Shown here: in pieces, positions 1 through 64,000 of the stretch | How the letters are laid out: the number at the start of each line of letters is the position of its first letter | Position numbering within the stretch: the first letter of the stretch is position 1 | Assembly: GCF_000190635.1 (NCBI RefSeq) | Contig: NC_015172.1 | Location: 3,100,001 to 3,164,000 of the forward strand | DNA from: Syntrophobotulus glycolicus DSM 8271 | Lineage (GTDB): Bacteria; Bacillota; Desulfitobacteriia; Desulfitobacteriales; Syntrophobotulaceae | DNA: 64,000 nt | Direction: 5' to 3' | Program-made: the position numbers and the translations under genes | Notes under the pieces: model-generated | Database searches by the model: none | The model's input: the letters and a program-made list of their open reading frames with translations, nothing else | Told to the model about the DNA's origin: nothing

Positions 1-258
1 CGCTAAATCCGCAAGCTCCTGCCGTCCTTCCCCCAGCGCGGCAAGCGCGGTATCCACTCTGCGGAGAAACGCTCTCCCATACGGATTAAGGACAATACGG
101 CGGTTCTGCCTGTCGAATAAGGGTACGCCCAAATCCTCTTCCAGGCGGGCAATGGTTACACTGAGGGCGGGCTGAGCAATCTGCAGCTCGCGGGCCGCTT
201 TGGTCATATGTTCGGTCCGGGCAACAACCTGAAAATATTTGAGCTGCAACAGGTCCAT
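1..258 (-). CDS. LysR-family transcriptional regulator (N-terminal part, cut by window edge)
   Basis: The first 86 codons of a LysR-type regulator are present and the gene runs off the left edge. The protein begins MDLLQLKYFQVVART and continues with the typical LysR winged helix-turn-helix, including AARELQIAQPALSVTIARLE and the following EEDLGVPLFDRQNRR stretch. The start is ATG at 258, preceded by a good ribosome site (AAGGAGATATCT). It is divergent from the MFS transporter at 390 across a 131-bp intergenic region. Control of that transporter is the usual LysR arrangement, but this is inferred from position. The effector-binding domain lies outside the window, so the ligand cannot be guessed. 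Confidence 0.9.
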   Translation of the reverse strand, partial: MDLLQLKYFQVVARTEHMTKAARELQIAQPALSVTIARLEEDLGVPLFDRQNRRIVLNPYGRAFLRRVDTALAALGEGRQELADLA

Positions 259-263
259 AGATA

Positions 264-330
264 TCTCCTTGGCGATTGATATAAAATTGATTATAGGTAT
301 ATATTATAATATGTATTTTTATTTATCAAT
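264..330. promoter_or_regulatory. AT-rich divergent promoter/LysR operator region
   Basis: The intergenic region between the LysR gene and the divergent MFS gene is strongly AT-rich and contains overlapping TATAAT-like hexamers readable on both strands near 303-312. A LysR T-N11-A site is likely here but I cannot single one out with confidence. Confidence 0.4.
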
Positions 331-389
331 TTTTGCCCTCATAATTGAGCTGTAATAATCCAGGATAGCGAAGGAGAAGAATAGGTACC

Positions 390-1592
390 ATGAACACAAA
401 AAGAGCCGTACTCATCGCAGGAATTATACTTGTTTCCTTTTGTTTAAGAACCCCTCTGACCGCCGTAGGTCCTCTGGTCAGTTTAATCCGGGCCGATCTC
501 GGCATTTCAAACGGGCTGGCCGGTTTCCTGACGACATTGCCTTTACTTGTCTTTGCTGCTTTTTCAGCAGTTTCATCCAAGTTAGGCGGCAAAATCGGCA
601 ATGAACGCAGCATCCTGATCGGGCTGCTGATCTTAATCGCCGGTGTGCTGCTGCGCTCCGCGGGAGGGACTGGCGCTTTACTGGCCGGAACATTTTTTAT
701 CGGGCTGGGAATTGTGGCTGGTAATGTGCTCATCCCCAGCATCATCAAACAGAACTTTCCGGATAATGTTGGGATCGTCACGAGTGCTTACAGTGTTTCA
801 ATGTTTATTTCAGGCGGACTTGCTTCCGGAATCAGTATCCCTCTGGCCAGCAGCTTGCATCTGGGATGGCGCTATACGCTGGATACTTCCGCCGGGCTGA
901 TCCTGATCGCCCTCCTGATTTGGCTGCCGCAGCTCCGCAAACATCACCATTCTGCTGTTTCACGAGAAGCGGATTCTCCGGCTGCATCCATTTGGCGCTC
1001 CTCTCTGGCCTGGAAAGTTTCCCTTTTCCTGGGACTGCAGTCTTTCCTTTTTTATTGTGTGGTTGCCTGGCTTCCGGCCATCCTCCAGGGTTATGGGATA
1101 AGTACGGCGACAGCAGGCTGGATGCTGACCTTTTATCAAATCTGTGCCATCCCCGCCAGCTTTATTGCTCCCGTATTCGCCGACCGCTACAGCGATCAGC
1201 GCGGTATCACCGCCATCGTTTGTCTGATCTATTTATCCGGAATGCTGATCTTCCTTTTTGGCGGAGGCTTTTCACTGTTGGTGCTGGGGATTGCTTTGAT
1301 CGCCACCGGCTCCGGGGCCAGCATCAGCCTGGCCTTCACCTTTATCGGCCTGCGCACGACCAGCGGCAGGCAGGCTTCCGAGCTGTCCGGCATGTCCCAG
1401 TCGGTCGGTTATCTGCTGGCAGCCGCCGGCCCCGCGTTGCTCGGCTTCTTGTTTGACCGCTTCCAGACCTGGACCCCCTCCATGATTTTATGGGTAGCCG
1501 CCACTGCGCTCCTTCTTTATTTTGGGATTTGCGCGGGCAAAGACCGCTATGTTTTTACCAAGGAGCAAAGTGATTTATTAAAGGAAGAATAA
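390..1592 (+). CDS. MFS transporter, CynX/NimT (cyanate permease-like) family
   Basis: This is a 400-residue, roughly 12-helix major facilitator protein of the plasma membrane. The N-terminus (FCLRTPLTAVGPLVSLIRAD) and the first half with the GGKIGNERSILIGL loop are characteristic of the CynX/NimT branch, whose members carry cyanate, 2-nitroimidazole or other small anions. The ATG at 390 follows a GAAGGAGAAG ribosome site. Length is normal for the family. It is divergent from a LysR gene, which probably regulates it, and is followed 31 bp later by a UspA gene on the same strand. Substrate cannot be assigned from sequence; export of a small organic anion or drug is as likely as cyanate uptake. 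Confidence 0.88.
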   Translation: MNTKRAVLIAGIILVSFCLRTPLTAVGPLVSLIRADLGISNGLAGFLTTLPLLVFAAFSAVSSKLGGKIGNERSILIGLLILIAGVLLRSAGGTGALLAGTFFIGLGIVAGNVLIPSIIKQNFPDNVGIVTSAYSVSMFISGGLASGISIPLASSLHLGWRYTLDTSAGLILIALLIWLPQLRKHHHSAVSREADSPAASIWRSSLAWKVSLFLGLQSFLFYCVVAWLPAILQGYGISTATAGWMLTFYQICAIPASFIAPVFADRYSDQRGITAIVCLIYLSGMLIFLFGGGFSLLVLGIALIATGSGASISLAFTFIGLRTTSGRQASELSGMSQSVGYLLAAAGPALLGFLFDRFQTWTPSMILWVAATALLLYFGICAGKDRYVFTKEQSDLLKEE

Positions 1593-1623
1593 GAGAACAA
1601 AAGAGGAAAAGAGGTTGGAAAAA

Positions 1624-2058
1624 ATGATTGCTTTAAAAAAAATTGTCGTCGCCTATGACAGTTCGGAACACAGCAAAAAAGCATTGGATTGGGCGATTCA
1701 TATGGCACAGCTCAGCCAGGCGACAGTCGACGTCGTCATGGTTCTGGTTCCTTCCGCCATCAGTATGCGTTCCGCCGGAGCCTACGCGTCTCCTGAAGTA
1801 AGAGAGGAAGCCGAAGAGGAAATCGAAATCAATCTTTCAGAAGTGCGTACGATCTGTGAAGGGAAAGGGGTTCATGTCACGACCCACTCTCTCTTCGGCA
1901 ACGCGGTCAATGAGATTTTGCTTCACGCGGCTTCCTGTAAGGCTGATCTGCTTATCTGCGGTACCAGGGGACTGGGCAGCTTTGCGGGATTATTGCTGGG
2001 CAGTGTGGCCCGTACCCTGGTCACTCATGCCGAAGTCCCCGTAATGGTCATTAAATAA
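1624..2058 (+). CDS. Universal stress protein, UspA family
   Basis: A single-domain universal stress protein of about 144 residues. It opens with the beta strand KKIVVAYDSSEHSKKALDWA and ends with the ATP-binding motif typical of the UspA/MJ0577 type: GTRGLGSFAGLLLGSVARTLV then the closing strand VPVMVIK. The G-x2-G-x9-G(S) pattern indicates an ATP-binding Usp. I chose ATG 1624 because a GAGG sits 9 nt upstream; a TTG three codons earlier (1615) is an alternative. It follows the MFS gene with only 31 bp between them, so co-transcription is likely. Role is general stress protection or nucleotide sensing; nothing more specific is visible. Confidence 0.9.
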   Translation: MIALKKIVVAYDSSEHSKKALDWAIHMAQLSQATVDVVMVLVPSAISMRSAGAYASPEVREEAEEEIEINLSEVRTICEGKGVHVTTHSLFGNAVNEILLHAASCKADLLICGTRGLGSFAGLLLGSVARTLVTHAEVPVMVIK

Positions 2059-2066
2059 TAAAAAAG

Positions 2067-2309
2067 GTGATCTGCCAGCAAGGGGAGCGCCGGCTCCGTG
2101 TCCGCGCCGTCTACACCGGTCAGCTCATTTTGGAGGTGGAGAATCCTTATTCCGGGGAGGTGCCGCTGGATGAAAACGTCTATCCCACCGTCCGGGAGGA
2201 AGGACATGGCTGGGGCGGTGAACGTATCCGGGCCTTTGTGCGGGAAAACGGCGGCGAGCTGCTCTATCGGGTGGAGAACGGTATTTTTAATGTGCGGTTG
2301 CTGATCTAA
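2067..2309 (+). pseudogene. Remnant of a GHKL-type sensor histidine kinase (C-terminal ATPase part)
   Basis: An open stretch of about 80 codons resembles only the last part of a GHKL/AgrC-like histidine kinase ATPase domain: VENPYSGEVPLDE, then EEGHGWGGERIRAFVRENGG and a final VENGIFNVRLLI strand. In intact kinases the G box would read roughly GxGLxSI; here it is GWGGERI. Dimerization, sensor and N-box regions are all missing and the sequence begins 8 bp after the uspA stop. A GTG at 2067 could in principle start a small protein, but there is no full domain, so I read this as a decayed fragment left by recombination. It marks the left border of the accessory stretch holding the surface protein. 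Confidence 0.6.
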
Positions 2310-2463
2310 TCATATCCGGCTTCCTTTGTCAAGAGGAAATATTGCACTTATCTTTGAACATTAAGTAGAAAAACAAGTCTTTTAAGTAAAAATTGGTCGC
2401 TTCCTTTTGTTTTGTGCTATCCTGCCTTCAGGAAATCACGAAGCAGAAGGGAGCGATTTTTTT

Positions 2464-2697
2464 ATGAGCGAAACAACCCGGCGCAAGGAAGATCAGGCCC
2501 TTCCAGCCCCCAATCCGGATGGCAATGTCTGGCCAAGACAATCCTGCCCGGCCTTTACCCCACGTAGCAGTGCGGCGGAGAAAACCTGTTGGTACTGCGT
2601 CTACGCGGATTTTCACCTGGACAAGCCCCGCGCTTTGGACGTGGGCGTGTGCTATTATCCCAAAAAACAATTGAAACAGGGGGGAACGAAGGAATGA
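2464..2697 (+). CDS. Small four-cysteine protein of unknown function, overlapping the SLH gene start
   Basis: A 77-residue hydrophilic protein starting at ATG 2464 behind an AAGGGAGCG ribosome site. It has four cysteines arranged as SCPAF, CWYC and GVC, i.e. C-x13-C-x2-C-x16-C, which looks like a small metal-binding or zinc-knuckle fold. There is no signal peptide or membrane segment, so it is presumably cytoplasmic. Its stop overlaps the ATG of the giant SLH protein (ATGA at 2694-2697), so the two genes are very likely co-translated. I do not recognise the family and assign no function; a regulatory or chaperone role for the surface protein would be speculation from the coupling alone. Confidence 0.65.
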   Translation: MSETTRRKEDQALPAPNPDGNVWPRQSCPAFTPRSSAAEKTCWYCVYADFHLDKPRALDVGVCYYPKKQLKQGGTKE

Positions 2698-5600
2698 AAA
2701 AACGATTATTAAGCGTCGCGCTGGCACTGTGCATGGTCGTAACCCTGCTGCCGGTTTCGGCTATGGCGGAGGAAACGGGCGCATTAGGTAAAAGCGGTGA
2801 AATCACCAGCTTTGAGCCGCTTGCAGAAACAGAAAAGGCGGTGGCACTTGGCACCTTGCTGGAAAATTTAGAATTGCCCCAGACACTGACCGCCACGGTG
2901 CGGACAGCAAAACTCGTGCAGGATTCCGAAAGTTCGGCACCTGCGGACAATTCTGATACCCAGGACGGCGGTACCGTTTCTGACAACGGCGGCACCACCC
3001 CCGCAGCGGAAGATTCTGACCATCAGCTTGCCGGCACACCGTCCGACGCGCAGGAGCCGTCTGCCGACGGTGATCATGACGAGCCGATTCAAGTGCAAGC
3101 TGCCACCGGCTCTGAATGGGAAGAAAACACCGTGGAAATTCCTGTGACATGGGCTTCTGCTGATTACGACATGGACACCAAGGGCAGCTATGTATTCACA
3201 CCGGTAATTGAAGGCTATACGGTCAGCGCCGACCTGCCGGAAATTACTGTGACGGTGGGCTCTATGGCGCTGAGTGCGCTGAGTGCAACGATCGCACTCA
3301 GCAGCACAGACCTCTGGGTGGGCGGAACGCAGGTGACCGCCACAGGTGCTGTAAGCGGCTCGGGCATTGAGGGAACCGTCACCTACGACGCTGACCAGAA
3401 TATTCTGACCCTCAACGGTGCAACCATTACAAGCGCGTATACAGATGGTTCCAATAATAAGTATGGCATTTACACCACGGGCTCCCTTTCCATTGTGCTG
3501 TCGGGCACGAACACCATTACTGCGCAGGATAACGGCAGCGATGGGAAAACCTACGTTATTTATACGGGGGGCAGCCTTGCCATTAGCGGCAGTGGCACAC
3601 TCGCCGCCAACGGCGGTACCGGCACCGCCAGCTACGGCATATACGCCGCCGCCGTCAGCGTTGAAGAAAGCGCCGAGGTAACCGCCACCGGCGGCGAGGC
3701 CAGCACCAGCTGCGGCATATACGCTACCGCCGTCAGCGTTGAAGAAAGCGCCGTAGTAACCGCCACCGGCGGCGAGGCCACCGGCAGCTACGGCATAGAC
3801 GCTACCACCGTCAGCATTAAAGAAAACGCCAGGGTAACCGCCACCGGCGGCTACGGCAGCAGCAAAAGCTACGGCATCTATAGCGCTAACACCGTTGCCA
3901 TCAGCGGCGCCGCCAATGTAAAGGCCACCAGCGGCACCGGCGCCAGTAGCGGCATCAGCGACGTCTACGGCATATTCGTCCGTACCGGAAACCTTACCAT
4001 TGAGGACAGTGCCATATTCGAAGCCACCGGCAACAACAGTAACCGTGACAGTTGCGGCATAGTCGTCGTTACCGGCGATATCATCATCAGCGGAGGCACA
4101 GTAACTGCCGAGAGCCTCGCTGCCGCCTCCATAAGCTACGGCATATACGTCAATACCGGCAGTATCACCATCAGCGAAGCCACAGTAACCGCCAAGGGCG
4201 GCACTGCCTCCACAAGCCACGGCATATACGCCGGTAACGGCAGTATCACCATCAGCGGAGCCACAGTAACCGCCGAGGGCGGCACTGCCTCCGCAAGCAA
4301 AGGCATAACCGCCTTTATCCAAAGTATCACCATCAGCCGCAGCGAGGTAACTGCCAAGGGCGGCACTGTTGCAATGAGTAAGGTGCCCAGCTATGCAGGC
4401 GTGCAGGTTTCGGCTGGCACTCTTATAGACGGCAGCAATGCCGCCACGGTAAAATTGACAAGCAGCAACATTACCAGTTTAAAATATATTAAGATTGAGC
4501 CAAAGGCAAGCGGCGCCGAGCAATTCGACCTTGCCGCCGGCGGCACCTACTACTTTGACCTATCGGGAGAAACGGGCAACATCGGCACGGTGAACACTGC
4601 CCTGCCGGACACAACTCTGCACTATGTGCCCTTTACCTACGTGGGTACGGTGACTGCGTACAGACTTGAAAGCAGCAGCAATGGCGACACGGGCGCATCA
4701 GCGGCAGCAACCGCAAGCGACCGCAGTCTGTTTGTGGGGGATTATAATATTGGCAACAACATCAGTTGGGATACCTTGAGTACGAACGGCCTCATCTTTG
4801 GCAAAACCTTTGATGGAAACTACAAGCTGCGCGCCTTGAGCGCAGGCAGCAGTGAAGTGGACAGTAAAGGCTCTCCGGCCACCAACGAGTGGGATCAGAT
4901 TTTGGATAAAGCAAATTCAACCGACAATACAACAGGCTGGATCAAAAATTGGAGTGCCCAATACTCTTGGGGGCAGGATACTTCTGAAACTGTTTCATTA
5001 TACCGCGCTATGCGGGGGTTCTCCGGCGCGCGCACTTGGAGTTTTAACATGAGTACCGATCCGAACTACGCCTTCCGTCCCGCCCTTGAGGTACTGGAGC
5101 CTGACACACTGGGCGATGACGGACTGAAAGCCGTCACACTGAACCTCAACGGTGGCACACTGAAGGGCGATACGGCGAACATTAAAATCATCTGTGCGGG
5201 CAATAGCTTCAAAGCGCCAAGCGGCGAAGGGCTGACAGCACCCGAGGGCAAGACCTTTACCAACTGGAAGGATACGAACAGTACAACAACCTACGCTGCG
5301 GGTGTAGCTGTGCCCAAAACCGTGACCGGGTTAACTGCACAGTGGGAGGTATCCATTACGGAGATACCCGTACCAACCGCAAACACCGGCCTGAAATGGA
5401 CGGGAAGTGTTCTGACCGGCGTGAACGCAGGAATCGGCTATACCCTGAGCGGAGATTATCAGAAAACAGAGGTTGGTGATTACACCGCCACGGCAACACC
5501 GCAATCCGGCTATGCGTGGAACGATAGCACGGCCACACCCCAAAGCATTCCATGGAGCATCGCAAAGGCTGACGGCCCCGCCGCTCCTACCACGCTTTCC

Positions 5601-8249
5601 GGCGTTGCGCCAAGCAGTGCGGGCGGTACGGACGGCAAAATCACCGGCACAACCGCCGCTATGGAATATGCCGATAATGCCGGCTTTAGCAATGCTCAGG
5701 ATTGCACCGCAACTGAAACCACAAGCCTTTCCGCAGGAACCTACTTCGTTCGTGTAAAAGCCACCGCTACCCATGAGGCAGGCGTATACACCACTGTGAC
5801 GGTTGCGGCAGGCGTTACGAAGATAGCCGTACCCGCCGCAAACACCGGCCTGCAATGGACGGGAAGTGTTCTGAGCGGCGTGAGCGCAGGAACCGGCTAT
5901 ACCCTGGGCGGAACTTTTGAGGCAACAGCGGTAGGCGATTACACCGCCACCGCAACGCCGCAATCCGGCTATGCGTGGAATGATAGCACGACCACAGCCA
6001 CGAACATCTCATGGAGCATCGCAAAGGCTGACGGCCCCGCCGCTCCTACCGGGCTTTCCGGCGTTGCGACAAGCAGTGCAGGCGGCACGGACGGCAAAAT
6101 CACCGGCACAAGCGCCGCTATGGAATATGCCGATAATACCGGCTTTACCAATGCGCAGGATTGCACCGCAACTGAAACCACAAGCCTTTCCGAAGGAACC
6201 TACTACGTGCGTGTAAAAACCACCGCTACCCATGAGGCAGGCGCATACGCCACTGTGACGGTTGCTCCTGACCCGGACATTGCAACCGTTGCGGCGGCGA
6301 AAACCGCCGCGCAGAACGCAGGCTACGCCAATATGACCCAGGCGGCGGCAACGAATGAGGACGCGATTAAAACGGCACTGAAAAACACTGCGGAAACGGC
6401 AGTGGGTAACAGCGCTATTACAGTCACCATAACTAAGGTCAGCTACACCCCGCCGACAGTGGGAACTGCCGCAAAACCCAGCGGTACAAACGGCAGCTAT
6501 ACCTTTACCGTTACGGTATCCAAGGGCGGACAAAGCGAAACAACAGAGCAGAAAATCATCGCCATCACAGCGACGCGTTATACAAGAGGAACCGGCGGCG
6601 GCTCGGGCGGCGGCTCCTATACACCTGTACAATCCACAAAGCCTACTGAGCCTGTCAGCGGCAGCACGGAAAACAAAGCCGCGGTTGACAATAACGGCAA
6701 CGCTAATGTCAGCCTTACCGATAAAAACATTACCGATGCGCTTGCGGACGCAAAGGCTGTCGCGGCAAAAAAAGGTGTGAACGCGGGCGATATTACAGCG
6801 GCGATTCATGTCACGACAGGCGGCAAGGACGCAAGCACCGTGACGGTCAATTTGCCCAAAACGACACAGGAGCAGGTCATTGGTAATAAGATTGCCAGCG
6901 TTCAGCTGGTTATTGACCGCCCCGATCTTACCCTCGGAATCAACCTTGCGGCGGTAACGGAAATGAATGGGCAGGCAAAGGCTGACGTACAGCTTTCCGC
7001 CACCCGCATGGACAATGCAAAGTTGTCCGGCGACGCAAAGACCGCCATCGGCAACCGGCCAACCTTTGATTTCAAGGCGGCTTATGGCAACGGCAAATCC
7101 GTGACCAATTTCGGCAAGGGCAGAGTCAGTGTGGAGATTCCCTATACCCTGCAAGAGGGCGAGGCAGCGGGCAACGTTTGTGCCGTGTATGTGGACGCAA
7201 ATGGCAAAGTGACCTATCTCACCGATTCCAGCTATGATGCAAAGCGCGGAACGGTCGTGTTTTCCACCGGCCATTTCTCCACTTATGGCATAGCCTACAA
7301 GGCCGGCTTTAACTTTACCGACATTAATGGGCATTGGGCGGAGGAAGATATTCTCTTTTCTGCAAACCGGGGTATTCTGGCCGGCACCGGCACCACAACA
7401 TTTTCCCCCAATGCTCCTATGACACGGGGGATGTTTGTTACAGCACTCGGACGTTTGGCAAATGCCGACATCAGCGCTTACAAGAAATCCAGCTTCAGTG
7501 ATGTGAAAACCGACTCCTACTATATGGGCTATATCGAATGGAGCGTGAAGAATAATATTCTGGTTGGTATCGGCGGCGGCAAGTTTGATCCGGACGGCCT
7601 TATAACCCGTAAGCAGATGGCGGTTATGATGGACAGGTACGCCACGGTTATCGGATTCAAGCTGCCGGAGGTTCACACACAGAACACCTTTGCCGATAAC
7701 GCCAAAATTGGCGCGTGGGCGGCTCCTTCCGTGAAGCGCATTCAGATGGCGGGTATCCTCCAAGGCAAAAACAATAACTTTTACGACCCGCAGGGAACGG
7801 CTGCCCGTGCCGAGGCTTCGGCAGTGCTGCGGCGCTTTGTTGAATTGATGATTTTCAGCGACACTGCCCAGGGCTGGGTAAAAAATGATTCCGGCCAGTG
7901 GATGTTTTTTAAAGAGGGAAAAGCCCTTACCGGATGGCAGACTGTGGAAGGCAAGGTCTACTGCTTTGACAGCAGCGGGGGTGCCTTCGCAAGCGGCTGG
8001 ACGCAGAACGCCAAAGGCGAATGGTTCTTCCTGTCATCAGACGGCAGTGCCGTAACGGGATGGAAAGATATTAAAACAAATGGAGATTTGAAAAGCTATT
8101 ATTTTGATACCTATGGTGTCATGATTGTTGGAAAATGGCTTCAGATCGACGGCAAGTGGTATTACTTCAATGCCGATGGCTCTCTTGCCAAGAGTACCAA
8201 AATAGATGGTTATGAAGTTGATGAAAACGGTGTAAGAAAAACAAAGTAA
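2694..8249 (+). CDS. Giant secreted surface protein with beta-helix repeats, SLH domains and cell-wall-binding repeats
   Basis: An 1851-residue exported protein. Residues 1-23 form a signal peptide (KKR, hydrophobic core, cleavage near SAMAEE). About residues 300-570 are short G/T/A-rich repeats of the type ITISGATVTAEGGTAS, predicted to form a right-handed beta-helix stalk. A Listeria/Bacteroides (InlB-like) repeat follows near 812-886, ending in GLTAQWE. Two tandem copies of a 153-residue module cover about 888-1193. A Gly-Ser hinge near 1300 leads to a conserved folded region, then three SLH domains from about 1539, 1601 and 1666 (FTDINGHWAEEDI, FSDVKTDSYY, FADNAKIGAWA), which anchor to pyruvylated secondary wall polymer. 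The C-terminus from about 1727 carries choline-binding-like repeats (GWVKNDSGQWMFF, GKWYYFNADGSLAKS). ATG 2694 was chosen because it starts the signal peptide; longer upstream reading is in frame but unsupported. Having both anchor types is unusual. Likely adhesin or S-layer-associated protein; binding target unknown. Confidence 0.88.
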   Translation: MKKRLLSVALALCMVVTLLPVSAMAEETGALGKSGEITSFEPLAETEKAVALGTLLENLELPQTLTATVRTAKLVQDSESSAPADNSDTQDGGTVSDNGGTTPAAEDSDHQLAGTPSDAQEPSADGDHDEPIQVQAATGSEWEENTVEIPVTWASADYDMDTKGSYVFTPVIEGYTVSADLPEITVTVGSMALSALSATIALSSTDLWVGGTQVTATGAVSGSGIEGTVTYDADQNILTLNGATITSAYTDGSNNKYGIYTTGSLSIVLSGTNTITAQDNGSDGKTYVIYTGGSLAISGSGTLAANGGTGTASYGIYAAAVSVEESAEVTATGGEASTSCGIYATAVSVEESAVVTATGGEATGSYGIDATTVSIKENARVTATGGYGSSKSYGIYSANTVAISGAANVKATSGTGASSGISDVYGIFVRTGNLTIEDSAIFEATGNNSNRDSCGIVVVTGDIIISGGTVTAESLAAASISYGIYVNTGSITISEATVTAKGGTASTSHGIYAGNGSITISGATVTAEGGTASASKGITAFIQSITISRSEVTAKGGTVAMSKVPSYAGVQVSAGTLIDGSNAATVKLTSSNITSLKYIKIEPKASGAEQFDLAAGGTYYFDLSGETGNIGTVNTALPDTTLHYVPFTYVGTVTAYRLESSSNGDTGASAAATASDRSLFVGDYNIGNNISWDTLSTNGLIFGKTFDGNYKLRALSAGSSEVDSKGSPATNEWDQILDKANSTDNTTGWIKNWSAQYSWGQDTSETVSLYRAMRGFSGARTWSFNMSTDPNYAFRPALEVLEPDTLGDDGLKAVTLNLNGGTLKGDTANIKIICAGNSFKAPSGEGLTAPEGKTFTNWKDTNSTTTYAAGVAVPKTVTGLTAQWEVSITEIPVPTANTGLKWTGSVLTGVNAGIGYTLSGDYQKTEVGDYTATATPQSGYAWNDSTATPQSIPWSIAKADGPAAPTTLSGVAPSSAGGTDGKITGTTAAMEYADNAGFSNAQDCTATETTSLSAGTYFVRVKATATHEAGVYTTVTVAAGVTKIAVPAANTGLQWTGSVLSGVSAGTGYTLGGTFEATAVGDYTATATPQSGYAWNDSTTTATNISWSIAKADGPAAPTGLSGVATSSAGGTDGKITGTSAAMEYADNTGFTNAQDCTATETTSLSEGTYYVRVKTTATHEAGAYATVTVAPDPDIATVAAAKTAAQNAGYANMTQAAATNEDAIKTALKNTAETAVGNSAITVTITKVSYTPPTVGTAAKPSGTNGSYTFTVTVSKGGQSETTEQKIIAITATRYTRGTGGGSGGGSYTPVQSTKPTEPVSGSTENKAAVDNNGNANVSLTDKNITDALADAKAVAAKKGVNAGDITAAIHVTTGGKDASTVTVNLPKTTQEQVIGNKIASVQLVIDRPDLTLGINLAAVTEMNGQAKADVQLSATRMDNAKLSGDAKTAIGNRPTFDFKAAYGNGKSVTNFGKGRVSVEIPYTLQEGEAAGNVCAVYVDANGKVTYLTDSSYDAKRGTVVFSTGHFSTYGIAYKAGFNFTDINGHWAEEDILFSANRGILAGTGTTTFSPNAPMTRGMFVTALGRLANADISAYKKSSFSDVKTDSYYMGYIEWSVKNNILVGIGGGKFDPDGLITRKQMAVMMDRYATVIGFKLPEVHTQNTFADNAKIGAWAAPSVKRIQMAGILQGKNNNFYDPQGTAARAEASAVLRRFVELMIFSDTAQGWVKNDSGQWMFFKEGKALTGWQTVEGKVYCFDSSGGAFASGWTQNAKGEWFFLSSDGSAVTGWKDIKTNGDLKSYYFDTYGVMIVGKWLQIDGKWYYFNADGSLAKSTKIDGYEVDENGVRKTK
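3600..4380 (+). repeat. Imperfect short repeats encoding a predicted beta-helix
   Basis: Within the SLH gene this stretch repeats variations of the codons for ATVTAxGGTASxSxGIYA at spacings of roughly 60-90 bp. The same period appears as repeated nucleotide words such as ACCGCCACCGGCGGC and AGTATCACCATCAGC. Such arrays are prone to length change by slippage or recombination. Confidence 0.6.
5352..6269 (+). repeat. Two tandem copies of a 459-bp (153-codon) unit inside the SLH gene
   Basis: The word GCAAACACCGGCCTG occurs at 5379 and again at 5838, exactly 459 bp apart, and the flanking sequence matches closely throughout (for example CAATCCGGCTATGCGTGGAA and GCAAAGGCTGACGGCCCCGC in both copies). 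The unit is in frame (153 codons), so it duplicates a protein module rather than breaking the gene. The few differences are mostly substitutions, indicating a fairly recent duplication. Confidence 0.85.
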
Positions 8250-8265
8250 CCAAAACAACAGAATA

Positions 8266-8355
8266 TATTGCCAAGGGCAAACCCGGTGAAAGCCGGGGGC
8301 GCAAAGCTACAGGGTCTAAGGCGTTTGATAAAACGCTACGATAGCCTGGCTGCCA
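8266..8355 (+). ncRNA. Cyclic di-GMP-I (GEMM) riboswitch aptamer, located 3' of the SLH gene
   Basis: This 90-nt stretch matches the c-di-GMP-I aptamer consensus: GGGCAAA at 8275-8281; a stem closed by a GAAA tetraloop (8282-8287 paired with 8292-8297, loop 8288-8291); the core GGCGCAAAGC (8299-8308); GGGTCTAAG; a second hairpin GCGTTT-GATA-AAACGC (8321-8336); and the closing CTACGATAGCCTGGCTGCC. It begins only about 16 nt after the stop of the surface-protein gene and reads in the same direction. The next gene is convergent, so there is no coding region for it to control downstream. It is either a 3'-UTR element of the SLH transcript or the leader of a lost gene. Confidence 0.88.
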
Positions 8356-8361
8356 AAAACC

Positions 8362-8413
8362 GCGTAGGGCCTGCCCTCTCCAAACAGAGGGCAAGGCCCT
8401 ACGCTCACTTTTT
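8362..8413 (+). terminator. Strong bidirectional intrinsic terminator
   Basis: A long hairpin pairs 8362-8379 (GCGTAGGGCC then TGCCCTCT) with 8386-8404 with one bulge. It is followed on the plus strand by TTTTT at 8409-8413 and on the minus strand by another T5 run (positions 8356-8360). It can therefore end both the SLH/riboswitch transcript and the convergent ABC exporter transcript. Confidence 0.85.
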
Positions 8414-8474
8414 GTCCCCCTTTGACGGTTTTTGATGGATTATTTGGATATCGGGATACCGACTTTCGCTTTTT

Positions 8475-10457
8475 TCAGACGACCGCTTTTTGTGTGAACT
8501 GGCTGTTGTAAAGCTCGAAATAAAACCCTTTCCGCGCAAGCAATTCCTGATGATTTCCCTGCTCGATGATGGCTCCGTGATTCATGACCAGGATTGTTTT
8601 TGCTTCTTTGATGGTGGACAGGCGATGGGCGATAATAAAGCTTGTTCGGCCTTCCATCAAATTGGTCATGGCCTTTTGAATGAGAACTTCGGTCCTTGTA
8701 TCGACACTGCTTGTCGCTTCGTCAAGAATCAAAATCGCCGGATCGGCCAGAATCGCCCTGGCTATGGTCAAAAGCTGTTTTTGTCCCTGGGAAATATTTG
8801 TGGCCTCTTCATTCAGTATGGTCTCATAGCCGTCAGGCAGGGTCCGGATAAAATGATCGGCATGGGCAGCCTTTGCGGCCCGGACAATATCTTTCATTGA
8901 CGCCCCTTCCCGGCCATAAGCGATATTTTCTCTGATCGTGCCGTTGAAAAGCCAGGTATCCTGAAGGACCATCCCAAACATGCCTCTTAAGGCCTTTCGC
9001 TGAATATCCCGAATGTCCACCCCGTCTATTTTAATCGCCCCGCCATTCATTTCGTAAAAACGCAGCAGCAAATTTACCATGGTTGTTTTTCCCGCTCCTG
9101 TCGGCCCCACAATGGCAATCGAATCCCCCTTTTGGACCTTAAGGCTGATGTCTTCGATCAATGGTTCATTGTCCAGATATCTGAAATTGACCCTTTCAAA
9201 TTCGACTTCACCCCGGGGAGACTGCAATACTCCGGCCGCCGGACCGTCAGGAATCTCCTCCTGCTCATCCAGCACCTCAAAAACGCGTTCGGCACAAGCG
9301 ATGGTTGACTGAATAATATTGGCGATATTGGCGGTCTGTATGATGGGCATAGTAAAAGAGCGGGAATATGAGATGAAGGCCGTAATATCTCCCAGATTAA
9401 GCCTGTTTTTTGCCACCCAGATGCCACCGATCACACAAATCAGGACATAACCAAGGTTACTGACAAAATTCATGAGCGGAAACATGATTCCGGAGACAAA
9501 CTGGGCTTTCCATCCGGCATCGTAAAGTCCCTCATTAATCTGATTGAACTTTTCCACAGATTGTCTTTCATGACCAAATGCTTTCACGATCTTGTGTCCG
9601 GTATACATTTCTTCCACATGCCCGCTCAGCTCTCCGATTTCCTTTTGCTGGGCCGCAAAATACTTTTGCGATTTTTTGGCGACAAAGGCGGTTGATCCTA
9701 CATAGAGCGGAAGGGTGACTAAAACGATCACGGTTAAGAGCGGGCTGATGCTCAGCATCATCACAATAAACCCGATGATTTGCAGTATCGATGTGATCAG
9801 CTGGGTCAAGCTTTGCTGCAAGGTAGAAGATATGGTATCAATATCGTTCGTCACCCGGCTGAGAATTTCTCCATGTGTTTTGGAATCAAAGTATTTCAAT
9901 GGTAATCTAGCCAGCTTGTCGTCGACATCCCGCCTCATTTCAAATACTGTTTTCTGAGCGACTCCGGACATCACGTACTGCATCACAAAGGTGAATAAAG
10001 CGCTGAGAACATACACTCCAAGCAAAATAAGAAGGATATATCCGATATAGGAAAAATCAACCTTTCCTCCCGTTTCTTGAATCACCCTGTTCAGGTACTC
10101 TAGTTTATCCGGCGAAAGGTGGGCCTGAGCCATCGAAATGCCCGGGTCTCCGGAAGCTGCCTGGCTCAAAGCGATTTTGGCCACTACACCGTCAGTCAGC
10201 TTGTTAATGGCTTTGGCGCTTATTTTCGGGGCCACTATAGTGAACGTCGTACTGAACAAAGCAAAGATCAGAACAGTGATGATATTGATTTTATAAGGTC
10301 TAAAATAGCGGATAAGCCGTTTCAGCGTACCTTTAAAATTATTGGCTTTTTCAACGGGTCTGCCCAAGGCCTCGTCCGGACCTTTTGGGCCCGTGCCTCC
10401 TGTTTTTCCGCTCCGCGAGTTAAATCGCGTCCTTTGTTCATTGTGTTTCCCGCTCAT
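8475..10457 (-). CDS. ABC exporter subunit with canonical ATPase site (heterodimeric multidrug type)
   Basis: A 660-residue membrane-fused ABC half-transporter: hydrophilic N-terminus, six-helix transmembrane domain (about 55-370) and C-terminal nucleotide-binding domain with Walker A GPTGAGKTTMVNLL, signature ISQGQKQLLTIARAI and Walker B ILILDEATS with the catalytic Glu intact. The extra segment between helices 1 and 2 is typical of the longer subunit in BmrCD/TmrAB-like pairs. It starts within the stop of the upstream half-transporter gene (ATGA-type overlap at 10454-10457), so the two are made together and probably form a heterodimer exporting drugs or lipophilic compounds. A MarR gene heads the operon. 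Substrate is not predictable. Confidence 0.9.
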   Translation of the reverse strand: MSGKHNEQRTRFNSRSGKTGGTGPKGPDEALGRPVEKANNFKGTLKRLIRYFRPYKINIITVLIFALFSTTFTIVAPKISAKAINKLTDGVVAKIALSQAASGDPGISMAQAHLSPDKLEYLNRVIQETGGKVDFSYIGYILLILLGVYVLSALFTFVMQYVMSGVAQKTVFEMRRDVDDKLARLPLKYFDSKTHGEILSRVTNDIDTISSTLQQSLTQLITSILQIIGFIVMMLSISPLLTVIVLVTLPLYVGSTAFVAKKSQKYFAAQQKEIGELSGHVEEMYTGHKIVKAFGHERQSVEKFNQINEGLYDAGWKAQFVSGIMFPLMNFVSNLGYVLICVIGGIWVAKNRLNLGDITAFISYSRSFTMPIIQTANIANIIQSTIACAERVFEVLDEQEEIPDGPAAGVLQSPRGEVEFERVNFRYLDNEPLIEDISLKVQKGDSIAIVGPTGAGKTTMVNLLLRFYEMNGGAIKIDGVDIRDIQRKALRGMFGMVLQDTWLFNGTIRENIAYGREGASMKDIVRAAKAAHADHFIRTLPDGYETILNEEATNISQGQKQLLTIARAILADPAILILDEATSSVDTRTEVLIQKAMTNLMEGRTSFIIAHRLSTIKEAKTILVMNHGAIIEQGNHQELLARKGFYFELYNSQFTQKAVV

Positions 10458-12181
10458 GCGATCTCCTCCCCTGACAGTTGCGAAGATACAATCTCCCGAT
10501 AAACCTCACAGCTTGTTAACAGGTCCTGATGTGTTCCTGTTCCGGCAATGCTTCCGTTATCCAAAACAATAATCTGATCAGCATCCATCACCGTCCCGAT
10601 GCGCTGAGCCACAATCAATACTGTTGATTGCAGGGTTTCTTTTTTTAGTGCTTCTCTCAGCTCGGCATCAGTTTTAAAATCCAAAGCGGAAAAGCTGTCG
10701 TCAAAAATATAGATCTCCGGTCTGCGTACAAGGGCCCGGGCAATGGAAAGCCTTTGTTTCTGCCCTCCGGACAGGTTTGTTCCTCCTTGGGCAATCAAAG
10801 TCTCGAAGCCATCCTTCATCTCCGCGATAAACCCGGCGGCCCGGGCCACTTCCGCAGCTTCCCTGATTTCTTCCCCGGAAGCGTCAGGTTTCCCGTAACG
10901 GATATTATCGGCAATGGTGCCTGAAAAAAGTACGGCCTTCTGGGGAACGAGTCCGATCTTTTCACGCAGCTCTCCCTGAGAGATTTCTCTGACATCAAGA
11001 CCGTCAACAAGCACACTGCCGCTGTCGACATCATAGAAACGCGGAATGAGATTAACCAGAGAGGATTTCCCCGAACCCGTTCCCCCGATAATCGCCGTGA
11101 CCTCTCCGGGTTTAGCCGTGAAAGAAATGTCGTTCAGGGCCGGCTGCTCAGCTCCGTGATAGCTGAAGGTGACATTTTTGAACTCCACTAAGCCTCGCAA
11201 TTCCCGGACGGTCTTTGGCTGTCTGGGGTCCTCAATGTCCGGACGGCTGTTCAAAATCTCATTGATTCTTGCGGCCGAAGCCTGGGCACGCGGGACCATA
11301 ATAAACATCATTGAAAACATCAGCATGGAAAACATGATTTGCATGGCATATTGAGTAAAGGCGACCAATGCCCCTAAATCCATCCTGCCCTGATCAATGC
11401 GAATACTGCCGTACCAGAGGATTGCTATTGTCGTCAGATTCATGATCAGCATCAAGGTCGGCATCAGAAAAGCCATAATGCGGTTCACTTTAATATAATT
11501 ATTGGTCAGATCCAGACTGGCTTCAGCAAATCTGGCCCCTTCATGCTCCATGCGGTTGAAGGCCCGGATGACCCTGATCCCTGTCAATTTTTCCCTTAAT
11601 ACCAGATTAACTTTGTCAATCTTGACTTGAACAGCTTTAAACAGGGGCATTGCCTTACGGGCGACAAGGAAAATGGTCAGGGCAAGAACCGGCAGGGCAA
11701 TGCCCAAAACCCCCGTCAGGGCCTTGTCCTTGGAATAGGCCAGGAGGATTCCTCCTATGGCCATTAAAGGCGAACTCACCATCATTCTCATAATCATAAA
11801 CGTCACTTGCTGGATCTGGGTGATGTCATTTGTGGTTCTCGTGATTAAAGTGGCCGTGCCGATCCGGTCAAACTCATGGAGAGAGAAACCCTCCACTCTG
11901 GCAAATACTTTATCGCGAATGATCCGGCCCAGGCCTACAGACGCCTTTGCTGATAAAAAGGTGGATATTACGGCACATACGGCGCCCCCCGCAGCAATTA
12001 GAAGCATGATTCCTCCTGTTTTCAGGATAAAATCCGTATCCCCTTTCATCACTCCGCTGTTCACAATATCCGCCATGAGGGTCGGCAAATACAAATCTGA
12101 AGTTGTCTGCAGGAAAATCAGGACCAGTGAAACCACGATATAAAGGGTATATGGTTTCAACAATTTATACAGTTTCAGCAT
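10454..12181 (-). CDS. ABC exporter subunit with degenerate ATPase site (partner of the 660-residue subunit)
   Basis: A 575-residue half-transporter with a six-helix membrane domain and an ATPase domain carrying Walker A GGTGSGKSSLVNL and signature LSGGQKQRLSIARAL. Its Walker B reads IYIFDDSFSALD: the catalytic Glu after the Walker B Asp is replaced by Asp. In heterodimeric exporters such as TM287/288 and BmrCD one subunit carries exactly this kind of change, giving one active and one slow ATP site. It is the first transporter gene after marR (40-bp gap) and overlaps the next gene by 4 bp. Together they form a MarR-controlled multidrug efflux pump in the cytoplasmic membrane. Confidence 0.9.
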   Translation of the reverse strand: MLKLYKLLKPYTLYIVVSLVLIFLQTTSDLYLPTLMADIVNSGVMKGDTDFILKTGGIMLLIAAGGAVCAVISTFLSAKASVGLGRIIRDKVFARVEGFSLHEFDRIGTATLITRTTNDITQIQQVTFMIMRMMVSSPLMAIGGILLAYSKDKALTGVLGIALPVLALTIFLVARKAMPLFKAVQVKIDKVNLVLREKLTGIRVIRAFNRMEHEGARFAEASLDLTNNYIKVNRIMAFLMPTLMLIMNLTTIAILWYGSIRIDQGRMDLGALVAFTQYAMQIMFSMLMFSMMFIMVPRAQASAARINEILNSRPDIEDPRQPKTVRELRGLVEFKNVTFSYHGAEQPALNDISFTAKPGEVTAIIGGTGSGKSSLVNLIPRFYDVDSGSVLVDGLDVREISQGELREKIGLVPQKAVLFSGTIADNIRYGKPDASGEEIREAAEVARAAGFIAEMKDGFETLIAQGGTNLSGGQKQRLSIARALVRRPEIYIFDDSFSALDFKTDAELREALKKETLQSTVLIVAQRIGTVMDADQIIVLDNGSIAGTGTHQDLLTSCEVYREIVSSQLSGEEIA

Positions 12182-12221
12182 CTGTTTTCATCTCCTATCT
12201 TTTCATGTCCGGTCAGCTTGT

Positions 12222-12677
12222 TCAACCGTCGTCCAGGTCCGAGTGCATAAGCCGCTTCAGGATGTTCAGCCCGTTCATGATCTGGTCGATCTCTTCGGGT
12301 GTCGCTTTGCTCAATAAGCTCTTCATTGTCCCTTCAGTCTTCAGGTGAAAGTCACGATGGATCTCCTCCATCCTTGGAGATAGGCTGACATAAACCACCC
12401 TTTTATCCTCTTCGCTTCTTGACCGTTCCACGAGACCTTGTTTTTCCAGCCTGTCAATGATCCCGGATACCGTTCCATCCGTTAGATTCAGTTTTTGGCT
12501 TAATTCGCTGATTTTCATTTTGCAGCCGTTTCGGGATAAAATACCGATCAGAATCCCCTGCGGCATCGTCATCGTCATCCCCATATTTTCGAACCTTCTG
12601 CCTATACTTTGTTTTAACATGCCGTTGACCTCACGAAACAATCCGGCAATTTCCAGGACTTTTTCCGTACTTTCCAT
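12222..12677 (-). CDS. MarR-family transcriptional regulator
   Basis: A 151-residue MarR protein with a winged helix core: MKISELSQKLNLTDGTVSGI as the helix-turn-helix and LVERSRSEEDKRVVYVSLSP as the wing, with the conserved D/R pair. It dimerizes through the terminal helices. ATG at 12677 has a GGAGGAAG ribosome site 4-5 nt upstream. It is the first gene of an operon with two ABC exporter subunits, the standard layout of a ligand-responsive repressor controlling an efflux pump. The promoter region upstream carries a 15-bp-period repeat array that is a good candidate for its operator, so autorepression is likely. Confidence 0.9.
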   Translation of the reverse strand: MESTEKVLEIAGLFREVNGMLKQSIGRRFENMGMTMTMPQGILIGILSRNGCKMKISELSQKLNLTDGTVSGIIDRLEKQGLVERSRSEEDKRVVYVSLSPRMEEIHRDFHLKTEGTMKSLLSKATPEEIDQIMNGLNILKRLMHSDLDDG

Positions 12678-12767
12678 TGATCTTCCTCCCTCATTACTTC
12701 AAGCCTATGTAAACAGCAGGTTCAGGATCATATACAAATAAGCTCCTCGGAATCAATATCTTCTCCG

Positions 12768-12842
12768 GCAAAAATATTTCTGATGTAAATATTTTGCCTT
12801 AGAATATTTTGCATGAAAATATTTCGCATGCAAAATATATTA
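12768..12842 (-). promoter_or_regulatory. Array of 15-bp direct repeats, candidate MarR operator
   Basis: Four consecutive 15-bp blocks (12768-12782, 12783-12797, 12798-12812, 12813-12827) and a weaker fifth (12828-12842) each contain an AAATATTT-like core. Read on the minus strand the blocks approximate GCAAAATATTTNNAT. Each core is itself partly palindromic (GCAAAATATTTTGC). The array lies 90-165 bp upstream of marR where its promoter must be. Confidence 0.6.
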
Positions 12843-12891
12843 TTCCTTTGAGCTTATCTTGTCAATTTATAAATTTTTCCTGCATTCAACA

Positions 12892-12927
12892 AAGACACCG
12901 TCTATCGTCCTACTAAAACGGTGTCTT
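12892..12927 (-). terminator. Probable terminator of hicAB
   Basis: A perfect 10-bp inverted repeat (AAGACACCGT at 12892-12901 with ACGGTGTCTT at 12918-12927) lies 22 bp after the hicB stop. On the minus strand the tail is short (CTTTGTTG), so termination may be modest. Confidence 0.5.
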
Positions 12928-12948
12928 GTGTAATATGATCCCTTTAAA

Positions 12949-13353
12949 TTAATTAGATTTTGCCTTGATTCCAAGATGTTCCTTTAAGCCTTCCTGCAGA
13001 ATGGCTGAGAAATTGACTCCCGCTTTTTCTGCCTGGACATTTAGCCAGCTCGGGATAGAAAGTGTCTTCTTTACCGCCCGATGATCATTGATGCGTCGAT
13101 ATTCGGCCGTATCAGCATCAATCAAATTAACAAACCCATGATCAGTCCGGATATCAAACAAAGAGCTGGCGGGGGGAATTTGCTCTTTATTGTTTTCCGC
13201 ATCGCACAGCCACATTGATAAAGCGTCTCGCCCCATTTCGATCGCATGAGGAACTGAATCACCGCAGGTTACACACCCAGGCAAGTCAGGGAACTGAATG
13301 CAATATCCGCCCTCTGGTTCTGGTGTAAAAGTTGCCGGATAAACATATTTCAT
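12949..13353 (-). CDS. hicB: HicB antitoxin
   Basis: A 134-residue HicB-type antitoxin. The N-terminal HicB fold reads YPATFTPEPEGGYCIQFPDL followed by PGCVTCGDSVPHAIEMGRDA, the usual degraded RNase-H-like domain that masks HicA. The C-terminal part (KKTLSIPSWLNVQAEKAGVN then FSAILQEGLKEHLGI) is a ribbon-helix-helix/Arc-like DNA-binding segment that would repress the promoter. It lies 44 bp downstream of hicA on the same strand, giving the common toxin-first order. The pair occupies a short island between the MarR/ABC and LrgAB operons, flanked by its own promoter and terminator-like hairpin. Confidence 0.9.
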   Translation of the reverse strand: MKYVYPATFTPEPEGGYCIQFPDLPGCVTCGDSVPHAIEMGRDALSMWLCDAENNKEQIPPASSLFDIRTDHGFVNLIDADTAEYRRINDHRAVKKTLSIPSWLNVQAEKAGVNFSAILQEGLKEHLGIKAKSN

Positions 13354-13397
13354 TTTGGATTCTCCTTTCGGTCTGGTCAGCCTTAAAAACGCGAAAT

Positions 13398-13580
13398 TTA
13401 TTTCAACCCCGCCGCTCTAAGGATTTGATGTAACGTACCAGGTGGAATGTCCTTCTTATGTCTCGGTATCGGAATCCTTACGCCCGGGTGGTTAGGGTTT
13501 ATCGCTAAATGGTGTCTGGTTCCTTCTGTGATTTTCCATCCGTTATTCTTAAGCAATCGAAGGATTTCCTTCTCAGTCAT
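13398..13580 (-). CDS. hicA: HicA mRNA interferase toxin
   Basis: A 60-residue HicA toxin with the double-stranded-RNA-binding-like fold: KEILRLLKNNGWKITEGTRH, then the conserved catalytic-His region (GTRHHLAI) and the C-terminal IPIPRHKKDIPPGTLHQILR. HicA toxins cleave mRNA without ribosome help and are neutralised by HicB. Length and motifs are complete, so the toxin should be active. ATG 13580 has a strong GGGAGGGG ribosome site. The gene is first in the hicAB operon behind a near-consensus promoter containing repeated TTACGT words that may bind HicB. Confidence 0.9.
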   Translation of the reverse strand: MTEKEILRLLKNNGWKITEGTRHHLAINPNHPGVRIPIPRHKKDIPPGTLHQILRAAGLK

Positions 13581-13602
13581 TTATTGCCCCTCCCTTTGAA
13601 TC

Positions 13603-13650
13603 ATTATACACGTAATATGACGTAATGTTAAATAGAAATTATGTAATGAT
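13603..13650 (-). promoter_or_regulatory. hicAB promoter with repeated ATTACGT words
   Basis: On the minus strand TTAACA (RC of 13626-13631) and TATAAT (RC of 13603-13608) are separated by exactly 17 bp. Two ATTACGT words sit in the spacer 11 bp apart and a related ACGTATCATTACAT lies just upstream, suggesting a HicB autorepression site. Confidence 0.6.
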
Positions 13651-13683
13651 ACGTATTTTTTAGAACCCAAAGGTCTTTTTGTT

Positions 13684-13708
13684 TTAAAAACAGCATTTTT
13701 TTGCTGCT
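13684..13708 (-). terminator. Intrinsic terminator after lrgB
   Basis: Minus strand: CAGCA (13702-13706) pairs with TGCTG (13691-13695) around an A-rich loop and is followed by TTTTT. It lies about 30 bp after the lrgB stop. Confidence 0.6.
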
Positions 13709-13738
13709 CTGCTTATTGCTCTGATGGTTGTGATCAAA

Positions 13739-14437
13739 TTAAAACAACTTTAAGAATAAAGGGCAGAGCAACGGAGCCAAGACGACTGTGATCAGACCCG
13801 TGAAAATCATAGAAAGGCTGGCAATTGTCCCTTCCAGAAAACCCATTCCAAATGCGGTGAACGTCCCGCAGGCATGGGCGCTGGTTCCCAGCAGCACTCC
13901 TTTGGATACCGGCGAGTGAAGGTGCAGGAGCCGGATGGTCAAAGGCCCGATCAGCAGGCCCGCCAATCCGGTGATAATAACAAAAACAGCAGTAAGGGCA
14001 GGCATTCCGCCTATGTTTTGGGAAACAACAATGGCAATGGGTGTGGTTATGGAACGGGGTTCTAAACTTTCAATAATCTGAGGTTTAAAATTGACCAGTA
14101 TTCCCAGCATGACAGAAATCAGCAGAGAAAAAACCACGCCGACCAGGACGCTGAATCCGATTTCCGCAAAATATTTTTTTAATGTTTTGTAATGTTTATG
14201 CAAAGGCAATGCAAAAGCAACGATTGACGGCTGGAGCAATACGGTCAACCATTTTCCGCCGGAGATATAGCTTGTGTATGAAGTTTGCGATATTGACAGG
14301 AAAAGCACCAGAGCTATGGGAACGATGAACAACGGTGAAAAAAAGACCAGGTGAAAACGCCTGTACAAGGCCTTGGAGGCATAATAGAAAAAAACAGTCA
14401 GAATAAAGCTTTCCAGTCCTCTCAATGTCATCATCAC
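13739..14437 (-). CDS. lrgB: LrgB/CidB-family membrane protein
   Basis: A 232-residue polytopic membrane protein of the LrgB (YohK) family, with the conserved LQPSIVAFALPLHKHYKTLK segment, ARSITTPIAI-type motif (here PRSITTPIAIVVSQNIGG) and LLGTSAHACGTFTAFGMG near the C-terminus. LrgAB/CidAB systems modulate murein hydrolase activity and lysis in Firmicutes and also act as pyruvate or glycolate transporters in some species. It overlaps lrgA by 4 bp, so the two are co-translated. No LytSR regulator is nearby. Function as a holin/antiholin or as a carboxylate transporter cannot be separated from sequence. Confidence 0.88.
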   Translation of the reverse strand: MMMTLRGLESFILTVFFYYASKALYRRFHLVFFSPLFIVPIALVLFLSISQTSYTSYISGGKWLTVLLQPSIVAFALPLHKHYKTLKKYFAEIGFSVLVGVVFSLLISVMLGILVNFKPQIIESLEPRSITTPIAIVVSQNIGGMPALTAVFVIITGLAGLLIGPLTIRLLHLHSPVSKGVLLGTSAHACGTFTAFGMGFLEGTIASLSMIFTGLITVVLAPLLCPLFLKLF

Positions 14438-14871
14438 ATTTTTCCTCTTTTCATTCTGCTTTGCATCAATAATTTTTTTACTTTGTGATGCATCATCAAT
14501 TCTGCTGTAAGCCCACTGCTGATCATCACCGTTATTGTGCCGATCAGGATAATGAAAAACAAGTCAATCCCGATTTTTTGCAGGATGTCCTGGTACTGGA
14601 TAACGGCCACAACGGACGGGATAAAAAACAAAATCAATTCGGTAAGCAGCCAATTTCCTCCAATCATTACCCATTTGCAGGGAACGATATTGAAGTGCAG
14701 GAGAAGAAACAGCAGAGCCAGCCCAATCAAGCTGCCGGGAAAATCCAAATGAAACAAATGCGCCAAATCATTTCCGGCCAATACAAAGAGGTAGAGAACC
14801 GCTATTTGAATGATTCCAATCATGATTTCTTTCATTCTATGACTTGTTGTCCCTGACCAAAGCGCCTTCAT
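14434..14871 (-). CDS. lrgA: LrgA/CidA-family holin-like protein
   Basis: A four-helix membrane protein of the CidA/LrgA family (LAHLFHLDFPGSLIGLALLF, then ELILFFIPSVVAVIQY). I place the start at ATG 14871 (145 residues) because GGGAGAG lies 9 nt upstream; ATG 14907 would add 12 residues but has no ribosome site. The N-terminal extension before the first helix is a little longer than usual. It is the first gene of lrgAB and overlaps lrgB by 4 bp. Acts in the cytoplasmic membrane, either in control of autolysis or in small-acid transport. Confidence 0.85.
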   Translation of the reverse strand: MKALWSGTTSHRMKEIMIGIIQIAVLYLFVLAGNDLAHLFHLDFPGSLIGLALLFLLLHFNIVPCKWVMIGGNWLLTELILFFIPSVVAVIQYQDILQKIGIDLFFIILIGTITVMISSGLTAELMMHHKVKKLLMQSRMKRGKM

Positions 14872-14907
14872 CCGTTCGATCTCTCCCATCTTTATGTCAA
14901 TCATCAC

Positions 14908-15177
14908 TAAATATTCAGATACTGTAATTGACTCAGGTTGTTTTTTCTATTATATGCCGTTTTTATTTTAAGTTCAATTAAATTATTTAATTTAAATATT
15001 AAATATATATTAAAAAATTAAAGATAAATGCAAATTATCAATAATTTACTGAAAATGATTAAAATATGTTTTACATTATTAAAAATTATCGGAACTTATT
15101 CAACTGTCTTATTTGTTGAAAAATTCTAACGATAGAACATTATTATTTTTTTAATTTTTCCTGTTCAGCGGCACAAC
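14908..15177. other. AT-rich intergenic region, no gene seen
   Basis: About 270 bp of very AT-rich sequence between lrgA and the flavin reductase terminator. It must hold the lrgAB promoter, but the composition gives many TATAAT-like words and I cannot pick one. No RNA motif was recognised. Confidence 0.5.
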
Positions 15178-15182
15178 AAAGA

Positions 15183-15214
15183 GACCGGCCCTGATCACAG
15201 ATCAGAAACCGGCC
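15183..15214 (-). terminator. Hairpin downstream of the flavin reductase gene
   Basis: CTGATC-ACA-GATCAG (15191-15205) is extended by GGCC on both sides with an internal bulge. It lies about 80 bp beyond the flavin reductase stop. T tracts are modest on both strands. Confidence 0.4.
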
Positions 15215-15293
15215 TTACGTTTTTCAATACCATATATCGTTTTCAGATATTGATTACAGTTCAAGCATTGAATCATTCAGCGGTCGCAAGAAT

Positions 15294-15866
15294 TTACTTT
15301 TTGAATTTCAGCCCGCTTGTATAGGCTTTCCCAAGGATTTCGCCTACCCCATAATACGTGCTTTCACCGGGAGAGTATAAAAGGGGACTGATTTTTCTCA
15401 TTTCCGGTTTTCCATTTTCGCCCAGGACATCTTCTTCAGCTTTGACATCAACGACCCGGCCGATAAACTGAATATGTTGTCCTAACTCAACGGTTTGCAA
15501 AAGCTTGCACTCCAGAATAAGCGGAAACTCTCCCACATAGGGCGCGTCCACCAGCTCGCTTCTGACCGGGGTCAGCCCGGCAGCCTCAAACTTATCCACT
15601 TCTTTGCCTGAGGCAATCCCGAAAAAATCAACTGCTTCCAGATAAGATGCCGAAGGAATACTTACCGTAAAGGCTTCTCTCTCCAGAATACTCTGATATG
15701 AATGCCTTGATTTTCTCAAGGAGACTGTTACTGCCGGCGGATCAGAGCAGCACACTCCGGCCCAGGCGGCCGTCATCCCGTTCGCCTTGCCGTTTTGATC
15801 ATAGGAACCAATGATCCAGGCCGGAGTAGGATAAGCAAAAGTATTTGACCCGATTGACTTCTTCAT
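15294..15866 (-). CDS. Flavin reductase-like FMN-binding protein
   Basis: A 190-residue protein of the flavin reductase/HpaC-like split-barrel family: YPTPAWIIGSYDQNGKANGM then TAAWAGVCCSDPPAVTVSLR is the FMN phosphate-binding region, followed by FTVSIPSASYLEAVDFFGI and the strand LECKLLQTVELGQHIQFIGR. Members reduce FMN/FAD with NAD(P)H or act as flavoredoxins in anaerobes. ATG 15866 is preceded by AAGGAG at good spacing; the GTG two codons earlier is less likely. It is transcribed alone or with hydE 76 bp upstream. The Cys pair (VCCSDPP) is of interest but not a known motif. Substrate is unknown. Confidence 0.85.
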   Translation of the reverse strand: MKKSIGSNTFAYPTPAWIIGSYDQNGKANGMTAAWAGVCCSDPPAVTVSLRKSRHSYQSILEREAFTVSIPSASYLEAVDFFGIASGKEVDKFEAAGLTPVRSELVDAPYVGEFPLILECKLLQTVELGQHIQFIGRVVDVKAEEDVLGENGKPEMRKISPLLYSPGESTYYGVGEILGKAYTSGLKFKK

Positions 15867-15942
15867 GTTCACACTCCTTACTGTTTATCGTTTTTTTATG
15901 CCATTCTTTGATCACTATATGAGGAAAACTCTGTCAATAAAA

Positions 15943-17019
15943 CTAGTTGCATCCAATCATTTTATCGGGGCTGATTTTTTCCGGAATAAATCTGACATTA
16001 TCCCCTCTTCCCAAATCAACAATAGAACCGGTGGAATTGATTCTCCGTTCAATGCAGGAACGGCAATGGGCAGGCTCGTCTCCTGTACAAATTTTATTTT
16101 CATAGAGATCATATTTTTCTCTGAACAGAGTCGGAGTCAAATTGGGCATAACAACATTTGCTCCGGCCATAAGGGCCTGTTCCCTTCCGGTTGGACTGAG
16201 GGTGCCTAAGGCAGTAGTTGCCGGAATTAATGCTTCCGGGACCAACAGACGGGAAAAGGCGACCAAAACCAGGGTATCTTCAACCGTACCGCCCTTTTCT
16301 TCTTTTAACGGTGTTTCACTATGAGGAATAAACGGACCGATCCCGATCATTTCAGGCTGAAATTCCTTGAGAAAAAGCAGGTCCTCGGCCAAATGCTCTT
16401 CTTTTTGTCCGGGCAGGCCAACCATGAACCCGGCCCCGACCTGATAGCCGATTTGTTTTAACTTCCGAAGAATTCCCATGCGGTCGTCATAGCTCATTCC
16501 GGGATGCAGCTTTTCATAGAGCTCCCGTGACGCTGTCTCATGCCTCAGCAGGAAACGGTCCGCCCCGGCCTTGTACAGGGCGTCGTAGGTAGCGATATCC
16601 CTTTCGCCAATTGACAAGGTCACAGCGGCATCGGGAAAAAGCTGTTTGATCCTGGTCACCAAGCCAACCAGGATTTCCTTCGTATACCACATGTCCTCTC
16701 CGCTTTGCAGAACGAATGTCCGATAACCGAGGTTATACCCATCCTGACAGCATTCGAGAATCTCACTTTCGCTCAGACGGTATCTCTCCGCATTGGCATT
16801 CATCCCCCGAATGCCGCAATAAAGGCAATTCCGCCGGCAGTAATTGGAAATCTCGATCAGCCCCCGCATGAAAACCCGGTTACCGTAATACCTGGTCCTG
16901 GTTTTGAGGGCCAGGTCGAAAAGCTTTTCTTTTTTCTCCGCGGTCATATTCTTCAACAGCCGGACAATCTCTTCCTTTGTCAGGGAATTGGTTTCATCAA
17001 GCTTTTGCAGCAGGTCCAT
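15943..17019 (-). CDS. hydE: [FeFe]-hydrogenase maturase HydE (radical SAM)
   Basis: A radical SAM enzyme of 358 residues. The cluster motif is CRRNCLYC (C-x3-C-x2-C) followed by GIRGMNANAERYRLS, which is characteristic of HydE rather than BioB or PylB. A second cluster motif near the C-terminus (C-x7-C-x2-C in ICTGDEPAHCRSC) matches the accessory cluster seen in Thermotoga HydE. HydE makes the organometallic precursor for the di-iron subcluster of the H-cluster together with HydF and HydG, neither of which is in this window. I chose ATG 17019 for its GAGGTGG ribosome site. It is 18 bp downstream of metA on the same strand, so co-transcription is likely though functionally unexplained. Confidence 0.9.
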   Translation of the reverse strand: MDLLQKLDETNSLTKEEIVRLLKNMTAEKKEKLFDLALKTRTRYYGNRVFMRGLIEISNYCRRNCLYCGIRGMNANAERYRLSESEILECCQDGYNLGYRTFVLQSGEDMWYTKEILVGLVTRIKQLFPDAAVTLSIGERDIATYDALYKAGADRFLLRHETASRELYEKLHPGMSYDDRMGILRKLKQIGYQVGAGFMVGLPGQKEEHLAEDLLFLKEFQPEMIGIGPFIPHSETPLKEEKGGTVEDTLVLVAFSRLLVPEALIPATTALGTLSPTGREQALMAGANVVMPNLTPTLFREKYDLYENKICTGDEPAHCRSCIERRINSTGSIVDLGRGDNVRFIPEKISPDKMIGCN

Positions 17020-17037
17020 CCTTTCCACCTCTTTTCC

Positions 17038-17955
17038 TTAAAGTTCATTCAGATTATACGGTGTTTCCTGATACAGATAATAATTGAGCCAGTTCATAAA
17101 GAGCAGGTTGGCATGTCCCCGCCAATTGACGACCGGCTGCTTTCGGGGATCATTGCCGGGAAAATAATTTTCAGGTACTTGCACATCCAGTCCCTTCGTC
17201 ACATCCCTTTCATATTCCTTTTTCAGCGTAAAAGGGTCATACTCAGGATGCCCGGTGACAAAAACCTGACGCCCGTCCTTTTTGGCGATCAGGAATATTC
17301 CGGCTTTTTCAGAAGCGGCAAGAATTTCCAGATCGTGATTCTTTTTGATATCCTCAGCCTTTACTTCAGTATACCTGGAATGCGGAGCAAAAAATTCGTC
17401 GTCAAATCCTCTTAGAAATTTATTGTTATTCTTATTCACCAAATGGTGCTGATATATTCCGGAGAGCTTTTTTTCCAAGGGGTATTTTTGAATTCCGTAG
17501 TGATAATACAATCCTGCCTGGGCACCCCAACAAATATGCATGGTGGAAAAAACATTGCGCTTGCTCCATTCCATAATTTCCTTCAGCTCTTCCCAATAGT
17601 CCACCTCTTCAAATTCCAGGTTTTCTACCGGGGCTCCCGTAATAATCAGCCCGTCATACTTCTGGTCTTTGATATTTTCAATACCTGTATAAAAGCGGTC
17701 AAGATGCTCGGCCGGAGTGTTGGCCGATTCATGAGTGACCGTATTCAGCAGGGTAATATCGACCTGTAACGGACTATTTCCCAAAAGTCTTAAATACTGG
17801 GCTTCCGTAACAAGCTTAGTGGGCATAATATTCAATATCGCAATACGCAAGGGACGAATATCCTGATGGGTGGCCCTGTCCTCATCCATCAGGAAAATAT
17901 TTTCTTTTTCCAAGATGGCCCTTGCCGGAAGATCATCAGGTATTTTTACCGGCAT
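17038..17955 (-). CDS. metA: Homoserine O-acyltransferase (MetA family)
   Basis: A 305-residue MetA-family enzyme that activates homoserine for methionine synthesis by transferring an acetyl or succinyl group. The catalytic Cys lies in [19 protein letters not shown], the His in FVTGHPEYD and the conserved start reads [20 protein letters not shown]. Class-I glutamine amidotransferase-like fold, cytoplasmic. Firmicute MetA enzymes usually prefer acetyl-CoA, but I cannot settle this from sequence. No SAM riboswitch or Met T-box is recognisable in the 112 bp upstream. It is followed closely by hydE, and divergent from a peptidase gene. Confidence 0.92.
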
Positions 17956-18067
17956 TTACTTTCACTCCTTGATCAGAACTGTTCTATAAAATATATCATA
18001 TTTCTAGGGATCAGGGTAGTTTATAAAAAGAGATCAGGCTATAATTTATTGCAAGGGGTGAGGAAAG

Positions 18068-19069
18068 ATGAATCCGTATTCCGGTGAAGAAAACAGCCCT
18101 GCAAGAAAAAGCAAAAGAAAAAAATTTATCACGGCAGGTATCCTTGGATTTGCCCTGGCTGTAACAGCGCTGCTTTATACTTATCCTCCCGCGGTTGACC
18201 AGATGAACTCCTGGCTCCGGCAATTCAATATCCCTTTCAGGATCGAGCCGTCCGGTCTGCTGATCGGCCGCGGCCTTATCTCAAACAACGGACAGGGAAC
18301 TCTCCCCCAAATCAACTATCCCCTGTCTCAACAAGCATCTCCCGAAATTACGGTTCACTCCGGGGATATCTTTGTTCAACAGTCCGCTCTTGACAAGGTC
18401 TGCTCCCTTATCCAAAAATATTCCCTCTCAACATTAAAAAATTATGCGGGGATCACTCCCCAGGGGGATGTTCATCTCGTTCTTTTTTCGTCGGAAGCGA
18501 CTTACCGCAATGCCCTCTCCCAGGCCAAGGTCGACCCGGAGGTTCTTGATTCTATTTTAGCGGTAACCAGCGGGCTTACCGTCGGTGATACGGTATGGAT
18601 CCCCCTCTATCGTCTCAATGACGACATCGATCTCACCAATGACCTGAGCCATGAATTGTTTCATGCTTTTTCCAATATTGAAGGTTACGGCCTTGATCTT
18701 CCTGTCTGGGTGAGTGAGGGGATGGCTTGGCGGATTGCCCTTCTTTCCCAGGATATGATCAGTACCGAACAAACCGATTACACCATGAGCTATTATGAAG
18801 AAGGTGTTTATGAAGCGGCCAGATCAGGGAAACTCCTTCCTTTAACCGCTACGGATACTGAATTGCTTTCGGCGGGCTACAATGTTCAGTATCAGTATTT
18901 TTTAGCCGTTAATGAATTAATTCATACGCATGGTCAGGATACCTTTCTGAATTTTATGCGCAATGTCAAAAAAAGCAATTCCGATCAACAGTTTTCCTCT
19001 TCTTTTCAGGAGACCTTTCAAGCCTTTCAGGACAGGTTTACGGCTTCTTTGGAGAAATTTGCCTATTGA
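18068..19069 (+). CDS. Membrane-anchored gluzincin metalloprotease (peptidase MA-like)
   Basis: A 333-residue protein with a short basic cytoplasmic N-terminus, one transmembrane segment (about 20-38, ITAGILGFALAVTALLY) and an extracellular zinc-protease domain. The zinc motif is HELFH (195-199) with a third ligand candidate E217 in VWVSEGMAW, the spacing of the gluzincin MA clan. The catalytic Glu 196 is present, so it should be active. The ATG at 18068 has GGGGTGAGG upstream. It stands alone between metA (divergent) and a probable 6S RNA gene whose promoter overlaps its stop codon. Substrates are unknown; wall or spore-related processing is possible. Confidence 0.8.
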   Translation: MNPYSGEENSPARKSKRKKFITAGILGFALAVTALLYTYPPAVDQMNSWLRQFNIPFRIEPSGLLIGRGLISNNGQGTLPQINYPLSQQASPEITVHSGDIFVQQSALDKVCSLIQKYSLSTLKNYAGITPQGDVHLVLFSSEATYRNALSQAKVDPEVLDSILAVTSGLTVGDTVWIPLYRLNDDIDLTNDLSHELFHAFSNIEGYGLDLPVWVSEGMAWRIALLSQDMISTEQTDYTMSYYEEGVYEAARSGKLLPLTATDTELLSAGYNVQYQYFLAVNELIHTHGQDTFLNFMRNVKKSNSDQQFSSSFQETFQAFQDRFTASLEKFAY

Positions 19070-19093
19070 TTAAGCATTAAAAAATGCTATAAT
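19066..19093 (+). promoter_or_regulatory. Sigma-A promoter of the candidate 6S RNA
   Basis: TTGATT (19066-19071) and a perfect TATAAT (19088-19093) with a 16-bp spacer. The -35 box overlaps the stop codon of the preceding protease gene. Expected transcription start is close to 19100. Confidence 0.65.
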
Positions 19094-19099
19094 AACATC

Positions 19100-19275
19100 A
19101 ACCCACCTCGTTTGTAGGATAATCTAGGTTTTGATCCAACTAATGAAAAGGGAACCTTAAGTGACTTCAGGAGTACGGCAAGCCTTCTCAGGATGGAAGC
19201 CGGAAACTGTCGGCCTGGTGCCCACCTGCATGTGCAGGGTCATAAAACTTAGAGTCTTACGGCCAGGCGGGATTA
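19100..19275 (+). ncRNA. ssrS: Candidate 6S RNA (ssrS)
   Basis: A non-coding stretch of about 175 nt behind its own promoter. It folds on paper as one long rod. The ends pair (CCCACCT 19102-19108 with AGGCGGG near 19265-19271; GTAGGAT with GTCTTAC; TCTAGGTTT with AAACTTAGA). A central unpaired region follows, with a small hairpin CCTGCA-TG-TGCAGG on its 3' side. An inner stem is closed by GGGAACC and GGTGCCC, leading into a terminal arm. This closing stem, central bubble and terminal arm is the 6S RNA architecture that mimics an open promoter and sequesters sigma-A RNA polymerase. I identify it by structure and remembered Firmicute 6S words, not by a model search. Confidence 0.6.
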
Positions 19276-19284
19276 TTTCTATCA

Positions 19285-19836
19285 TTACCCAAGGCGCAGG
19301 CATGTTTTCATGTCTGTTTTTTGCTCATATTCGATTTCCCGAGGATCATTTTCGGAAATATTGACCTGCCACTCCATCCTGTCTTCACTGTCTTCCTGGA
19401 ATGAAGGCATCTTATCCAGCGGAACTTTGAGATATTTTGCTGTCGCCGATGCGGCTACTTCGCCGTTTGCCAGAATAATCTCTCCGGTTCCTTCGAAGGT
19501 TCTGCTTTTTTCCCGGGTGATCCGCCCGATTACGATTAATTTTTGCCCCAGCGGTACATGTTTTTTATATTTTAAATTTAATTCTACCGTATAACCGAGC
19601 ATATCTCTGTCCGTCACCATGATGGCCCTGCCGATTGTCTCATCAAGAATCGCCGCGGATATTCCACCGTGTGCAATTCCCGGATAGCTTTGGTGCTCTT
19701 CCCTGGGCGTAAAAATCCCGGCGAGCTCTCCGTTGTCCAGCTCATAAAATGAAGCTTTGAGGCCAAAATCATTCTTCACACCACAAACCAGGCACATTCT
19801 GCTGTTTTCTTGTTTTCTGAGAACCTTATGCTTCAT
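19285..19836 (-). CDS. PaaI-like hotdog-fold thioesterase
   Basis: A 183-residue protein with a single hotdog domain: SYPGIAHGGISAAILDETIG is the conserved HGG active-site region of PaaI/YigI-like acyl-CoA thioesterases, followed by GYTVELNLKYKKHVPLGQ. A CLVCG motif (two Cys) near the N-terminus (MCLVCGVKNDFGLKA) is common in this subfamily. ATG 19836 was chosen because GGAGGT lies 7 nt upstream. It probably hydrolyses an aromatic or short-chain acyl-CoA, or detoxifies dead-end CoA esters. It is monocistronic and convergent with the candidate 6S RNA, ending about 10 bp from it. Confidence 0.82.
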   Translation of the reverse strand: MKHKVLRKQENSRMCLVCGVKNDFGLKASFYELDNGELAGIFTPREEHQSYPGIAHGGISAAILDETIGRAIMVTDRDMLGYTVELNLKYKKHVPLGQKLIVIGRITREKSRTFEGTGEIILANGEVAASATAKYLKVPLDKMPSFQEDSEDRMEWQVNISENDPREIEYEQKTDMKTCLRLG

Positions 19837-20092
19837 CACTTTACCTCCGTCAGATTTATCCCCATTCTTATCCTTTTCCAAAGAAATTACAAGGTTTATT
19901 TTTACATGATTAAACAGTATTTTACAAAAAACTTGAAAGAACCTTAATCTTTGTATATATTATATAAGGAAAAATATCCTCGATCCGGGAATAAGGCTCC
20001 AACCTGATCTTGCTTTTTTGTTTTTTCCACTCTAATATCTTTTTGTCAAACAACTTTCCTTTACCTGAATACAATTATGGGGGTCATGAGAA

Positions 20093-21061
20093 TTGAAAAT
20101 TGCCAAGGAATTACTCTTTTTTTCCTTATTCCAATTGCTCTTTTGTTCACTTTTAGGCTTCGTTCTGATCATTTACGGTCCTTTTGCCAATATCCGCAGC
20201 ACCTTTATCACAACTGCCATGACGACCATGCATAACCAGCACCTGGCGACAATCTTTTTTAAACAGGAGCAGGTCGATCAAATCTTAAAGGACACCCAGT
20301 TTATTGTGTCGGAAAAAGAGAATACCAGTGATGTTTCCGCAACGAATACCGGAAATAGTATCACAGTTACCGAAGTTGGAGGTAAGTTCAAAGGTTATCT
20401 GATGACGATCGACAATCCGGCCCGTGTTAAGGTTGGATCGGGAGAGATTGGCAAAAACGGCCTCATCCTGAGTCAACTCGTAAAGAAATATAATGCCGTA
20501 GGCGGGGTCAATGCCGGGGGCTTCAGTGATTTTGCCGGGGCCGGCACAGGTGGGATACCTGATGGAATATGCATAGAAAACTATCAGATAACCTACATTG
20601 AAGATTACCTGGCGAAACCTAGCCCTTCAACCGGTAAGTATCCTAAAATGCGAGTTATTGGCTTTAATTCAGATAATATCTTAGTCATCGGAACCTTTGA
20701 TCTCAATGAAATAAAAGCCGAAGGCTTGCGTGACGCCGTCAGTTTTGGTCCTCCCCTTATCGTCAACGGCAAGCCGATGATCACAAGAGGGGACGGAGGA
20801 GCGGGCATTCAGCCCAGAACCGCCATCGGCCAGAAAAAAGACGGAACGGTATTACTGCTTGTTATTGACGGACGCCAGCTGACTACTCTCGGCGCCAGCT
20901 ACAGAGATTTACAGGATATTTTGCTCGAACACGGGGCATACAACGCCGCCAATCTGGATGGTGGTTCGTCAACCACCATGTATTATAATGGAAGTGTGAT
21001 CAATCAACCTTGGGATATGTTCGGTGAACGCGCTCTTGCTTCAGCGTTCATCGTCGAATAG
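20093..21061 (+). CDS. Phosphodiester glycosidase (NAGPA/DUF2233) family protein, membrane anchored
   Basis: A 322-residue protein with an N-terminal signal anchor (about 8-30) and an extracellular phosphodiester glycosidase domain. Family hallmarks are GGVNAGGFSDF, AVSFGPPLIVNGKPM, TAIGQKKDGTVLLLVIDGRQ and NLDGGSSTTMYYNG. In mammals the family uncovers mannose-6-phosphate; bacterial members act on exopolysaccharide or wall teichoic acid phosphodiesters. The start is TTG 20093, supported by GGGGGT 8 nt upstream and by the hydrophobic segment beginning at once. It is followed 9 bp later by another membrane-anchored protein, so the two likely act together at the cell surface. Confidence 0.87.
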   Translation: MKIAKELLFFSLFQLLFCSLLGFVLIIYGPFANIRSTFITTAMTTMHNQHLATIFFKQEQVDQILKDTQFIVSEKENTSDVSATNTGNSITVTEVGGKFKGYLMTIDNPARVKVGSGEIGKNGLILSQLVKKYNAVGGVNAGGFSDFAGAGTGGIPDGICIENYQITYIEDYLAKPSPSTGKYPKMRVIGFNSDNILVIGTFDLNEIKAEGLRDAVSFGPPLIVNGKPMITRGDGGAGIQPRTAIGQKKDGTVLLLVIDGRQLTTLGASYRDLQDILLEHGAYNAANLDGGSSTTMYYNGSVINQPWDMFGERALASAFIVE

Positions 21062-21070
21062 GAGAATGAC

Positions 21071-22054
21071 ATGTCAAATTTTTTTAAAAGGATTATCCTG
21101 TATCTTTCCATCGGGGTCATTCTGACCATGATTCCCCTCTACTATATGAACAACATCCTATTCTCAAGCGCCTCTCCCACAAGCACGGCGGATCAGGAGA
21201 ATAAGGTCTCCTACAAATTGAAGAGCAGCCTTCCCGCGGCGGCTGCCCACCCCTATTTTCTCTACGATCACCAGCATATTTCTTATGTCGAAAACGGTAT
21301 CCTGAATATTAAGGACTTGAGCTCAGACGCGGTTGTCAAGCAGCTTCAGGAAGACGACCCCATCATTTATGCCTTTCCTCTCAATGACCGGAATATCATC
21401 ATCTATTTCACTTATGATGATTCCCAAATAGACATTAAGAATTACAACTTTGATAAGGACGAGAAGGCAGATCAGCTTTCCATCAACGTGAAAAACGTAA
21501 GCAAGATCAAGCATGCCAAATATTCCAGTTTGACTAACCTGCTCTATCTTGATGTGGAAACCAGTGTGAACAATAAAACTTCAGACAAGATATACAAGGT
21601 AACCATCATGAAGAACCTTTACCCTTTCGCGAACAATGATAATATTGTCGCCATGGAGCTCCTTTCCAACAAGGATCTGCTTATCTATCAGGATGAATTA
21701 GGAAATGTGATGATCAACGGCCAGGCTTTCCGCCACGAGAACTATACCAAATTTAAGCTTCTGGGAATTGACGGCAGTGATACTGTTTATCTGGCTCCTG
21801 TCAATAACCCCTTAGAGGTGATTATGTTAAAGGACGACAATGTTCTCGGCTCAAAGCAGCTTACCGATGTCAACTATATTTCGACACTGAGTCAGGGAGA
21901 TCATGTCTACCTCATCTACAAAAATCATGTCCTCGACCTGGTCAGCGGCTCTGATTATCCCATTGACGAAGACATACAGGTGCTTGATCTGTATAACGGC
22001 TATCTCTTTTATGAAACAGCCGACCGGCAGTTAAAAGCAGAAAAATTAAGTTAA
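21071..22054 (+). CDS. Membrane-anchored extracellular protein of unknown function (partner of the glycosidase)
   Basis: A 327-residue protein with one N-terminal transmembrane helix (about 7-30, IILYLSIGVILTMIPLYYM) and a soluble extracellular part made of short alternating strands (VSYKLKSS, ISYVENGILNIKDL, IYAFPLNDRNIIIYFTYDD, YLFYETADRQLKAEKL). The regular strand pattern suggests a beta-propeller. I do not recognise a named family or catalytic residues. It starts 9 bp after the NAGPA-type glycosidase gene behind AGGAGAATGAC and is followed by a terminator, so the two form a bicistronic unit. A scaffold or substrate-binding role for the glycosidase is a guess. Confidence 0.75.
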   Translation: MSNFFKRIILYLSIGVILTMIPLYYMNNILFSSASPTSTADQENKVSYKLKSSLPAAAAHPYFLYDHQHISYVENGILNIKDLSSDAVVKQLQEDDPIIYAFPLNDRNIIIYFTYDDSQIDIKNYNFDKDEKADQLSINVKNVSKIKHAKYSSLTNLLYLDVETSVNNKTSDKIYKVTIMKNLYPFANNDNIVAMELLSNKDLLIYQDELGNVMINGQAFRHENYTKFKLLGIDGSDTVYLAPVNNPLEVIMLKDDNVLGSKQLTDVNYISTLSQGDHVYLIYKNHVLDLVSGSDYPIDEDIQVLDLYNGYLFYETADRQLKAEKLS

Positions 22055-22111
22055 ACGGCCTGCTCAATACAATCAAATCAGCTTCAAAGCTCATTTTCTC
22101 ATCGCTACCCG

Positions 22112-22136
22112 AGGAAGCCTCTGCGGCTTCTTTTCC
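22112..22136 (+). terminator. Intrinsic terminator after the glycosidase operon
   Basis: GAAGCC (22114-22119) pairs with GGCTTC (22125-22130) around a 5-nt loop, followed by TTTTCCTTTC. Confidence 0.65.
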
Positions 22137-22275
22137 TTTCTTCCGGAGCAGTAATTTCTGATCGATTTGAGTATACTCTATATTATGGTCCCCCTTTGAT
22201 CAGAACAGGAAATCAAAAGTATCGTGCTGTCACCTTATTGTCGCATGACTCCATGCTTTTAAAAGGATGAGTGTA

Positions 22276-24543
22276 ATGTCTGAATATGAAAAGACCCTTC
22301 AGGAAGAAACGGTTTACCTGACCCAAACAATCGACCTGATCAACAAAGTGATTGCTCATGAAACCGGGGAATTGCTGGAGAGCCGCCGCAAACAGTTTCT
22401 GACCTCCCGGCGTGAAATGTGGGAGGATACAAATCCGTCCTCTCCGGATTTTGACCGGATCATTGAAACCAGCCAATATCTTGCAGCCATTAATCAGGAT
22501 ACCTTAGGGTATCTTCACACAACGAAACGTCTGGACCGTTATCAACGCTTGATCTCTTCCCCTTATTTCGGCCGTGTCGATTTTACCGAAGACGACTACC
22601 CGGAGCGGGAAAGGCTTTATATCGGTTATTGCAGCATCATCGATCCCGACACCCGCGAAGTCTGTGTTTACGATTGGCGGGCCCCTGTTTCCAGCCTGTT
22701 TTACAGCGGGGAATCGTCCCGTGCCGCCTACTCCTCCCCTGCCGGTCAGATCCTGGGAACGATTCACTTAAAAAGACAATTCAAGATTGTCGATTCCAAG
22801 CTTAAATACTATTTTGACAGTGCTGTCCGCATCACTGACGAAATCCTCCAGGAGGTGCTCAGCCGTACCTCTTCCTCTAAGATGCGCACGATTGTTGAAA
22901 CCATCCAAAGGGAGCAGGACCTGATCATCCGCGATACAGATTCCGGCTTGCTGCTGGTCCAGGGAATGGCCGGAAGCGGGAAAACCTCCGTTGCCCTACA
23001 TCGAATTGCGTTTTTGCTTTATGAAGGCTTGATGTCAAAGCTGAGCTCTGAACATGTCCTGATCATTTCCCCCAATGAGTTGTTCAGCAGTTATATTTAT
23101 GGCGTATTGCCGGAGCTCGGGGAAGAAAATGTCACTCAATTGACTTTCGACGAAATCAGTTCAACTCTTTTGTCTGAGGACATCGCTTTGGAGACCAGAA
23201 ACGAACAGCTGGAAGCCCTGCTTCTCGGAAAACCGTCCGGAACCCTTTTTCGGCGGGAAGGGGCCTGTTTTAAAGGATCAAAATCCTTTCATACCATCCT
23301 GAACAGGCTGCTTAGACATTATGCTCATCAGGTTATTCCTTTTCAGGATGTCTCCTTTGAAAGCAAAGTCCTTGAAAAGCGCGAAATCCTCAAAAGCCGT
23401 TTCCTGCATAATCCCACCGCTATCCCTATGGCGAAACAGCTTCTTAAATTAGAAAAAACCATCCTGGAAGAGATTCATCCTTTGCGCAAAAAGAGGCTGG
23501 GCAAATTGATGAATATTGTAGAGCGGAGTGAAGGACATGAGTTGGAAATCAAGACCTTCAGCAGGTATCTTTCCCTTATTGAGGCTAAACAATTTGTCAG
23601 AAGGCTTCATCAATTTACCCGTATCCACTATCTGGAAATCTATAGACTCTTATTCCGGCAGGAAGGCCTGCTGCGGTTTCTGGCCCAGGGCCTTGAACTG
23701 CCGGAGAACATAAACGGAATCATCGCGGAAACGAATGCCGCTCTGACTGCGGGCCAAGCGTATTATGAAGACTGTGCCCCTCTGCTCTACTTGAAAACAA
23801 GAGTAGAAGGCATCCGGTCTTACTCAAGGATCAGGCACGCGGTCATTGACGAGGCCCAGGACTATTCGCCGCTGCAATATGAAGTCTTTAACCTTCTCTT
23901 TCCGAACGCCCGCTTTACCGTCCTTGGGGATGTCAACCAGTCCCTGGAAAAAAATATTGACGACACTCTTTATGACCAGATCTCCTCAATTCTCCGCAAG
24001 CCTAAAACAAGCAAAGTACTTTTAAGCACCGGGTACAGGTCGACAAAAGAGATCAATGCTTTCGCCCGGGAAATTCTCGGCAAGGATGAACAGTTCTCTC
24101 TCTTTGACCGCTGCGGCGAGCAGCCTTCAATCAGGCCCGCAGCAAACACCGGGGAAAAAACCCGGGCAATTATCCTGGATATCCGGGATTATGTGAGCAA
24201 AGGATTATCCGTGGCTGTTCTCTGTAAAACAATGCGTGACGCCGAAAAAGCCTATTCCCAGTTAAACGAAATTTCCGGAATAAGGCTGATTGGGCCCCAA
24301 GAAGAAGAACTGGGCACAGGGCCGCTGATTCTCCCCTCCTATCTCGCTAAAGGCCTGGAGTTCGACGCCGTAATCATTTACAATGCGGACAAAGAAACTT
24401 ATCAGAGCGAGACTGACCGCCAAATCTTATATGTTGCCTGTACAAGAGCTCTGCATATTCTCAGAGTCTATTATACCGGAGAAGGAAGCCCTTTCCTGCC
24501 TCCGCATTCGGCCGGGGGATTTTCGTCCTTCCGGGACCTCTAG
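22276..24543 (+). CDS. helD: HelD-type UvrD-like ATPase (RNA polymerase recycling factor)
   Basis: A 755-residue superfamily-1 ATPase. The N-terminus has a long coiled coil (EYEKTLQEETVYLTQTIDLI) followed by the HelD-specific block REVCVYDWRAPVSSLFY. Walker A is GMAGSGKTSVALHR, Walker B is AVIDEAQDYSP, and the C-terminal motifs include STGYRSTKEINAFA and KGLEFDAVIIYNAD. These order and segments fit Firmicute HelD, which inserts arms into stalled RNA polymerase and frees it from DNA, rather than a true UvrD/PcrA helicase. ATG 22276 has AAAAGG 9 nt upstream. It appears monocistronic; no rpoE (delta) gene is near. Confidence 0.88.
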   Translation: MSEYEKTLQEETVYLTQTIDLINKVIAHETGELLESRRKQFLTSRREMWEDTNPSSPDFDRIIETSQYLAAINQDTLGYLHTTKRLDRYQRLISSPYFGRVDFTEDDYPERERLYIGYCSIIDPDTREVCVYDWRAPVSSLFYSGESSRAAYSSPAGQILGTIHLKRQFKIVDSKLKYYFDSAVRITDEILQEVLSRTSSSKMRTIVETIQREQDLIIRDTDSGLLLVQGMAGSGKTSVALHRIAFLLYEGLMSKLSSEHVLIISPNELFSSYIYGVLPELGEENVTQLTFDEISSTLLSEDIALETRNEQLEALLLGKPSGTLFRREGACFKGSKSFHTILNRLLRHYAHQVIPFQDVSFESKVLEKREILKSRFLHNPTAIPMAKQLLKLEKTILEEIHPLRKKRLGKLMNIVERSEGHELEIKTFSRYLSLIEAKQFVRRLHQFTRIHYLEIYRLLFRQEGLLRFLAQGLELPENINGIIAETNAALTAGQAYYEDCAPLLYLKTRVEGIRSYSRIRHAVIDEAQDYSPLQYEVFNLLFPNARFTVLGDVNQSLEKNIDDTLYDQISSILRKPKTSKVLLSTGYRSTKEINAFAREILGKDEQFSLFDRCGEQPSIRPAANTGEKTRAIILDIRDYVSKGLSVAVLCKTMRDAEKAYSQLNEISGIRLIGPQEEELGTGPLILPSYLAKGLEFDAVIIYNADKETYQSETDRQILYVACTRALHILRVYYTGEGSPFLPPHSAGGFSSFRDL

Positions 24544-24592
24544 TAATTGTTTATCCTCTCCTGTAATAAACATACAGAAAGGGGGTAAAAAA

Positions 24593-25273
24593 ATGAACTA
24601 TACCGTGCAATCCGGTGATACCATGAACTCTATTTCTCAACGGTACAATTTAGATCTCGACCAGTTAATTGCCGCCAATCCGCACATCAGCAATCCCCAT
24701 GAAATCCATCCGGGGCAGGAAATCATTGTTCCCTCTTCGGGGAGCCATTCCCGGCATCATCAATACAGGCTTTCCGAACCTTATCCTGAAATCAAAGTGA
24801 TGGGCGAGAACTTGCACTACGCGGCTCTCCTCCATGAAGATTTTGCCGGAAAGGTCAGTGAAGTCACAGCGGTTATGCAATATACTCATCATCAGCTTGA
24901 GCTGGATATGATGCCCGGTCTGCAGGAAGCCGCCGAGCTTTTGGAGGGCATCAGCATCGTGGAGATGAAGCACCTTGAAATGCTGGGAAAAACCATCATC
25001 CTGCTGGGAGGAGCACCTCAATACAACAGCAATTTTCAGCTCTGGACCCCTTTGTATGTTTCCTATTGCGACTTTAATCCCGTCCTCCAGATTCAAGAGG
25101 ATATCCAGGGTGAGTTGGATGCGATTGCCCAATACCATCATCACATCCGGATGATTGATGATCCGTTTATTCAAGCCCTGCTTGCCAGAATCATCAAGGA
25201 TGAGGAAGATCATGTCAGACGTTTGACGATCCAGCTCAATAAGCTTGGTCAATGGCACTGTCCAAAAAGGTGA
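24593..25273 (+). CDS. LysM domain fused to a ferritin-like di-iron domain
   Basis: A 226-residue protein. Residues 1-45 are a LysM peptidoglycan-binding module (MNYTVQSGDTMNSISQRYNL then PHEIHPGQEIIVPSS). After a His/Ser-rich linker, residues about 75-226 are a four-helix ferritin-like domain with the complete di-iron set: Glu in helix 1 (SEVTAVMQYTHHQLE), ExxH in helix 2 (IVEMKHLEML), Glu in helix 3 (QGELDAIAQYHHHI) and ExxH in helix 4 (KDEEDHVRRL). No signal peptide is present, so it may act in the spore coat/cortex or be released by lysis. The GGGGG ribosome site at 24580 fixes the start. It overlaps the convergent GIY-YIG gene by 25 bp. Likely an oxidase, peroxidase or metal-handling protein attached to murein. 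Confidence 0.82.
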   Translation: MNYTVQSGDTMNSISQRYNLDLDQLIAANPHISNPHEIHPGQEIIVPSSGSHSRHHQYRLSEPYPEIKVMGENLHYAALLHEDFAGKVSEVTAVMQYTHHQLELDMMPGLQEAAELLEGISIVEMKHLEMLGKTIILLGGAPQYNSNFQLWTPLYVSYCDFNPVLQIQEDIQGELDAIAQYHHHIRMIDDPFIQALLARIIKDEEDHVRRLTIQLNKLGQWHCPKR

Positions 25274-25503
25274 AGCTTGTCTTTTCTGGTTAATTTTTTG
25301 ATGGAATATTCTCTGCTCATCGCTTCCTCTTTTGTCGGAAATTCTTCAACATGCCTCAGTCTCACCGGAAGCCTTGACTTCGTATACTTGGCCCCTTGCC
25401 CGGAGTTGTGCCTGGATATCCTTTTCTCAACATCTTTGGTCCACCCGGTATAAATTGTTCCGTCCCGGCATTCAACCATATAAACATAAAACAATACAAC
25501 CAC
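25249..25503 (-). CDS. GIY-YIG nuclease family protein (YhbQ/UPF0213 type)
   Basis: An 84-residue single-domain GIY-YIG protein: FYVYMVECRDGTIYTGWT carries the paired motif (YVY...YTG), then the conserved RISRHNSGQGAKYTKSR and the catalytic Glu region HVEEFPTKEEAMSREYSIKK. Small stand-alone members (YhbQ/YazA) are thought to act in DNA repair or on damaged DNA. The start is GTG 25503 or TTG 25494; the latter has AAGGTGG at better spacing. It ends inside the 3' end of the convergent LysM-ferritin gene and lies 20 bp downstream of the GGDEF gene, so it may be the last gene of the Moco/GGDEF operon. Confidence 0.87.
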   Translation of the reverse strand: MVVLFYVYMVECRDGTIYTGWTKDVEKRISRHNSGQGAKYTKSRLPVRLRHVEEFPTKEEAMSREYSIKKLTRKDKLHLFGQCH

Positions 25504-25523
25504 CTTGAGCTTTCTGCTTTTGT

Positions 25524-26726
25524 TTAATTGTTGTCCCCATTTTGATCATTCAGGCTCCTGAAATGGGAGACAATATTTTTCCCCCGCTCCTTGGATTTGT
25601 ACAATCCGACATCGGCGGCAACAAGCAAATCCCTGACTATTTCGCCATCCTCAGGAAAATGTGCTACTCCTACAGATACCGTTATCCCGGCTTCACTGTC
25701 CTCGACCTTTTTCCGAAAACGCTCTGCGGTACAGAGTCCTTCCGCAAGCTTGGTATGGGGCAGGACAATGATGAACTCGTCCCCTCCGTAGCGGCCGATG
25801 TGGTCTATGGTCCTACTGTTGTCTTTGGCAATCCCGGCAACCAATTTCAGATACATATCCCCTGCCAGGTGACCTTTGGTGTCATTAATTTTTTTAAAGT
25901 CGTCAATATCGAAAAGGAGAACGGTAAAACCATTTTTCTTTTCCCCTTCCGTTAAAGAACGGATGATATTTGTGATCGCCTGTTTATTGAGAATTCCGGT
26001 CAGGGAATCGGTCTGAGCCAAATTGATGAGATGCTCATTATGGCGTTCGATCTCAATAACCCTTTTCTGCACTTCAAATTTGACCGTCCTGTCCACATCA
26101 AGCAGCTTTTTTTCCGCTTCTTCTAATCTGATGAGCACCGGCCGGTAGATTTTCTGCCAAAAAGTATACATAAACAAAAAAAACGCGGCAAAAATGAGCA
26201 CAGCTTCCGCTTCAGGGAAATGTGCTCCCAGAAACAGCCCAAACAATTGGCCTGCGCCCAGCAAAGAAAACCCCACGGAAAGTGTGGTCTCTTTTTGGTG
26301 AAAAATTTTAGCAAAAATCAGGATATTGCCTACGGCCAAGAATCCGGTAAAACCCGCGAGCAAAAAAAGAGTCCAAGAATAGCCGGAAATGCTCTGAAGG
26401 CAGAAGACCGCAAACGGCGAAAGCAGAGCAAGAGAAAGGACTATTCTCAATGTGCTTCCATATTGTCCGCTCTTCTTCCAATACAATCCCAGCGGGAAAA
26501 ACAAAAATAAGATCAGCAATGCTAAGTGATGCATCTGGAAAATAAAGAATTGCTCGCCCTGGAAAAGAGAAACCACGCCGGTCAGCAGGGGAACGGCAAA
26601 AACAACACTCATTATCCTCCAGATGGACTTTTCTTTTTCAATGCCTAAAGAGAACACTAAATTTACGAAAGACATCCCGGAGATCATGAGGGCAAAGGCT
26701 AAATTCAGAGGACTCAATGCGAACAT
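25524..26726 (-). CDS. Membrane diguanylate cyclase (GGDEF domain)
   Basis: A 400-residue protein with about eight hydrophobic segments (1-195), a short coiled-coil linker (EEAEKKLLDVDRTVKFEVQK) and a C-terminal GGDEF domain. The active site is GRYGGDEFIIVLPH and an inhibitory I-site RxxD (RTID) lies exactly five residues before GGDEF, so it should make c-di-GMP and be product-inhibited. The sensing part does not match 7TMR or MHYT motifs that I know. Its ATG lies inside the MOSC gene (13-bp overlap), which couples it to the molybdenum cofactor operon. Its product could feed the c-di-GMP riboswitch at 8.3 kb. Confidence 0.88.
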   Translation of the reverse strand: MFALSPLNLAFALMISGMSFVNLVFSLGIEKEKSIWRIMSVVFAVPLLTGVVSLFQGEQFFIFQMHHLALLILFLFFPLGLYWKKSGQYGSTLRIVLSLALLSPFAVFCLQSISGYSWTLFLLAGFTGFLAVGNILIFAKIFHQKETTLSVGFSLLGAGQLFGLFLGAHFPEAEAVLIFAAFFLFMYTFWQKIYRPVLIRLEEAEKKLLDVDRTVKFEVQKRVIEIERHNEHLINLAQTDSLTGILNKQAITNIIRSLTEGEKKNGFTVLLFDIDDFKKINDTKGHLAGDMYLKLVAGIAKDNSRTIDHIGRYGGDEFIIVLPHTKLAEGLCTAERFRKKVEDSEAGITVSVGVAHFPEDGEIVRDLLVAADVGLYKSKERGKNIVSHFRSLNDQNGDNN

Positions 26727-27148
26727 CTTATGATTTCATCTCCCGCTTTTACCCATCCCGATCTGATCACCCTGGCAAATATTCCTTCCCGCGGCATCAC
26801 ACAATCGCCAACCAGGTCCTTGATCACACATCCCTGGTGGCATTCTTTGCCGATCTGGGTCACCTCCAGTATGGTTTCTCCTATTTTCAATGTTTCTCCT
26901 AGGGGCAGCTCATACAATAGGATTCCTTCTGTCGTCAGATTTTCGGCAAAAATGCCCATCCTGCTGTCCGAACCTTTGAGAATAGTCTTATTGATACTCT
27001 CCACACCCAAAAGACTGATCTGTCTGTGCCAGGCTCCCGCGTGGGCATCCTCTTCCAGCCCGTGACCGGCAATCAAATATCCCCGGTCAAGCGGCTGCTT
27101 GGGCGTACCTTTTTCCCTGCTTCTGTTTACCGCAACGATTTTGGCCAT
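26714..27148 (-). CDS. MOSC domain protein
   Basis: A 144-residue stand-alone MOSC (Moco sulfurase C-terminal) domain: GYLIAGHGLEEDAHAGAWHR, ISLLGVESI, FAENLTTEGI and the conserved Cys motif IGKECHQGC that would hold a persulfide or bind the cofactor. These proteins carry or modify the molybdenum cofactor; relatives include YiiM and plant sulfurase C-termini. It is in a minus-strand run of Moco genes (13 bp after mobB's neighbour) and its last 13 bases overlap the start of the diguanylate cyclase gene. Confidence 0.88.
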   Translation of the reverse strand: MAKIVAVNRSREKGTPKQPLDRGYLIAGHGLEEDAHAGAWHRQISLLGVESINKTILKGSDSRMGIFAENLTTEGILLYELPLGETLKIGETILEVTQIGKECHQGCVIKDLVGDCVMPREGIFARVIRSGWVKAGDEIIRCSH

Positions 27149-27161
27149 ACTAAATTCCCCA

Positions 27162-27659
27162 TTACTTCAAAAACTTCTCAATTAACATATCGGCAACTTG
27201 AACACAGTCCTCCAATGCAAAGACCGGGACTGAAACTGAAAGCTCCCGAACATCGGTAACTACGGCGAGCAGATCCTTTTCCGCCGATACAATTTCTGTC
27301 CCTTTGGCCTTCCGGACAATTTCAACCTTTGGTTTTGCCGACTTTTTATATCCTTCAACCAAAATGATATCCACATCTTCAATCATTTCAGTAAGCTGAT
27401 CCAAGTCTTTCTTGCTGTCTGTCTGCTGAATCAGCGCATATTTATCCGGCCCGATAATCCCCACCGCCTTCGCCCCGGCCTTCGTGAACCTCCAGGTATC
27501 CTTACCGGGGATATCCATCTCAAAGCCATGGGTATCGCTCTTTACCGTTCCCACACGGTACCCTCTGCCGCAAAATTGTGCAATCAGCTTTTCCAGGAAA
27601 ACTGTTTTCCCTGTGCCTGAGTTTTTCGATACGATACATACAACCGGAATATTATCCAT
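27162..27659 (-). CDS. mobB: Molybdopterin-guanine dinucleotide biosynthesis protein MobB
   Basis: A 165-residue P-loop GTPase-like protein. Walker A is VSKNSGTGKTVFLEKLI, followed by GYRVGTVKSDTHGFEMDIPG and DTWRFTKAGAKAVGI, all typical of MobB; DVDIILVEGYKKSAKPKVEI is the second nucleotide-binding segment. MobB assists MobA in converting molybdopterin to the MGD form used by formate dehydrogenase and DMSO-reductase family enzymes. No mobA is present here. It lies between mogA and the MOSC gene with short gaps on the same strand. Confidence 0.92.
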   Translation of the reverse strand: MDNIPVVCIVSKNSGTGKTVFLEKLIAQFCGRGYRVGTVKSDTHGFEMDIPGKDTWRFTKAGAKAVGIIGPDKYALIQQTDSKKDLDQLTEMIEDVDIILVEGYKKSAKPKVEIVRKAKGTEIVSAEKDLLAVVTDVRELSVSVPVFALEDCVQVADMLIEKFLK

Positions 27660-27687
27660 GCTGACCTTCCTCTACCCATCCACTCTT

Positions 27688-28188
27688 TCAATCGTCCTGA
27701 TTTTCAGCGCAATCTCCTGTCTCACCGCGCAAAATCTGAACCCCATGCTCCAACGCCGGTAAGACAACGTCCAGACATTCGCGTACGGCTTTGGGGCTTC
27801 CAGGCAGATTTACGATGATCGTCCCGCCCCTGATCCCGGATACTGCTCTGGACAGCATGGCTCTGGGCGTGATCTTGAGACTTTCGAAGAGGATAGCCTG
27901 CACAAGCCCGGGAGCAAGTCTTTCCACCACATCGAGCGTAGCCTCCGGAGTGACGTCTCTTGGCGCGAACCCCGTACCGCCTGTGGTGAATACAACATCA
28001 ATATTCAAATCGTCGGCATACTCGATCAGCTTTTGGGCTATCTTCTTCCGTTCATCCGGAATAATAGAACAGGCCGCTGTTTCCCAGCCCCTGTTTTGCA
28101 TGATCTCTTTGATCAGGGGCCCGCTCTGATCTTCTCTTTCGCCGGAGGCCCCCCTGTCGCTTACTGTAAGAATTCCCACCCGGATCAT
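27688..28188 (-). CDS. mogA: Molybdopterin adenylyltransferase, MogA/MoaB family
   Basis: A 166-residue MogA/MoaB protein that adenylates molybdopterin before metal insertion. Family motifs are VGILTVSDRGASGEREDQSG, VVFTTGGTGFAPRDVTPEAT (TTGGTG cofactor loop) and GTIIVNLPGSPKAVRECLD. It sits directly between moaC (18-bp gap) and mobB (28-bp gap) on the same strand. MogA and MoaB types are hard to separate; the Firmicute enzyme acts in the same step. Confidence 0.92.
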   Translation of the reverse strand: MIRVGILTVSDRGASGEREDQSGPLIKEIMQNRGWETAACSIIPDERKKIAQKLIEYADDLNIDVVFTTGGTGFAPRDVTPEATLDVVERLAPGLVQAILFESLKITPRAMLSRAVSGIRGGTIIVNLPGSPKAVRECLDVVLPALEHGVQILRGETGDCAENQDD

Positions 28189-28206
28189 CTGTTTGCACCG
28201 CCTTTC

Positions 28207-28683
28207 TCAGCTTGAGAGATATTCCCCGCTTTTCCCGCCGGATTTGCTCAGAAGCCTGATTTCTCCGATGACCATGTTCTTGCTTGCCGCTTTGCACATA
28301 TCATAAACAGTCAGAGCGGCAACCGAGACAGCTGTCAGAGCTTCCATTTCCACTCCTGTCTGTCCGCAAGTTTTCACCTCGGCCCGGATCACAATCTTGC
28401 TTTCCCGTTCATTGACGGAAAATGACAGATCAATACCGGCAAGCAGGAGGGGATGACACATCGGGATCAGCTCGGAGGCTTTTTTGGCGGCCATGATCCC
28501 GGCGATCTGGGCCGCTGCCAGGACATCCCCTTTGGCCAGGGCACGGTCGCGGACCAAGGCCAGCACATCGGGCTCCATCCGTACCTCCCCCTCAGCCGCC
28601 GCTACCCTGGAAGTTACGGCTTTGCCGCCCACATCAACCATCTTGGCCCGGCCTTCGGCATTAAAATGCGTAAGTTTGTCCAC
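28207..28683 (-). CDS. moaC: Cyclic pyranopterin monophosphate synthase MoaC
   Basis: A 158-residue MoaC. It begins [20 protein letters not shown], and has [15 protein letters not shown]-type core (here [19 protein letters not shown]) and [20 protein letters not shown], then [15 protein letters not shown]. MoaC rearranges the MoaA product 3',8-cH2GTP to cyclic pyranopterin monophosphate. It starts 6 bp after moaA's stop, so the two consecutive enzymes are co-translated. All catalytic residues expected (His in MCHP, Glu, Lys in CKAASK) are visible. Confidence 0.94.
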
Positions 28684-28689
28684 CTGCTT

Positions 28690-29646
28690 TTATCCCCCTA
28701 TCTGGTTCATATTCCGCTTCCCTGGAACAAAGCCTGTTTTCTCAGCGGCGTGATTTTCGGGCTTAGTATAGATCCCTTTCATCAAGAGATTTTTCAGATT
28801 CCCGAGATCAGCATTTTTTAAGTCTATTTCCCTGTCTGAATGCAGACAGGGTTTCAGCTTGCCGTCGGATGTTACCCGAATTCTGTTACAGGCCCCGCAA
28901 AAATGACTGCTGATCGGGCTGATCAGACCGATCCTCCCTCTGCCTTGAGGGAACCTGTACATTTTGACTACACTGCCATGTTCCTTTCCCGGTAATGGGA
29001 CCAGTTCCGGAATTTGCCGTAAGACTTCTTTATTGGAGAGATATTTTGCCAAATCCCAGCGGTAAACCTCACCTAAGGGCATCAGCTCAATAAAACGGAT
29101 CTCCATTTCTTCTGTGAGGGCAAGCCGGGCAAAATCGGCAATCTCCTCGTCGTTAAAACCCTGAATTAACACGACATTGAGCTTGATCGGGGAAAAGCCC
29201 TCCGCTTTTGCCGCCTGAATCCCCTCCAGAACATCCGCCAGATTGCCTCCCCTGGTAATCCTGCGGTATTTCTCCTGATTGAGGCTATCCAGACTGATAT
29301 TGATTCTTTGGAGTCCGGCCTTGCGCAAATTCCGCGCATTTTCCCCGAGCAGGGTTCCATTGGTCGTCAGGCCCAGATCCTCCAGGCCCTTGATTCGCGA
29401 GAGCCTGGTTATTAATTGCAGGATTCCTTTGCGGACCAAGGGCTCCCCTCCGGTAAGCCTGATTTTGCGGATTCCAATCTCAACCGCCGCTTTGGAGATA
29501 TTCTCGATCTCCTCCAAGCTCAGAATATCTTCATGGGCCTTCTTTTTTATCCCTGCCTCAGGCCTACAGTATTTACACCTTAAATTACACAAATCTGTCA
29601 CCGATATTCTCAGGTAATCGATGTTTCTCCCATAAGCATCAATCAT
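28690..29646 (-). CDS. moaA: GTP 3',8-cyclase MoaA (radical SAM)
   Basis: A 318-residue radical SAM enzyme starting MIDAYGRNIDYLRISVTDLC. The SAM cluster is CNLRCKYC and the C-terminal cluster is CGACNRIRVTSDGKLKPCLH (C-x2-C-x13-C), diagnostic of MoaA. It catalyses the first step of Moco synthesis from GTP. ATG 29646 was chosen because it matches the family start and avoids overlapping the upstream gene; an open frame continues to 29751 but is not conserved. The usual C-terminal double Gly is not seen: the tail ends in ...MNQIGG, which may well be the GG motif. It is followed after 6 bp by moaC. Confidence 0.94.
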   Translation of the reverse strand: MIDAYGRNIDYLRISVTDLCNLRCKYCRPEAGIKKKAHEDILSLEEIENISKAAVEIGIRKIRLTGGEPLVRKGILQLITRLSRIKGLEDLGLTTNGTLLGENARNLRKAGLQRINISLDSLNQEKYRRITRGGNLADVLEGIQAAKAEGFSPIKLNVVLIQGFNDEEIADFARLALTEEMEIRFIELMPLGEVYRWDLAKYLSNKEVLRQIPELVPLPGKEHGSVVKMYRFPQGRGRIGLISPISSHFCGACNRIRVTSDGKLKPCLHSDREIDLKNADLGNLKNLLMKGIYTKPENHAAEKTGFVPGKRNMNQIGG

Positions 29647-29680
29647 GTCAACCGCGCTCCATCCTGAACATCTCTCTGTT

Positions 29681-30706
29681 TCACCTGCCCCTGCCAAAAT
29701 AGCAGTTGGGATAACTGCAGGAAGCACACCCGTTACAGAGCCCGCCTTCACCCATGATCACAAAATCTTCTCTGGTCATTTTTTCGCCGCTGAATATCCT
29801 CGGCAGTACAATGTCCAAGAGCGAAGTCCTGCTGAAAATCGCTCCTCCGGGGACTCCGGCCAGGGCAGTATTACCCAGATAGGCCAGCATAAACATGTTC
29901 CCCGGCTGAACAGGCGTACCATAGGTGACGACCTCCGCCCCCGAGTCTCTGATCGCTACCGGAGTCAAATCGTCAGGGTCGACCGACATGCCGCCGGTCA
30001 GGATGATCAGGTCCGCCCCGGCCTTCAGGAGCTCTTTGATGCTCCGGCTGATCAGGCCGGTATCATCGGGACAATAGGCTTTGCCGATAAGGTCGGCCTC
30101 ATAATCGGCCAATTTTTCCTCCAGCAAAGGCCCGAACTTATCCTCGATCAGGCCTTCATAGACTTCATTGCCCGTAATCACCAGCCCTGCCTTAAGCTGC
30201 CGGTAGGGCTTCACTTCAAAAACAGGTCCTTCTGTCCTGCAAAGCTCTTCCAGTGCCAGAATGCTCTTTTCTTTTATCACCAGAGGAATGATCCGGGCGC
30301 CGGCCAGCTTGTCTCCCTGCTTCACGATAAAATAGTCCGGCCTGGCGGCGATCGTTATGTTTTCCATAGAATTAATCCTTTTTAACAAGGAACGGTCGAT
30401 TCTCAATAATCCCTTGGCCATGGACTTCAGCATAGTCTTGCCTTCACGCGGCTGCTCAAACTCCGTGTTTGGTCCCATTATTGCCCGGGCAATACGCACC
30501 GCGGCCTCATCCTCATGGATTTCCCCGGCATTTTCCTCCCAGACGAAAATATGCTCCTTGCCGGCTTTCCGCAATTCGGCGATGTCCTCATTTCTGATCC
30601 TGTGTCCGCGGGGATATAACACCCCTTTGAATTGTCCGGGAACGATCCTGGTGATATCGTGGCATAGTTCCATTCCCACCGCATCTTCTACACGAACTTT
30701 TTTCAT
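29681..30706 (-). CDS. Molybdopterin-binding protein with C-terminal cysteine cluster
   Basis: A 341-residue protein with an N-terminal region starting VRVEDAVGMELCHDITRIVP, like the MoeA-type proteins, and a MoCF/MogA-like domain (LKAGLVITGNEVYEGLIEDK, LIILTGGMSVDPDDLTPVAI, LAGVPGGAIFSRTSLLDIVL). The C-terminus carries CNGCASCSYPNCYFG, a C-x2-C-x2-C-x4-C cluster suited to an Fe-S cluster or zinc. It lies between moeA and moaA in the Moco run. I recall similar proteins beside molybdoenzyme genes in anaerobes, where a role in cofactor handling is assumed. It is not a standard step of Moco synthesis, so function remains open. Confidence 0.82.
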   Translation of the reverse strand: MKKVRVEDAVGMELCHDITRIVPGQFKGVLYPRGHRIRNEDIAELRKAGKEHIFVWEENAGEIHEDEAAVRIARAIMGPNTEFEQPREGKTMLKSMAKGLLRIDRSLLKRINSMENITIAARPDYFIVKQGDKLAGARIIPLVIKEKSILALEELCRTEGPVFEVKPYRQLKAGLVITGNEVYEGLIEDKFGPLLEEKLADYEADLIGKAYCPDDTGLISRSIKELLKAGADLIILTGGMSVDPDDLTPVAIRDSGAEVVTYGTPVQPGNMFMLAYLGNTALAGVPGGAIFSRTSLLDIVLPRIFSGEKMTREDFVIMGEGGLCNGCASCSYPNCYFGRGR

Positions 30707-30775
30707 TTTTGGCCCTCCGAATATCCAAGCAACCGGGTAAAATCATGTCTGCGATTTTACCTGATCATCAATTGA

Positions 30776-31993
30776 TTATTTTAATAACAGGGCTTCCAGT
30801 TTCTCTCCCGCTTTAAGCGGCCCGCTTCCGGCGGGGATCTCGGCCAGCAGATCACACTCAATCAAAGAGCTCAGCACATCATTGCCCTGCCCTCCTGTAA
30901 ACTCCATTAAGGCCGTTCCCTTCTCCCAAACCAGCCGGCCCCGCAAATACCTCCGGCGGGGGCTGTTCTTGCGGAAATCTTCTTTAAGAAGGACTTCAAT
31001 CCGCTGCCAAAGGTATTCGGCTCTGCCGGCAAGCTTCTTGATCAAAGGACTTGCCAGCAGCTGAAAAACCACCATGCCCGCCGCGGGGTTACCCGAAAGA
31101 CCCAGGATGAGCTTTCCATCCTTGAGCGCCGCCAGGGTCGGCGATCCGGGCTTCATATCGATCCGCCAGAATAGAACTTCCGCCCCTGCCAAGCGTACCG
31201 CATCCTGCACCACATCATAATCGCCGACAGATACCCCTCCTGTCGTCATCACCACATCCGCCTCAGCCAGTCCTCTTTTCATCAGCACGGCAACCTCCTC
31301 AGCCTTATCCCCGGCCGTACCGATGACCAGCGGCTCTCCCCCCAGTTCGGAAATATAGGCCGCCAGGCTGTAGCTGTTGCTGTTGCGGATCTTGCCTTTT
31401 TCCAGCTCTTCTCCCAAATCCTGAAGTTCCTCACCTGTGCTTACGACAGCAACCCTCGGTCTTCTGAAAACGCTGATCTCACTGATCCCCAGGGCCGCCA
31501 GAAGACCGATCAGGGGCGGGTTGACGACCGAGCCTTTACGGGCGACAATCTGACCTTTCATGACATCTTCTCCTGCCCGGACAATATTCTGGCCGGAACG
31601 GAAAGCCTGAAAAAGAGATACCGTATTCCCTTTTTCCAAAGTCTCTTCATATTTGACCACTGCATCCGCTCCCTCAGGTATGGGTGCCCCGGTCATTACT
31701 TTTATTGTTTTTCCCGCGGAAACAGCTTTGGAAGGCGTATACCCCGCAGGGACCTCTTCAATGACCTCCAGGATTAACGGATTATCTTCACCTGCCCGGA
31801 GTGTGTCTGCGGCCCTGAAGGCATAGCCATCCAGAGGAGAACGGTCAAATTGGGGAATATCCTCCCCCGCCCGGATATCCTCATCAAGGACTCTCCCCAA
31901 AGAATCGGGCAGCGCAACCCTCTCCTGGCCGCCGGCCGGACAATTCCCCAGCAGGAACTGCAACGCTTTCTCTGCCGAAACATTTGTTTCCAT
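30776..31993 (-). CDS. moeA: Molybdopterin molybdenumtransferase MoeA
   Basis: A 405-residue MoeA, which inserts molybdate into adenylated molybdopterin. It begins METNVSAEKALQFLLGNCPA; the conserved FDRSPLDGYAFRAADT, VMTGAPIPEGADAVVKYEET, VVSTGEELQDLGEELEKGKI and TTGGVSVGDYDVVQDA motifs are all present, as are the C-terminal domain residues. ATG 31993 has GGAGG 4 nt upstream. The open frame continues in frame to an ATG at 32116 (41 extra residues, MAYKVRVNLIGAYFGM...), which is not part of the family. It heads the Moco run, 33-157 bp downstream of an HD hydrolase gene. Confidence 0.93.
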   Translation of the reverse strand: METNVSAEKALQFLLGNCPAGGQERVALPDSLGRVLDEDIRAGEDIPQFDRSPLDGYAFRAADTLRAGEDNPLILEVIEEVPAGYTPSKAVSAGKTIKVMTGAPIPEGADAVVKYEETLEKGNTVSLFQAFRSGQNIVRAGEDVMKGQIVARKGSVVNPPLIGLLAALGISEISVFRRPRVAVVSTGEELQDLGEELEKGKIRNSNSYSLAAYISELGGEPLVIGTAGDKAEEVAVLMKRGLAEADVVMTTGGVSVGDYDVVQDAVRLAGAEVLFWRIDMKPGSPTLAALKDGKLILGLSGNPAAGMVVFQLLASPLIKKLAGRAEYLWQRIEVLLKEDFRKNSPRRRYLRGRLVWEKGTALMEFTGGQGNDVLSSLIECDLLAEIPAGSGPLKAGEKLEALLLK

Positions 31994-32149
31994 AAAACCT
32001 CCGTATTTCCGCGCACTCTCAACGGTAAGAACAGAAAATCCCCGCCCTTTGCAAGACAAGGATAAAAACATACCGAAGTAAGCACCGATCAAATTAACCC
32101 GGACCTTGTATGCCATGGAACCGCTCTTTATCCTATGGTCCGGAGATCT

Positions 32150-32635
32150 TCATTTATTCTGGGCTTTTTCCTCTTCTTTCTTTTCGCTTTCCCCCTGAGT
32201 ATCCTTAGCAAGGATCGCTTCTAGCTGATTATAAGCATTAATATATTTTTCCAGTCTCTTGATGTCTTTCTCGGATAAGCTTGCGCTTTTATTGATGATC
32301 GCAATATTGTCTTTGATATCCGCAAGCTTAATCCTGATAATATCTTCCTTATGTAAAGCAATCCTGTCGATATAATCCTCATAACTCATTTCTTTAGGCT
32401 TGGTTAAGCTTTCGATCCCTTTGACCACTTTTTTGGAAAATCCGTAGTCATACAATTCTTCCGGCAGGCAATCGGTATGTTCAAGAACATCGTGCAGAAG
32501 GGCAATGATCTTTTTCTCCGGAGTATCCATCGCGAGCATCACTCTCAGAGAATGAAAAATGTAAGGCTCCCCTCCCCTGTTTTTTTCGCCTTTGTGCATC
32601 CTGCTGGCAAAAATAAGCGCCTTCTCAATTCTCAA
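32150..32635 (-). CDS. Small HD-domain hydrolase, (p)ppGpp hydrolase-like
   Basis: A protein of about 161 residues resembling the hydrolase half of RelA/SpoT: RMHKGEKNRGGEPYIFHSLR, KIIALLHDVLEHTD and RIKLADIKDNIAIIN. The His and the HD pair are present. In RelA/SpoT the sequence after HD is normally HDxxEDT with a catalytic Glu-Asp pair; here it is HDVLEHT, so Asp is replaced by His, and activity on (p)ppGpp is uncertain. TTG 32635 has AGGAG 8 nt upstream; a GTG three codons earlier is an alternative. The C-terminus is charged (ESEKKEEEKAQNK). It has its own promoter-like TATAAT at 32691-32696 and may be co-transcribed with moeA. Confidence 0.78.
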   Translation of the reverse strand: MRIEKALIFASRMHKGEKNRGGEPYIFHSLRVMLAMDTPEKKIIALLHDVLEHTDCLPEELYDYGFSKKVVKGIESLTKPKEMSYEDYIDRIALHKEDIIRIKLADIKDNIAIINKSASLSEKDIKRLEKYINAYNQLEAILAKDTQGESEKKEEEKAQNK

Positions 32636-32690
32636 GTGAATCACTCCTATCCCCTTGGTTATTGAATGATACAGTTTTACCCGTTATTCT

Positions 32691-32696
32691 ATTATA
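32691..32696 (-). promoter_or_regulatory. TATAAT -10 box upstream of the HD hydrolase gene
   Basis: Perfect TATAAT on the minus strand, 55 bp upstream of the predicted start. No good -35 lies at the usual distance. Transcripts starting here could also serve the downstream Moco genes. Confidence 0.4.
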
Positions 32697-32777
32697 TCAT
32701 AATTTTCGGACATTTTTAGCCCAACCTGAAACTCAGCCAGGGGAATAGAAACGCCCTGCGCTCAGCCTTCCCGCCGT

Positions 32778-34013
32778 TCAGTCCTTCCTGTTATCCAAAA
32801 CCCGCTTTGTTTTCTTTTCACTTCTCGGCAATTGACCGATTTCCAGAATTTCTACGTCTGCCTGAATCCCGATTTTCCGTTTAAAGGCCGACCTGACCAC
32901 ATTCTGAACCATGCCTTGATCACTGCCGCTTTCGCTTTCGAGGCGCAGGATCACTCTGTCCCGGCCTTTCTCATGGTTAATTTCCAACTGGTATTCACTG
33001 CTTGCTTCGGGAATTGTCCGCAGGAATTCATCAATCTGGGCCGGGAAGATGTTGACCCCCTTGACCTTGACCATATCATCCGAGCGCCCAATCATGATGT
33101 CATGACGGGGATACGGGCTTCCGCACGGGCATTGACCGGGGATTAATCTGGTGATATCCCTGGTCCGGAAACGGACTAAGGGAGCGGCCTCTTTTCTTAA
33201 GGTCGTAATGACCAGTTCCCCATACTGTCCGTGGGGCAAAATCCTGCCGGTCTCCGGATCAATGACCTCAAAATAAAGAAAATCGTCCCAGTAATGAAGC
33301 CCGCTATGCTGTCCGCAATCGATCGAAATCCCCGGTCCGTAAATCTCTGTCAGACCGTAGATGTCAAATACCTCAATATTCAATTCTCGGCTGATTCTGC
33401 CGCGCATCTTGGCGCTCCACCGTTCCGAGCCGAAAATCCCCCTGCGCAGGCGAATCTGATCCCCGATCCCTCTTTTGGCCACTTCTTCGGCGATCAAAAG
33501 AGCATAAGAAGATGTCGCCGTCAAAACCGTAGTCTTCAAGTCCATCATGATCTGCAGCTGTTTGTCCGTATTGCCGGGGCCTGTGGGAACAGCCATCGCT
33601 CCCAGGAGTTCGGCGCCTGCCTGAAACCCGATGCCCGCAGTCCAAAGACCATATCCGGGTGTGATTTGAACGCGGTCCGATTGGGTTACCCCCGCAAATT
33701 CATAGCATCTCTTCATCATTTCCGCCCAATCAGCCACATCCTGAGCTGAGTAAGGAATCACAACAGGGATCCCTGTCGTCCCCGAGGAAGAATGGATTCT
33801 GACCACCTTCTCCTCCGGTACGGCCCGGAGCCCCAGCGGATATGCCTCTCTCAGCTCTTCCTTCGTTGTGAAGGGGATCCCTTCAAAGTCTTCCGCAGTT
33901 CTGATCTCCTGACTCCGAACCCCGTGTTTTTGAAATTTATCCCGATAAAAGGGACTATCCTTTTCCACCCGCTCAATTAATTTCCGAAGCGCAGAAAATG
34001 TTTGCTCATCCAT
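32778..34013 (-). CDS. paaK: Phenylacetate-CoA ligase family (arylacetate-CoA ligase)
   Basis: A 411-residue AMP-forming acyl-CoA ligase of the PaaK family. The ATP motif is IHSSSGTTGIPVVIPYSAQD, followed by ITPGYGLWTAGIGFQAGAEL, FDIYGLTEIYGPGISIDC and the C-terminal GRSDDMVKVKGVNIFPAQID. It converts an arylacetate (phenylacetate, indole-3-acetate, 4-hydroxyphenylacetate) plus ATP and CoA to the arylacetyl-CoA. It follows iorB by 10 bp and is the last gene of the T-box/ECF/ior operon. Given the tryptophan T-box, indole-3-acetate is my preferred substrate, by inference. In many genomes paaK beside iorAB is read as catabolic; here the regulation argues for salvage. Confidence 0.9.
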   Translation of the reverse strand: MDEQTFSALRKLIERVEKDSPFYRDKFQKHGVRSQEIRTAEDFEGIPFTTKEELREAYPLGLRAVPEEKVVRIHSSSGTTGIPVVIPYSAQDVADWAEMMKRCYEFAGVTQSDRVQITPGYGLWTAGIGFQAGAELLGAMAVPTGPGNTDKQLQIMMDLKTTVLTATSSYALLIAEEVAKRGIGDQIRLRRGIFGSERWSAKMRGRISRELNIEVFDIYGLTEIYGPGISIDCGQHSGLHYWDDFLYFEVIDPETGRILPHGQYGELVITTLRKEAAPLVRFRTRDITRLIPGQCPCGSPYPRHDIMIGRSDDMVKVKGVNIFPAQIDEFLRTIPEASSEYQLEINHEKGRDRVILRLESESGSDQGMVQNVVRSAFKRKIGIQADVEILEIGQLPRSEKKTKRVLDNRKD

Positions 34014-34023
34014 TCTTTTCCCC

Positions 34024-34662
34024 TCAGTTCATCCGCTTATATTCATAGCCTCCGGCTAAAGCTTTCAAATTCAATTCCACATACTTGCCGGGCAGATGGC
34101 TTTTGATACACTCTTCCACCGTTTCAATGCTGAACGGCAGCCATCCCGCCCCTAAAGCCACTCCCAGAAGCACCGTATTCAACGCTTTGGAAGATCCCGC
34201 TTCCGCCGCGATTTTATCCCCATCCACAAATACCGTGTCCGGAACATGAAAAGTAATATAAGAATACAACTTTTCCAGCTCCGCACCTGAACAAGGATAT
34301 GAAGAAAAAGCCGAACGGATCAAGCGGGTATTGACGATGCATTTTCCGTCCTTCGCCAGCAATAGGATGTTCTTACCGGTCTCAACCGGCTCAAAACCAA
34401 TGAGCAGGTCGGCCTTACCCGCGGGAATGATCGCTGATCCGCTGCGATCACCGATACGGACATGGCTGGTGACTGCTCCCCCTCTTTGAGCCATCCCAAT
34501 GGTTTCCGCCGTTCTGGCCAGGTATCCGGAATTCATCGCGGCCGAGGCCAAAAGCCTGGACGCGAGGACGGTCCCCTGACCTCCTACACCCGTGATCAAG
34601 ACATTGAACCTCTCTTCAGCAGACCGCCCGTCTGTTTTCATTCTTAATTCCTGTTTTGGCAT
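34024..34662 (-). CDS. iorB: Indolepyruvate:ferredoxin oxidoreductase beta subunit
   Basis: A 212-residue gamma-type domain subunit of the 2-oxoacid:ferredoxin oxidoreductase family: FNVLITGVGGQGTVLASRLL, then TAETIGMAQRGGAVTSHVRI and ADLLIGFEPVETGKNI. It pairs with IorA to interconvert arylpyruvates and arylacetyl-CoA with ferredoxin. ATG 34662 has GGAGG 7 nt upstream and lies inside the end of iorA (19-bp overlap), so translation is coupled. It is followed 10 bp later by paaK. Confidence 0.92.
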   Translation of the reverse strand: MPKQELRMKTDGRSAEERFNVLITGVGGQGTVLASRLLASAAMNSGYLARTAETIGMAQRGGAVTSHVRIGDRSGSAIIPAGKADLLIGFEPVETGKNILLLAKDGKCIVNTRLIRSAFSSYPCSGAELEKLYSYITFHVPDTVFVDGDKIAAEAGSSKALNTVLLGVALGAGWLPFSIETVEECIKSHLPGKYVELNLKALAGGYEYKRMN

Positions 34663-36512
34663 GAACCTTCCTCCCCGCGCTCTGTCCTGACTTTTATGGC
34701 CCGCAAAGCACATATTTGTGCACAAAGCCCGCAGCCCGCACATATGGCCTGATCAATCGCAATCCCTTCCTGATCCTGCACAAGTGCCGGACAGCCTGTT
34801 TCCCGCAGACATTTTCCGCAGGTTGTACAAACCTTGCGGTCTACCTCCACAATCCAGCGGTCTTTGACCATTGCTATACATGGTGAGCGATAAACCACAG
34901 CGGAAGGACCGGCATACTGTACAGCCTCTTTGGCTGCCGCAAGCGCTTGCGGCAAATCCAGAGGATCGGCGGTGAACACCGCTTCCATCCCGCAGGCTTT
35001 CAGCAGGGCGGGAATATCTATCCGGAAGGACGAGCCTTTCATCATCGTTTTTCCCAGGCCGGGATGGGGCTGATGCCCGGTCATGGCCGTGGTACTGTTG
35101 TCGAGGACAATAACCGTGATATCCGCCCGGTTGTATACCGCATTGATCACTCCCGTCAGACCGGAATGAAAAAAGGTGGAGTCCCCAATAAAGGCAACAT
35201 GTTTTTTATCCGGCTGAATGTGATAGAGGCCCTGGGCTATCGTGATTCCCGCCCCCATGCATAAACAGGTGTCAACAGCGTCTAACGGTTTGGTATTGCC
35301 CAGAGTATAACAGCCAATATCCCCTGTAAAAACCGTATCTGTTCTGTTCACTGCTTTGGTCACGGCATAAAAGGAAGCCCTGTGCGGACAGCCGGCACAT
35401 AAAACGGGAGGCCTGCCTGGAAAAGAAATTGCCGGACTACCGGCCCTTTCAGCAGTCCGGTGATTGATCCCCGTCTGATCCGGTTGGCCGGCTTTTGCCG
35501 TCAGCTCCTCCAAGGCTTTCTTGATGATTTCATAGCTTAATTCTCCGGCCACAGGCAAATGACCGCTTTTTTTGCCGAATAAAGCCGGCCTCCTGTCCAG
35601 AGCGGCAGAGGCCTTCAATATCGCTTCCTCAAGAACACCGTCCAGTTCTTCAACCGCGATCACCGTATCCAGACCGGCCATAAATTCCAGGGCGATTGCT
35701 TCAGGAAACGGATAAGGGGTCCCTATTTTCAGGACTTTCATTTCCAAATCCAGGTCTGCTATTACCTCGGCAACAAGATTGTAAGAATTCCCCCCGGTAA
35801 TCACTCCCGTCGTACCGCTCCCAGAAAGGTGATTAAATGGGAAGTGGGCAAAATCTCCGGCTAATTTCAGCTGGACTTCCTCAATATAAAGATGTTTGCG
35901 GTAAGCAAGAGGCGGAAAAATGACCCATTCCGGGCCTTTGACAAACCCCCCGGGATGATGCTTTACCCTGGCAGCCATCAAATCATCCGGAACCTCCAAA
36001 ACCGCGCAGGCATGGCAAACTCTGGTGGCAAGCCTGAGGATTACCGGCATCTTAATTTCCTCAGAAAGCCGGAAGGCTTCCTGTACCATCAAGAAGCCCT
36101 CTTCCGGTGTCGAAGGATCAAAGACAGGCAGGTTGGCAAACTTGCCGTAATGCCTGGTATCCTGTTCCGTCTGGGAGGAAATCGGCCCGGGGTCATCGGC
36201 AACGGCAATGACCAGCCCTCCGTTTACGCCGACATAGGACAGGCTCATCAACGGGTCTGAGGCGACATTCAAGCCCACCTGCTTCATCGTCACCAATACT
36301 CTGCCTCCGGCATAAGAGGCTCCGGCTCCGACTTCCATCGCCACCTTTTCATTGACCGACCACTCAACATAAATGTCCCCGGTATTCAACCGGGCTATCG
36401 TTTCCAGTATCTCTGTCGATGGAGTGCCCGGATAACCGGATACCAGATTGACTCCGGCCATAATGGCGCCTATCCCCACCGCTTCATTGCCCATGAGCAA
36501 GTTCTTAGACAT
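34644..36512 (-). CDS. iorA: Indolepyruvate:ferredoxin oxidoreductase alpha subunit
   Basis: A 622-residue ThDP and iron-sulfur enzyme. N-terminal pyrimidine domain: MSKNLLMGNEAVGIGAIMAG, VSGYPGTPSTEILE. C-terminal PP domain: CAGCPHRASFYAV, GDIGCYTLG, and the ThDP site FIGDSTFFHSGLTGVINAVY. The last 60 residues are a two-cluster ferredoxin (CTTCGKCLRETGCP and CAGCGLCAQICALRA). With IorB it catalyses indolepyruvate (or phenyl-/hydroxyphenylpyruvate) + CoA + oxidised ferredoxin to arylacetyl-CoA + CO2 and the reverse. ATG 36512 follows GGAGG. Only 18 bp separate it from ecfT, so it shares the T-box transcript. Confidence 0.94.
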   Translation of the reverse strand: MSKNLLMGNEAVGIGAIMAGVNLVSGYPGTPSTEILETIARLNTGDIYVEWSVNEKVAMEVGAGASYAGGRVLVTMKQVGLNVASDPLMSLSYVGVNGGLVIAVADDPGPISSQTEQDTRHYGKFANLPVFDPSTPEEGFLMVQEAFRLSEEIKMPVILRLATRVCHACAVLEVPDDLMAARVKHHPGGFVKGPEWVIFPPLAYRKHLYIEEVQLKLAGDFAHFPFNHLSGSGTTGVITGGNSYNLVAEVIADLDLEMKVLKIGTPYPFPEAIALEFMAGLDTVIAVEELDGVLEEAILKASAALDRRPALFGKKSGHLPVAGELSYEIIKKALEELTAKAGQPDQTGINHRTAERAGSPAISFPGRPPVLCAGCPHRASFYAVTKAVNRTDTVFTGDIGCYTLGNTKPLDAVDTCLCMGAGITIAQGLYHIQPDKKHVAFIGDSTFFHSGLTGVINAVYNRADITVIVLDNSTTAMTGHQPHPGLGKTMMKGSSFRIDIPALLKACGMEAVFTADPLDLPQALAAAKEAVQYAGPSAVVYRSPCIAMVKDRWIVEVDRKVCTTCGKCLRETGCPALVQDQEGIAIDQAICAGCGLCAQICALRAIKVRTERGEEGSCQNRN

Positions 36513-36530
36513 CAGATCCTCCTGCATCGA

Positions 36531-37310
36531 TCAAACAAATTTATTCCCAACCATTGCCCCAATCAGAACAAAAGTCAGTATGACGGCAGCATAATCCCCG
36601 GGCCCCGGCTTTATCACTCTGTAATTTGTCCGGTTTGCCCGGCTGAAACCCCTGATCTCCATGGAGACCGCTCTTGTTTGCACCCGCCGTACAGCCATGA
36701 CCAGAAGGGGAACAGCCAGTGAAGCAATGATTGGAATTTTTTTAAATATATTTTTGGTGTCACTGTCATAACCGCGGGCCGTCTGGGCTTTCATAATTCT
36801 CTGCATCTCGCTCAGATAGGCCGGTATAAACTGAATTGCGGTCAAAAACATAAAAACATAGCTATACGGAAGCTTAAGGTTCCCGGTCAGCGTGGAAGCC
36901 AAATCGGACATTCGTGTCGTCATCATCAGAAGGGGAATCGTGGAAACCGTGATCACCATCCGTAAGGCCATAATCGCCGATAACCGCAAGCCTTCATCTG
37001 TAATCCGGCCGATCCCGGCAAACGGAAGGACATAAAAAAGGGTATTGCCTTCCGTGACAAAAAACACCTGACAAATGATTAGTATAACAGAAAGAATCAA
37101 AAGACCAAACAATACCCTGGTCATTCTGGAGAAAAGGCCGGAAAAAGCGGCCGCGGCGACAACTGCGCCCAGCGCGGAAAGCAGAAAAGGGATATTATTC
37201 TCCATAAAGCAGACGACCAAAGCCGCCAGTGTCAAAAATATTTTGGTTAATGGGTGCAGTCTGTGCAAAAATGAATTCCCCGGAACATAATCAGTAAAAA
37301 TATCAATCAC
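36531..37310 (-). CDS. ecfT: ECF transporter transmembrane component EcfT
   Basis: A 259-residue membrane protein of the EcfT family with about six helices. The coupling motifs facing the ATPases are SEMQRIMKAQTARGYD and RVQTRAVSMEIRGFSR, the two Ala-Arg-Gly type motifs of EcfT (ARG and RG variants). It starts with GTG overlapping the stop of the upstream ATPase gene. With the two EcfA ATPases and the TrpP-like S component next to it, it forms a dedicated (group I-like) ECF importer. Confidence 0.9.
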   Translation of the reverse strand: MIDIFTDYVPGNSFLHRLHPLTKIFLTLAALVVCFMENNIPFLLSALGAVVAAAAFSGLFSRMTRVLFGLLILSVILIICQVFFVTEGNTLFYVLPFAGIGRITDEGLRLSAIMALRMVITVSTIPLLMMTTRMSDLASTLTGNLKLPYSYVFMFLTAIQFIPAYLSEMQRIMKAQTARGYDSDTKNIFKKIPIIASLAVPLLVMAVRRVQTRAVSMEIRGFSRANRTNYRVIKPGPGDYAAVILTFVLIGAMVGNKFV

Positions 37311-38128
37311 ACCCCCAGCTTCTTCCGCATCGCTTCAAATAATTCTTCAACAGACCAGCCTTGAATATCCAGGCCCCTCTCCTTTAAGAAATGAGCCAAT
37401 TGAAAAATTCCCGGCGACAAGAGTCCGGCCTCCTCCAGGATTTCCCCGTTTCTGAGAACAGAATGCACCGGGCCGTCGGCCAGAATACTGCCTGCTTTAA
37501 GCACCAGCACTCTCCGGGCGTATTTCAAGACCATATTCATATCATGAGTAATCATGATAATTGTTGTTCCCTGCCGGTTGCACCGGTCGATAATCTCCAT
37601 AATCTCCCGGCTTTCACTGAAATCCAACCCTGTCGTCGGCTCATCCAGAATCATAATTTCCGGATTCATTGCCAGGACCGAAGCAAAGGCCAGCCTCTGT
37701 CTGTCTCCCCTGCTCAGCGCAAAGGGATTTTCCTCCAGCTTGTCACTCAAGCCTACTGTCCGGGCCACCGACTTTGCTTTTTTCTCAGCCTCGGCCGGGG
37801 ACAGCCCGGAGTTCTTCGGACCTGCCATGATTTCCTGAATAACGGTGATATTAAAAATCTGGTGGTCAGGATTCTGAAATAAAAATCCAATATGCTTGGC
37901 CATCATGCTGGTACGGGTCACAGCCGGATCCAAGCCTGTCACGGAAACCTTGCCCCGTTCCGGTTTGAGCAAGCCGTTAAGATGCTGGATCAAAGAGGAT
38001 TTTCCGGCCCCATTATGCCCGACCAGGGCAATGAACTCCCCGGACTCAATCTTAAAGCTGATCTTATTCAGGATTTTCTTGCCGTCAGCTACGGTGAAAT
38101 CCAATCCTTCAACATTGATTACACCCAT
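37307..38128 (-). CDS. ECF transporter ATPase (EcfA)
   Basis: A 273-residue ABC ATPase: Walker A LVGHNGAGKSSLIQHL, Q loop LFQNPDHQIFN, Walker B IMILDEPTTGLDF and a switch His (ITHDMNMVL). The signature is ALSRGDRQRLAFASVL rather than LSGGQ, a variation seen in EcfA proteins. The C-terminal extension (ERGLDIQGWSVEELFEAMRK) is typical of ECF ATPases. It follows the first ATPase gene by 3 bp and overlaps ecfT. It powers tryptophan uptake with its partner. Confidence 0.9.
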   Translation of the reverse strand: MGVINVEGLDFTVADGKKILNKISFKIESGEFIALVGHNGAGKSSLIQHLNGLLKPERGKVSVTGLDPAVTRTSMMAKHIGFLFQNPDHQIFNITVIQEIMAGPKNSGLSPAEAEKKAKSVARTVGLSDKLEENPFALSRGDRQRLAFASVLAMNPEIMILDEPTTGLDFSESREIMEIIDRCNRQGTTIIMITHDMNMVLKYARRVLVLKAGSILADGPVHSVLRNGEILEEAGLLSPGIFQLAHFLKERGLDIQGWSVEELFEAMRKKLGV

Positions 38129-38131
38129 TGA

Positions 38132-38980
38132 TTATCTCCCTTTATCCAAGATCTCAGCAAGAATACCGCACGCTTCCTCCTCAGAAACAGGTATGGAAGA
38201 ATGATGGACTCCGACCCTCTTCAATAGGAAAAACAGCCGGGCGGCGGGCGGAACCTGCAAGCCGATTTCTTCTAAAATGTCCTGCTTCTCCAGAACATCC
38301 CTGCTGCCGCCTTCCAGGACAACAGAACCTTTATCCATAATCGCCAGCCTGTCACAGAACCTGAACAGGAGGTCCAGCTTTTGTTCAATGACCACGATCG
38401 TCATCCCATGTTTACGGTTTAAAGAAGTCAAAACATGAAATAATTCCAAAGAAGCCTGGGGATCCAATTCCGAGGTCGGTTCATCCATGATCAGAAGCTG
38501 CGGCCTCAAGGCCAATGCCGAAGCAATCGCGACACGCTGCTTTTGCCCTCCGGAAAGGCTCCAGATATTTGCCTGCCGCAGGTTGGAAATCCCTACCGCA
38601 GCCAGGCTTTCCGCGATCCTGACGTCCATCTCCTCTTTAGAAAAGCTCAGATTTTCCATACCAAAAACGATCTCATCTTCAACAACAGAGCTGACCAGCT
38701 GTGATTCCACATCCTGAAAAACACTCCCGGTCACAGAGCAAAGCTGATCAACCGGTGTTTCCATGATGTTCTTCCCGGCAATATAGATCTGGCCGCTAAA
38801 ATCCCCTTCAATCAGGCGGGGAACGGCTCCGTTCAGGCACATGGCAAATGTCGACTTACCGGCCCCGGCAGGACCGGCGATTCCATAAAACTGTCCTTTT
38901 TCCACCTTCAGCCTGAGGCCGTCCAGCGCTTTTCCGGCAGAGCCCTGATAGGAAAAGGAAAGATCTTGCACATCGATCAT
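38132..38980 (-). CDS. ECF transporter ATPase (EcfA')
   Basis: A 282-residue ABC ATPase: Walker A IAGPAGAGKSTFAMCL, Q loop VFQDVESQLVSSVVEDE, signature WSLSGGQKQRVAIASAL, Walker B LLIMDEPTSELDP and switch region TIVVIEQKLDLLF (Glu-Gln in place of His, as often in this EcfA type). It follows the S-component gene by 4 bp and precedes the second ATPase by 3 bp. The heterodimer of the two ATPases drives the ECF importer. Confidence 0.9.
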   Translation of the reverse strand: MIDVQDLSFSYQGSAGKALDGLRLKVEKGQFYGIAGPAGAGKSTFAMCLNGAVPRLIEGDFSGQIYIAGKNIMETPVDQLCSVTGSVFQDVESQLVSSVVEDEIVFGMENLSFSKEEMDVRIAESLAAVGISNLRQANIWSLSGGQKQRVAIASALALRPQLLIMDEPTSELDPQASLELFHVLTSLNRKHGMTIVVIEQKLDLLFRFCDRLAIMDKGSVVLEGGSRDVLEKQDILEEIGLQVPPAARLFFLLKRVGVHHSSIPVSEEEACGILAEILDKGR

Positions 38981-38984
38981 CGGT

Positions 38985-39554
38985 CTATTTACCTGCCTCT
39001 TTAACGGAAGTTGTCTTTTTCCCCAAAGCAGCCATGATCGGTTCGTAAATCAACTGAGCGATAACCGCGTTGGCCAGGGCGGTCGTCAAGATTACCGTTA
39101 ATAATCCCAGAAAGGCGGGGTTCTTTGCTGTCGCCACAAACAAAACAGCAAATTTCAAAATGCTGACATAGGTCAGGCCACTGGCCATCGTACCCAGCAA
39201 AGTGACGATAAAGGGCTTAAACGTGATCCGTCCTCTATTGAGCCCGGACAATCCCCTGACCAGGAAATAGGTTACGACAGCTCCGACCGGCTCACTGATA
39301 AAGTTAATATAGGGAATCATGGATTTCGTCGTGAAATGGCAAATAGCGGCGGCGACAATCCCGATTCCCAGCGCCTGTGCAAGGCTGGGCCGGACGATCA
39401 AAATAGCCAGAACGTACATACAAATCACAAAATTGGGGGTGATTCCAAAAATAGGCGGGCAGAAAACTCTAAGCACCGCGCCTGCGGCCAGGAGCGCCCC
39501 TACCAGAACAATATCGGTCGCAGAGAGGGTTTTCTTCATTGTTGTCGGCATCAT
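38985..39554 (-). CDS. trpP: Tryptophan-specific ECF S component (TrpP/YhaG-like)
   Basis: A 189-residue, roughly six-helix membrane protein. The segment FCPPIFGITPNFVICMYVLA and the following ILIVRPSLAQALGIGIVAAA resemble the TrpP (YhaG) tryptophan transporter, including the Pro-x-Phe-x-Gly-x2-Pro motif and the later IPYINFISEPVGAVVTYFL that corresponds to the IPN-x3-KP region. It is the first gene after a T-box leader whose specifier reads TGG, which independently points to tryptophan. Genes for two ATPases and EcfT follow directly. It binds substrate in the membrane for import. Confidence 0.8.
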   Translation of the reverse strand: MMPTTMKKTLSATDIVLVGALLAAGAVLRVFCPPIFGITPNFVICMYVLAILIVRPSLAQALGIGIVAAAICHFTTKSMIPYINFISEPVGAVVTYFLVRGLSGLNRGRITFKPFIVTLLGTMASGLTYVSILKFAVLFVATAKNPAFLGLLTVILTTALANAVIAQLIYEPIMAALGKKTTSVKEAGK

Positions 39555-39603
39555 CCATCGTTCCTTTCAGAATATAAATTTCATCAGTCCTAAAAAAATT
39601 AAT

Positions 39604-39917
39604 GCAAAAAAAGCCACATCGCCAATTACTGGGGCGATATAGCTCGCGGTGCCACCCATTTCGGAAATCAAGCTTATCCGCTAAGCAGATTTCCCTCCTT
39701 CAAGGTACGCAACTCCGGCTCACACCGTTGTATCAATACCCTTCCCTGATAACGCCGGGACAGACGGCACAGGCTACTTGGGTCAACCCCTTTCACCCTG
39801 CTCCTCACAGAACCATTCACCGGATTCCTTTGTACCGGACCTTACACCGACCGCCGGCTCGCTTGACAAGTTTCCGCCAGTTACTTTTTCTGTTCATCGG
39901 ATTTTACACTAAAATTT
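39604..39917 (-). promoter_or_regulatory. tRNA-Trp T-box riboswitch leader
   Basis: A complete T-box leader on the minus strand. The T-box word TGGGTGGCACCGCG (RC of 39645-39658) pairs in the antiterminator with uncharged tRNA. The competing terminator is a 12-bp stem (loop near 39624-39632, arms closing on 39613 and 39643) followed by T7 at 39606-39612. Stem I shows the AGTA motif, an AGCGAG (GA) motif, GGTCGGTGTAAGG and the specifier context GAA-TGG-TTCTGTGAGGAG; the predicted specifier codon is TGG (Trp) at 39815-39813. Uncharged tRNA-Trp should allow read-through into the ECF/ior/paaK operon. Specifier assignment is by eye. Confidence 0.92.
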
Positions 39918-39923
39918 ATCTCT

Positions 39924-39952
39924 ATCATAGAGGGTCCTTATTGTTCTGTCAA
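39924..39952 (-). promoter_or_regulatory. Sigma-A promoter of the T-box operon
   Basis: Consensus TTGACA (RC of 39947-39952) and TATGAT (RC of 39924-39929) with a 17-bp spacer on the minus strand, placing the start near 39917 just before Stem I. Confidence 0.85.
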
Positions 39953-39973
39953 TACATTAATTTTTGGATAAAG

Positions 39974-40016
39974 AAACCGGAACACGCCCGTGAATAGAAT
40001 GTGTTCCGGTTTTTTA
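39974..40016. terminator. Terminator of the glyoxylate operon
   Basis: AAACCGGAACAC (39974-39985) pairs with GTGTTCCGGTTT (40001-40012). T tracts follow on both strands. It lies 46 bp after the glycerate kinase stop and just upstream of the T-box promoter, so it insulates the two operons. Confidence 0.8.
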
Positions 40017-40062
40017 TTCCGGGCAATTGATAGCATATTCTCAAACGATATCCTCATCCAAA

Positions 40063-41214
40063 TCAGAGTGATCTCATCTTAGCTCCGGCTGCCATCAGGC
40101 GTATGGCCATTTCCGCCGCCCTCACCGTAAGTTCCCGGCCCTCGGCCATCGCTTCATCCAGTGACATGGGACGGTTGACAATGGGGATAATGGCATTTAA
40201 GCCGTACTGATACAGGTCTTCCGCACCTTCCCCCACCGAACCGACTATGGCGATAACGGGCTTGCCTTGCTTTTGACCCCGGCTTGCCACTCCCATGGGC
40301 ACTTTGCCGAAAGCAGACTGGGCATCCATCCTGCCTTCACCTGTGATAATCAGGTCTGCTTCCTCGGCCATCCGGTCAAATTCGATCGTTTCCAGGATTG
40401 CCTCGGTTCCTGACTTCAAAACCGCCCCGGTAAAAGCCATCAGCCCTCCGCCCAGTCCTCCGGCCGCGCCGGCCCCGGGAACATCTTTGATCTCTGTTCC
40501 GTTCTGCCGCTTAATGACTTCGGCCAGGTGACCGAGGCAACTGTCGAGATGGACCACCATTTCCGGAGTCGCCCCTTTTTGCGGACCATAGACAGCCGAG
40601 GCCCCTCTTGGGCCGCATAACGGATTGTCCACATCACACATGACGGTAATCTCCAGGTCACGAATCCTCTGATCTGCTCCGGAAAAATCGATCCGGTGCA
40701 AGGACAGCAGAGATCCTCCGCCCTCCGGGAGCTCCCGCTCGTTTTGATCGAGGAACCTGATTCCCAAGGCTCTGGCCATACCGGTCCCACCGTCATTAGT
40801 GGCGCTTCCGCCTATCCCGATCAGGATTCTGCGAATCCCGCGGTCCAGGGCGAGGGCGTATTTGATCAACTCCCCTGTTCCCCGGGTGGTGGTGATCAAG
40901 GGATTCCTCTTCTCCTTTGGAACAAGGGGCAGCCCGGAAGCCGCAGCCATTTCCATAACCGCGATTCCGCCTTGGATAATCCCAATTTTCGCTTGCACAG
41001 GATCACCTAAAGGGCCTGTTACCGTGTAAGTCAGATACTCGCCTTCACAGGCAATAACCATGGCCTCAACAGTACCTTCACCGCCATCGGCGATCGGAAT
41101 GATCCTGACAGCAGCCTCGGGAATAACGTTTTTGATCCCGCCGGTTATTGCCTGGCCGACTTCCAAGCTGCTCAGACTTCCCTTAAATGAATCAGAAGCG
41201 ATCAGTACTTTCAT
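40063..41214 (-). CDS. glxK: Glycerate 2-kinase (GarK/GlxK family)
   Basis: A 383-residue class-I glycerate kinase. It begins MKVLIASDSFKGSLSSLEVG and contains PIADGGEGTVEAM, IGIGGSATNDGGTGMARALG, GPQKGATPEMV and ADLIITGEGRMDAQSAFGKV, all diagnostic. It phosphorylates D-glycerate to 2-phosphoglycerate, the final step of the gcl-hyi-glxR route that takes glyoxylate into glycolysis. It is the last gene of that minus-strand group, followed by a strong terminator. Confidence 0.94.
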   Translation of the reverse strand: MKVLIASDSFKGSLSSLEVGQAITGGIKNVIPEAAVRIIPIADGGEGTVEAMVIACEGEYLTYTVTGPLGDPVQAKIGIIQGGIAVMEMAAASGLPLVPKEKRNPLITTTRGTGELIKYALALDRGIRRILIGIGGSATNDGGTGMARALGIRFLDQNERELPEGGGSLLSLHRIDFSGADQRIRDLEITVMCDVDNPLCGPRGASAVYGPQKGATPEMVVHLDSCLGHLAEVIKRQNGTEIKDVPGAGAAGGLGGGLMAFTGAVLKSGTEAILETIEFDRMAEEADLIITGEGRMDAQSAFGKVPMGVASRGQKQGKPVIAIVGSVGEGAEDLYQYGLNAIIPIVNRPMSLDEAMAEGRELTVRAAEMAIRLMAAGAKMRSL

Positions 41215-41323
41215 TCCTCAGCCCTCCAGGTAATCGAATGTCAACCCTATTCCTCTTCGTTTTATCCGAATTTTGCGGTTTCACTTCATTTTGCTTTGGG
41301 AAATCTATCCTGCCGGACGAAAT

Positions 41324-42217
41324 TTAATTTTGTTTCCTGATCTCAACGTTGGCAAGCTTTTCATAGTAGAGAGCAAGGCCGCCATGGTCCTTGTCGCCGT
41401 GGCCGTCAACCTTGAGAGCCTGCATCATTTCCATTACTGAAGCGGAGAGCGGAAGAGGCACCCCTACTTCGTGACCGGTTTCCATAATATTGTTCAGATC
41501 CTTAATGTGCAGATTGATCCGGAAGCCCGGGTCAAATTTTCTGGCCATAACCAGCGGAGCTTTGGCATCGAGAACAGTGCTGCCGGCCAGTCCTCCTCTG
41601 ATCGCCTGATAAACACTGTCCGGATCAACACCTGCTTTGGTCGCCAGGGTCAGAGCTTCGGACATCGCCGCGATGTTGACGGCAACAATGATCTGGTTGG
41701 CCAGCTTGGTCACATTGCCCGCACCGATATCGCCGCAAAGGACTGCGGAAGCACCCATGCATTTTAAGATCGGCAAGCTTTCGTCAAAGTCAGCCTGGGA
41801 ACCCCCCACCATAATAGACAGGGTCCCGTCAATCGCCTTGGGCTCCCCGCCGCTGACGGGAGCATCAATGAACCGTATTCCCTGAGCAGCGAGTTTTTCA
41901 CCGATTTCCCTGCTGACCAGCGGGGCAATAGAGCTCATATCGATAACAATGGAGCCTTTTTTCGCTCCTTCAAGCACTCCGTTTGCTCCAAGCACAACTT
42001 CCTTCACATGAGGTGAATTGGGCAGCATGGTGATAATGACCTCTGATTTCTCGGCGACCTCTTTGGAGGATGAAGCTGCCTGGGCCCCGGCCTGTACAAC
42101 CTCTTCGACAACCTTTCCGTTATGATCAAAAACAACCAGCTCGTAACCTGCTTTGAGCAAATTCTTGCTCATGGGTTTACCCATAATGCCTAATCCAATA
42201 AAACCGATTTTTTTCAC
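41324..42217 (-). CDS. glxR: Tartronate semialdehyde reductase (2-hydroxy-3-oxopropionate reductase)
   Basis: A 297-residue beta-hydroxyacid dehydrogenase: NAD(P) site FIGLGIMGKPMSKNLLKAGY, substrate motif DAPVSGGEPKAIDGTLSIMV, catalytic Lys in GAGNVTKLANQIIVAVN and C-terminal KDLNNIMETGHEVGVPLPL. It reduces tartronate semialdehyde to D-glycerate. The start is GTG 42217 with GGGGGAT upstream. It lies between hyi and glxK in the glyoxylate operon, which selects tartronate semialdehyde over other family substrates. Confidence 0.93.
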   Translation of the reverse strand: MKKIGFIGLGIMGKPMSKNLLKAGYELVVFDHNGKVVEEVVQAGAQAASSSKEVAEKSEVIITMLPNSPHVKEVVLGANGVLEGAKKGSIVIDMSSIAPLVSREIGEKLAAQGIRFIDAPVSGGEPKAIDGTLSIMVGGSQADFDESLPILKCMGASAVLCGDIGAGNVTKLANQIIVAVNIAAMSEALTLATKAGVDPDSVYQAIRGGLAGSTVLDAKAPLVMARKFDPGFRINLHIKDLNNIMETGHEVGVPLPLSASVMEMMQALKVDGHGDKDHGGLALYYEKLANVEIRKQN

Positions 42218-42303
42218 TGAGATATCCCCCTTAAGTTAATATAGATTGTTTTGTTGATGCGTATTTTGTTTTCAGATTATGTTTTGAGGCTGTATTGTCA
42301 TCA

Positions 42304-43089
42304 TTACAGCTTGTAACCGTAACTGCCCACCCAAGAAAGGGAATCCACAGTATCACCGGTTGGCTTGTATTCCATACCGATATACCCTTCATAGCCTTTT
42401 TGAGCAAGTGTTTCAAAAATCTCTTTGATTTTAATACTTCCCGTACCGGGCTGGTTACGTCCGGGATTGTCGGCAACCTGAACATGCCCGATTTTACTCA
42501 GGTATTTCTCAATGATTTCATCATGGTTCTCTTCTTCCTTATCCGCATGATAGATATCATATTGCAGGTAAATATTCGGTTCCTTGGCCAGCTCGATCAC
42601 TTCCATGCCATGCTTGGTGGTATTAATCGTAAAACCGGGCATATCAATATGATTGATCGGCTCCACCATCAAATCAAGACCGGCTTTTTGAAATTCCCTG
42701 GCGGCATAAGCCAAATTATCGGCAATGTTGGTCAGAACCTCTTCTCTGCTGTAATTGCCCTTGACCATACCGCAAAGACAGTTGACTTTTTTGGTTCCCA
42801 GAATCCCGGCTGCTTCGACTGCTTTTCCTACGGAAGCCGTAAACTCCGCTTTTCTGTCCGGATCGGCTGCAAGCCCCCTGTCGCCGCCGGCCCAGTCGCC
42901 GGCAGGCAGGTTGAACAGAACCAGCTTAAGATTGTTCTTTTCCAGCTCTTCTTTCACCTGCGCAATGTCGAAATCATAAGGAAACATAAACTCGACATTT
43001 TTGAATCCGGCTTTGGCAGCCGCGGCAAACCTTTCCATAAAAGGATGCTCGTTAAAGAGGAAATTCAGGTTAGCGCTAAATTGTGGCAT
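42304..43089 (-). CDS. hyi: Hydroxypyruvate isomerase
   Basis: A 261-residue AP-endonuclease-2/TIM-barrel enzyme starting MPQFSANLNFLFNEHPFMER. Family motifs are VEPINHIDMPGF, YLQYDIYHAD, IGHVQVADNPGRNQPGTGSI and YIGMEYKPTGDT, including the metal-binding Glu, Asp, His and Glu. It interconverts hydroxypyruvate and tartronate semialdehyde. It follows gcl by 192 bp with a terminator hairpin in between, and precedes glxR. Confidence 0.94.
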   Translation of the reverse strand: MPQFSANLNFLFNEHPFMERFAAAAKAGFKNVEFMFPYDFDIAQVKEELEKNNLKLVLFNLPAGDWAGGDRGLAADPDRKAEFTASVGKAVEAAGILGTKKVNCLCGMVKGNYSREEVLTNIADNLAYAAREFQKAGLDLMVEPINHIDMPGFTINTTKHGMEVIELAKEPNIYLQYDIYHADKEEENHDEIIEKYLSKIGHVQVADNPGRNQPGTGSIKIKEIFETLAQKGYEGYIGMEYKPTGDTVDSLSWVGSYGYKL

Positions 43090-43215
43090 TTTTTTATAAA
43101 CCCCCTAAATGATTATTTTCTCCTCAAAGAGAGGTAAGTCCTGCTTTCATCAATATCATTATATTTTTCTCCCGGAACGAAGACAAGCCCTTTACCAAAA
43201 CTTTACACCGTTGTG

Positions 43216-43263
43216 TCAAAAAGAGCATCACGGATGGCCTGGCGTCAGCAGGCCGCCCGTGAT
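43216..43263 (-). terminator. Intergenic terminator/attenuator between gcl and hyi
   Basis: ATCACGG...CAGGCC-type hairpin: 43227-43233 pairs with 43257-43263 and GGCCTG pairs with CAGGCC inside. On the minus strand it is followed by CTTTTTG. It would end part of the gcl transcripts before hyi. Confidence 0.7.
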
Positions 43264-43281
43264 TCTGCCTTGGATACCGGC

Positions 43282-45048
43282 TTAGAAAACTTCTTGAACA
43301 CCGCCGATTGTGCCATCGGTCGAAACCGAACACATCGCCTGCGGATCAACCAGCAGCTCAATCAGATATGGTCTGCCGGAAGTAAAGGCTCTGTCCAGCG
43401 CTTCCCCAATTTTGTTGGGGTCCTGCACCTGCTCCGCGCCCAGACCAAATCCTTTCGCTACCGTCACAAAATCAATCCCCCGGTAATCCCCATTATTGCA
43501 ATACTGCAGGTCTGTGGAAATCCAGCGTTTATCGAAAAACATATTTTGCTGCTGGCGGATCAGCCCCAACAGAGAATTGTTCAACAGGAAGACCACGATA
43601 GGAATATTGTGTTTAGCCGCTGTCGCCAAATCCCCGATCGACATCCCCAGACTGCCGTCCCCCAGGAGGTTGACACACTGTTTTTCCGGATAGGCCAGTT
43701 TTGCCGCCATCGCAGCCCCCAGCCCCCAGCCCATGTTGCCGGCGCGGCCGGTAATCAGGTAGCTTTTAGGCTCATAGGCCTCAAAGATCTGGGAAGAAAG
43801 AATCTGGCTGATTCCACAGTCGTGAGTCACTACCGCATCCCTGTCCAGATACTTTCTCAGCTCGGCAATCGCTCTTTGCGGCTTCATCGGGTACATGTCA
43901 AAATCAGTTCTGCGGGCATAGGCCTGTTTTTCTTCAGCCCTTTCTTTGATCTTCCATTTAAACGAAGTGCCCTGATCGCCGGTCCCCTGTTTGATCTCTT
44001 TGACCAACTCTGTCATAAAATTCTTCACATCGGCATGGATATTCAGATCAGCCTGAACAGATTTATTGAATCCCTCACTGTCAATATTGACCTGGATGAA
44101 CCGGCGCTCTTTCGTAAACAAGCTCAGATTACCGGTCGTCCGGTCTGAGAAACGCCCCCCCAGATTGATCACCAGATCCGACTCCAGCAAGGTCTTATTG
44201 CCGTACGGAGAATTACAGATCGTTCCCACCATCCCCGCATAAAGAGCATGATCATTGGGAAAGCAGTCTTTGCCCATTAAGGTGGCAACCACGGGCACAT
44301 TCAGGAGTTCAGCCAATTCTCTGAGCTCTTGATGAGCATTGCTCAGGTTTACTCCGCCGCCGACCATGATCACAGGCTTTTGGGCCTGCCTGATCATGGA
44401 AAGAGCGGACTGCACAGCCTGAGGCTCAACGGGCGGAGCTGACGGAATGTCTTCCTCGTCGTTCAGCCATTTTTCCAGATCAATACTCAGAACAGTCTTC
44501 TGGACATCGAGCGGCAGATCGAGCAGGACGGGACCCCTTTTGCCGGTCGTCGCCTTATTCCAGGCCTCTTTGATGATAAAAGGCATCTCAAAAGCCTGAT
44601 CAACGAGATAAGCCGCTTTCGTCACAGGCTTAGCCATTTCTACTATAGGCGCTTCCTGGAAAGCGTCTTTGCCGATCAAAGCAACCGGGACCTGACCGGT
44701 TATGGCCAGCATCGGGGTCGCATCACCGTAGGCTCCGTACAGCCCAGTCAGGAAATTGGTTGCCCCCGGCCCGGAAGTGGCCGCACAGACAGCCATCTTC
44801 CCCGTCGCCCTGTAGTATCCGTCCGCCATAAACGCGGCCATTTGTTCATGCCTCACATTTATAGAGCGAATCGCCCCCTGCTCCCTTACCGCATCGTAAA
44901 AAGGCAGGATGGCCGCTCCCGGAATCCCAAAGAGATGTTCTACCCCCTTATGCTGCAAAAATCTGGCGAGCAGCTCAGCACAGGTGATTGTTGTCGCTCC
45001 TTCTTCATTAGCTGTTTTCTTTTCTTCTTTTTCTCCCCACAAAGCCAT
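43282..45048 (-). CDS. gcl: Glyoxylate carboligase-like ThDP enzyme (retains the catalytic Glu)
   Basis: A 588-residue ThDP enzyme with an extra N-terminal 22 residues. Motifs: FGIPGAAILPFYDAV, ATSGPGATNFLTGLYGA, the ThDP site LLGDGSLGMSIGDLATAAKH and NNSLLGLIRQQQNMFF, the last closely like Gcl. It would join two glyoxylates to tartronate semialdehyde and CO2. Unlike E. coli Gcl, which has Val51 at the position of the cofactor-activating Glu, this protein reads VRHEQMAAFMADGY with Glu (E68), as in acetolactate synthase. Context (hyi, glxR, glxK) supports the glyoxylate role. ATG 45048 has AAGGAGG upstream. An acetolactate-synthase-like activity is the main alternative. Confidence 0.82.
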   Translation of the reverse strand: MALWGEKEEKKTANEEGATTITCAELLARFLQHKGVEHLFGIPGAAILPFYDAVREQGAIRSINVRHEQMAAFMADGYYRATGKMAVCAATSGPGATNFLTGLYGAYGDATPMLAITGQVPVALIGKDAFQEAPIVEMAKPVTKAAYLVDQAFEMPFIIKEAWNKATTGKRGPVLLDLPLDVQKTVLSIDLEKWLNDEEDIPSAPPVEPQAVQSALSMIRQAQKPVIMVGGGVNLSNAHQELRELAELLNVPVVATLMGKDCFPNDHALYAGMVGTICNSPYGNKTLLESDLVINLGGRFSDRTTGNLSLFTKERRFIQVNIDSEGFNKSVQADLNIHADVKNFMTELVKEIKQGTGDQGTSFKWKIKERAEEKQAYARRTDFDMYPMKPQRAIAELRKYLDRDAVVTHDCGISQILSSQIFEAYEPKSYLITGRAGNMGWGLGAAMAAKLAYPEKQCVNLLGDGSLGMSIGDLATAAKHNIPIVVFLLNNSLLGLIRQQQNMFFDKRWISTDLQYCNNGDYRGIDFVTVAKGFGLGAEQVQDPNKIGEALDRAFTSGRPYLIELLVDPQAMCSVSTDGTIGGVQEVF

Positions 45049-45075
45049 AACAAAACCTCCTTCGTTTCATATTGC

Positions 45076-45344
45076 AAAACATTGTTTCATAATTTCTTGT
45101 TTTTTATCTCAGCTAATGGCTTAGCTGATCTCTTCGGGATTTTTCATTCTTTTGTTTGTGTTTCGTCCAGGCACACTTTTTCTTATCTTCTTGTTTGTTT
45201 TATATCTTGAAACATCGTTTCATATAATTCTGATTTTTTTAAGCTGTTTCCAGCTAAATGATTGAAAAAGTATGATGGCTCTCCCATGATTTTTCTCTTT
45301 GTCCCTCGCTCCTTTATCGTTTCATTATCCGAAACTACGTTTCA
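45076..45344 (-). promoter_or_regulatory. Three GAAAC-N3-GTTTC palindromes upstream of gcl
   Basis: Related palindromes lie at 45076-45090 (AAAACATTGTTTCAT), 45208-45222 (TGAAACATCGTTTCA, perfect outside the centre) and 45330-45344 (CGAAACTACGTTTCA), with an extra half site CGTTTCAT at 45319. Spacing is 132 and 122 bp. They look like the operator of a dimeric regulator controlling the glyoxylate operon; RpiR-type regulators use similar GAAA/TTTC sites. No regulator gene lies nearby. The rest of 45049-45672 shows no gene. Confidence 0.65.
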
Positions 45345-45672
45345 TTATTTTCAGTGTCTGAAAATATCATAATGCATCAAATACACGTTGTCAATAACAA
45401 TTTTCCGCGTGATCTAAAAAAGGCGTGTGCTCTAAAAAATAAGCGAAACAATGAGAAAACGTTCCAAAGATCACAGGTCAAGCTGAGCGCCTTGGCCCGG
45501 CCAGTGTTTTCAGCCCTTGGGATCTGAAGGATTGGGGGTTTTAAACAGGTAATGCAGCATCATACTTGCTGTTGCCAGCTTATATTTTTTCTCTGATGAT
45601 GCTTTTAGGGTTTCTCGTTTTTATATTATTCATGTCTTTGCTCCTCACATCGTTTATTCGGGCAAAGCCTCC

Positions 45673-46233
45673 TTAAGTAAGAATACAGAGCTCGGACCAA
45701 AGTTTGTTGTGAAAATCAATTTTGACACAGGTTCCGACATCAGGAATATAGAAGGCCTGATGAAAATAATAATACAGCAATGCGCCGATCACTCCCCCGT
45801 GGGTGACAATCAAAGCATTATCCTGCTGATAGGGCTGAAGAAAACCGGTTACCCTGTTCATACATTCAAGCAATGTCTCCCCATGGGGAGGAGCATATTG
45901 GTATGGGTCCTCCAGCCAGAGCTTCTGGTATTCTTCATCACAGGCCTTGATTTCATCAAAGGTCAGGCCCTCCCAGGAGCCAAAGTTCAATTCTCTGATC
46001 TGTTTGCTGACCACGAGCTTCAGCTTTTTTCCCTGCGCTACCTCTTCGGCGATCATCCGGCATCTTTGCAGATCGCTGGAGATTACCACAGCGAGATTTT
46101 CCAGGCCCCTGAGATAATCGATCATTTTTTCTTTCTGGACAAGCCCTTTTTCCGACAGCTCAATATCGTTCCATCCCTGGTACCTGCGCTGGAGGTTCCA
46201 GATGGTTTGAGGATGACGCACTAAATACCACAT
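45673..46233 (-). CDS. Histidine phosphatase (phosphoglycerate mutase-like) family protein
   Basis: A 186-residue branch-1 histidine phosphatase: LVRHPQTIWNLQRRYQGWND holds the phospho-acceptor His (RHP instead of the common RHG), VVISSDLQRCRMIAEEVAQG, ELNFGSWEGLTFDEI with the catalytic Glu, and VTHGGVIGALLYYYF with the second His. Substrate may be alpha-ribazole phosphate, phosphoglycerate or another small phosphate ester. ATG 46233 follows GAGGAGGG. It stands alone between the glyoxylate operon and a divergent MFS pump. Confidence 0.87.
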   Translation of the reverse strand: MWYLVRHPQTIWNLQRRYQGWNDIELSEKGLVQKEKMIDYLRGLENLAVVISSDLQRCRMIAEEVAQGKKLKLVVSKQIRELNFGSWEGLTFDEIKACDEEYQKLWLEDPYQYAPPHGETLLECMNRVTGFLQPYQQDNALIVTHGGVIGALLYYYFHQAFYIPDVGTCVKIDFHNKLWSELCILT

Positions 46234-46476
46234 CTTTTTTCCCTCCTCATCAGATTTACCCATCAATCATAATGAATTGCGCGGGATTTATCAATATTAT
46301 GGTCAGATTCATTTCTTCCCGCAGATCATTTCCTTCAATATTACTGCTTTATTCCCACTTTCCTTTTCATCTTATGCTATGGTCCATGATCGTGAGAAGG
46401 AGTAAAAAACATTTACTATGTCAATAATTTGATATCTGTTATAATTTCATTATTAATCGTAAAAGGAGTACTGCCT

Positions 46477-47934
46477 ATGGACCAGCCACGAACAACACCA
46501 AACCCTTCGGCACCTGTTGAACCGCCTTTAAGCAAGAGACAGCGCAGCATTATCCTCTTCGCAGTGGCTGCCGGCACCTTTATGGCCCCTCTGGATTCCA
46601 GTGTGGTAAATATCGCCTTGCCAAGCATTGCCGCCCATTTTCAGGAATCGATGTCTACCGTGCAATGGGTAATCCTGGCCTACCTCCTGATCATCAGCAG
46701 CCTGTTATTGGCTTACGGACGTCTTGGCGACCTGTACGGCCATAAGAAAATCTATATGGCGGGCTTTGTTATTTTTACCCTCGGCTCGCTTTTTTGCGGG
46801 ATAAGCTTTTCTGTCCACGCTTTGATTTTCTTCCGGGCTTTACAGGCGATCGGGGCCGGGATGCTGATGTCTATGGGTCCCGCTATTATTACAAATACCT
46901 CCCTGCCTCAGGAACGGGGCAAGTCCTTAGGGATTATCGCCATCTCCGTGTCGGTCGCCTTAAGTGTGGGGCCGGTGCTCGGCGGTTTCCTCACCGCTCA
47001 ATTTGGCTGGCAAAGTATTTTTCTGATCAATATTCCTGTCGGGATAGCCGCCCTGGTCTTCAGCCACCTGGTCATCCCCAATTTAGACAGACGGCAGGCT
47101 CAGCCCTTCGATGCCAAAGGGGCTTTGCTGCTGTTCATCGCCTTGATCAGCATCTTATTCCCCTTAAACTATGCCGATAACCTGGGCTGGGCCAGCCCCG
47201 TGATCTGGGGCCTGCTGCTGGCCGGAATCATCCTTCTGGTCCTTTTTGTCCTTCTGGAAAAGAAAATCCCTTCGCCCATGATCGATCTCAGCCTGTTTAC
47301 AAACCGTCTCTTTACCATGGGAAATCTTTCGGCCTTACTCAACTACATGGCCTTATTTTCCGTCACCTGGATCATGCCCTTTTACCTGCAGGAAATTAAG
47401 CATCTTTCCCCTTCCGCCGCGGGCCTGATGCTTATCCCCATGCCCTTGACCACGATGATTATCGCCCCCTTGAGCGGAAGCCTTTCCGATAAATTCGATA
47501 CCCGCTATATCAGCTCTCTGGGCATGGGGGTAACCGCCATCGGCCTCTTTCTGCTCAGCAGGCTGGAGGCGGATTCCTCCACGATGTCCCTGATCCTTTC
47601 CTTCATGATCGTCGGATTGGGCTCCGGCATGTTCCAGGCCCCCAATAACAGCGCGGTTATGGGGACAGTAGCCCCCAACCGCCGGGGGATTGCCTCCAGT
47701 ATGCTCGCCATGATGCGCAATATCGGCATGTCCTTTGGGGTGGCCATTTCCGGTGCTGTCTTTGCCCATACCTTAGCCTATCTCAACACCTCGTATTTTC
47801 GCAAGGGACTCTCCGGTGCGGAACTGACTGTACAGTCCTTTATCGGGGCCCTGCATATTACCTTTATTGTGGGGGCCTGTTTTGCCGCAGCAGCGATTTT
47901 CACTTCGTTTGTACGTGGTCCGTTAAGACCGTAA
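46477..47934 (+). CDS. MFS efflux pump, DHA2 (EmrB/QacA) family
   Basis: A 485-residue, 14-helix drug:H+ antiporter. Motif D1/A regions are visible: ATFMAPLDSSVVNIALPSIA-type (here GTFMAPLDSSVVNIALPSIA), WVILAYLLIISSLLLAYGRL, GRLGDLYGHKKIYMAGFVIF and motif C GPVLGGFLTAQFGWQSIFLI. It probably exports drugs, dyes or metabolites through the cytoplasmic membrane. ATG 46477 has AAGGAG upstream; a TATAAT lies at 46440-46445. It is monocistronic and ends at a strong terminator. No dedicated regulator is adjacent. Confidence 0.92.
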   Translation: MDQPRTTPNPSAPVEPPLSKRQRSIILFAVAAGTFMAPLDSSVVNIALPSIAAHFQESMSTVQWVILAYLLIISSLLLAYGRLGDLYGHKKIYMAGFVIFTLGSLFCGISFSVHALIFFRALQAIGAGMLMSMGPAIITNTSLPQERGKSLGIIAISVSVALSVGPVLGGFLTAQFGWQSIFLINIPVGIAALVFSHLVIPNLDRRQAQPFDAKGALLLFIALISILFPLNYADNLGWASPVIWGLLLAGIILLVLFVLLEKKIPSPMIDLSLFTNRLFTMGNLSALLNYMALFSVTWIMPFYLQEIKHLSPSAAGLMLIPMPLTTMIIAPLSGSLSDKFDTRYISSLGMGVTAIGLFLLSRLEADSSTMSLILSFMIVGLGSGMFQAPNNSAVMGTVAPNRRGIASSMLAMMRNIGMSFGVAISGAVFAHTLAYLNTSYFRKGLSGAELTVQSFIGALHITFIVGACFAAAAIFTSFVRGPLRP

Positions 47935-47948
47935 GCTACTTAAATAAC

Positions 47949-48003
47949 AAAAACAGGGAGCGCCGGATCCTACTTCAAGTAGCAAACGGCGCTCCCTGTT
48001 TTT
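47949..48003. terminator. Strong bidirectional terminator after the MFS pump
   Basis: AAAAACAGGGAGCGCCG (47949-47965) pairs perfectly with CGGCGCTCCCTGTTTTT (47987-48003). A-rich 5' and T-rich 3' ends make it functional in both directions. Confidence 0.9.
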
Positions 48004-48074
48004 GACTGCCTCAACTGCTTTACGCTATTATTTCATTCTTTTGAACCAAGTAGCCTTTGTACAGGCGCTTTTTT

Positions 48075-48419
48075 TCACTGAATATTTGTTGTCCTGTCTG
48101 ACCCTATGTCATATAGATATTTCTTTGCTTCCCGATAGAGGCTCTCGGCAATGATCTCAAACATCCGACAGGAAATAAAAATACGGACACTTGCCGGCAG
48201 TAAAGAGTAGCCTTTTTCGACAACAAAGCTAAATTTTTCCCCGCCATTTTGCAGGGCCAGGGTTTCAGCTTCTTTTTCTACCCTGAGCATTAAGGACAAA
48301 ATGATTTGAACCGCTTGCTTTTTGCCTGTGATCGCAGTATAAGCAATAAAAAGAATCACAATAAATACAATGCCCACAAATTCTTTTAGATAGGGCAATA
48401 ACTGCAATAATATTTCCAT
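48075..48419 (-). CDS. Small membrane protein, phage holin (LLH-like)
   Basis: A 114-residue protein with one strong N-terminal transmembrane helix (about 12-31, EFVGIVFIVILFIAYTAITG) followed by an amphipathic soluble part (LRVEKEAETLALQNGGEKFS, GYSLLPASVRIF). This is the layout of LLH-type phage holins found beside endolysins. It lies 57 bp downstream of an amidase endolysin gene on the same strand, in the endolysin-then-holin order. No other phage gene is near, so this is a remnant or domesticated lysis module. The assignment rests on topology and context. Confidence 0.65.
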   Translation of the reverse strand: MEILLQLLPYLKEFVGIVFIVILFIAYTAITGKKQAVQIILSLMLRVEKEAETLALQNGGEKFSFVVEKGYSLLPASVRIFISCRMFEIIAESLYREAKKYLYDIGSDRTTNIQ

Positions 48420-48476
48420 GGTTATTTTTCCTTCCCAGTATCTGAATGCTTCTTTGTTCCCCGCTTCCTTCGGAAA

Positions 48477-49241
48477 TTACTTGTTCCCGCAAATATCCAA
48501 TACTTTACGGCAGGTTTCATAGCGGTTTGATCCCGAAATCAAAATTGCACTGGAGACAGGTTTGTCAGACCCGCCGACGACATAAATATTTTCTGCCCCC
48601 TGAACTGTATCGTCTGTCAGCTGGTCCAGCAGAACAACCGGGGCTTTTAAATAATCAGCCAGGTACCCTGCCGCTCTTTCATCAGCGCCACGATTTGTAA
48701 TGATAAGGTTTTTCATTTTCGCCACTCCTTTTTGCTTGATCAATTCCGTGATCTTACGATCAATCGCTTCCAGCAGGCTATCCCATGTCTCTCCAAACCT
48801 TTCCAAATACTGCATAGGATCGGTATGATTTGTCTCTTTATACATCAAAGAAATGCCACGGTGACTGTAGATGTTATTTTGGGCACTCCAGCCATATCTC
48901 ACACAAGCGTCCGCCACCAGCCAGACTGTACGCTTCCAAACCTGAAGAAACTTTTCTATGCTGTTATCCGAAGGCTCACACATTTCCACCGATAGATACC
49001 TGCTGTTGGCTGCGGGTCCCGCATGCCAGGCCTGTTCGTTTTCGGGAACGGTCTGAATGATCTCCTGCCAATCTACAAAATAATGGGCCGACGCCTGGCG
49101 GTTGCCCGAGTTAAAATAGTCATGCTCATTTTGCGCTGTCGCTCCGGGAGTGTCTGTGGAATGGATAACAAATCCCTGCGGGCTCAATGCTTTATAGGAA
49201 CGGTTATAGGAGATATCCATTTTTTTGACGGTATAATCCAT
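48477..49241 (-). CDS. N-acetylmuramoyl-L-alanine amidase with one cell-wall-binding (CWB2) repeat
   Basis: A 254-residue endolysin-like enzyme. Residues about 1-165 are an amidase_2/PGRP domain: FVIHSTDTPGATAQNEHDYF, SAHYFVDWQEIIQTVPENEQ, AWHAGPAANSRYLSVEMCEP and YSHRGISLMYKETNHTDPMQ with the zinc His residues and catalytic Glu. Residues about 180-254 form a single cell_wall_binding_2 repeat (NLIITNRGADERAAGYLADY, YVVGGSDKPVSSAI, RYETCRKVLDI), usually present in threes in clostridial surface proteins. No signal peptide, so release needs the adjacent holin. ATG 49241 has AAGGAAG upstream. Confidence 0.88.
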   Translation of the reverse strand: MDYTVKKMDISYNRSYKALSPQGFVIHSTDTPGATAQNEHDYFNSGNRQASAHYFVDWQEIIQTVPENEQAWHAGPAANSRYLSVEMCEPSDNSIEKFLQVWKRTVWLVADACVRYGWSAQNNIYSHRGISLMYKETNHTDPMQYLERFGETWDSLLEAIDRKITELIKQKGVAKMKNLIITNRGADERAAGYLADYLKAPVVLLDQLTDDTVQGAENIYVVGGSDKPVSSAILISGSNRYETCRKVLDICGNK

Positions 49242-49286
49242 AAACGGCACTTCCTTTTTGGGAGATACTATTATTTTATGCAGCCA

Positions 49287-49364
49287 TCATCGTACTGATT
49301 GTATATACCAGATAAAAAAACCCGCAAGCAGCAGGAAAACTGTTGATGCCGTCCATTTGATCAT
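49287..49364 (-). CDS. Possible 25-residue membrane peptide upstream of the endolysin
   Basis: A short open frame on the minus strand encodes MIKWTASTVFLLLAGFFIWY plus five residues, a single hydrophobic helix with a positive N-terminus and C-terminus (SVR). A weak AGGG lies 10 nt upstream. It starts within an inverted repeat (49346-49355 with 49378-49387) and precedes the amidase by 45 bp. It could be a second small lysis protein (antiholin or holin-like). Evidence is only composition and position. Confidence 0.3.
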   Translation of the reverse strand: MIKWTASTVFLLLAGFFIWYIQSVR

Positions 49365-49424
49365 CGTCAGGATTCCCTGGACGGCATTTTCTTCCCTGTT
49401 TCACCGCAAGATCAAAATTCAGAA

Positions 49425-49458
49425 AAGCTGCCCTGGGATTTTATGCTCAGGGCAGCTT
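49425..49458. terminator. Terminator after the FmdE gene
   Basis: AAGCTGCCCTG (49425-49435) pairs perfectly with CAGGGCAGCTT (49448-49458); on the minus strand it is followed by TTCTGAATTTT. It separates the metal-transport operon from the lysis module. Confidence 0.7.
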
Positions 49459-49491
49459 CGTTTCCGATCAGATCGCTTTTTCACTTTTCAA

Positions 49492-50100
49492 TTACCAACC
49501 TCGTGTATAACCGCAGTAACAATCCCCACACACAATTTGCCCGTCAACAAGTCTTGCCTTGGCTTCGGCAAAAGGCTCATGGCATTTTGCGCAAACAACC
49601 GTTTTGAACAGGCGGGCCTTTTCAATTACCGGCATAGGCACTTCATACAGATTAAACAAGCTCTCTGGCGGGGAATTCAAAAAATCGGCCGTTCTTTTTT
49701 TCTGAATGGTTTGCCACCTGGCCAGCTCTTCTTCACTTGCGCTGTGACTGACAATTTTCTGCCGAAGCTCGCTGAATGCCTTATCCTCTGCCATAGCGTC
49801 CGGCTTCATGATTACACGGACGGCTTTATTGTCTTTGCGGTTGGCAAGAGTCAGAGCCTGTTTGCCCGCATCTTTATAGATGAGGTTGCCTTTGCCCAAT
49901 GTACATCCTGTCACAACTTGGACCGCGTCAACCCCGCAGGCATCCGTTTCCACTATGGCGAAAAGTTCTTCGTCTTCCGCTCTGGTCACACCCAGGGCCC
50001 TCATCGCCAGCAAGGATTCTTGATAACCGATTGCCAGTCCCATACATTCATGTCCATGAAATTCAATGCTCATTTCCCATTTTGATTTTGGTCTGCACAT
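49492..50100 (-). CDS. FmdE-family protein with C-terminal zinc ribbon
   Basis: A 202-residue FmdE-family protein (named after the E subunit of molybdenum formylmethanofuran dehydrogenase, but widespread in non-methanogens). N-terminal motif: FHGHECMGLAIGYQESLLAM; ETDACGVDAVQVVTGCTLGK carries two conserved Cys; the C-terminus is a CAKCHEPF...CGDC zinc ribbon. Members are linked to molybdenum/tungsten metabolism but no activity is proven. It starts 20 bp after the substrate-binding protein gene of a FecBCD-type importer, so it is the last gene of that operon and may handle the imported metal. Confidence 0.87.
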   Translation of the reverse strand: MCRPKSKWEMSIEFHGHECMGLAIGYQESLLAMRALGVTRAEDEELFAIVETDACGVDAVQVVTGCTLGKGNLIYKDAGKQALTLANRKDNKAVRVIMKPDAMAEDKAFSELRQKIVSHSASEEELARWQTIQKKRTADFLNSPPESLFNLYEVPMPVIEKARLFKTVVCAKCHEPFAEAKARLVDGQIVCGDCYCGYTRGW

Positions 50101-50120
50101 ATTTTATCCTCCCAAAAATA

Positions 50121-51227
50121 TTACTGCAGGGTCAGCTTCTTAAACCCGCCGAAATCCTCTGCCATCCGGGCATAAAGTTTTTCGCCCACAAAGGTCTGGT
50201 AAAGCTCGTCCGCCTTCTTCTCCGGCTCGATATCCTTGAATTGTTCCGGATAAAGCACTTTCCCGATATAATAAGCATCGGCAATCGCGGTTTCAATATT
50301 TGTCGTGTAATAATTATAGGGCATTTGAGAATAGACTTCGCCGTTTTTTACCGCGGCAAGGCTCTGGTAAAACTGAGGATTCTTTCGATAATCCTCTTGA
50401 ACCATTGCGAAACCTGCTAGGTCCAGAAAAATTTTATCCGGATTCCAAGCGATCAGTTTTTCTTTATCCACCATGAATGATCCGCTTTTCCCTGCTTCAT
50501 CCGCAACATTTTTGGCATGGACAGCTTCAAACAAGGAGTATTTGCCCTGGGTGCTTTCAATCCCATGGGTCCCTCTGGCTCCCAGTCCCCCAACATATGC
50601 TGTCGGTCTTTCGCTGTCAGGAATATTCTTGGTCCGCTCATCCAGATCCCCTCTGCATTTTTCGATATAGGCCGTCAGGTCCCGCGCTTTCTGCTCCTGG
50701 CCGCAAATTCGGCCGATCAGCTGCAGGGATTTGCTCACATCCTGATCAAATGCAGATGCTTTGCCATAGCTGACGGCCACCACCGGAATCCCTGTTTTGG
50801 CCTGTAAGGCATCGACTGCGGCTTGATCCGTTGTATAAGTGTCAAAGATCACATCCGGTTTAACCGCCAGGAGCTTTTCGGGATCAGGAGCATTGTTCGG
50901 TCCCCCCGGCCCGATCACAGGCAGCTCGGCCAGCGAGGGGTAAGCAAGGTAATACGCCCTTCCTGTCGGGCTGTCTTTTTCCATTTGTTCAATACCGACC
51001 AATTTACTGTCGCCATTAATATAACAATACAATCTTAAGGCCCCAGGTCCGATCGCGACCACCTTTTCTACCGGCGCGGTCAACTCAACCTGTCTGCCGA
51101 GCAGATCTTCAACTGTCATTTGACTCGTTGCGGCACTTTCAGTCCTGTTATGATTACTGCAGCCGTTGAGCATCAAGGTGACGAGCAGGAATAGGGCAAG
51201 CAGGGAAACGGCTGATTTCCTCCTCAT
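50121..51227 (-). CDS. Metal-chelate/metal ABC importer substrate-binding lipoprotein (FecB/BtuF fold)
   Basis: A 368-residue lipoprotein with a signal peptide ending in the lipobox LMLNGC and a helical-backbone binding domain of the FecB/BtuF class (VEKVVAIGPGALRLYCYING, KLLAVKPDVIFDTYTTDQ). ATG 51227 has AAGGAG upstream. The GPGALRLYCY variant is one I associate with archaeal and anaerobe members found near FmdE, so molybdate/tungstate or a metal complex is possible; siderophore and cobalamin are alternatives. It captures the ligand outside the membrane for the permease and ATPase encoded just upstream. Confidence 0.87.
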   Translation of the reverse strand: MRRKSAVSLLALFLLVTLMLNGCSNHNRTESAATSQMTVEDLLGRQVELTAPVEKVVAIGPGALRLYCYINGDSKLVGIEQMEKDSPTGRAYYLAYPSLAELPVIGPGGPNNAPDPEKLLAVKPDVIFDTYTTDQAAVDALQAKTGIPVVAVSYGKASAFDQDVSKSLQLIGRICGQEQKARDLTAYIEKCRGDLDERTKNIPDSERPTAYVGGLGARGTHGIESTQGKYSLFEAVHAKNVADEAGKSGSFMVDKEKLIAWNPDKIFLDLAGFAMVQEDYRKNPQFYQSLAAVKNGEVYSQMPYNYYTTNIETAIADAYYIGKVLYPEQFKDIEPEKKADELYQTFVGEKLYARMAEDFGGFKKLTLQ

Positions 51228-51293
51228 TTTGTTTCTCCTTCCTGAATTCAGATTTTCCGGGAAATTTTCCTCTTCATCTGTGATTTCCATTGC

Positions 51294-52046
51294 TTACAAT
51301 GGAACAACCACCGGCCTGTCTTGATATTTCCTGATGACCACCGGGACAGAATAAACGTTTTCAATATTTTCCGGGGTCATGACCTCCAGACCGCCTATCG
51401 CAAAGATTTTCCCTTCTTTAAGCAAAAGAAACTTATTGGCAAAGCGCAAGGCCAAGTTCAGATCATGCATTGTTACGATTGCCGCAATCTGTTGCTTCTT
51501 TACCACTGTTTTTATGATATTGATGACCTCAAGCTGATTCTTCAGATCAAGGTTGCTGGTAGGCTCGTCAAGCATAAGCAGATCAGGCTCCTGCGCCAAA
51601 GCTCTGGCTATCCATACCTTTTGGACCTCACCTCCGCTCAATTCATCAAGATACCTTAAAGCATAGTCCCCGAGCTCCAATGTATTGAGGACCCGCCGGG
51701 TAATTTCCAGATCCCCGGGACTGACATCCCATTTAATATAGGGTTTTCTGCCCATCAATACCGTATCAAAAACTGTACATCTTGTCCCTTCCTGTTTTTG
51801 GGCGACATAACCGACCCTCTTCGCCAATTCAACACGGCTTAAATGGGAAATCTCATCTTGATGAATGCAGACTGCACCGCCCCGCGGTTTTAAGACACGG
51901 TTAAGACATTTCAGCAAGGTGGACTTCCCTACCCCGTTCGTCCCCAATACCGCCAGACAATCGCCCTGATCAACGGAAAAATCAATATCCTGAAATACGA
52001 AATGACTGGGATATCGAAATTCCAATCCCCGTACATGCAAAATCAT
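51294..52046 (-). CDS. ABC importer ATPase (FecE/BtuD family)
   Basis: A 250-residue ATPase: Walker A VLGTNGVGKSTLLKCLNRVL, Q loop YVAQKQEGTRCTVFDTVLMG, signature LDELSGGEVQKVWIARALAQ, Walker B DLLMLDEPTSNLD and switch TMHDLNLAL. This is the FecE/FhuC/BtuD type used by iron-siderophore, cobalamin and some molybdate importers. It overlaps the permease gene by 4 bp and is followed by the binding-protein gene after a 66-bp gap. Confidence 0.92.
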   Translation of the reverse strand: MILHVRGLEFRYPSHFVFQDIDFSVDQGDCLAVLGTNGVGKSTLLKCLNRVLKPRGGAVCIHQDEISHLSRVELAKRVGYVAQKQEGTRCTVFDTVLMGRKPYIKWDVSPGDLEITRRVLNTLELGDYALRYLDELSGGEVQKVWIARALAQEPDLLMLDEPTSNLDLKNQLEVINIIKTVVKKQQIAAIVTMHDLNLALRFANKFLLLKEGKIFAIGGLEVMTPENIENVYSVPVVIRKYQDRPVVVPL

Positions 52047-53089
52047 GTTGTCCGGTACCCCCTTGCCAAAAGATAGAGGAACAACGGTGCGCCCATAAAA
52101 GAAGTAATTGCGCCTACAGGCAAAACTATGGGGGAGATCATTGTCCTGGCCAGAGTATCCGATGCCAAAAGGAGTATCGCGCCCAAAAAAGTTGCTGCCG
52201 GGATCAAAAAACGGTGATCAGCGCCAACGATTCTCCGCATGATTTGCGGGGCGACCAGACCGATAAATCCGATAATGCCTAGAAAGGATACTGCTACAGC
52301 AGCGATCAGACAGGAAACAAACATTCCCTCCATGCGTACTCTTTCCACATTGACCCCTAATCCCTTGGCTGTTTCTTCTCCGCTGTTTATGGCATTGTAA
52401 TCCCATCTCCGGAACATAAAGTAAGTAACCCCTATCCCTACCAGAAACGCCATGATGGAGACTTCCCGCCAGGAAGCCCTCCCCAGGTCGCCAAAGGTCC
52501 AGAAAACTACCGCCGCGACCTGGACATCCTGGGCAAAATACTGAATGAGAATCGTACCTGCCGTAAAAAGGGAGCCCAAGGCCACCCCGGCCAAAACCAT
52601 AGCCTCAGGTGTAAATCCCCTCAGTTTGGATAAAAGCAGGATAATCAAGGTAGCCGCCATTGCGCATAGAAAAGCCGAAATTGTCACGATATAGGGATTA
52701 TTAATCATTACGGCATCGGCATTCGTGCTCTGAATGCTTCCTGCGCCAAAACTAATAATCGCCATATTGGCTCCGAAAGCCGCCGCATTGGATATGCCCA
52801 AAGTGGAGGGAGAAGCCAGGGGGTTGCGCAGGTTATTCTGCATCACACAGCCTGCCGCAGCTAAGCCTGCACCCGCGATCATCCCGGCCAATACCCTGGG
52901 CAGACGAATGTTCCAGATCACAACATCAGATACACTGCTTCCTTTTCCTAAAATCGTCATGATTACCTGATACGGGTTCAACTCTGCCGATCCGGCATTG
53001 ATTGCCAGCAAGGCCAATATGACCATTGACCCTGCCAGCAACAGAATGATCGCTTTTTTCCTGCCCGTATATTTTTGATAGCTATCCAT
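52043..53089 (-). CDS. ABC importer permease (FecCD family)
   Basis: A 348-residue, ten-helix permease of the FecCD/BtuC family: WNIRLPRVLAGMIAGAGLAA, VMQNNLRNPLASPSTLGISN, GIIGFIGLVAPQIMRRIVG and PVGAITSFMGAPLFLYLLAR are all conserved. It forms the homodimeric channel of the importer. The segment GEETAKGLGVNVERVRMEGM is the cytoplasmic coupling region. It overlaps the ATPase gene and follows the TsaA-like gene by 3 bp, so all form one operon. Confidence 0.92.
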   Translation of the reverse strand: MDSYQKYTGRKKAIILLLAGSMVILALLAINAGSAELNPYQVIMTILGKGSSVSDVVIWNIRLPRVLAGMIAGAGLAAAGCVMQNNLRNPLASPSTLGISNAAAFGANMAIISFGAGSIQSTNADAVMINNPYIVTISAFLCAMAATLIILLLSKLRGFTPEAMVLAGVALGSLFTAGTILIQYFAQDVQVAAVVFWTFGDLGRASWREVSIMAFLVGIGVTYFMFRRWDYNAINSGEETAKGLGVNVERVRMEGMFVSCLIAAVAVSFLGIIGFIGLVAPQIMRRIVGADHRFLIPAATFLGAILLLASDTLARTMISPIVLPVGAITSFMGAPLFLYLLARGYRTT

Positions 53090-53092
53090 ACC

Positions 53093-53539
53093 TCATGCTT
53101 GGCCTTTCCTCTGCTTTTCCGGTATCCAGCCGATTTTCGCCCCCTCAATACTGTCTATCTCACTGGAATACGGTTTGATATCCAGCAAGAAGCTGCCGTC
53201 AATGGCATCAACCCCGCGTACCAATAAAGTGCTGCCTTTTCTTTGCACCAAATCAGCTGCACAAAAGGCTATCGGATTGGGCCTGGCCGGTGAACGGCAG
53301 GCAAAAACCCCCTTCACTTCCGGTCCAAAGGGTGTTGTCGTCTGTAAAAGATCCCTTTTGGAAAGATGTCCCCAGTAAAGAACAATGAGATGGGTTGCTT
53401 TTTCAATTCCTTGCAGTCCATCTATGTACTCAGAAAAGATTTCTATTTCTGATACGGCTTCAGACAAGCGCCCCTGACGCGGCGCATCTTTAGTTTCCTG
53501 ATATGGACTGTGAATGATCCCGATCGGTTTAAGCTCCAT
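53093..53539 (-). CDS. TsaA/TrmO-like SAM-dependent methyltransferase family protein
   Basis: A 148-residue protein of the TsaA (UPF0066, VirR/YaeB) family: LKPIGIIHSPYQETKDAPRQ, THLIVLYWGHLSKRDLL, GVFACRSPARPNPIAFCAAD and GVDAIDGSFLLDIKPY. E. coli TrmO methylates t6A37 in tRNA-Thr. Short members next to metal-transport and FmdE genes in anaerobes may have another substrate. ATG 53539 has GGAGGG 5 nt upstream. It lies between a Nik/Opp-type ATPase gene and the FecCD permease gene with gaps of 11 and 3 bp. Confidence 0.85.
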   Translation of the reverse strand: MELKPIGIIHSPYQETKDAPRQGRLSEAVSEIEIFSEYIDGLQGIEKATHLIVLYWGHLSKRDLLQTTTPFGPEVKGVFACRSPARPNPIAFCAADLVQRKGSTLLVRGVDAIDGSFLLDIKPYSSEIDSIEGAKIGWIPEKQRKGQA

Positions 53540-53550
53540 AAGCCCTCCTG

Positions 53551-54153
53551 TCATTTTGCTTCCAGATCAATGATTCTTGTACATATCCGCTCGGCAAGCG
53601 CCTGGTTATGGGTGACCACCAGCAAGCCAAGCTTTCTTTCCTGAACCGCTCGCAAAAGATAGGTCCAGATCTGGGCCTGGGTGATCACATCCAGCATGGT
53701 GCTTATTTCATCGGCGATCAAAAATTTGGTCTTCGCCCCAAGGGCCCTGGCTATACAGAAACGCTGAAGCTCCCCTCCGGATAATTCATTGGGCCAGCGC
53801 TGCAGCCATTCTTCCTCGATTCCCATGGATTTCAGCAATTCCTGATCCACAGAACAGCCTTCAAATAAGGTATCCTTTAACTTCCATCTGGGATTGACCG
53901 CTTTTTCCGGATGCTGGTAGATCAGTTGCACCGGACAATATCCCTTCTTTGGCAAGGGCCTGCCCTCAAGCAAAATCTCTCCTGCCGCCGGACTTGCATA
54001 TCCCGCCAGCAATTTAACTAAAGTACTTTTCCCATAACCGCTCGGAGCAATCAGACCAACTCTCTCCTCCTGCTCCATCTGGAAATGAAAATTCTTTAAA
54101 ATCCACGGGCCTTTGCCGTAGCGAAAGCTGATGTTTCTGGCTTCAAGTCGCAT
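53551..54153 (-). CDS. ABC ATPase of the nickel/oligopeptide importer class (NikE/OppF-like, short)
   Basis: A 200-residue ATPase: Walker A LIAPSGYGKSTLVKLLAGYA, Q loop LIYQHPEKAVNPRWKLKDTL, signature NELSGGELQRFCIARALGAK and Walker B FLIADEISTMLDV. The QHPEKAVNPRW region is typical of NikE/OppF. It lacks the C-terminal Cys-containing extension of OppF, as NikE often does. It overlaps the NikD-like gene by 11 bp. The permease upstream is truncated and no binding protein is present, so its transporter may be dead or rely on subunits encoded elsewhere. Confidence 0.85.
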   Translation of the reverse strand: MRLEARNISFRYGKGPWILKNFHFQMEQEERVGLIAPSGYGKSTLVKLLAGYASPAAGEILLEGRPLPKKGYCPVQLIYQHPEKAVNPRWKLKDTLFEGCSVDQELLKSMGIEEEWLQRWPNELSGGELQRFCIARALGAKTKFLIADEISTMLDVITQAQIWTYLLRAVQERKLGLLVVTHNQALAERICTRIIDLEAK

Positions 54154-55072
54154 GACAGCACCTCACCGTCCCACCGCGCAGCTCCTGAAAAGCAACCGGA
54201 CGATTGCACTCCTCAGTCTTGATCTGACAGCGGGCAGCGAAAACACATCCCGATACTTTCCGTCCCGCATAGGGCTGAGACCCCGGTATCGCTTGAAAGC
54301 CATTTTGGGGCAAAGCATTCCATAACGCTTTGCTGTAAGGGTGCCTGAGGGCCTCCCTCCCTTGGATAAAATCAGCGACGGGTGCGACCTCCACCGTCGT
54401 CCCTCCATAAAATACCGCTATCCGGTCCGCAACCCGGCAGGCCAGATCAAGCTCATGCGTTATCAGCATGACAGACCGCCCTTCATCCGCCAAAGCCCGT
54501 AAATGGCGCATGGTTTCTTCCGCTACGGCCGGATGCAGTCCGGGGGTCGGTTCATCGGCGATAATCAGACCTGCTGCACCGATCACTGCCGTTGCCACCA
54601 GGACCCGCCTGGCCATCCCCCCTGACAATTGAAAAGGATACATCTCTTCCGTTTCCGAACCCAGCTGATATTTCTCAAATACTCTGCGCTGGGCTTCCGC
54701 GCTCCCGTTTGTCCCCCGGACTTGGGCCCCGATCTTCATCAAAGGGTCCAAATAAGTAACGGATTGAGGAACAAGAACCAGTTCTCTGCCGCGCAGCTTT
54801 TCCTGGCGGGAACTTGTTAATTCCCGGCCCCGGTATTTCAGGGAACCGCTTACCCTGGCGTTCGAGGGCAAAATACCCAAAATGGCGTGAGCCAGCAGGC
54901 TTTTGCCGGAACCGCTGGAACCGACAATCGCCAGGATTTCTCCTGCCTGAATTTGAATACTCAAGCTGGAGATCACCTCCAGTTCTCTTTGCCGGAGACC
55001 TTTTTCATATTGTCTGAAACTGACGGCCAGATTTTCTATTTCCAGAATCGGCGGTGTCCCGTCCTTAACCAT
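54143..55072 (-). CDS. ABC ATPase of the nickel/oligopeptide importer class (NikD/OppD-like)
   Basis: A 309-residue ATPase: Walker A IVGSSGSGKSLLAHAILGIL, Q loop LVPQSVTYLDPLMKIGAQVR, signature PFQLSGGMARRVLVATAVIG, Walker B LIIADEPTPGLHP and switch MLITHELDLACRVADRIAVF. The C-terminal oligo_HPY-type domain contains CVFAARCQIKTEEC, a Cys-rich motif that binds an Fe-S cluster or metal in this family. It starts 26 bp downstream of a truncated permease remnant. Whether this ATPase pair still works is unclear. Confidence 0.87.
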   Translation of the reverse strand: MVKDGTPPILEIENLAVSFRQYEKGLRQRELEVISSLSIQIQAGEILAIVGSSGSGKSLLAHAILGILPSNARVSGSLKYRGRELTSSRQEKLRGRELVLVPQSVTYLDPLMKIGAQVRGTNGSAEAQRRVFEKYQLGSETEEMYPFQLSGGMARRVLVATAVIGAAGLIIADEPTPGLHPAVAEETMRHLRALADEGRSVMLITHELDLACRVADRIAVFYGGTTVEVAPVADFIQGREALRHPYSKALWNALPQNGFQAIPGSQPYAGRKVSGCVFAARCQIKTEECNRPVAFQELRGGTVRCCHAT

Positions 55073-55098
55073 TATCCTGTCCCCCTTTGCTTATCCCT

Positions 55099-55389
55099 TT
55101 ATTCATGGGCCCGGTGAGGATCAATCAGCAGCCTGAGGTTTTCCCCCAGGACATCAAATAACAAGACCAGTAAGAGTAAAGCCAGCCCCGGGAAGAAAGC
55201 CAGCCACCACATGCCCATCGACAGATATTTCATCGATTCCGACAAAATCACCCCGATCGCCGGCATCTGGACAGGCAGGCCAAAGCCCAAAAAGGTGATT
55301 GCGGCTTCATGCAAAATTGCGTGGGGAAATAACAGAATCAGCCCGACGGCAAATTGGATAATTTGTTTGCTGCAGCCATTGTTAAAATA
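55099..55389 (-). pseudogene. Truncated DppC/NikC-type ABC permease (C-terminal fragment)
   Basis: About 95 codons match only the end of a Dpp/NikC permease: QFAVGLILLFPHAILHEAAI then TFLGFGLPVQMPAIGVILSE and WWLAFFPGLALLLLVLLFDV. Homology fades near 55380 and a stop (TGA, RC of 55390-55392) closes the frame upstream. The N-terminal two-thirds, the partner permease and the binding protein are gone; the next gene upstream is an unrelated, divergent one. It marks a deletion breakpoint that left the two ATPase genes behind. Confidence 0.8.
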
Positions 55390-55641
55390 TCAAATCAAGC
55401 ACATTCCCACAATCCTGACGGGGGGGATAAAAACTAACGAGGTTCCCTGGCCTATAGACTGATCAGGCCTTTTGTCTTAAAATGAACTTGTTAAATAAAA
55501 TTTAAAAAAAATACATTATTTTTAACCAAAACCATATTGCTAAACCTTTTCATAACTAGTTAAAATAAGTATCAGGCAACCGTTAAACCTACCCGGTTTA
55601 AATCTGGTTTCAATTATAGAAACAATGAGTGAGGGATAATC

Positions 55642-56706
55642 ATGTTCATTGGCGCACGCATTATTAAAACAGGCTTGGCAATTACCTTGACCATATTCAT
55701 CTGTAAGTATTTGCATGTTGAAGCTGTTCTTTTTGCTACGGCCACTGCCGCTGTGAATATGCAGCCGACGGTAAACAAATCTATCCGAAACGCCTGGGAG
55801 CAGGTCGCCGTCCATGTGATCGGAATCATCATTGCCGTAGGCTTCGGCCTGACTTTAGGCACAGGTCCTTTTATCATCGGTCTGGCCGTTATTGTCATGC
55901 TGACCATAACAACCAGTCTCAAGCTGGCCCAAAATCTGGACTTAGGCGCTCTGGCCGTTATCTTGATTCTGGAATCCTCGCCCGACCATTTTCTGGCCGA
56001 TGTTCAACTGCACGCTTCCGCTATTTTTATCGGCTTGGGTGTTGCTCTGCTTGTGAACAGGATTCTTGCTCCCCCCAAATTCAAGAAACAGCTTAACGAG
56101 GAACTTTACACCATTTTCCAGGAGACTTCTATTTATTTTTTAGGCAGTCTGAATTCTTTTGTCAATTCCCATTCCCTTGAATCCTATACTTTACGCGAGC
56201 CTGTGGAACTAAAAGCAAAATTGGAAAGAGTGATGCAAACCTATGAGCATGCCAGAGAAGAATTTACGGAAAAAGATAATCCCTTATTCTTCGAGCGGAT
56301 GCTGGAAGTAAACAGGGGCTTTATTGAACGGGGGATGAGCATTAACGAAATGACCTGTCAGCGGGTCAAAAGAAGACTGGCTCCCGATTCCCCACTCCAG
56401 ATCCGGGAAGTAAGCCCGGAATTCACTCAGGTGCTCCACGCGCTTTCCGTCGGGGAAACCAGATTGGCCCAGCTTGTGCGGGATATGGTCAACGGCATGC
56501 GGGAAGGGCTTTATTTTGGTTCCTATGAGGATTGCGACGAATATTGGATGATGTTTGATCAGGCGCTTGACGAGTGGCAAACTACGGTCAAGGGGGTCTT
56601 CTATTTAAGAGCTTTGATGGAGATATCCGTGGTTGCGACCGAGATGCGCTGGGCCCACCGGAGAATGCGGAGCTTGCATGAAATCAGAAGCAATCACAAA
56701 GCCTAG
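55642..56706 (+). CDS. Aromatic acid exporter family protein (ArAE/FUSC-like)
   Basis: A 354-residue membrane protein. The N-terminal 140 residues hold about five helices of the ArAE_1 family (MFIGARIIKTGLAITLTIFI, HVEAVLFATATAAVNMQPTV, NKSIRNAWEQVAVHVIGI), followed by a cytoplasmic helical domain. Members such as AaeB relatives export aromatic carboxylic acids. It is monocistronic with a terminator after it. Given the arylacetate chemistry in the T-box operon, export of aromatic acids is a plausible but unproven job here. Confidence 0.82.
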   Translation: MFIGARIIKTGLAITLTIFICKYLHVEAVLFATATAAVNMQPTVNKSIRNAWEQVAVHVIGIIIAVGFGLTLGTGPFIIGLAVIVMLTITTSLKLAQNLDLGALAVILILESSPDHFLADVQLHASAIFIGLGVALLVNRILAPPKFKKQLNEELYTIFQETSIYFLGSLNSFVNSHSLESYTLREPVELKAKLERVMQTYEHAREEFTEKDNPLFFERMLEVNRGFIERGMSINEMTCQRVKRRLAPDSPLQIREVSPEFTQVLHALSVGETRLAQLVRDMVNGMREGLYFGSYEDCDEYWMMFDQALDEWQTTVKGVFYLRALMEISVVATEMRWAHRRMRSLHEIRSNHKA

Positions 56707-56747
56707 TTTGGGCAAAGGGTCTCTGAAGTATTTTTAGCGATAAATAT

Positions 56748-56784
56748 AACCAGTTGAGCTTGATCGCTCAGCTGGTTGTCCTTT
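56748..56784 (+). terminator. Intrinsic terminator after the aromatic acid exporter
   Basis: AACCAGTTGAGC (56748-56759) pairs with GCTCAGCTGGTT (56766-56777) with one G-T pair; followed by GTCCTTTTG. It may also serve the convergent dedA gene. Confidence 0.75.
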
Positions 56785-56808
56785 TGTTCCCTATAACGGG
56801 TATTCCTA

Positions 56809-57441
56809 TTATTTTTTGACAGAATGATCTTTTTTTATGGTATACTGCTTAACAATAACTATCATGATGATAAGAGCAATCCCACCTATCACGATATACT
56901 CAAACTTATGGAATATGGGCCGAATGATGGTGGCGTAATTCTGCCCAAACTTAAATCCCAGATAAATCAGGAGAGCATTCCAGGGAATCATACCGATGAA
57001 GGAAAAAATCAAAAACTTTTTAAAATCCAGTTTTGCGATACCGGCAGGCAGGGAAATAAATGTTCTGATCACCGGCAGGAGTCTGCCGAAAAATACTGCG
57101 GACGCACCATATTTTAAAAAGGTTTTTTCAGCCAAGTGGAAATGCTTCAGGGAAACAAAGAAGTACTTTCCATAGTTCAGGATGAACGGTCTTCCTCCAT
57201 AATAGCCGATCAGATACGCGATGATCGATCCCACCATACTTCCAACTGCGGCAGCAATATTTACCCCCAGCAGAGAAATCCCCCGTCCTCCCAGAACCAT
57301 GTTCCCTCCCAGGGGAAGGACAATCTCACTCGGAAGGGGTATGCAGGCGCTTTCCAGCATCATCCCTAAAGCAACACCCATATATCCCAATGAATTGATG
57401 ATCGCTACAATCTGTCTCACAATCTCCTCAAATAAGACCAT
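56809..57441 (-). CDS. DedA family membrane protein (VTT domain)
   Basis: A 210-residue DedA protein with the reentrant-helix motifs: GMMLESACIPLPSEIVLPLG, GSIIAYLIGYYGGRPFILNY, FGRLLPVIRTFISLPAGIAK and FSFIGMIPWNALLIYLGFKF. The conserved Glu, Arg (FGRLLPVIRTF) and Pro residues are present. DedA proteins help maintain proton motive force and act in lipid carrier recycling (undecaprenyl phosphate) or polymyxin resistance. GGGAG lies upstream of ATG 57441. It is divergent from the Na/Pi cotransporter gene. Confidence 0.92.
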   Translation of the reverse strand: MVLFEEIVRQIVAIINSLGYMGVALGMMLESACIPLPSEIVLPLGGNMVLGGRGISLLGVNIAAAVGSMVGSIIAYLIGYYGGRPFILNYGKYFFVSLKHFHLAEKTFLKYGASAVFFGRLLPVIRTFISLPAGIAKLDFKKFLIFSFIGMIPWNALLIYLGFKFGQNYATIIRPIFHKFEYIVIGGIALIIMIVIVKQYTIKKDHSVKK

Positions 57442-57609
57442 AATGTTCTCCCTTATCTTTTTATTGATTCATGGTTCTCAAATGGTTGATTCTGAATAAG
57501 CTTTAAATCAGTCCATTTGATTCTACCTTTGATTGAGCCTCAACGTCAAGAGAACCTTTCCAATAAATTCTATTTAGTTTATACTGCTGATGGCAAGGGA
57601 GGGATTCGG

Positions 57610-59217
57610 ATGACAATTACCCTAAATATGGTTGCTCAGCTTTTGGGAGGACTTGGTCTATTTTTCTACGGAGTCAATACTCTGGCGGACGGACTTCAAA
57701 AATTGGCCGCCAATAAATTAAGAAATATCCTTGAGTCCTTAACCCGCAATTCCTTTTCAGCGGCCATATTTGGTACGGCCATGACCATAGTCCTGCAAAG
57801 CAGTGCCGCTTCCACCGTAATGGTCGTCGAGTTTGTCAACTCGGGCTTATTGTCGCTTACCCAGGCTCTGGGGATTTCTTTGGGTTCTTCTTTAGGGACA
57901 TATGTTCTGATTAAATTGATTTCATTTCCGTTCATTGATTTTGCTTTAATCCTGATTTTTATTGGGTTTATTTCGTTTTTGATCATGAAGAGTGTTAAAG
58001 CCAGAAGAGCCGGTCAGTCTTTAATCGGGTTCGGTTGTGTTTTTATTGGCATGAGCTTTATGTCCGGCGCTTTCTCCCCCTTAAAAAATATGCCCGGAGT
58101 CTATAGCTTTCTTCATCATTTCGGCTCAATTCCTATCCTGGGCATCTTGGCCGGGCTTGTTCTGACCGCTTTAATGCAAAGCAGCTCCGCCTTTCTGGCC
58201 GTAATGATTTCTTTGGCCAATAACGGGCTTCTTTCCATTCAAGCGATCATTGCGCTGGTTATGGGCGCGCATATCGGAGGCACGATGACCACTCTCCTTT
58301 CCTCTTTGGGAACAGAGAAGGTCGACGCTTTGCGGGTTGCTTTAGCCAACAGTCTTTACCGGATCATCGCGGCAGTCCTGCTCATGCCCTTTTCTGCTGA
58401 ATTCGCGCGCTTTATTCAATGGACCACTCCTGATTTAGCTGGAGAAGTGGCCAATGCCTACCTCTTCTCGACCCTTTTCATCGTGATCTTATTCCTGCCG
58501 TTTAATCATATTCTGGCCAGAGTGCTGATCAGATTTGTCCGCAGCGCGAAAAGGGAAGCGAAAGAAATCAGACTGAAATACATGACCAAGGCTTCCCTGG
58601 AAATTCCGACGATTGCCCTGAATCAGGCCGGTCAGGAAATCAGGTGGCAAGGGCAAAAAATCCTTGAGCACATGTATGAGCTGCTTCCCCGTACGATCTC
58701 CACCGGAGATCCCCGCTGGATAACTGAGATTGAGGAAACAGAGAAAGAAATTGATCAATATTATATGCTCATCGCCAAATACCTGGCATCCCTCTTTAAT
58801 CAAAGCATGACTCAGGACCAAATCGTCCGCACCCATAATTACCAGCTTATCGCCAAAGAATGGGAATATCTGGCCGACCGGATTATCGTGATGGCCAGAT
58901 TTATTCAGAAACTGTATTCTGACGGAACGGTGATTCCTCCCGAAGACTTGGAAAGATTTCACCATCTTTATTCCACTGTGTCAAAGAATTTCCTTGATTT
59001 GCTGCTCCTGCTGGATACCAGAGACCATACCCTGCTGTCCCGGATCACATCGGTTCACGATGAAATTACCGAGTTGTATAAAACCCTTCAGATTGGTACG
59101 GTATGTGATCATGAAGAAGACTTTACCTCTGAGAAAAACATCATGTTGGACCTTTACAACTTGTTATTCAGAATCAGCGAGCACCTGAAAAATATCGCCA
59201 CAATGATCAATGACTGA
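57610..59217 (+). CDS. Na+/phosphate cotransporter family protein with PhoU-like domain
   Basis: A 535-residue protein. The membrane part contains two inverted Na_Pi_cotrans repeats with the QSS motifs (TIVLQSSAASTVMVVEFVNS and TALMQSSSAFLAVMISLANN). The C-terminal 190 residues are a PhoU-like helical domain (EIEETEKEIDQYYMLIAKYL, HNYQLIAKEWEYLADRII). It imports phosphate or a related anion with sodium; the PhoU domain may regulate it. ATG 57610 has GGGAGGG upstream. It is monocistronic and convergent with queE. Confidence 0.9.
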   Translation: MTITLNMVAQLLGGLGLFFYGVNTLADGLQKLAANKLRNILESLTRNSFSAAIFGTAMTIVLQSSAASTVMVVEFVNSGLLSLTQALGISLGSSLGTYVLIKLISFPFIDFALILIFIGFISFLIMKSVKARRAGQSLIGFGCVFIGMSFMSGAFSPLKNMPGVYSFLHHFGSIPILGILAGLVLTALMQSSSAFLAVMISLANNGLLSIQAIIALVMGAHIGGTMTTLLSSLGTEKVDALRVALANSLYRIIAAVLLMPFSAEFARFIQWTTPDLAGEVANAYLFSTLFIVILFLPFNHILARVLIRFVRSAKREAKEIRLKYMTKASLEIPTIALNQAGQEIRWQGQKILEHMYELLPRTISTGDPRWITEIEETEKEIDQYYMLIAKYLASLFNQSMTQDQIVRTHNYQLIAKEWEYLADRIIVMARFIQKLYSDGTVIPPEDLERFHHLYSTVSKNFLDLLLLLDTRDHTLLSRITSVHDEITELYKTLQIGTVCDHEEDFTSEKNIMLDLYNLLFRISEHLKNIATMIND

Positions 59218-59267
59218 TGGGACGATCAAAACTGCGGAACCTTCCGAGGGCGCACGGCGGGGACTTT

Positions 59268-59864
59268 TCAGCGAACCCCGATCAGTTTGTGCAATTGCAG
59301 GGTGAGCCGGCAAAAAGGGTATTGAGCTACTATGCTCAGGGCTTTTTTGATCATTTCGGACCGGACATTTTCAGGAGAAAGAAAAATATTCGGACATGAG
59401 TTGAACTCAAGCTGAGCGAGAATATCCGCTGAAAAATCTTCATCTACCACAAACTTATATTCATTTGCTTTACTTTTGATTGAAGGCTGGACAAGATATC
59501 CGCTTTCTTTTTTGGGAGATACGGTAATCCATGCCTCTTGAGGATAGGACTCTTTCCATGGCTGGGTCCCGTTTGTTTCAATATGGACCTTCTTTCCGGC
59601 AGCCTTCAAGCTCTCAAGCAATGCTGTCAGGTCGTGCAATAACGGTTCCCCGCCTGTGAGGATAACCCGTTCAGAGTGAACCGCGGCCAAAATCTCATCC
59701 GCGGTCATTTTCTCCGGCTTCCCCTCCCAAGTCCCTTTGCTGTCACACCACGCGCATCTCAGATTGCATTGCTGTAAACGGACAAAGCTAGCGGCCGCTC
59801 CCGTCCAGTAACCTTCTCCCTGAATACTGTCAAAAATCTCGTGAACAGGGTACTCCTTACTCAC
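59268..59864 (-). CDS. queE: 7-carboxy-7-deazaguanine synthase QueE (radical SAM)
   Basis: A radical SAM enzyme of about 198 residues: VHEIFDSIQGEGYWTGAAAS, cluster motif CNLRCAWCDSKGTWEG (C-x3-C-x2-C), ILTGGEPLLHDLTALLESLK and HIETNGTQPWKES. It makes the 7-deazaguanine core from carboxytetrahydropterin in queuosine/preQ0 synthesis. I favour GTG 59864, with AAGGTGA upstream and an 8-bp overlap with queD; ATG 59879 is the alternative. It is last in the queC-queD-queE operon. Confidence 0.92.
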   Translation of the reverse strand: MSKEYPVHEIFDSIQGEGYWTGAAASFVRLQQCNLRCAWCDSKGTWEGKPEKMTADEILAAVHSERVILTGGEPLLHDLTALLESLKAAGKKVHIETNGTQPWKESYPQEAWITVSPKKESGYLVQPSIKSKANEYKFVVDEDFSADILAQLEFNSCPNIFLSPENVRSEMIKKALSIVAQYPFCRLTLQLHKLIGVR

Positions 59865-60243
59865 CAATATCACCTTCATGAATTTCCACATAAGATGTGG
59901 GTGTTTCATAGAGCCGGATAAATTTAACGGGAATATTGGCCGCCAGTAAGGTCTTCATCATCCAGAGAGCGATATTTTCCGAAGTAGGCCTGAACGATAC
60001 AAGCTCATTGATATACTGATGGTCCAGCTTATCGATTATTTTTTCTTTTATTGCCTGCTTCAATTTGACAAAATCCCACACCATGCCGTCATCGGCCGCT
60101 CCGGCCTCATTTTTCACCGGTCCATAAATACCGACCTGGAGCTTATAGGTATGCCCGTGGAGATTTTGGCATAGGCCCTGATAGCCCTCCAGCCTGTGAG
60201 CGGCATCAAATGTAAATTCTTTTACTATTGTTGCTTTCGCCAT
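59857..60243 (-). CDS. queD: 6-carboxytetrahydropterin synthase QueD
   Basis: A 128-residue T-fold enzyme: FTFDAAHRLEGYQGLCQNLH contains the zinc His and catalytic Cys, followed by HGHTYKLQVGIYGPV with the other two zinc His residues, and YETPTSYVEI with the pterin-binding Glu. It converts dihydroneopterin triphosphate to 6-carboxytetrahydropterin. It is 5 bp after queC and overlaps queE. A folE gene is not in this window. Confidence 0.94.
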   Translation of the reverse strand: MAKATIVKEFTFDAAHRLEGYQGLCQNLHGHTYKLQVGIYGPVKNEAGAADDGMVWDFVKLKQAIKEKIIDKLDHQYINELVSFRPTSENIALWMMKTLLAANIPVKFIRLYETPTSYVEIHEGDIGE

Positions 60244-60248
60244 AAAAT

Positions 60249-60944
60249 TTACCTCTGTTCATATTCAATGGGGTCTCGTATATTGTTTTCCTGAAAAGCC
60301 TGCAGCCTGCCGACACAGGTTGAGCAGACACCACAGGCTTTTTCCTGTCCATTATAACAGCTCCAGGTTAGTTCAAAAGGAGCATTGACCGTGATCCCCA
60401 GCGCTACAATATCCTTTTTGGTCAGCCATTGCAGAGGGGTCACCAGACGAACCTTCAGATAAGAGCCGATATAAATGGCGCTGGCCATCGAGCCGTTGAA
60501 TTCCGGAGTACAGTCCGGATACGCCCAGTTCCGGGCATCCTCGGCATGAGCCCCGTAGAATATGGTATCGGCCTCTTTTACCAGAGCCACAGTGGTCGCC
60601 ACAGACAGAAAGTTGGCATTGCGGAAGGGCACATAGGTCGGAGAAATTCCATAGGCCTGGCTCAATTCTTCATAAGTCATTTCCGGATTTGGTTTATCGG
60701 GATCAACCAGAGTAGAACCGGCTCCCCGGAAAATGTCGGGCAAACTTTCGGTGTAATGCTCCGGTATTCCCAAGTGTTCACAGACTGCTTCGGCTGACTT
60801 AATCTCCCTGGCATGCTTCTGTCCATAGAAAAGAGTCAGGGCAATGACATTCTCCGCGCCAAATTCACGGCATGCCAGAACCGCGCATATTGTACTGTCC
60901 AGCCCTCCGCTCAGGAGGACGACTGCTTTGCGTTTTTTTTCCAT
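60249..60944 (-). CDS. queC: 7-cyano-7-deazaguanine synthase QueC
   Basis: A 231-residue PP-loop enzyme: VVLLSGGLDSTICAVLACRE is the ATP pyrophosphatase loop, followed by ALTLFYGQKHAREIKSAEAV, PFRNANFLSVATTVAL and the zinc site CYNGQEKACGVCSTCVGRL. It converts CDG to preQ0 with ATP and ammonia. It heads the queCDE operon. I looked for a preQ1 riboswitch in the 60945-61214 region and did not find a convincing one, so regulation is unclear. Confidence 0.94.
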   Translation of the reverse strand: MEKKRKAVVLLSGGLDSTICAVLACREFGAENVIALTLFYGQKHAREIKSAEAVCEHLGIPEHYTESLPDIFRGAGSTLVDPDKPNPEMTYEELSQAYGISPTYVPFRNANFLSVATTVALVKEADTIFYGAHAEDARNWAYPDCTPEFNGSMASAIYIGSYLKVRLVTPLQWLTKKDIVALGITVNAPFELTWSCYNGQEKACGVCSTCVGRLQAFQENNIRDPIEYEQR

Positions 60945-61149
60945 AAAACGAAATATCCCTCTTTACTGTATTTTGCCTAAGGGTTCTCAATGATTTCATC
61001 TTATCATAAATAAAAGTATATTCTCAAGTTTCAGCCGAAACTACTCTTAACCTGTATTTTACCTTAAACAAAAGAAACCTTATAATAAAAGGTTTATCTT
61101 TGTTTTAGAACATGGCACAAGACAATTAGAAATATTTGCAAAATGGGAG

Positions 61150-61155
61150 TATAAT
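61150..61155 (+). promoter_or_regulatory. TATAAT -10 box upstream of the PHP phosphatase
   Basis: A perfect TATAAT 60 bp before the PHP gene. The -35 at the right distance is weak (TTAGAA, 18-bp spacer). The 270-bp region 60945-61214 also must hold the divergent queC promoter; no RNA element was recognised in it. Confidence 0.4.
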
Positions 61156-61214
61156 ACATTTATAAACTTGCTTTTATCTTAGACGGGAAAGCAAACTACT
61201 GAGAGGTAACGATC

Positions 61215-61994
61215 ATGTTTGATACTCATGTGCACACCAGATTTTCACCGGATTCAAATTTAAAAATAGGAGAGCTTATCCAAAAAAGCAAGGATGAGAA
61301 ATTAGGCATCATCATTACAGACCATTATGAGTTTGGTTCCGGGAAGGACTGTTTCCGTTTTAATGAGAAGGACTACTTTGACACTCTGCTCCCTCTTCGC
61401 CATGAAAGGCTCCTGACAGGTGTAGAGATCGGCTTAAATACTCTTCAACCGGAAAATTTGCTTGCTTTTCTGCAAAAGCATTCTTTCGATTATGTCCTCG
61501 GCTCAATCCACACGATTAATGATCAAGCCCTGGATCAGCATTTTTTTTCCACCCACACGAAACAAGAAGCCTATGAAAAATACTTGAAACACGCCCTGTT
61601 CTGTTTGCAGGCTGTACCCTCGATTAATAGCTTCGCCCACTTTGATTTTATCAGCCGCTATGCCCCCTATCCTGACCCGGCGATGGAATACCGCCAGTTT
61701 TCCGATTTGCTGGATGAAATTTTTAAGCTTTTGGCTGAACGGGAAACAGCTTTGGAGATCAATCTCCGGTACAGCCATCCTCAATACTTTTCAGAATATC
61801 AAAAGTTTTATCAAAGGTTCAAAGAGCTTGGGGGAAAGTATGTGACCATTGGCTCCGATGCTCATTCACCCGGGCAAATAGGCCGAAACCTGAAGACCGG
61901 CTATGAGCTCGCGGCATATTGTTCTTTATCGCCGGTATATTTCAAGGAGCGCTCCCCCCAGTTTGTTCACTCTGCTCAATGCTGTGCCCGCTAG
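61215..61994 (+). CDS. PHP-domain phosphoesterase (histidinol-phosphatase family)
   Basis: A 259-residue PHP protein: FDTHVHTRFSPDSNLKIGEL, IIITDHYEFG, VLGSIHTIND, INSFAHFDFISRYAP and TIGSDAHSPGQIGRNL provide the metal-binding His/Asp set of the HisK/HisJ type. It is likely a histidinol-phosphate or other phosphate-ester hydrolase; no other his genes are near, so the histidine assignment is tentative. It has a GAGAGGTAACG ribosome site and is convergent with the cobA-hemD gene (14-bp gap). Confidence 0.82.
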   Translation: MFDTHVHTRFSPDSNLKIGELIQKSKDEKLGIIITDHYEFGSGKDCFRFNEKDYFDTLLPLRHERLLTGVEIGLNTLQPENLLAFLQKHSFDYVLGSIHTINDQALDQHFFSTHTKQEAYEKYLKHALFCLQAVPSINSFAHFDFISRYAPYPDPAMEYRQFSDLLDEIFKLLAERETALEINLRYSHPQYFSEYQKFYQRFKELGGKYVTIGSDAHSPGQIGRNLKTGYELAAYCSLSPVYFKERSPQFVHSAQCCAR

Positions 61995-62008
61995 ATAAAC
62001 GGAACGGA

Positions 62009-63520
62009 TTAAGCCGGTCCCTGAATCATGGCTTTCACCAGGCCTTCAACTGTATACTCCTTGGCCTCAGAAAAAACAGGCAGCCCCATTTCTTGCAAGG
62101 CGGCGCTGGTCACAGGGCCAATTGAACATAGCTTTACCTTGGACAGCAAATCTTTCTTGCCGTCCAATAAGCGGAGAAAATGAGATACGGTTGAAGGGCT
62201 GGTAAATGTCACCCCGTCTATCTCCTTATTTTCCAGCAGATCCCGCAGCCGGTCTTTATCCGCCTCTCCCGGAACCGTTCTATAGACAGGCACATCCCAG
62301 ACATCCGCGCCTGAAGCTGCCAAGGCTTGCGGCAGCAGGCCCGACGCCTCCTGCGCTCTTGCCAGGAGAACACGCTCCCCCGGGATGAGCTTACCGGCCA
62401 GGCCTTCGGCTATTTTTTCATTTCTGAATTCTTCGGGGACAAAAGAAACAGATAATCCCCTTTTGGTCAGGGCTGCTTGAGTCACCGGGCCAATAGCCGC
62501 GATTTTCACTCCGGCAAGCTCCCGGATATCTTTCCCCCGGCGCCCCAGTTCAGCAAAAAAGGCTTCTACCCCGTTTACACTGGTAAAGATGAGCCAGGAC
62601 AAGCTGTCCAGATTTTCCATTGCCCTGAGTAAAAGCTGAGAATCCGCAGGCTCGGTAATCTTGATTACCGGAAATTCCAGAGCTTCCCCCCCCAGCTCTT
62701 CAATGGCTTGGGACAAGCCGGCGGCCTGATGGCTTGCTCTGGTCACAATGATTGTTTGTCCGAACAAGGGTCTGCGTTCAAGCCAGTTCAGTTTTTCTCT
62801 TAAAGAGACAACTTCTCCAACCACAATAACTGCCGGGTTCTCCAGCCTTTTCGCCCGGGCTATGGAAGCAATGCCGCCAAGCTCGCCGGATATGACGCGC
62901 TGTTTGGAATATGTTCCCCACTCAATGATTCCTACGGGTGTTTTTGCTGAGCGCCCATGCTCCAAAAGCTTCCCGCAAATCAGTTCCAGGTTTTCCATGC
63001 CCATCAGGAAAATCAGAGTATTTTGAGCCTCGGCCAGATTCTTCCAGGGAATATTTGAATTTTCCTTATCCGCTCTCTCATGGCCTGTAATTACGGTAAA
63101 GGAGGAAGTGAGGCCGCGATGGGTAACGGGAATCCCGGCATAGGCCGGTACGGCAACCGCTGAAGTGACACCGGGAACAATTTCAAAGGGAATCCCTGCT
63201 TCAGCTAAAGCTTCCGCTTCTTCTCCCCCGCGTCCGAACACAAAAGGGTCTCCTCCTTTAAGCCTGGTTACCGTCTTGCCTGCGAGCCCTTTTTCGACCA
63301 GCAAGGCATTGATTTCTTCCTGAGTCCTTACCTGAGCTTTTGGTGATTTACCTACATATATTTTCTCACACTCAGGCTTGGCTTGATTGAGCAGATGAGC
63401 GGAGATCAGGCGGTCATAAATCAGAACATCCGCTTTGGCTATACATTCCAAGCCCTTTATGGTGATCAATTTCGGATTGCCCGGTCCGGCGCCGACAAGA
63501 TAAACATATCCTTTTTTCAT
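62009..63520 (-). CDS. cobA-hemD: Fused uroporphyrinogen-III C-methyltransferase and uroporphyrinogen-III synthase
   Basis: A 503-residue bifunctional enzyme. Residues 1-245 are SUMT (CobA): VYLVGAGPGNPKLITIKGLE, RLKGGDPFVFGRGGEEAEAL, VTSAVAVPAYAGIPVTHRGL and IFLMGMENLELICGKLLEHG. Residues about 250-503 are HemD: TIIVTRASHQAAGLSQAIEE, LIFTSVNGVEAFFAELGRRG and GVTFTSPSTVSHFLRLL. It closes hydroxymethylbilane to uroporphyrinogen III and methylates it to precorrin-2 for siroheme and cobalamin. Such fusions are common in Clostridia. It follows hemC by 2 bp. Confidence 0.94.
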   Translation of the reverse strand: MKKGYVYLVGAGPGNPKLITIKGLECIAKADVLIYDRLISAHLLNQAKPECEKIYVGKSPKAQVRTQEEINALLVEKGLAGKTVTRLKGGDPFVFGRGGEEAEALAEAGIPFEIVPGVTSAVAVPAYAGIPVTHRGLTSSFTVITGHERADKENSNIPWKNLAEAQNTLIFLMGMENLELICGKLLEHGRSAKTPVGIIEWGTYSKQRVISGELGGIASIARAKRLENPAVIVVGEVVSLREKLNWLERRPLFGQTIIVTRASHQAAGLSQAIEELGGEALEFPVIKITEPADSQLLLRAMENLDSLSWLIFTSVNGVEAFFAELGRRGKDIRELAGVKIAAIGPVTQAALTKRGLSVSFVPEEFRNEKIAEGLAGKLIPGERVLLARAQEASGLLPQALAASGADVWDVPVYRTVPGEADKDRLRDLLENKEIDGVTFTSPSTVSHFLRLLDGKKDLLSKVKLCSIGPVTSAALQEMGLPVFSEAKEYTVEGLVKAMIQGPA

Positions 63521-63522
63521 CG

Positions 63523-64000
63523 TTATCCCTGGATCTCCTTTAATAGATTATTCGCGCCTAAACATTTGATTTGGGCGGCGGCGTCTGCTCCTGTCTGTTC
63601 AGGATCAAAGCCCTCTGCCGTCACCTTTAAAATATTTTTGCCGTCCATACCGGCAACCATACCGGTGACTTGTATCCTATCCTCCTGAACTTTAGCCAAA
63701 GCGGCAATCGGAGTCTGACATCCCCCTCCCAGGCTTCTCAAAAAAGAACGTTCTGCCCGTCCGGCCAATTCCGAAGGCCTGTGGTTAAGAGGCTGGAGTA
63801 TTTGCCTGATCTCTGTTCTGTGCGATGCTGTCTCAATGGCAATGATCCCCTGGCCGACAGCAGGCAGGACAACATCTTCAGCCAGAAATTCCGTGATCCG
63901 GTCCTGCCAGCCCAAACGCAGCGCACCGGCTGCCGCCAGTACAATCCCGGCCATATCCCGGGAATTTTGCAGCTTGTCCCAGCGTGTATCCAGATTCCCC
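63523..64000 (-). CDS. hemC: Porphobilinogen deaminase HemC (C-terminal part, cut by window edge)
   Basis: The last 158 codons of hydroxymethylbilane synthase; the gene continues beyond the right edge. Visible are RGNLDTRWDKLQNSRD, GIVLAAAGALRLGW, VLPAVGQGIIAIE and the dipyrromethane-cofactor Cys in SLGGGCQTPIAALAKV. It polymerises four porphobilinogen molecules into hydroxymethylbilane, the substrate of the HemD domain encoded 2 bp downstream. The ATG at 63954 is internal, not the start. Confidence 0.93.
   Translation of the reverse strand, partial: GNLDTRWDKLQNSRDMAGIVLAAAGALRLGWQDRITEFLAEDVVLPAVGQGIIAIETASHRTEIRQILQPLNHRPSELAGRAERSFLRSLGGGCQTPIAALAKVQEDRIQVTGMVAGMDGKNILKVTAEGFDPEQTGADAAAQIKCLGANNLLKEIQG

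Follow-up and report, generated by a model that had tools for sequence, protein, structure and literature searches.

A tryptophan T-box operon that links a predicted tryptophan importer to indolepyruvate oxidoreductase and an arylacetate-CoA ligase suggests tryptophan salvage from indole-3-acetate in anaerobic Bacillota

Why should genes for indolepyruvate oxidoreductase and an arylacetate-CoA ligase follow those of a predicted tryptophan importer, behind a leader that is expected to sense uncharged tRNA-Trp? The question is raised by a locus of Syntrophobotulus glycolicus DSM 8271, which we analysed within a window of 64,000 nucleotides (the whole stretch of DNA studied; contig NC_015172.1, positions 3,100,001 to 3,164,000), whose own numbering is used below. 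The locus is probably a tryptophan-acquisition operon, governed by attenuation at a tryptophan T-box, that would both import tryptophan and rebuild it from indole-3-acetate.

The operon comprises seven genes on the minus strand (39554-32778), in which neighbours overlap or lie no more than 10 bp apart. The first four encode a predicted tryptophan ECF transporter, for which indoleacetate is a possible further cargo: an S component of the TrpP family (38985..39554; Pfam TrpP, 36.2 bits, cut-off 27.2), two EcfA ATPases (38132..38980, TIGR04520, 231 bits; 37307..38128, TIGR04521, 268 bits) and the transmembrane component EcfT (36531..37310; Pfam CbiQ, 100.8 bits). These are followed by the alpha subunit of indolepyruvate:ferredoxin oxidoreductase, IorA (34644..36527; TIGR03336, 704 bits, cut-off 650.9), which also matches Pfam TPP_enzyme_C and has C-terminal Fe–S cysteines that are kept in orthologues. 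The beta subunit, IorB (34024..34641), matches Pfam POR at 126 bits and falls below the cut-offs of the NCBIfam IorB models; its gene probably starts near 34641 and not at the first ATG of the open reading frame (34743). The last gene (32778..34013) encodes an AMP-forming arylacetate-CoA ligase of the PaaK superfamily (TIGR02155, 403 bits, cut-off 646.3). Family models bear out the original prediction for the S component, both EcfA copies, EcfT and IorA; its assignment of the ligase to PaaK did not hold, as the protein is not a canonical member. The tight spacing supports a single transcription unit, as had been proposed for all seven genes, and the search for internal promoters gave no conspicuous candidate: the two strands of the region together have 11 sites, compared with 6.8 ± 2.4 in shuffled sequences.

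Adjoining the operon on the same strand (40063-45048) are open reading frames that we read as glycerate kinase, tartronate semialdehyde reductase, hydroxypyruvate isomerase and glyoxylate carboligase, a set that suits the glyoxylate and glycolate metabolism of S. glycolicus. Elsewhere in the window are a c-di-GMP-I riboswitch (8266-8357, plus strand, 78.4 bits) and a 6S RNA (19097-19277, plus strand, 63.5 bits).

The specificity of the leader was established from several features. A sigma-70-type promoter (TTGACA-17-TATGAT; 39924..39952, minus strand) agrees with the consensus at 11 of 12 positions, a match in sequence that accords with the near-consensus promoter described originally. It is followed on the same strand by a T-box leader (39627..39906) that covers the full Rfam model RF00230 at 99.5 bits (E 1e-20; gathering score 93 bits), including Stem I, the antiterminator and the T-box sequence. 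The Rfam alignment, together with the register of the other T-boxes of the genome, places a UGG (tryptophan) specifier codon at 39813..39815, and the antiterminator carries UGGC (39651..39654), which is complementary to the GCCA end of the genome's own tRNA-Trp. An intrinsic terminator hairpin (39611..39645; −19.4 kcal/mol, z −3.65), followed by a U run, overlaps the antiterminator arm, so that the two predicted folds are mutually exclusive.

Nine T-boxes were found in the S. glycolicus genome. When read in a common register, their specifiers fit the downstream genes as we name them from their open reading frames: AUC for ileS, ACC for thrS, GUC for valS, CUC for leuA, GGC for glyQ, UUC for DAHP synthase and UGG for trpE (the pheS T-box aligned poorly and was left out). 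UGGC occurs only in the leaders of the window and of trpE, and the others have UGGU or UGGA; tRNA-Trp has G73 and the 3′ end GCCA, and pairs with UGGC. Because the specifier and the match between UGGC and G73 are independent features, the leader can be regarded as tryptophan-specific, and an alternative reading of the specifier as GGU (glycine) was rejected because of the register and of the pairing between UGGC and G73. On these sequence features the leader is a transcriptional T-box of the tryptophan class, and the TGG specifier first proposed for it is upheld.

The ligase departs from PaaK in a systematic way. Its clade has the signature GYGLWTAGxGFQ with GSERW, compared with GYGLFTGGLG and GxEPW in PaaK-like proteins, and is supported at 100/99 in the tree; the protein of the window carries GYGLWTAG and lacks the PaaK motif GYGLFTGG. 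Judged by motif and tree, the operon ligase belongs to a clade separate from PaaK, and its low score against the TIGR02155 equivalog, together with the different motif, rules out canonical PaaK. Its best solved relatives are phenylacetate-CoA ligases, and when it is aligned to these the stretch that holds the changed residues is one that we take to line the aryl pocket. We propose that the enzyme is an indoleacetate-CoA ligase. A second paaK–iorA–iorB cluster of S. glycolicus (G000:C1:188000-192000; L011 and L027) encodes a ligase of the general PaaK type, approximately 40% identical to the operon copy, and no T-box motif was found at that cluster. The sister group of the ligase clade is deltaproteobacterial (L099–L104) and shares the WTAG motif; iorAB genes were not found beside these ligases, except for a weak ior cluster in L099.

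Conservation of the gene order in relatives, which the original prediction had put forward as a check, was observed. The same seven genes, with 55–72% identity and a UGG T-box, occur in a second genus of the family (L019 and L063, one and the same locus), where an aminotransferase gene adjoins the operon on the opposite strand; none lies within the S. glycolicus operon. The seven-gene order is also kept in a Desulfosporosinus metagenome-assembled genome (L020, also numbered L085), described below. When genome contigs were scanned with the ligase, 42 loci at 47% identity or higher were recovered. A UGG T-box immediately precedes iorA in Sporomusa acidovorans, S. ovata, Desulfosporosinus acididurans, Clostridium thermopalmarium, gut Oscillospiraceae, Peptococcaceae relatives and others; in Acetobacterium it precedes only the ligase gene. 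In Acetobacterium and L076, in which only the ligase has the T-box, the IorA that was found belongs to the other IorA clade and has no T-box. The Rfam model confirmed the UGG T-boxes of seven relatives (84.5–107.7 bits), and every T-box found on the ior–ligase module reads UGG, none UUC or UAC. If the Desulfosporosinus-like and Oscillospiraceae leaders are set aside, most of the relatives' T-boxes have UGGU rather than UGGC. A tryptophan leader was not found in the carriers L065, L068, L155 and L205–L208, or in those from Lachnospiraceae and Slackia.

The window leader is 70–72% identical to Desulfosporosinus leaders that directly precede iorA, and 46% identical to the trpE leader of its own genome. 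In view of this resemblance, the ECF genes were most likely gained or lost between leader and iorA. Across the loci compared, the ior–ligase pair is the constant core of the module, to which ECF genes are added in some cases only. UGG T-boxes in another genus of the family (L021, 10066-10319; L022, 7238-7488) stand before trpP–ecf operons that have no ior or ligase genes.

The Desulfosporosinus genome with the seven-gene operon (G040) has no T-box there. Its leader contains nine GAG repeats at an exact spacing of 2 nt, followed by a terminator-like hairpin, and the genome encodes TRAP (mtrB, PF02081). It has only three TRAP-like sites with at least six repeats: one precedes a trpE-like gene, another lies within the trp operon and the third precedes the ior–ligase operon. 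Leaders of this type were detected in Desulforamulus, Desulfotomaculum, Desulfofundulus and the Desulfosporosinus genome (L080, L082, L083 and L085; p 0.0005 each), and mtrB is present in all four. It also occurs in L084, in which the leader lies off the contig, and in L065 and L068, for which no TRAP-type leader was found. We did not find mtrB in S. glycolicus or in three other tested genomes of its family, and it was absent from every T-box genome tested. With NAG repeats 2–3 nt apart, a terminator and mtrB, the four relatives have leaders that we predict to be TRAP-controlled. Thus, two unrelated tryptophan sensors, a UGG T-box in some orthologous operons and a TRAP-type leader in others, precede the same genes.

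The final TRAP statistic allows one irregular step; it was chosen after L080–L085 and then left unchanged for the survey and its controls. A version without the spacing break and a plain count of KAG density discriminated less well, and a reversed-pattern control carries no information for GAG repeats, as GAG is palindromic as read. A methylglyoxal synthase gene, identified by family match, lies between iorB and the ligase gene in L065 (9366-9830), and L068 has a similar open reading frame (3807-4301).

How general is this control? In a set of 219 genomes from the phylum, the scores for IorA fell into two groups, at 574 bits or higher (34, including that of S. glycolicus) and at 496 bits or lower. 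A tryptophan-responsive leader was predicted for 28 of the 33 other members of the upper group: UGG T-boxes before iorA in 4, TRAP-type leaders directly before iorA in 18 and TRAP-type leaders before trpP in full trpP–ecf–ior operons in 6, leaving 5 with neither. None of the 20 control iorA paralogues of the lower group had a T-box or TRAP-type leader (Fisher p 2.6e-10 for 28/33 compared with 0/20, in genomes that are related to one another); a T-box-like match in control L185 was discarded because it lies inside a coding sequence. The TRAP-type assignments of the survey rest on the GAG-repeat statistic, for which single p values of 0.02–0.03 carry little weight by themselves, with mtrB checked in the earlier set only, and at least one genome is shared with the training set of that statistic (L204 repeats L083). 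Predicted tryptophan control of ior and ligase genes is nevertheless widespread among related bacteria.

The carriers differ in their own capacity to make tryptophan. S. glycolicus itself encodes the whole pathway, trpEGDCFBA, in one operon with a UGG T-box of its own, and should therefore be able to do without a salvage route, which is a point against the proposal. However, trpA was not found in 7 of 27 tested genomes, all seven of which have the module, and trpC (IGPS) is missing from the same seven, with one sub-threshold trpC match in C. thermopalmarium. All seven retain prephenate dehydratase, and so keep the phenylalanine pathway, and five (L069, L071, L076, L079 and L081), C. thermopalmarium among them, have a UGG T-box on the module. 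Several of the genomes without trpA and trpC are metagenome-assembled and perhaps incomplete, but those of C. thermopalmarium and two Slackia species come from isolates. The module could be the only route to tryptophan in these carriers.

We propose the following mechanism by analogy with the T-box family and the known reactions of the enzymes. When tryptophan is scarce, the anticodon of uncharged tRNA-Trp would pair with the UGG specifier and the GCCA end of the same tRNA would bind UGGC; the terminator would not form and the operon would be expressed. The TrpP-type ECF transporter would import tryptophan, or possibly indole-3-acetate. The ligase would activate indole-3-acetate with ATP and CoA to the CoA thioester, from which IorAB, running in reverse of its catabolic reaction, would form indolepyruvate by carboxylation, using CO2 and reduced ferredoxin. 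A transaminase encoded elsewhere would then yield tryptophan. Besides the intact trp operon of S. glycolicus, several observations weigh against this scheme: the operon contains no aminotransferase gene, the T-box of Acetobacterium and L076 is on the ligase only, some carriers show no tryptophan leader, and UGGU replaces UGGC in many of the relatives' T-boxes.

As families, T-box and TRAP both raise expression under tryptophan scarcity. A pathway that destroys tryptophan makes little sense under such control and a route from indole-3-acetate to tryptophan makes good sense, and the earlier suggestion that starvation control fits scavenging is strengthened by the tryptophan leaders, of either type, on orthologous operons and by the carriers without trpA or trpC. 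For these reasons we consider it very unlikely that imported tryptophan is oxidized through indolepyruvate and indoleacetyl-CoA to indoleacetate to yield reduced ferredoxin, even though the arylpyruvate oxidoreductases of gut acetogens work in this way in vitro (PMC13290082). The ligase is AMP-forming, which also speaks against oxidation: ligases of this kind favour acyl-CoA synthesis, as argued in PMC13285125.

A broader salvage, in which phenylalanine and tyrosine are further, or even the main, products of the ligase and IorAB, formed from phenylacetate and 4-hydroxyphenylacetate with tryptophan status as the signal, is unlikely, although it is the more serious competitor. The same paper reports that known indolepyruvate oxidoreductases accept phenyl-, hydroxyphenyl- and indolepyruvate (PMC13285125), and the kinship of the ligase with phenylacetate-CoA ligases points the same way. 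By contrast, the absence of UUC and UAC specifiers from the module, the retention of prephenate dehydratase in carriers without the tryptophan pathway and the departure of the ligase clade from PaaK at invariant motif positions all favour a tryptophan-specific role. That the ior and ligase genes are chance passengers in a tryptophan importer operon is scarcely credible. The trpP–ecf operons of L021 and L022 do exist under UGG T-boxes without them, but many genomes that lack the ECF genes have a tryptophan leader immediately upstream of iorA or the ligase, the window leader resembles iorA leaders more than its own trpE leader, and the phylum survey speaks strongly against coincidence.

Beyond the single operon, we lean slightly towards a dedicated salvage of indole-3-acetate to tryptophan that is widespread in anaerobic Bacillota, uses the new ligase clade, is controlled by T-box or TRAP, provides the sole route to tryptophan in some species without trp genes and may draw on ECF import of indole-3-acetate. 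Rumen bacteria were reportedly found by Allison and Robinson in the 1960s to make tryptophan from indole-3-acetate; if our proposal is correct, it would identify the genes behind that activity, show how they are regulated and provide a marker clade. Some organisms predicted from their genomes to be tryptophan auxotrophs could then build tryptophan from a waste product of a partner, and the indole-3-acetate of gut and sediment would be a nutrient besides a signal. The exchange of T-box for TRAP on orthologous genes offers a clear natural experiment on replacement among RNA regulators.

In the literature searched we found no described T-box or TRAP leader on ior or paaK genes; two central T-box catalogues, which may list one, lie outside that coverage. 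The original claim of novelty has to be tempered because of two precedents. Table 2 of a 2009 Geobacter genome paper (PMC2700814) has an entry 'tryptophan (iorAB-paaK)', for which a conserved 5′ sequence is given: the gene trio and its assignment to tryptophan are the same, whereas the section concerned does not call the sequence a T-box or TRAP site, includes no importer and leaves the function undeveloped. For Bacteroides, a 2026 paper suggests that an indolepyruvate oxidoreductase encoded beside an AMP-forming arylacetate-CoA ligase acts anabolically (PMC13285125), which matches the gene pairing and direction proposed here, although tryptophan-responsive control is not mentioned in the part seen. 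The T-box-regulated tryptophan genes of PMC2494555 (trpE operons and TnaT-like NSS transporters) share the sensor and the logic; the targets named in the text searched are genes for biosynthesis, tRNA ligases and transporters, and ior and phenylacetate go unmentioned there. The Bacillus TRAP (mtrB) regulon resembles the relatives' leaders in its NAG repeats 2–3 nt apart, the terminator that follows and mtrB in the genome, but here, in relatives of the window and not in the window itself, the target is a trpP–ecf–ior–ligase operon. Methanogens provide a further parallel: in Methanococcus maripaludis (Porat et al. 2004) and with the anabolic enzyme of Methanobacterium, as cited in PMC4162585 and PMC13285125, a ligase and IorAB are proposed to work in the reductive direction, so that aryl acids are turned into aromatic amino acids. 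That pathway supplies aromatic amino acids generally, whereas the operon described here is bacterial and combines a separate ligase clade and a predicted tryptophan importer with RNA control that appears to be strictly tryptophan-specific.
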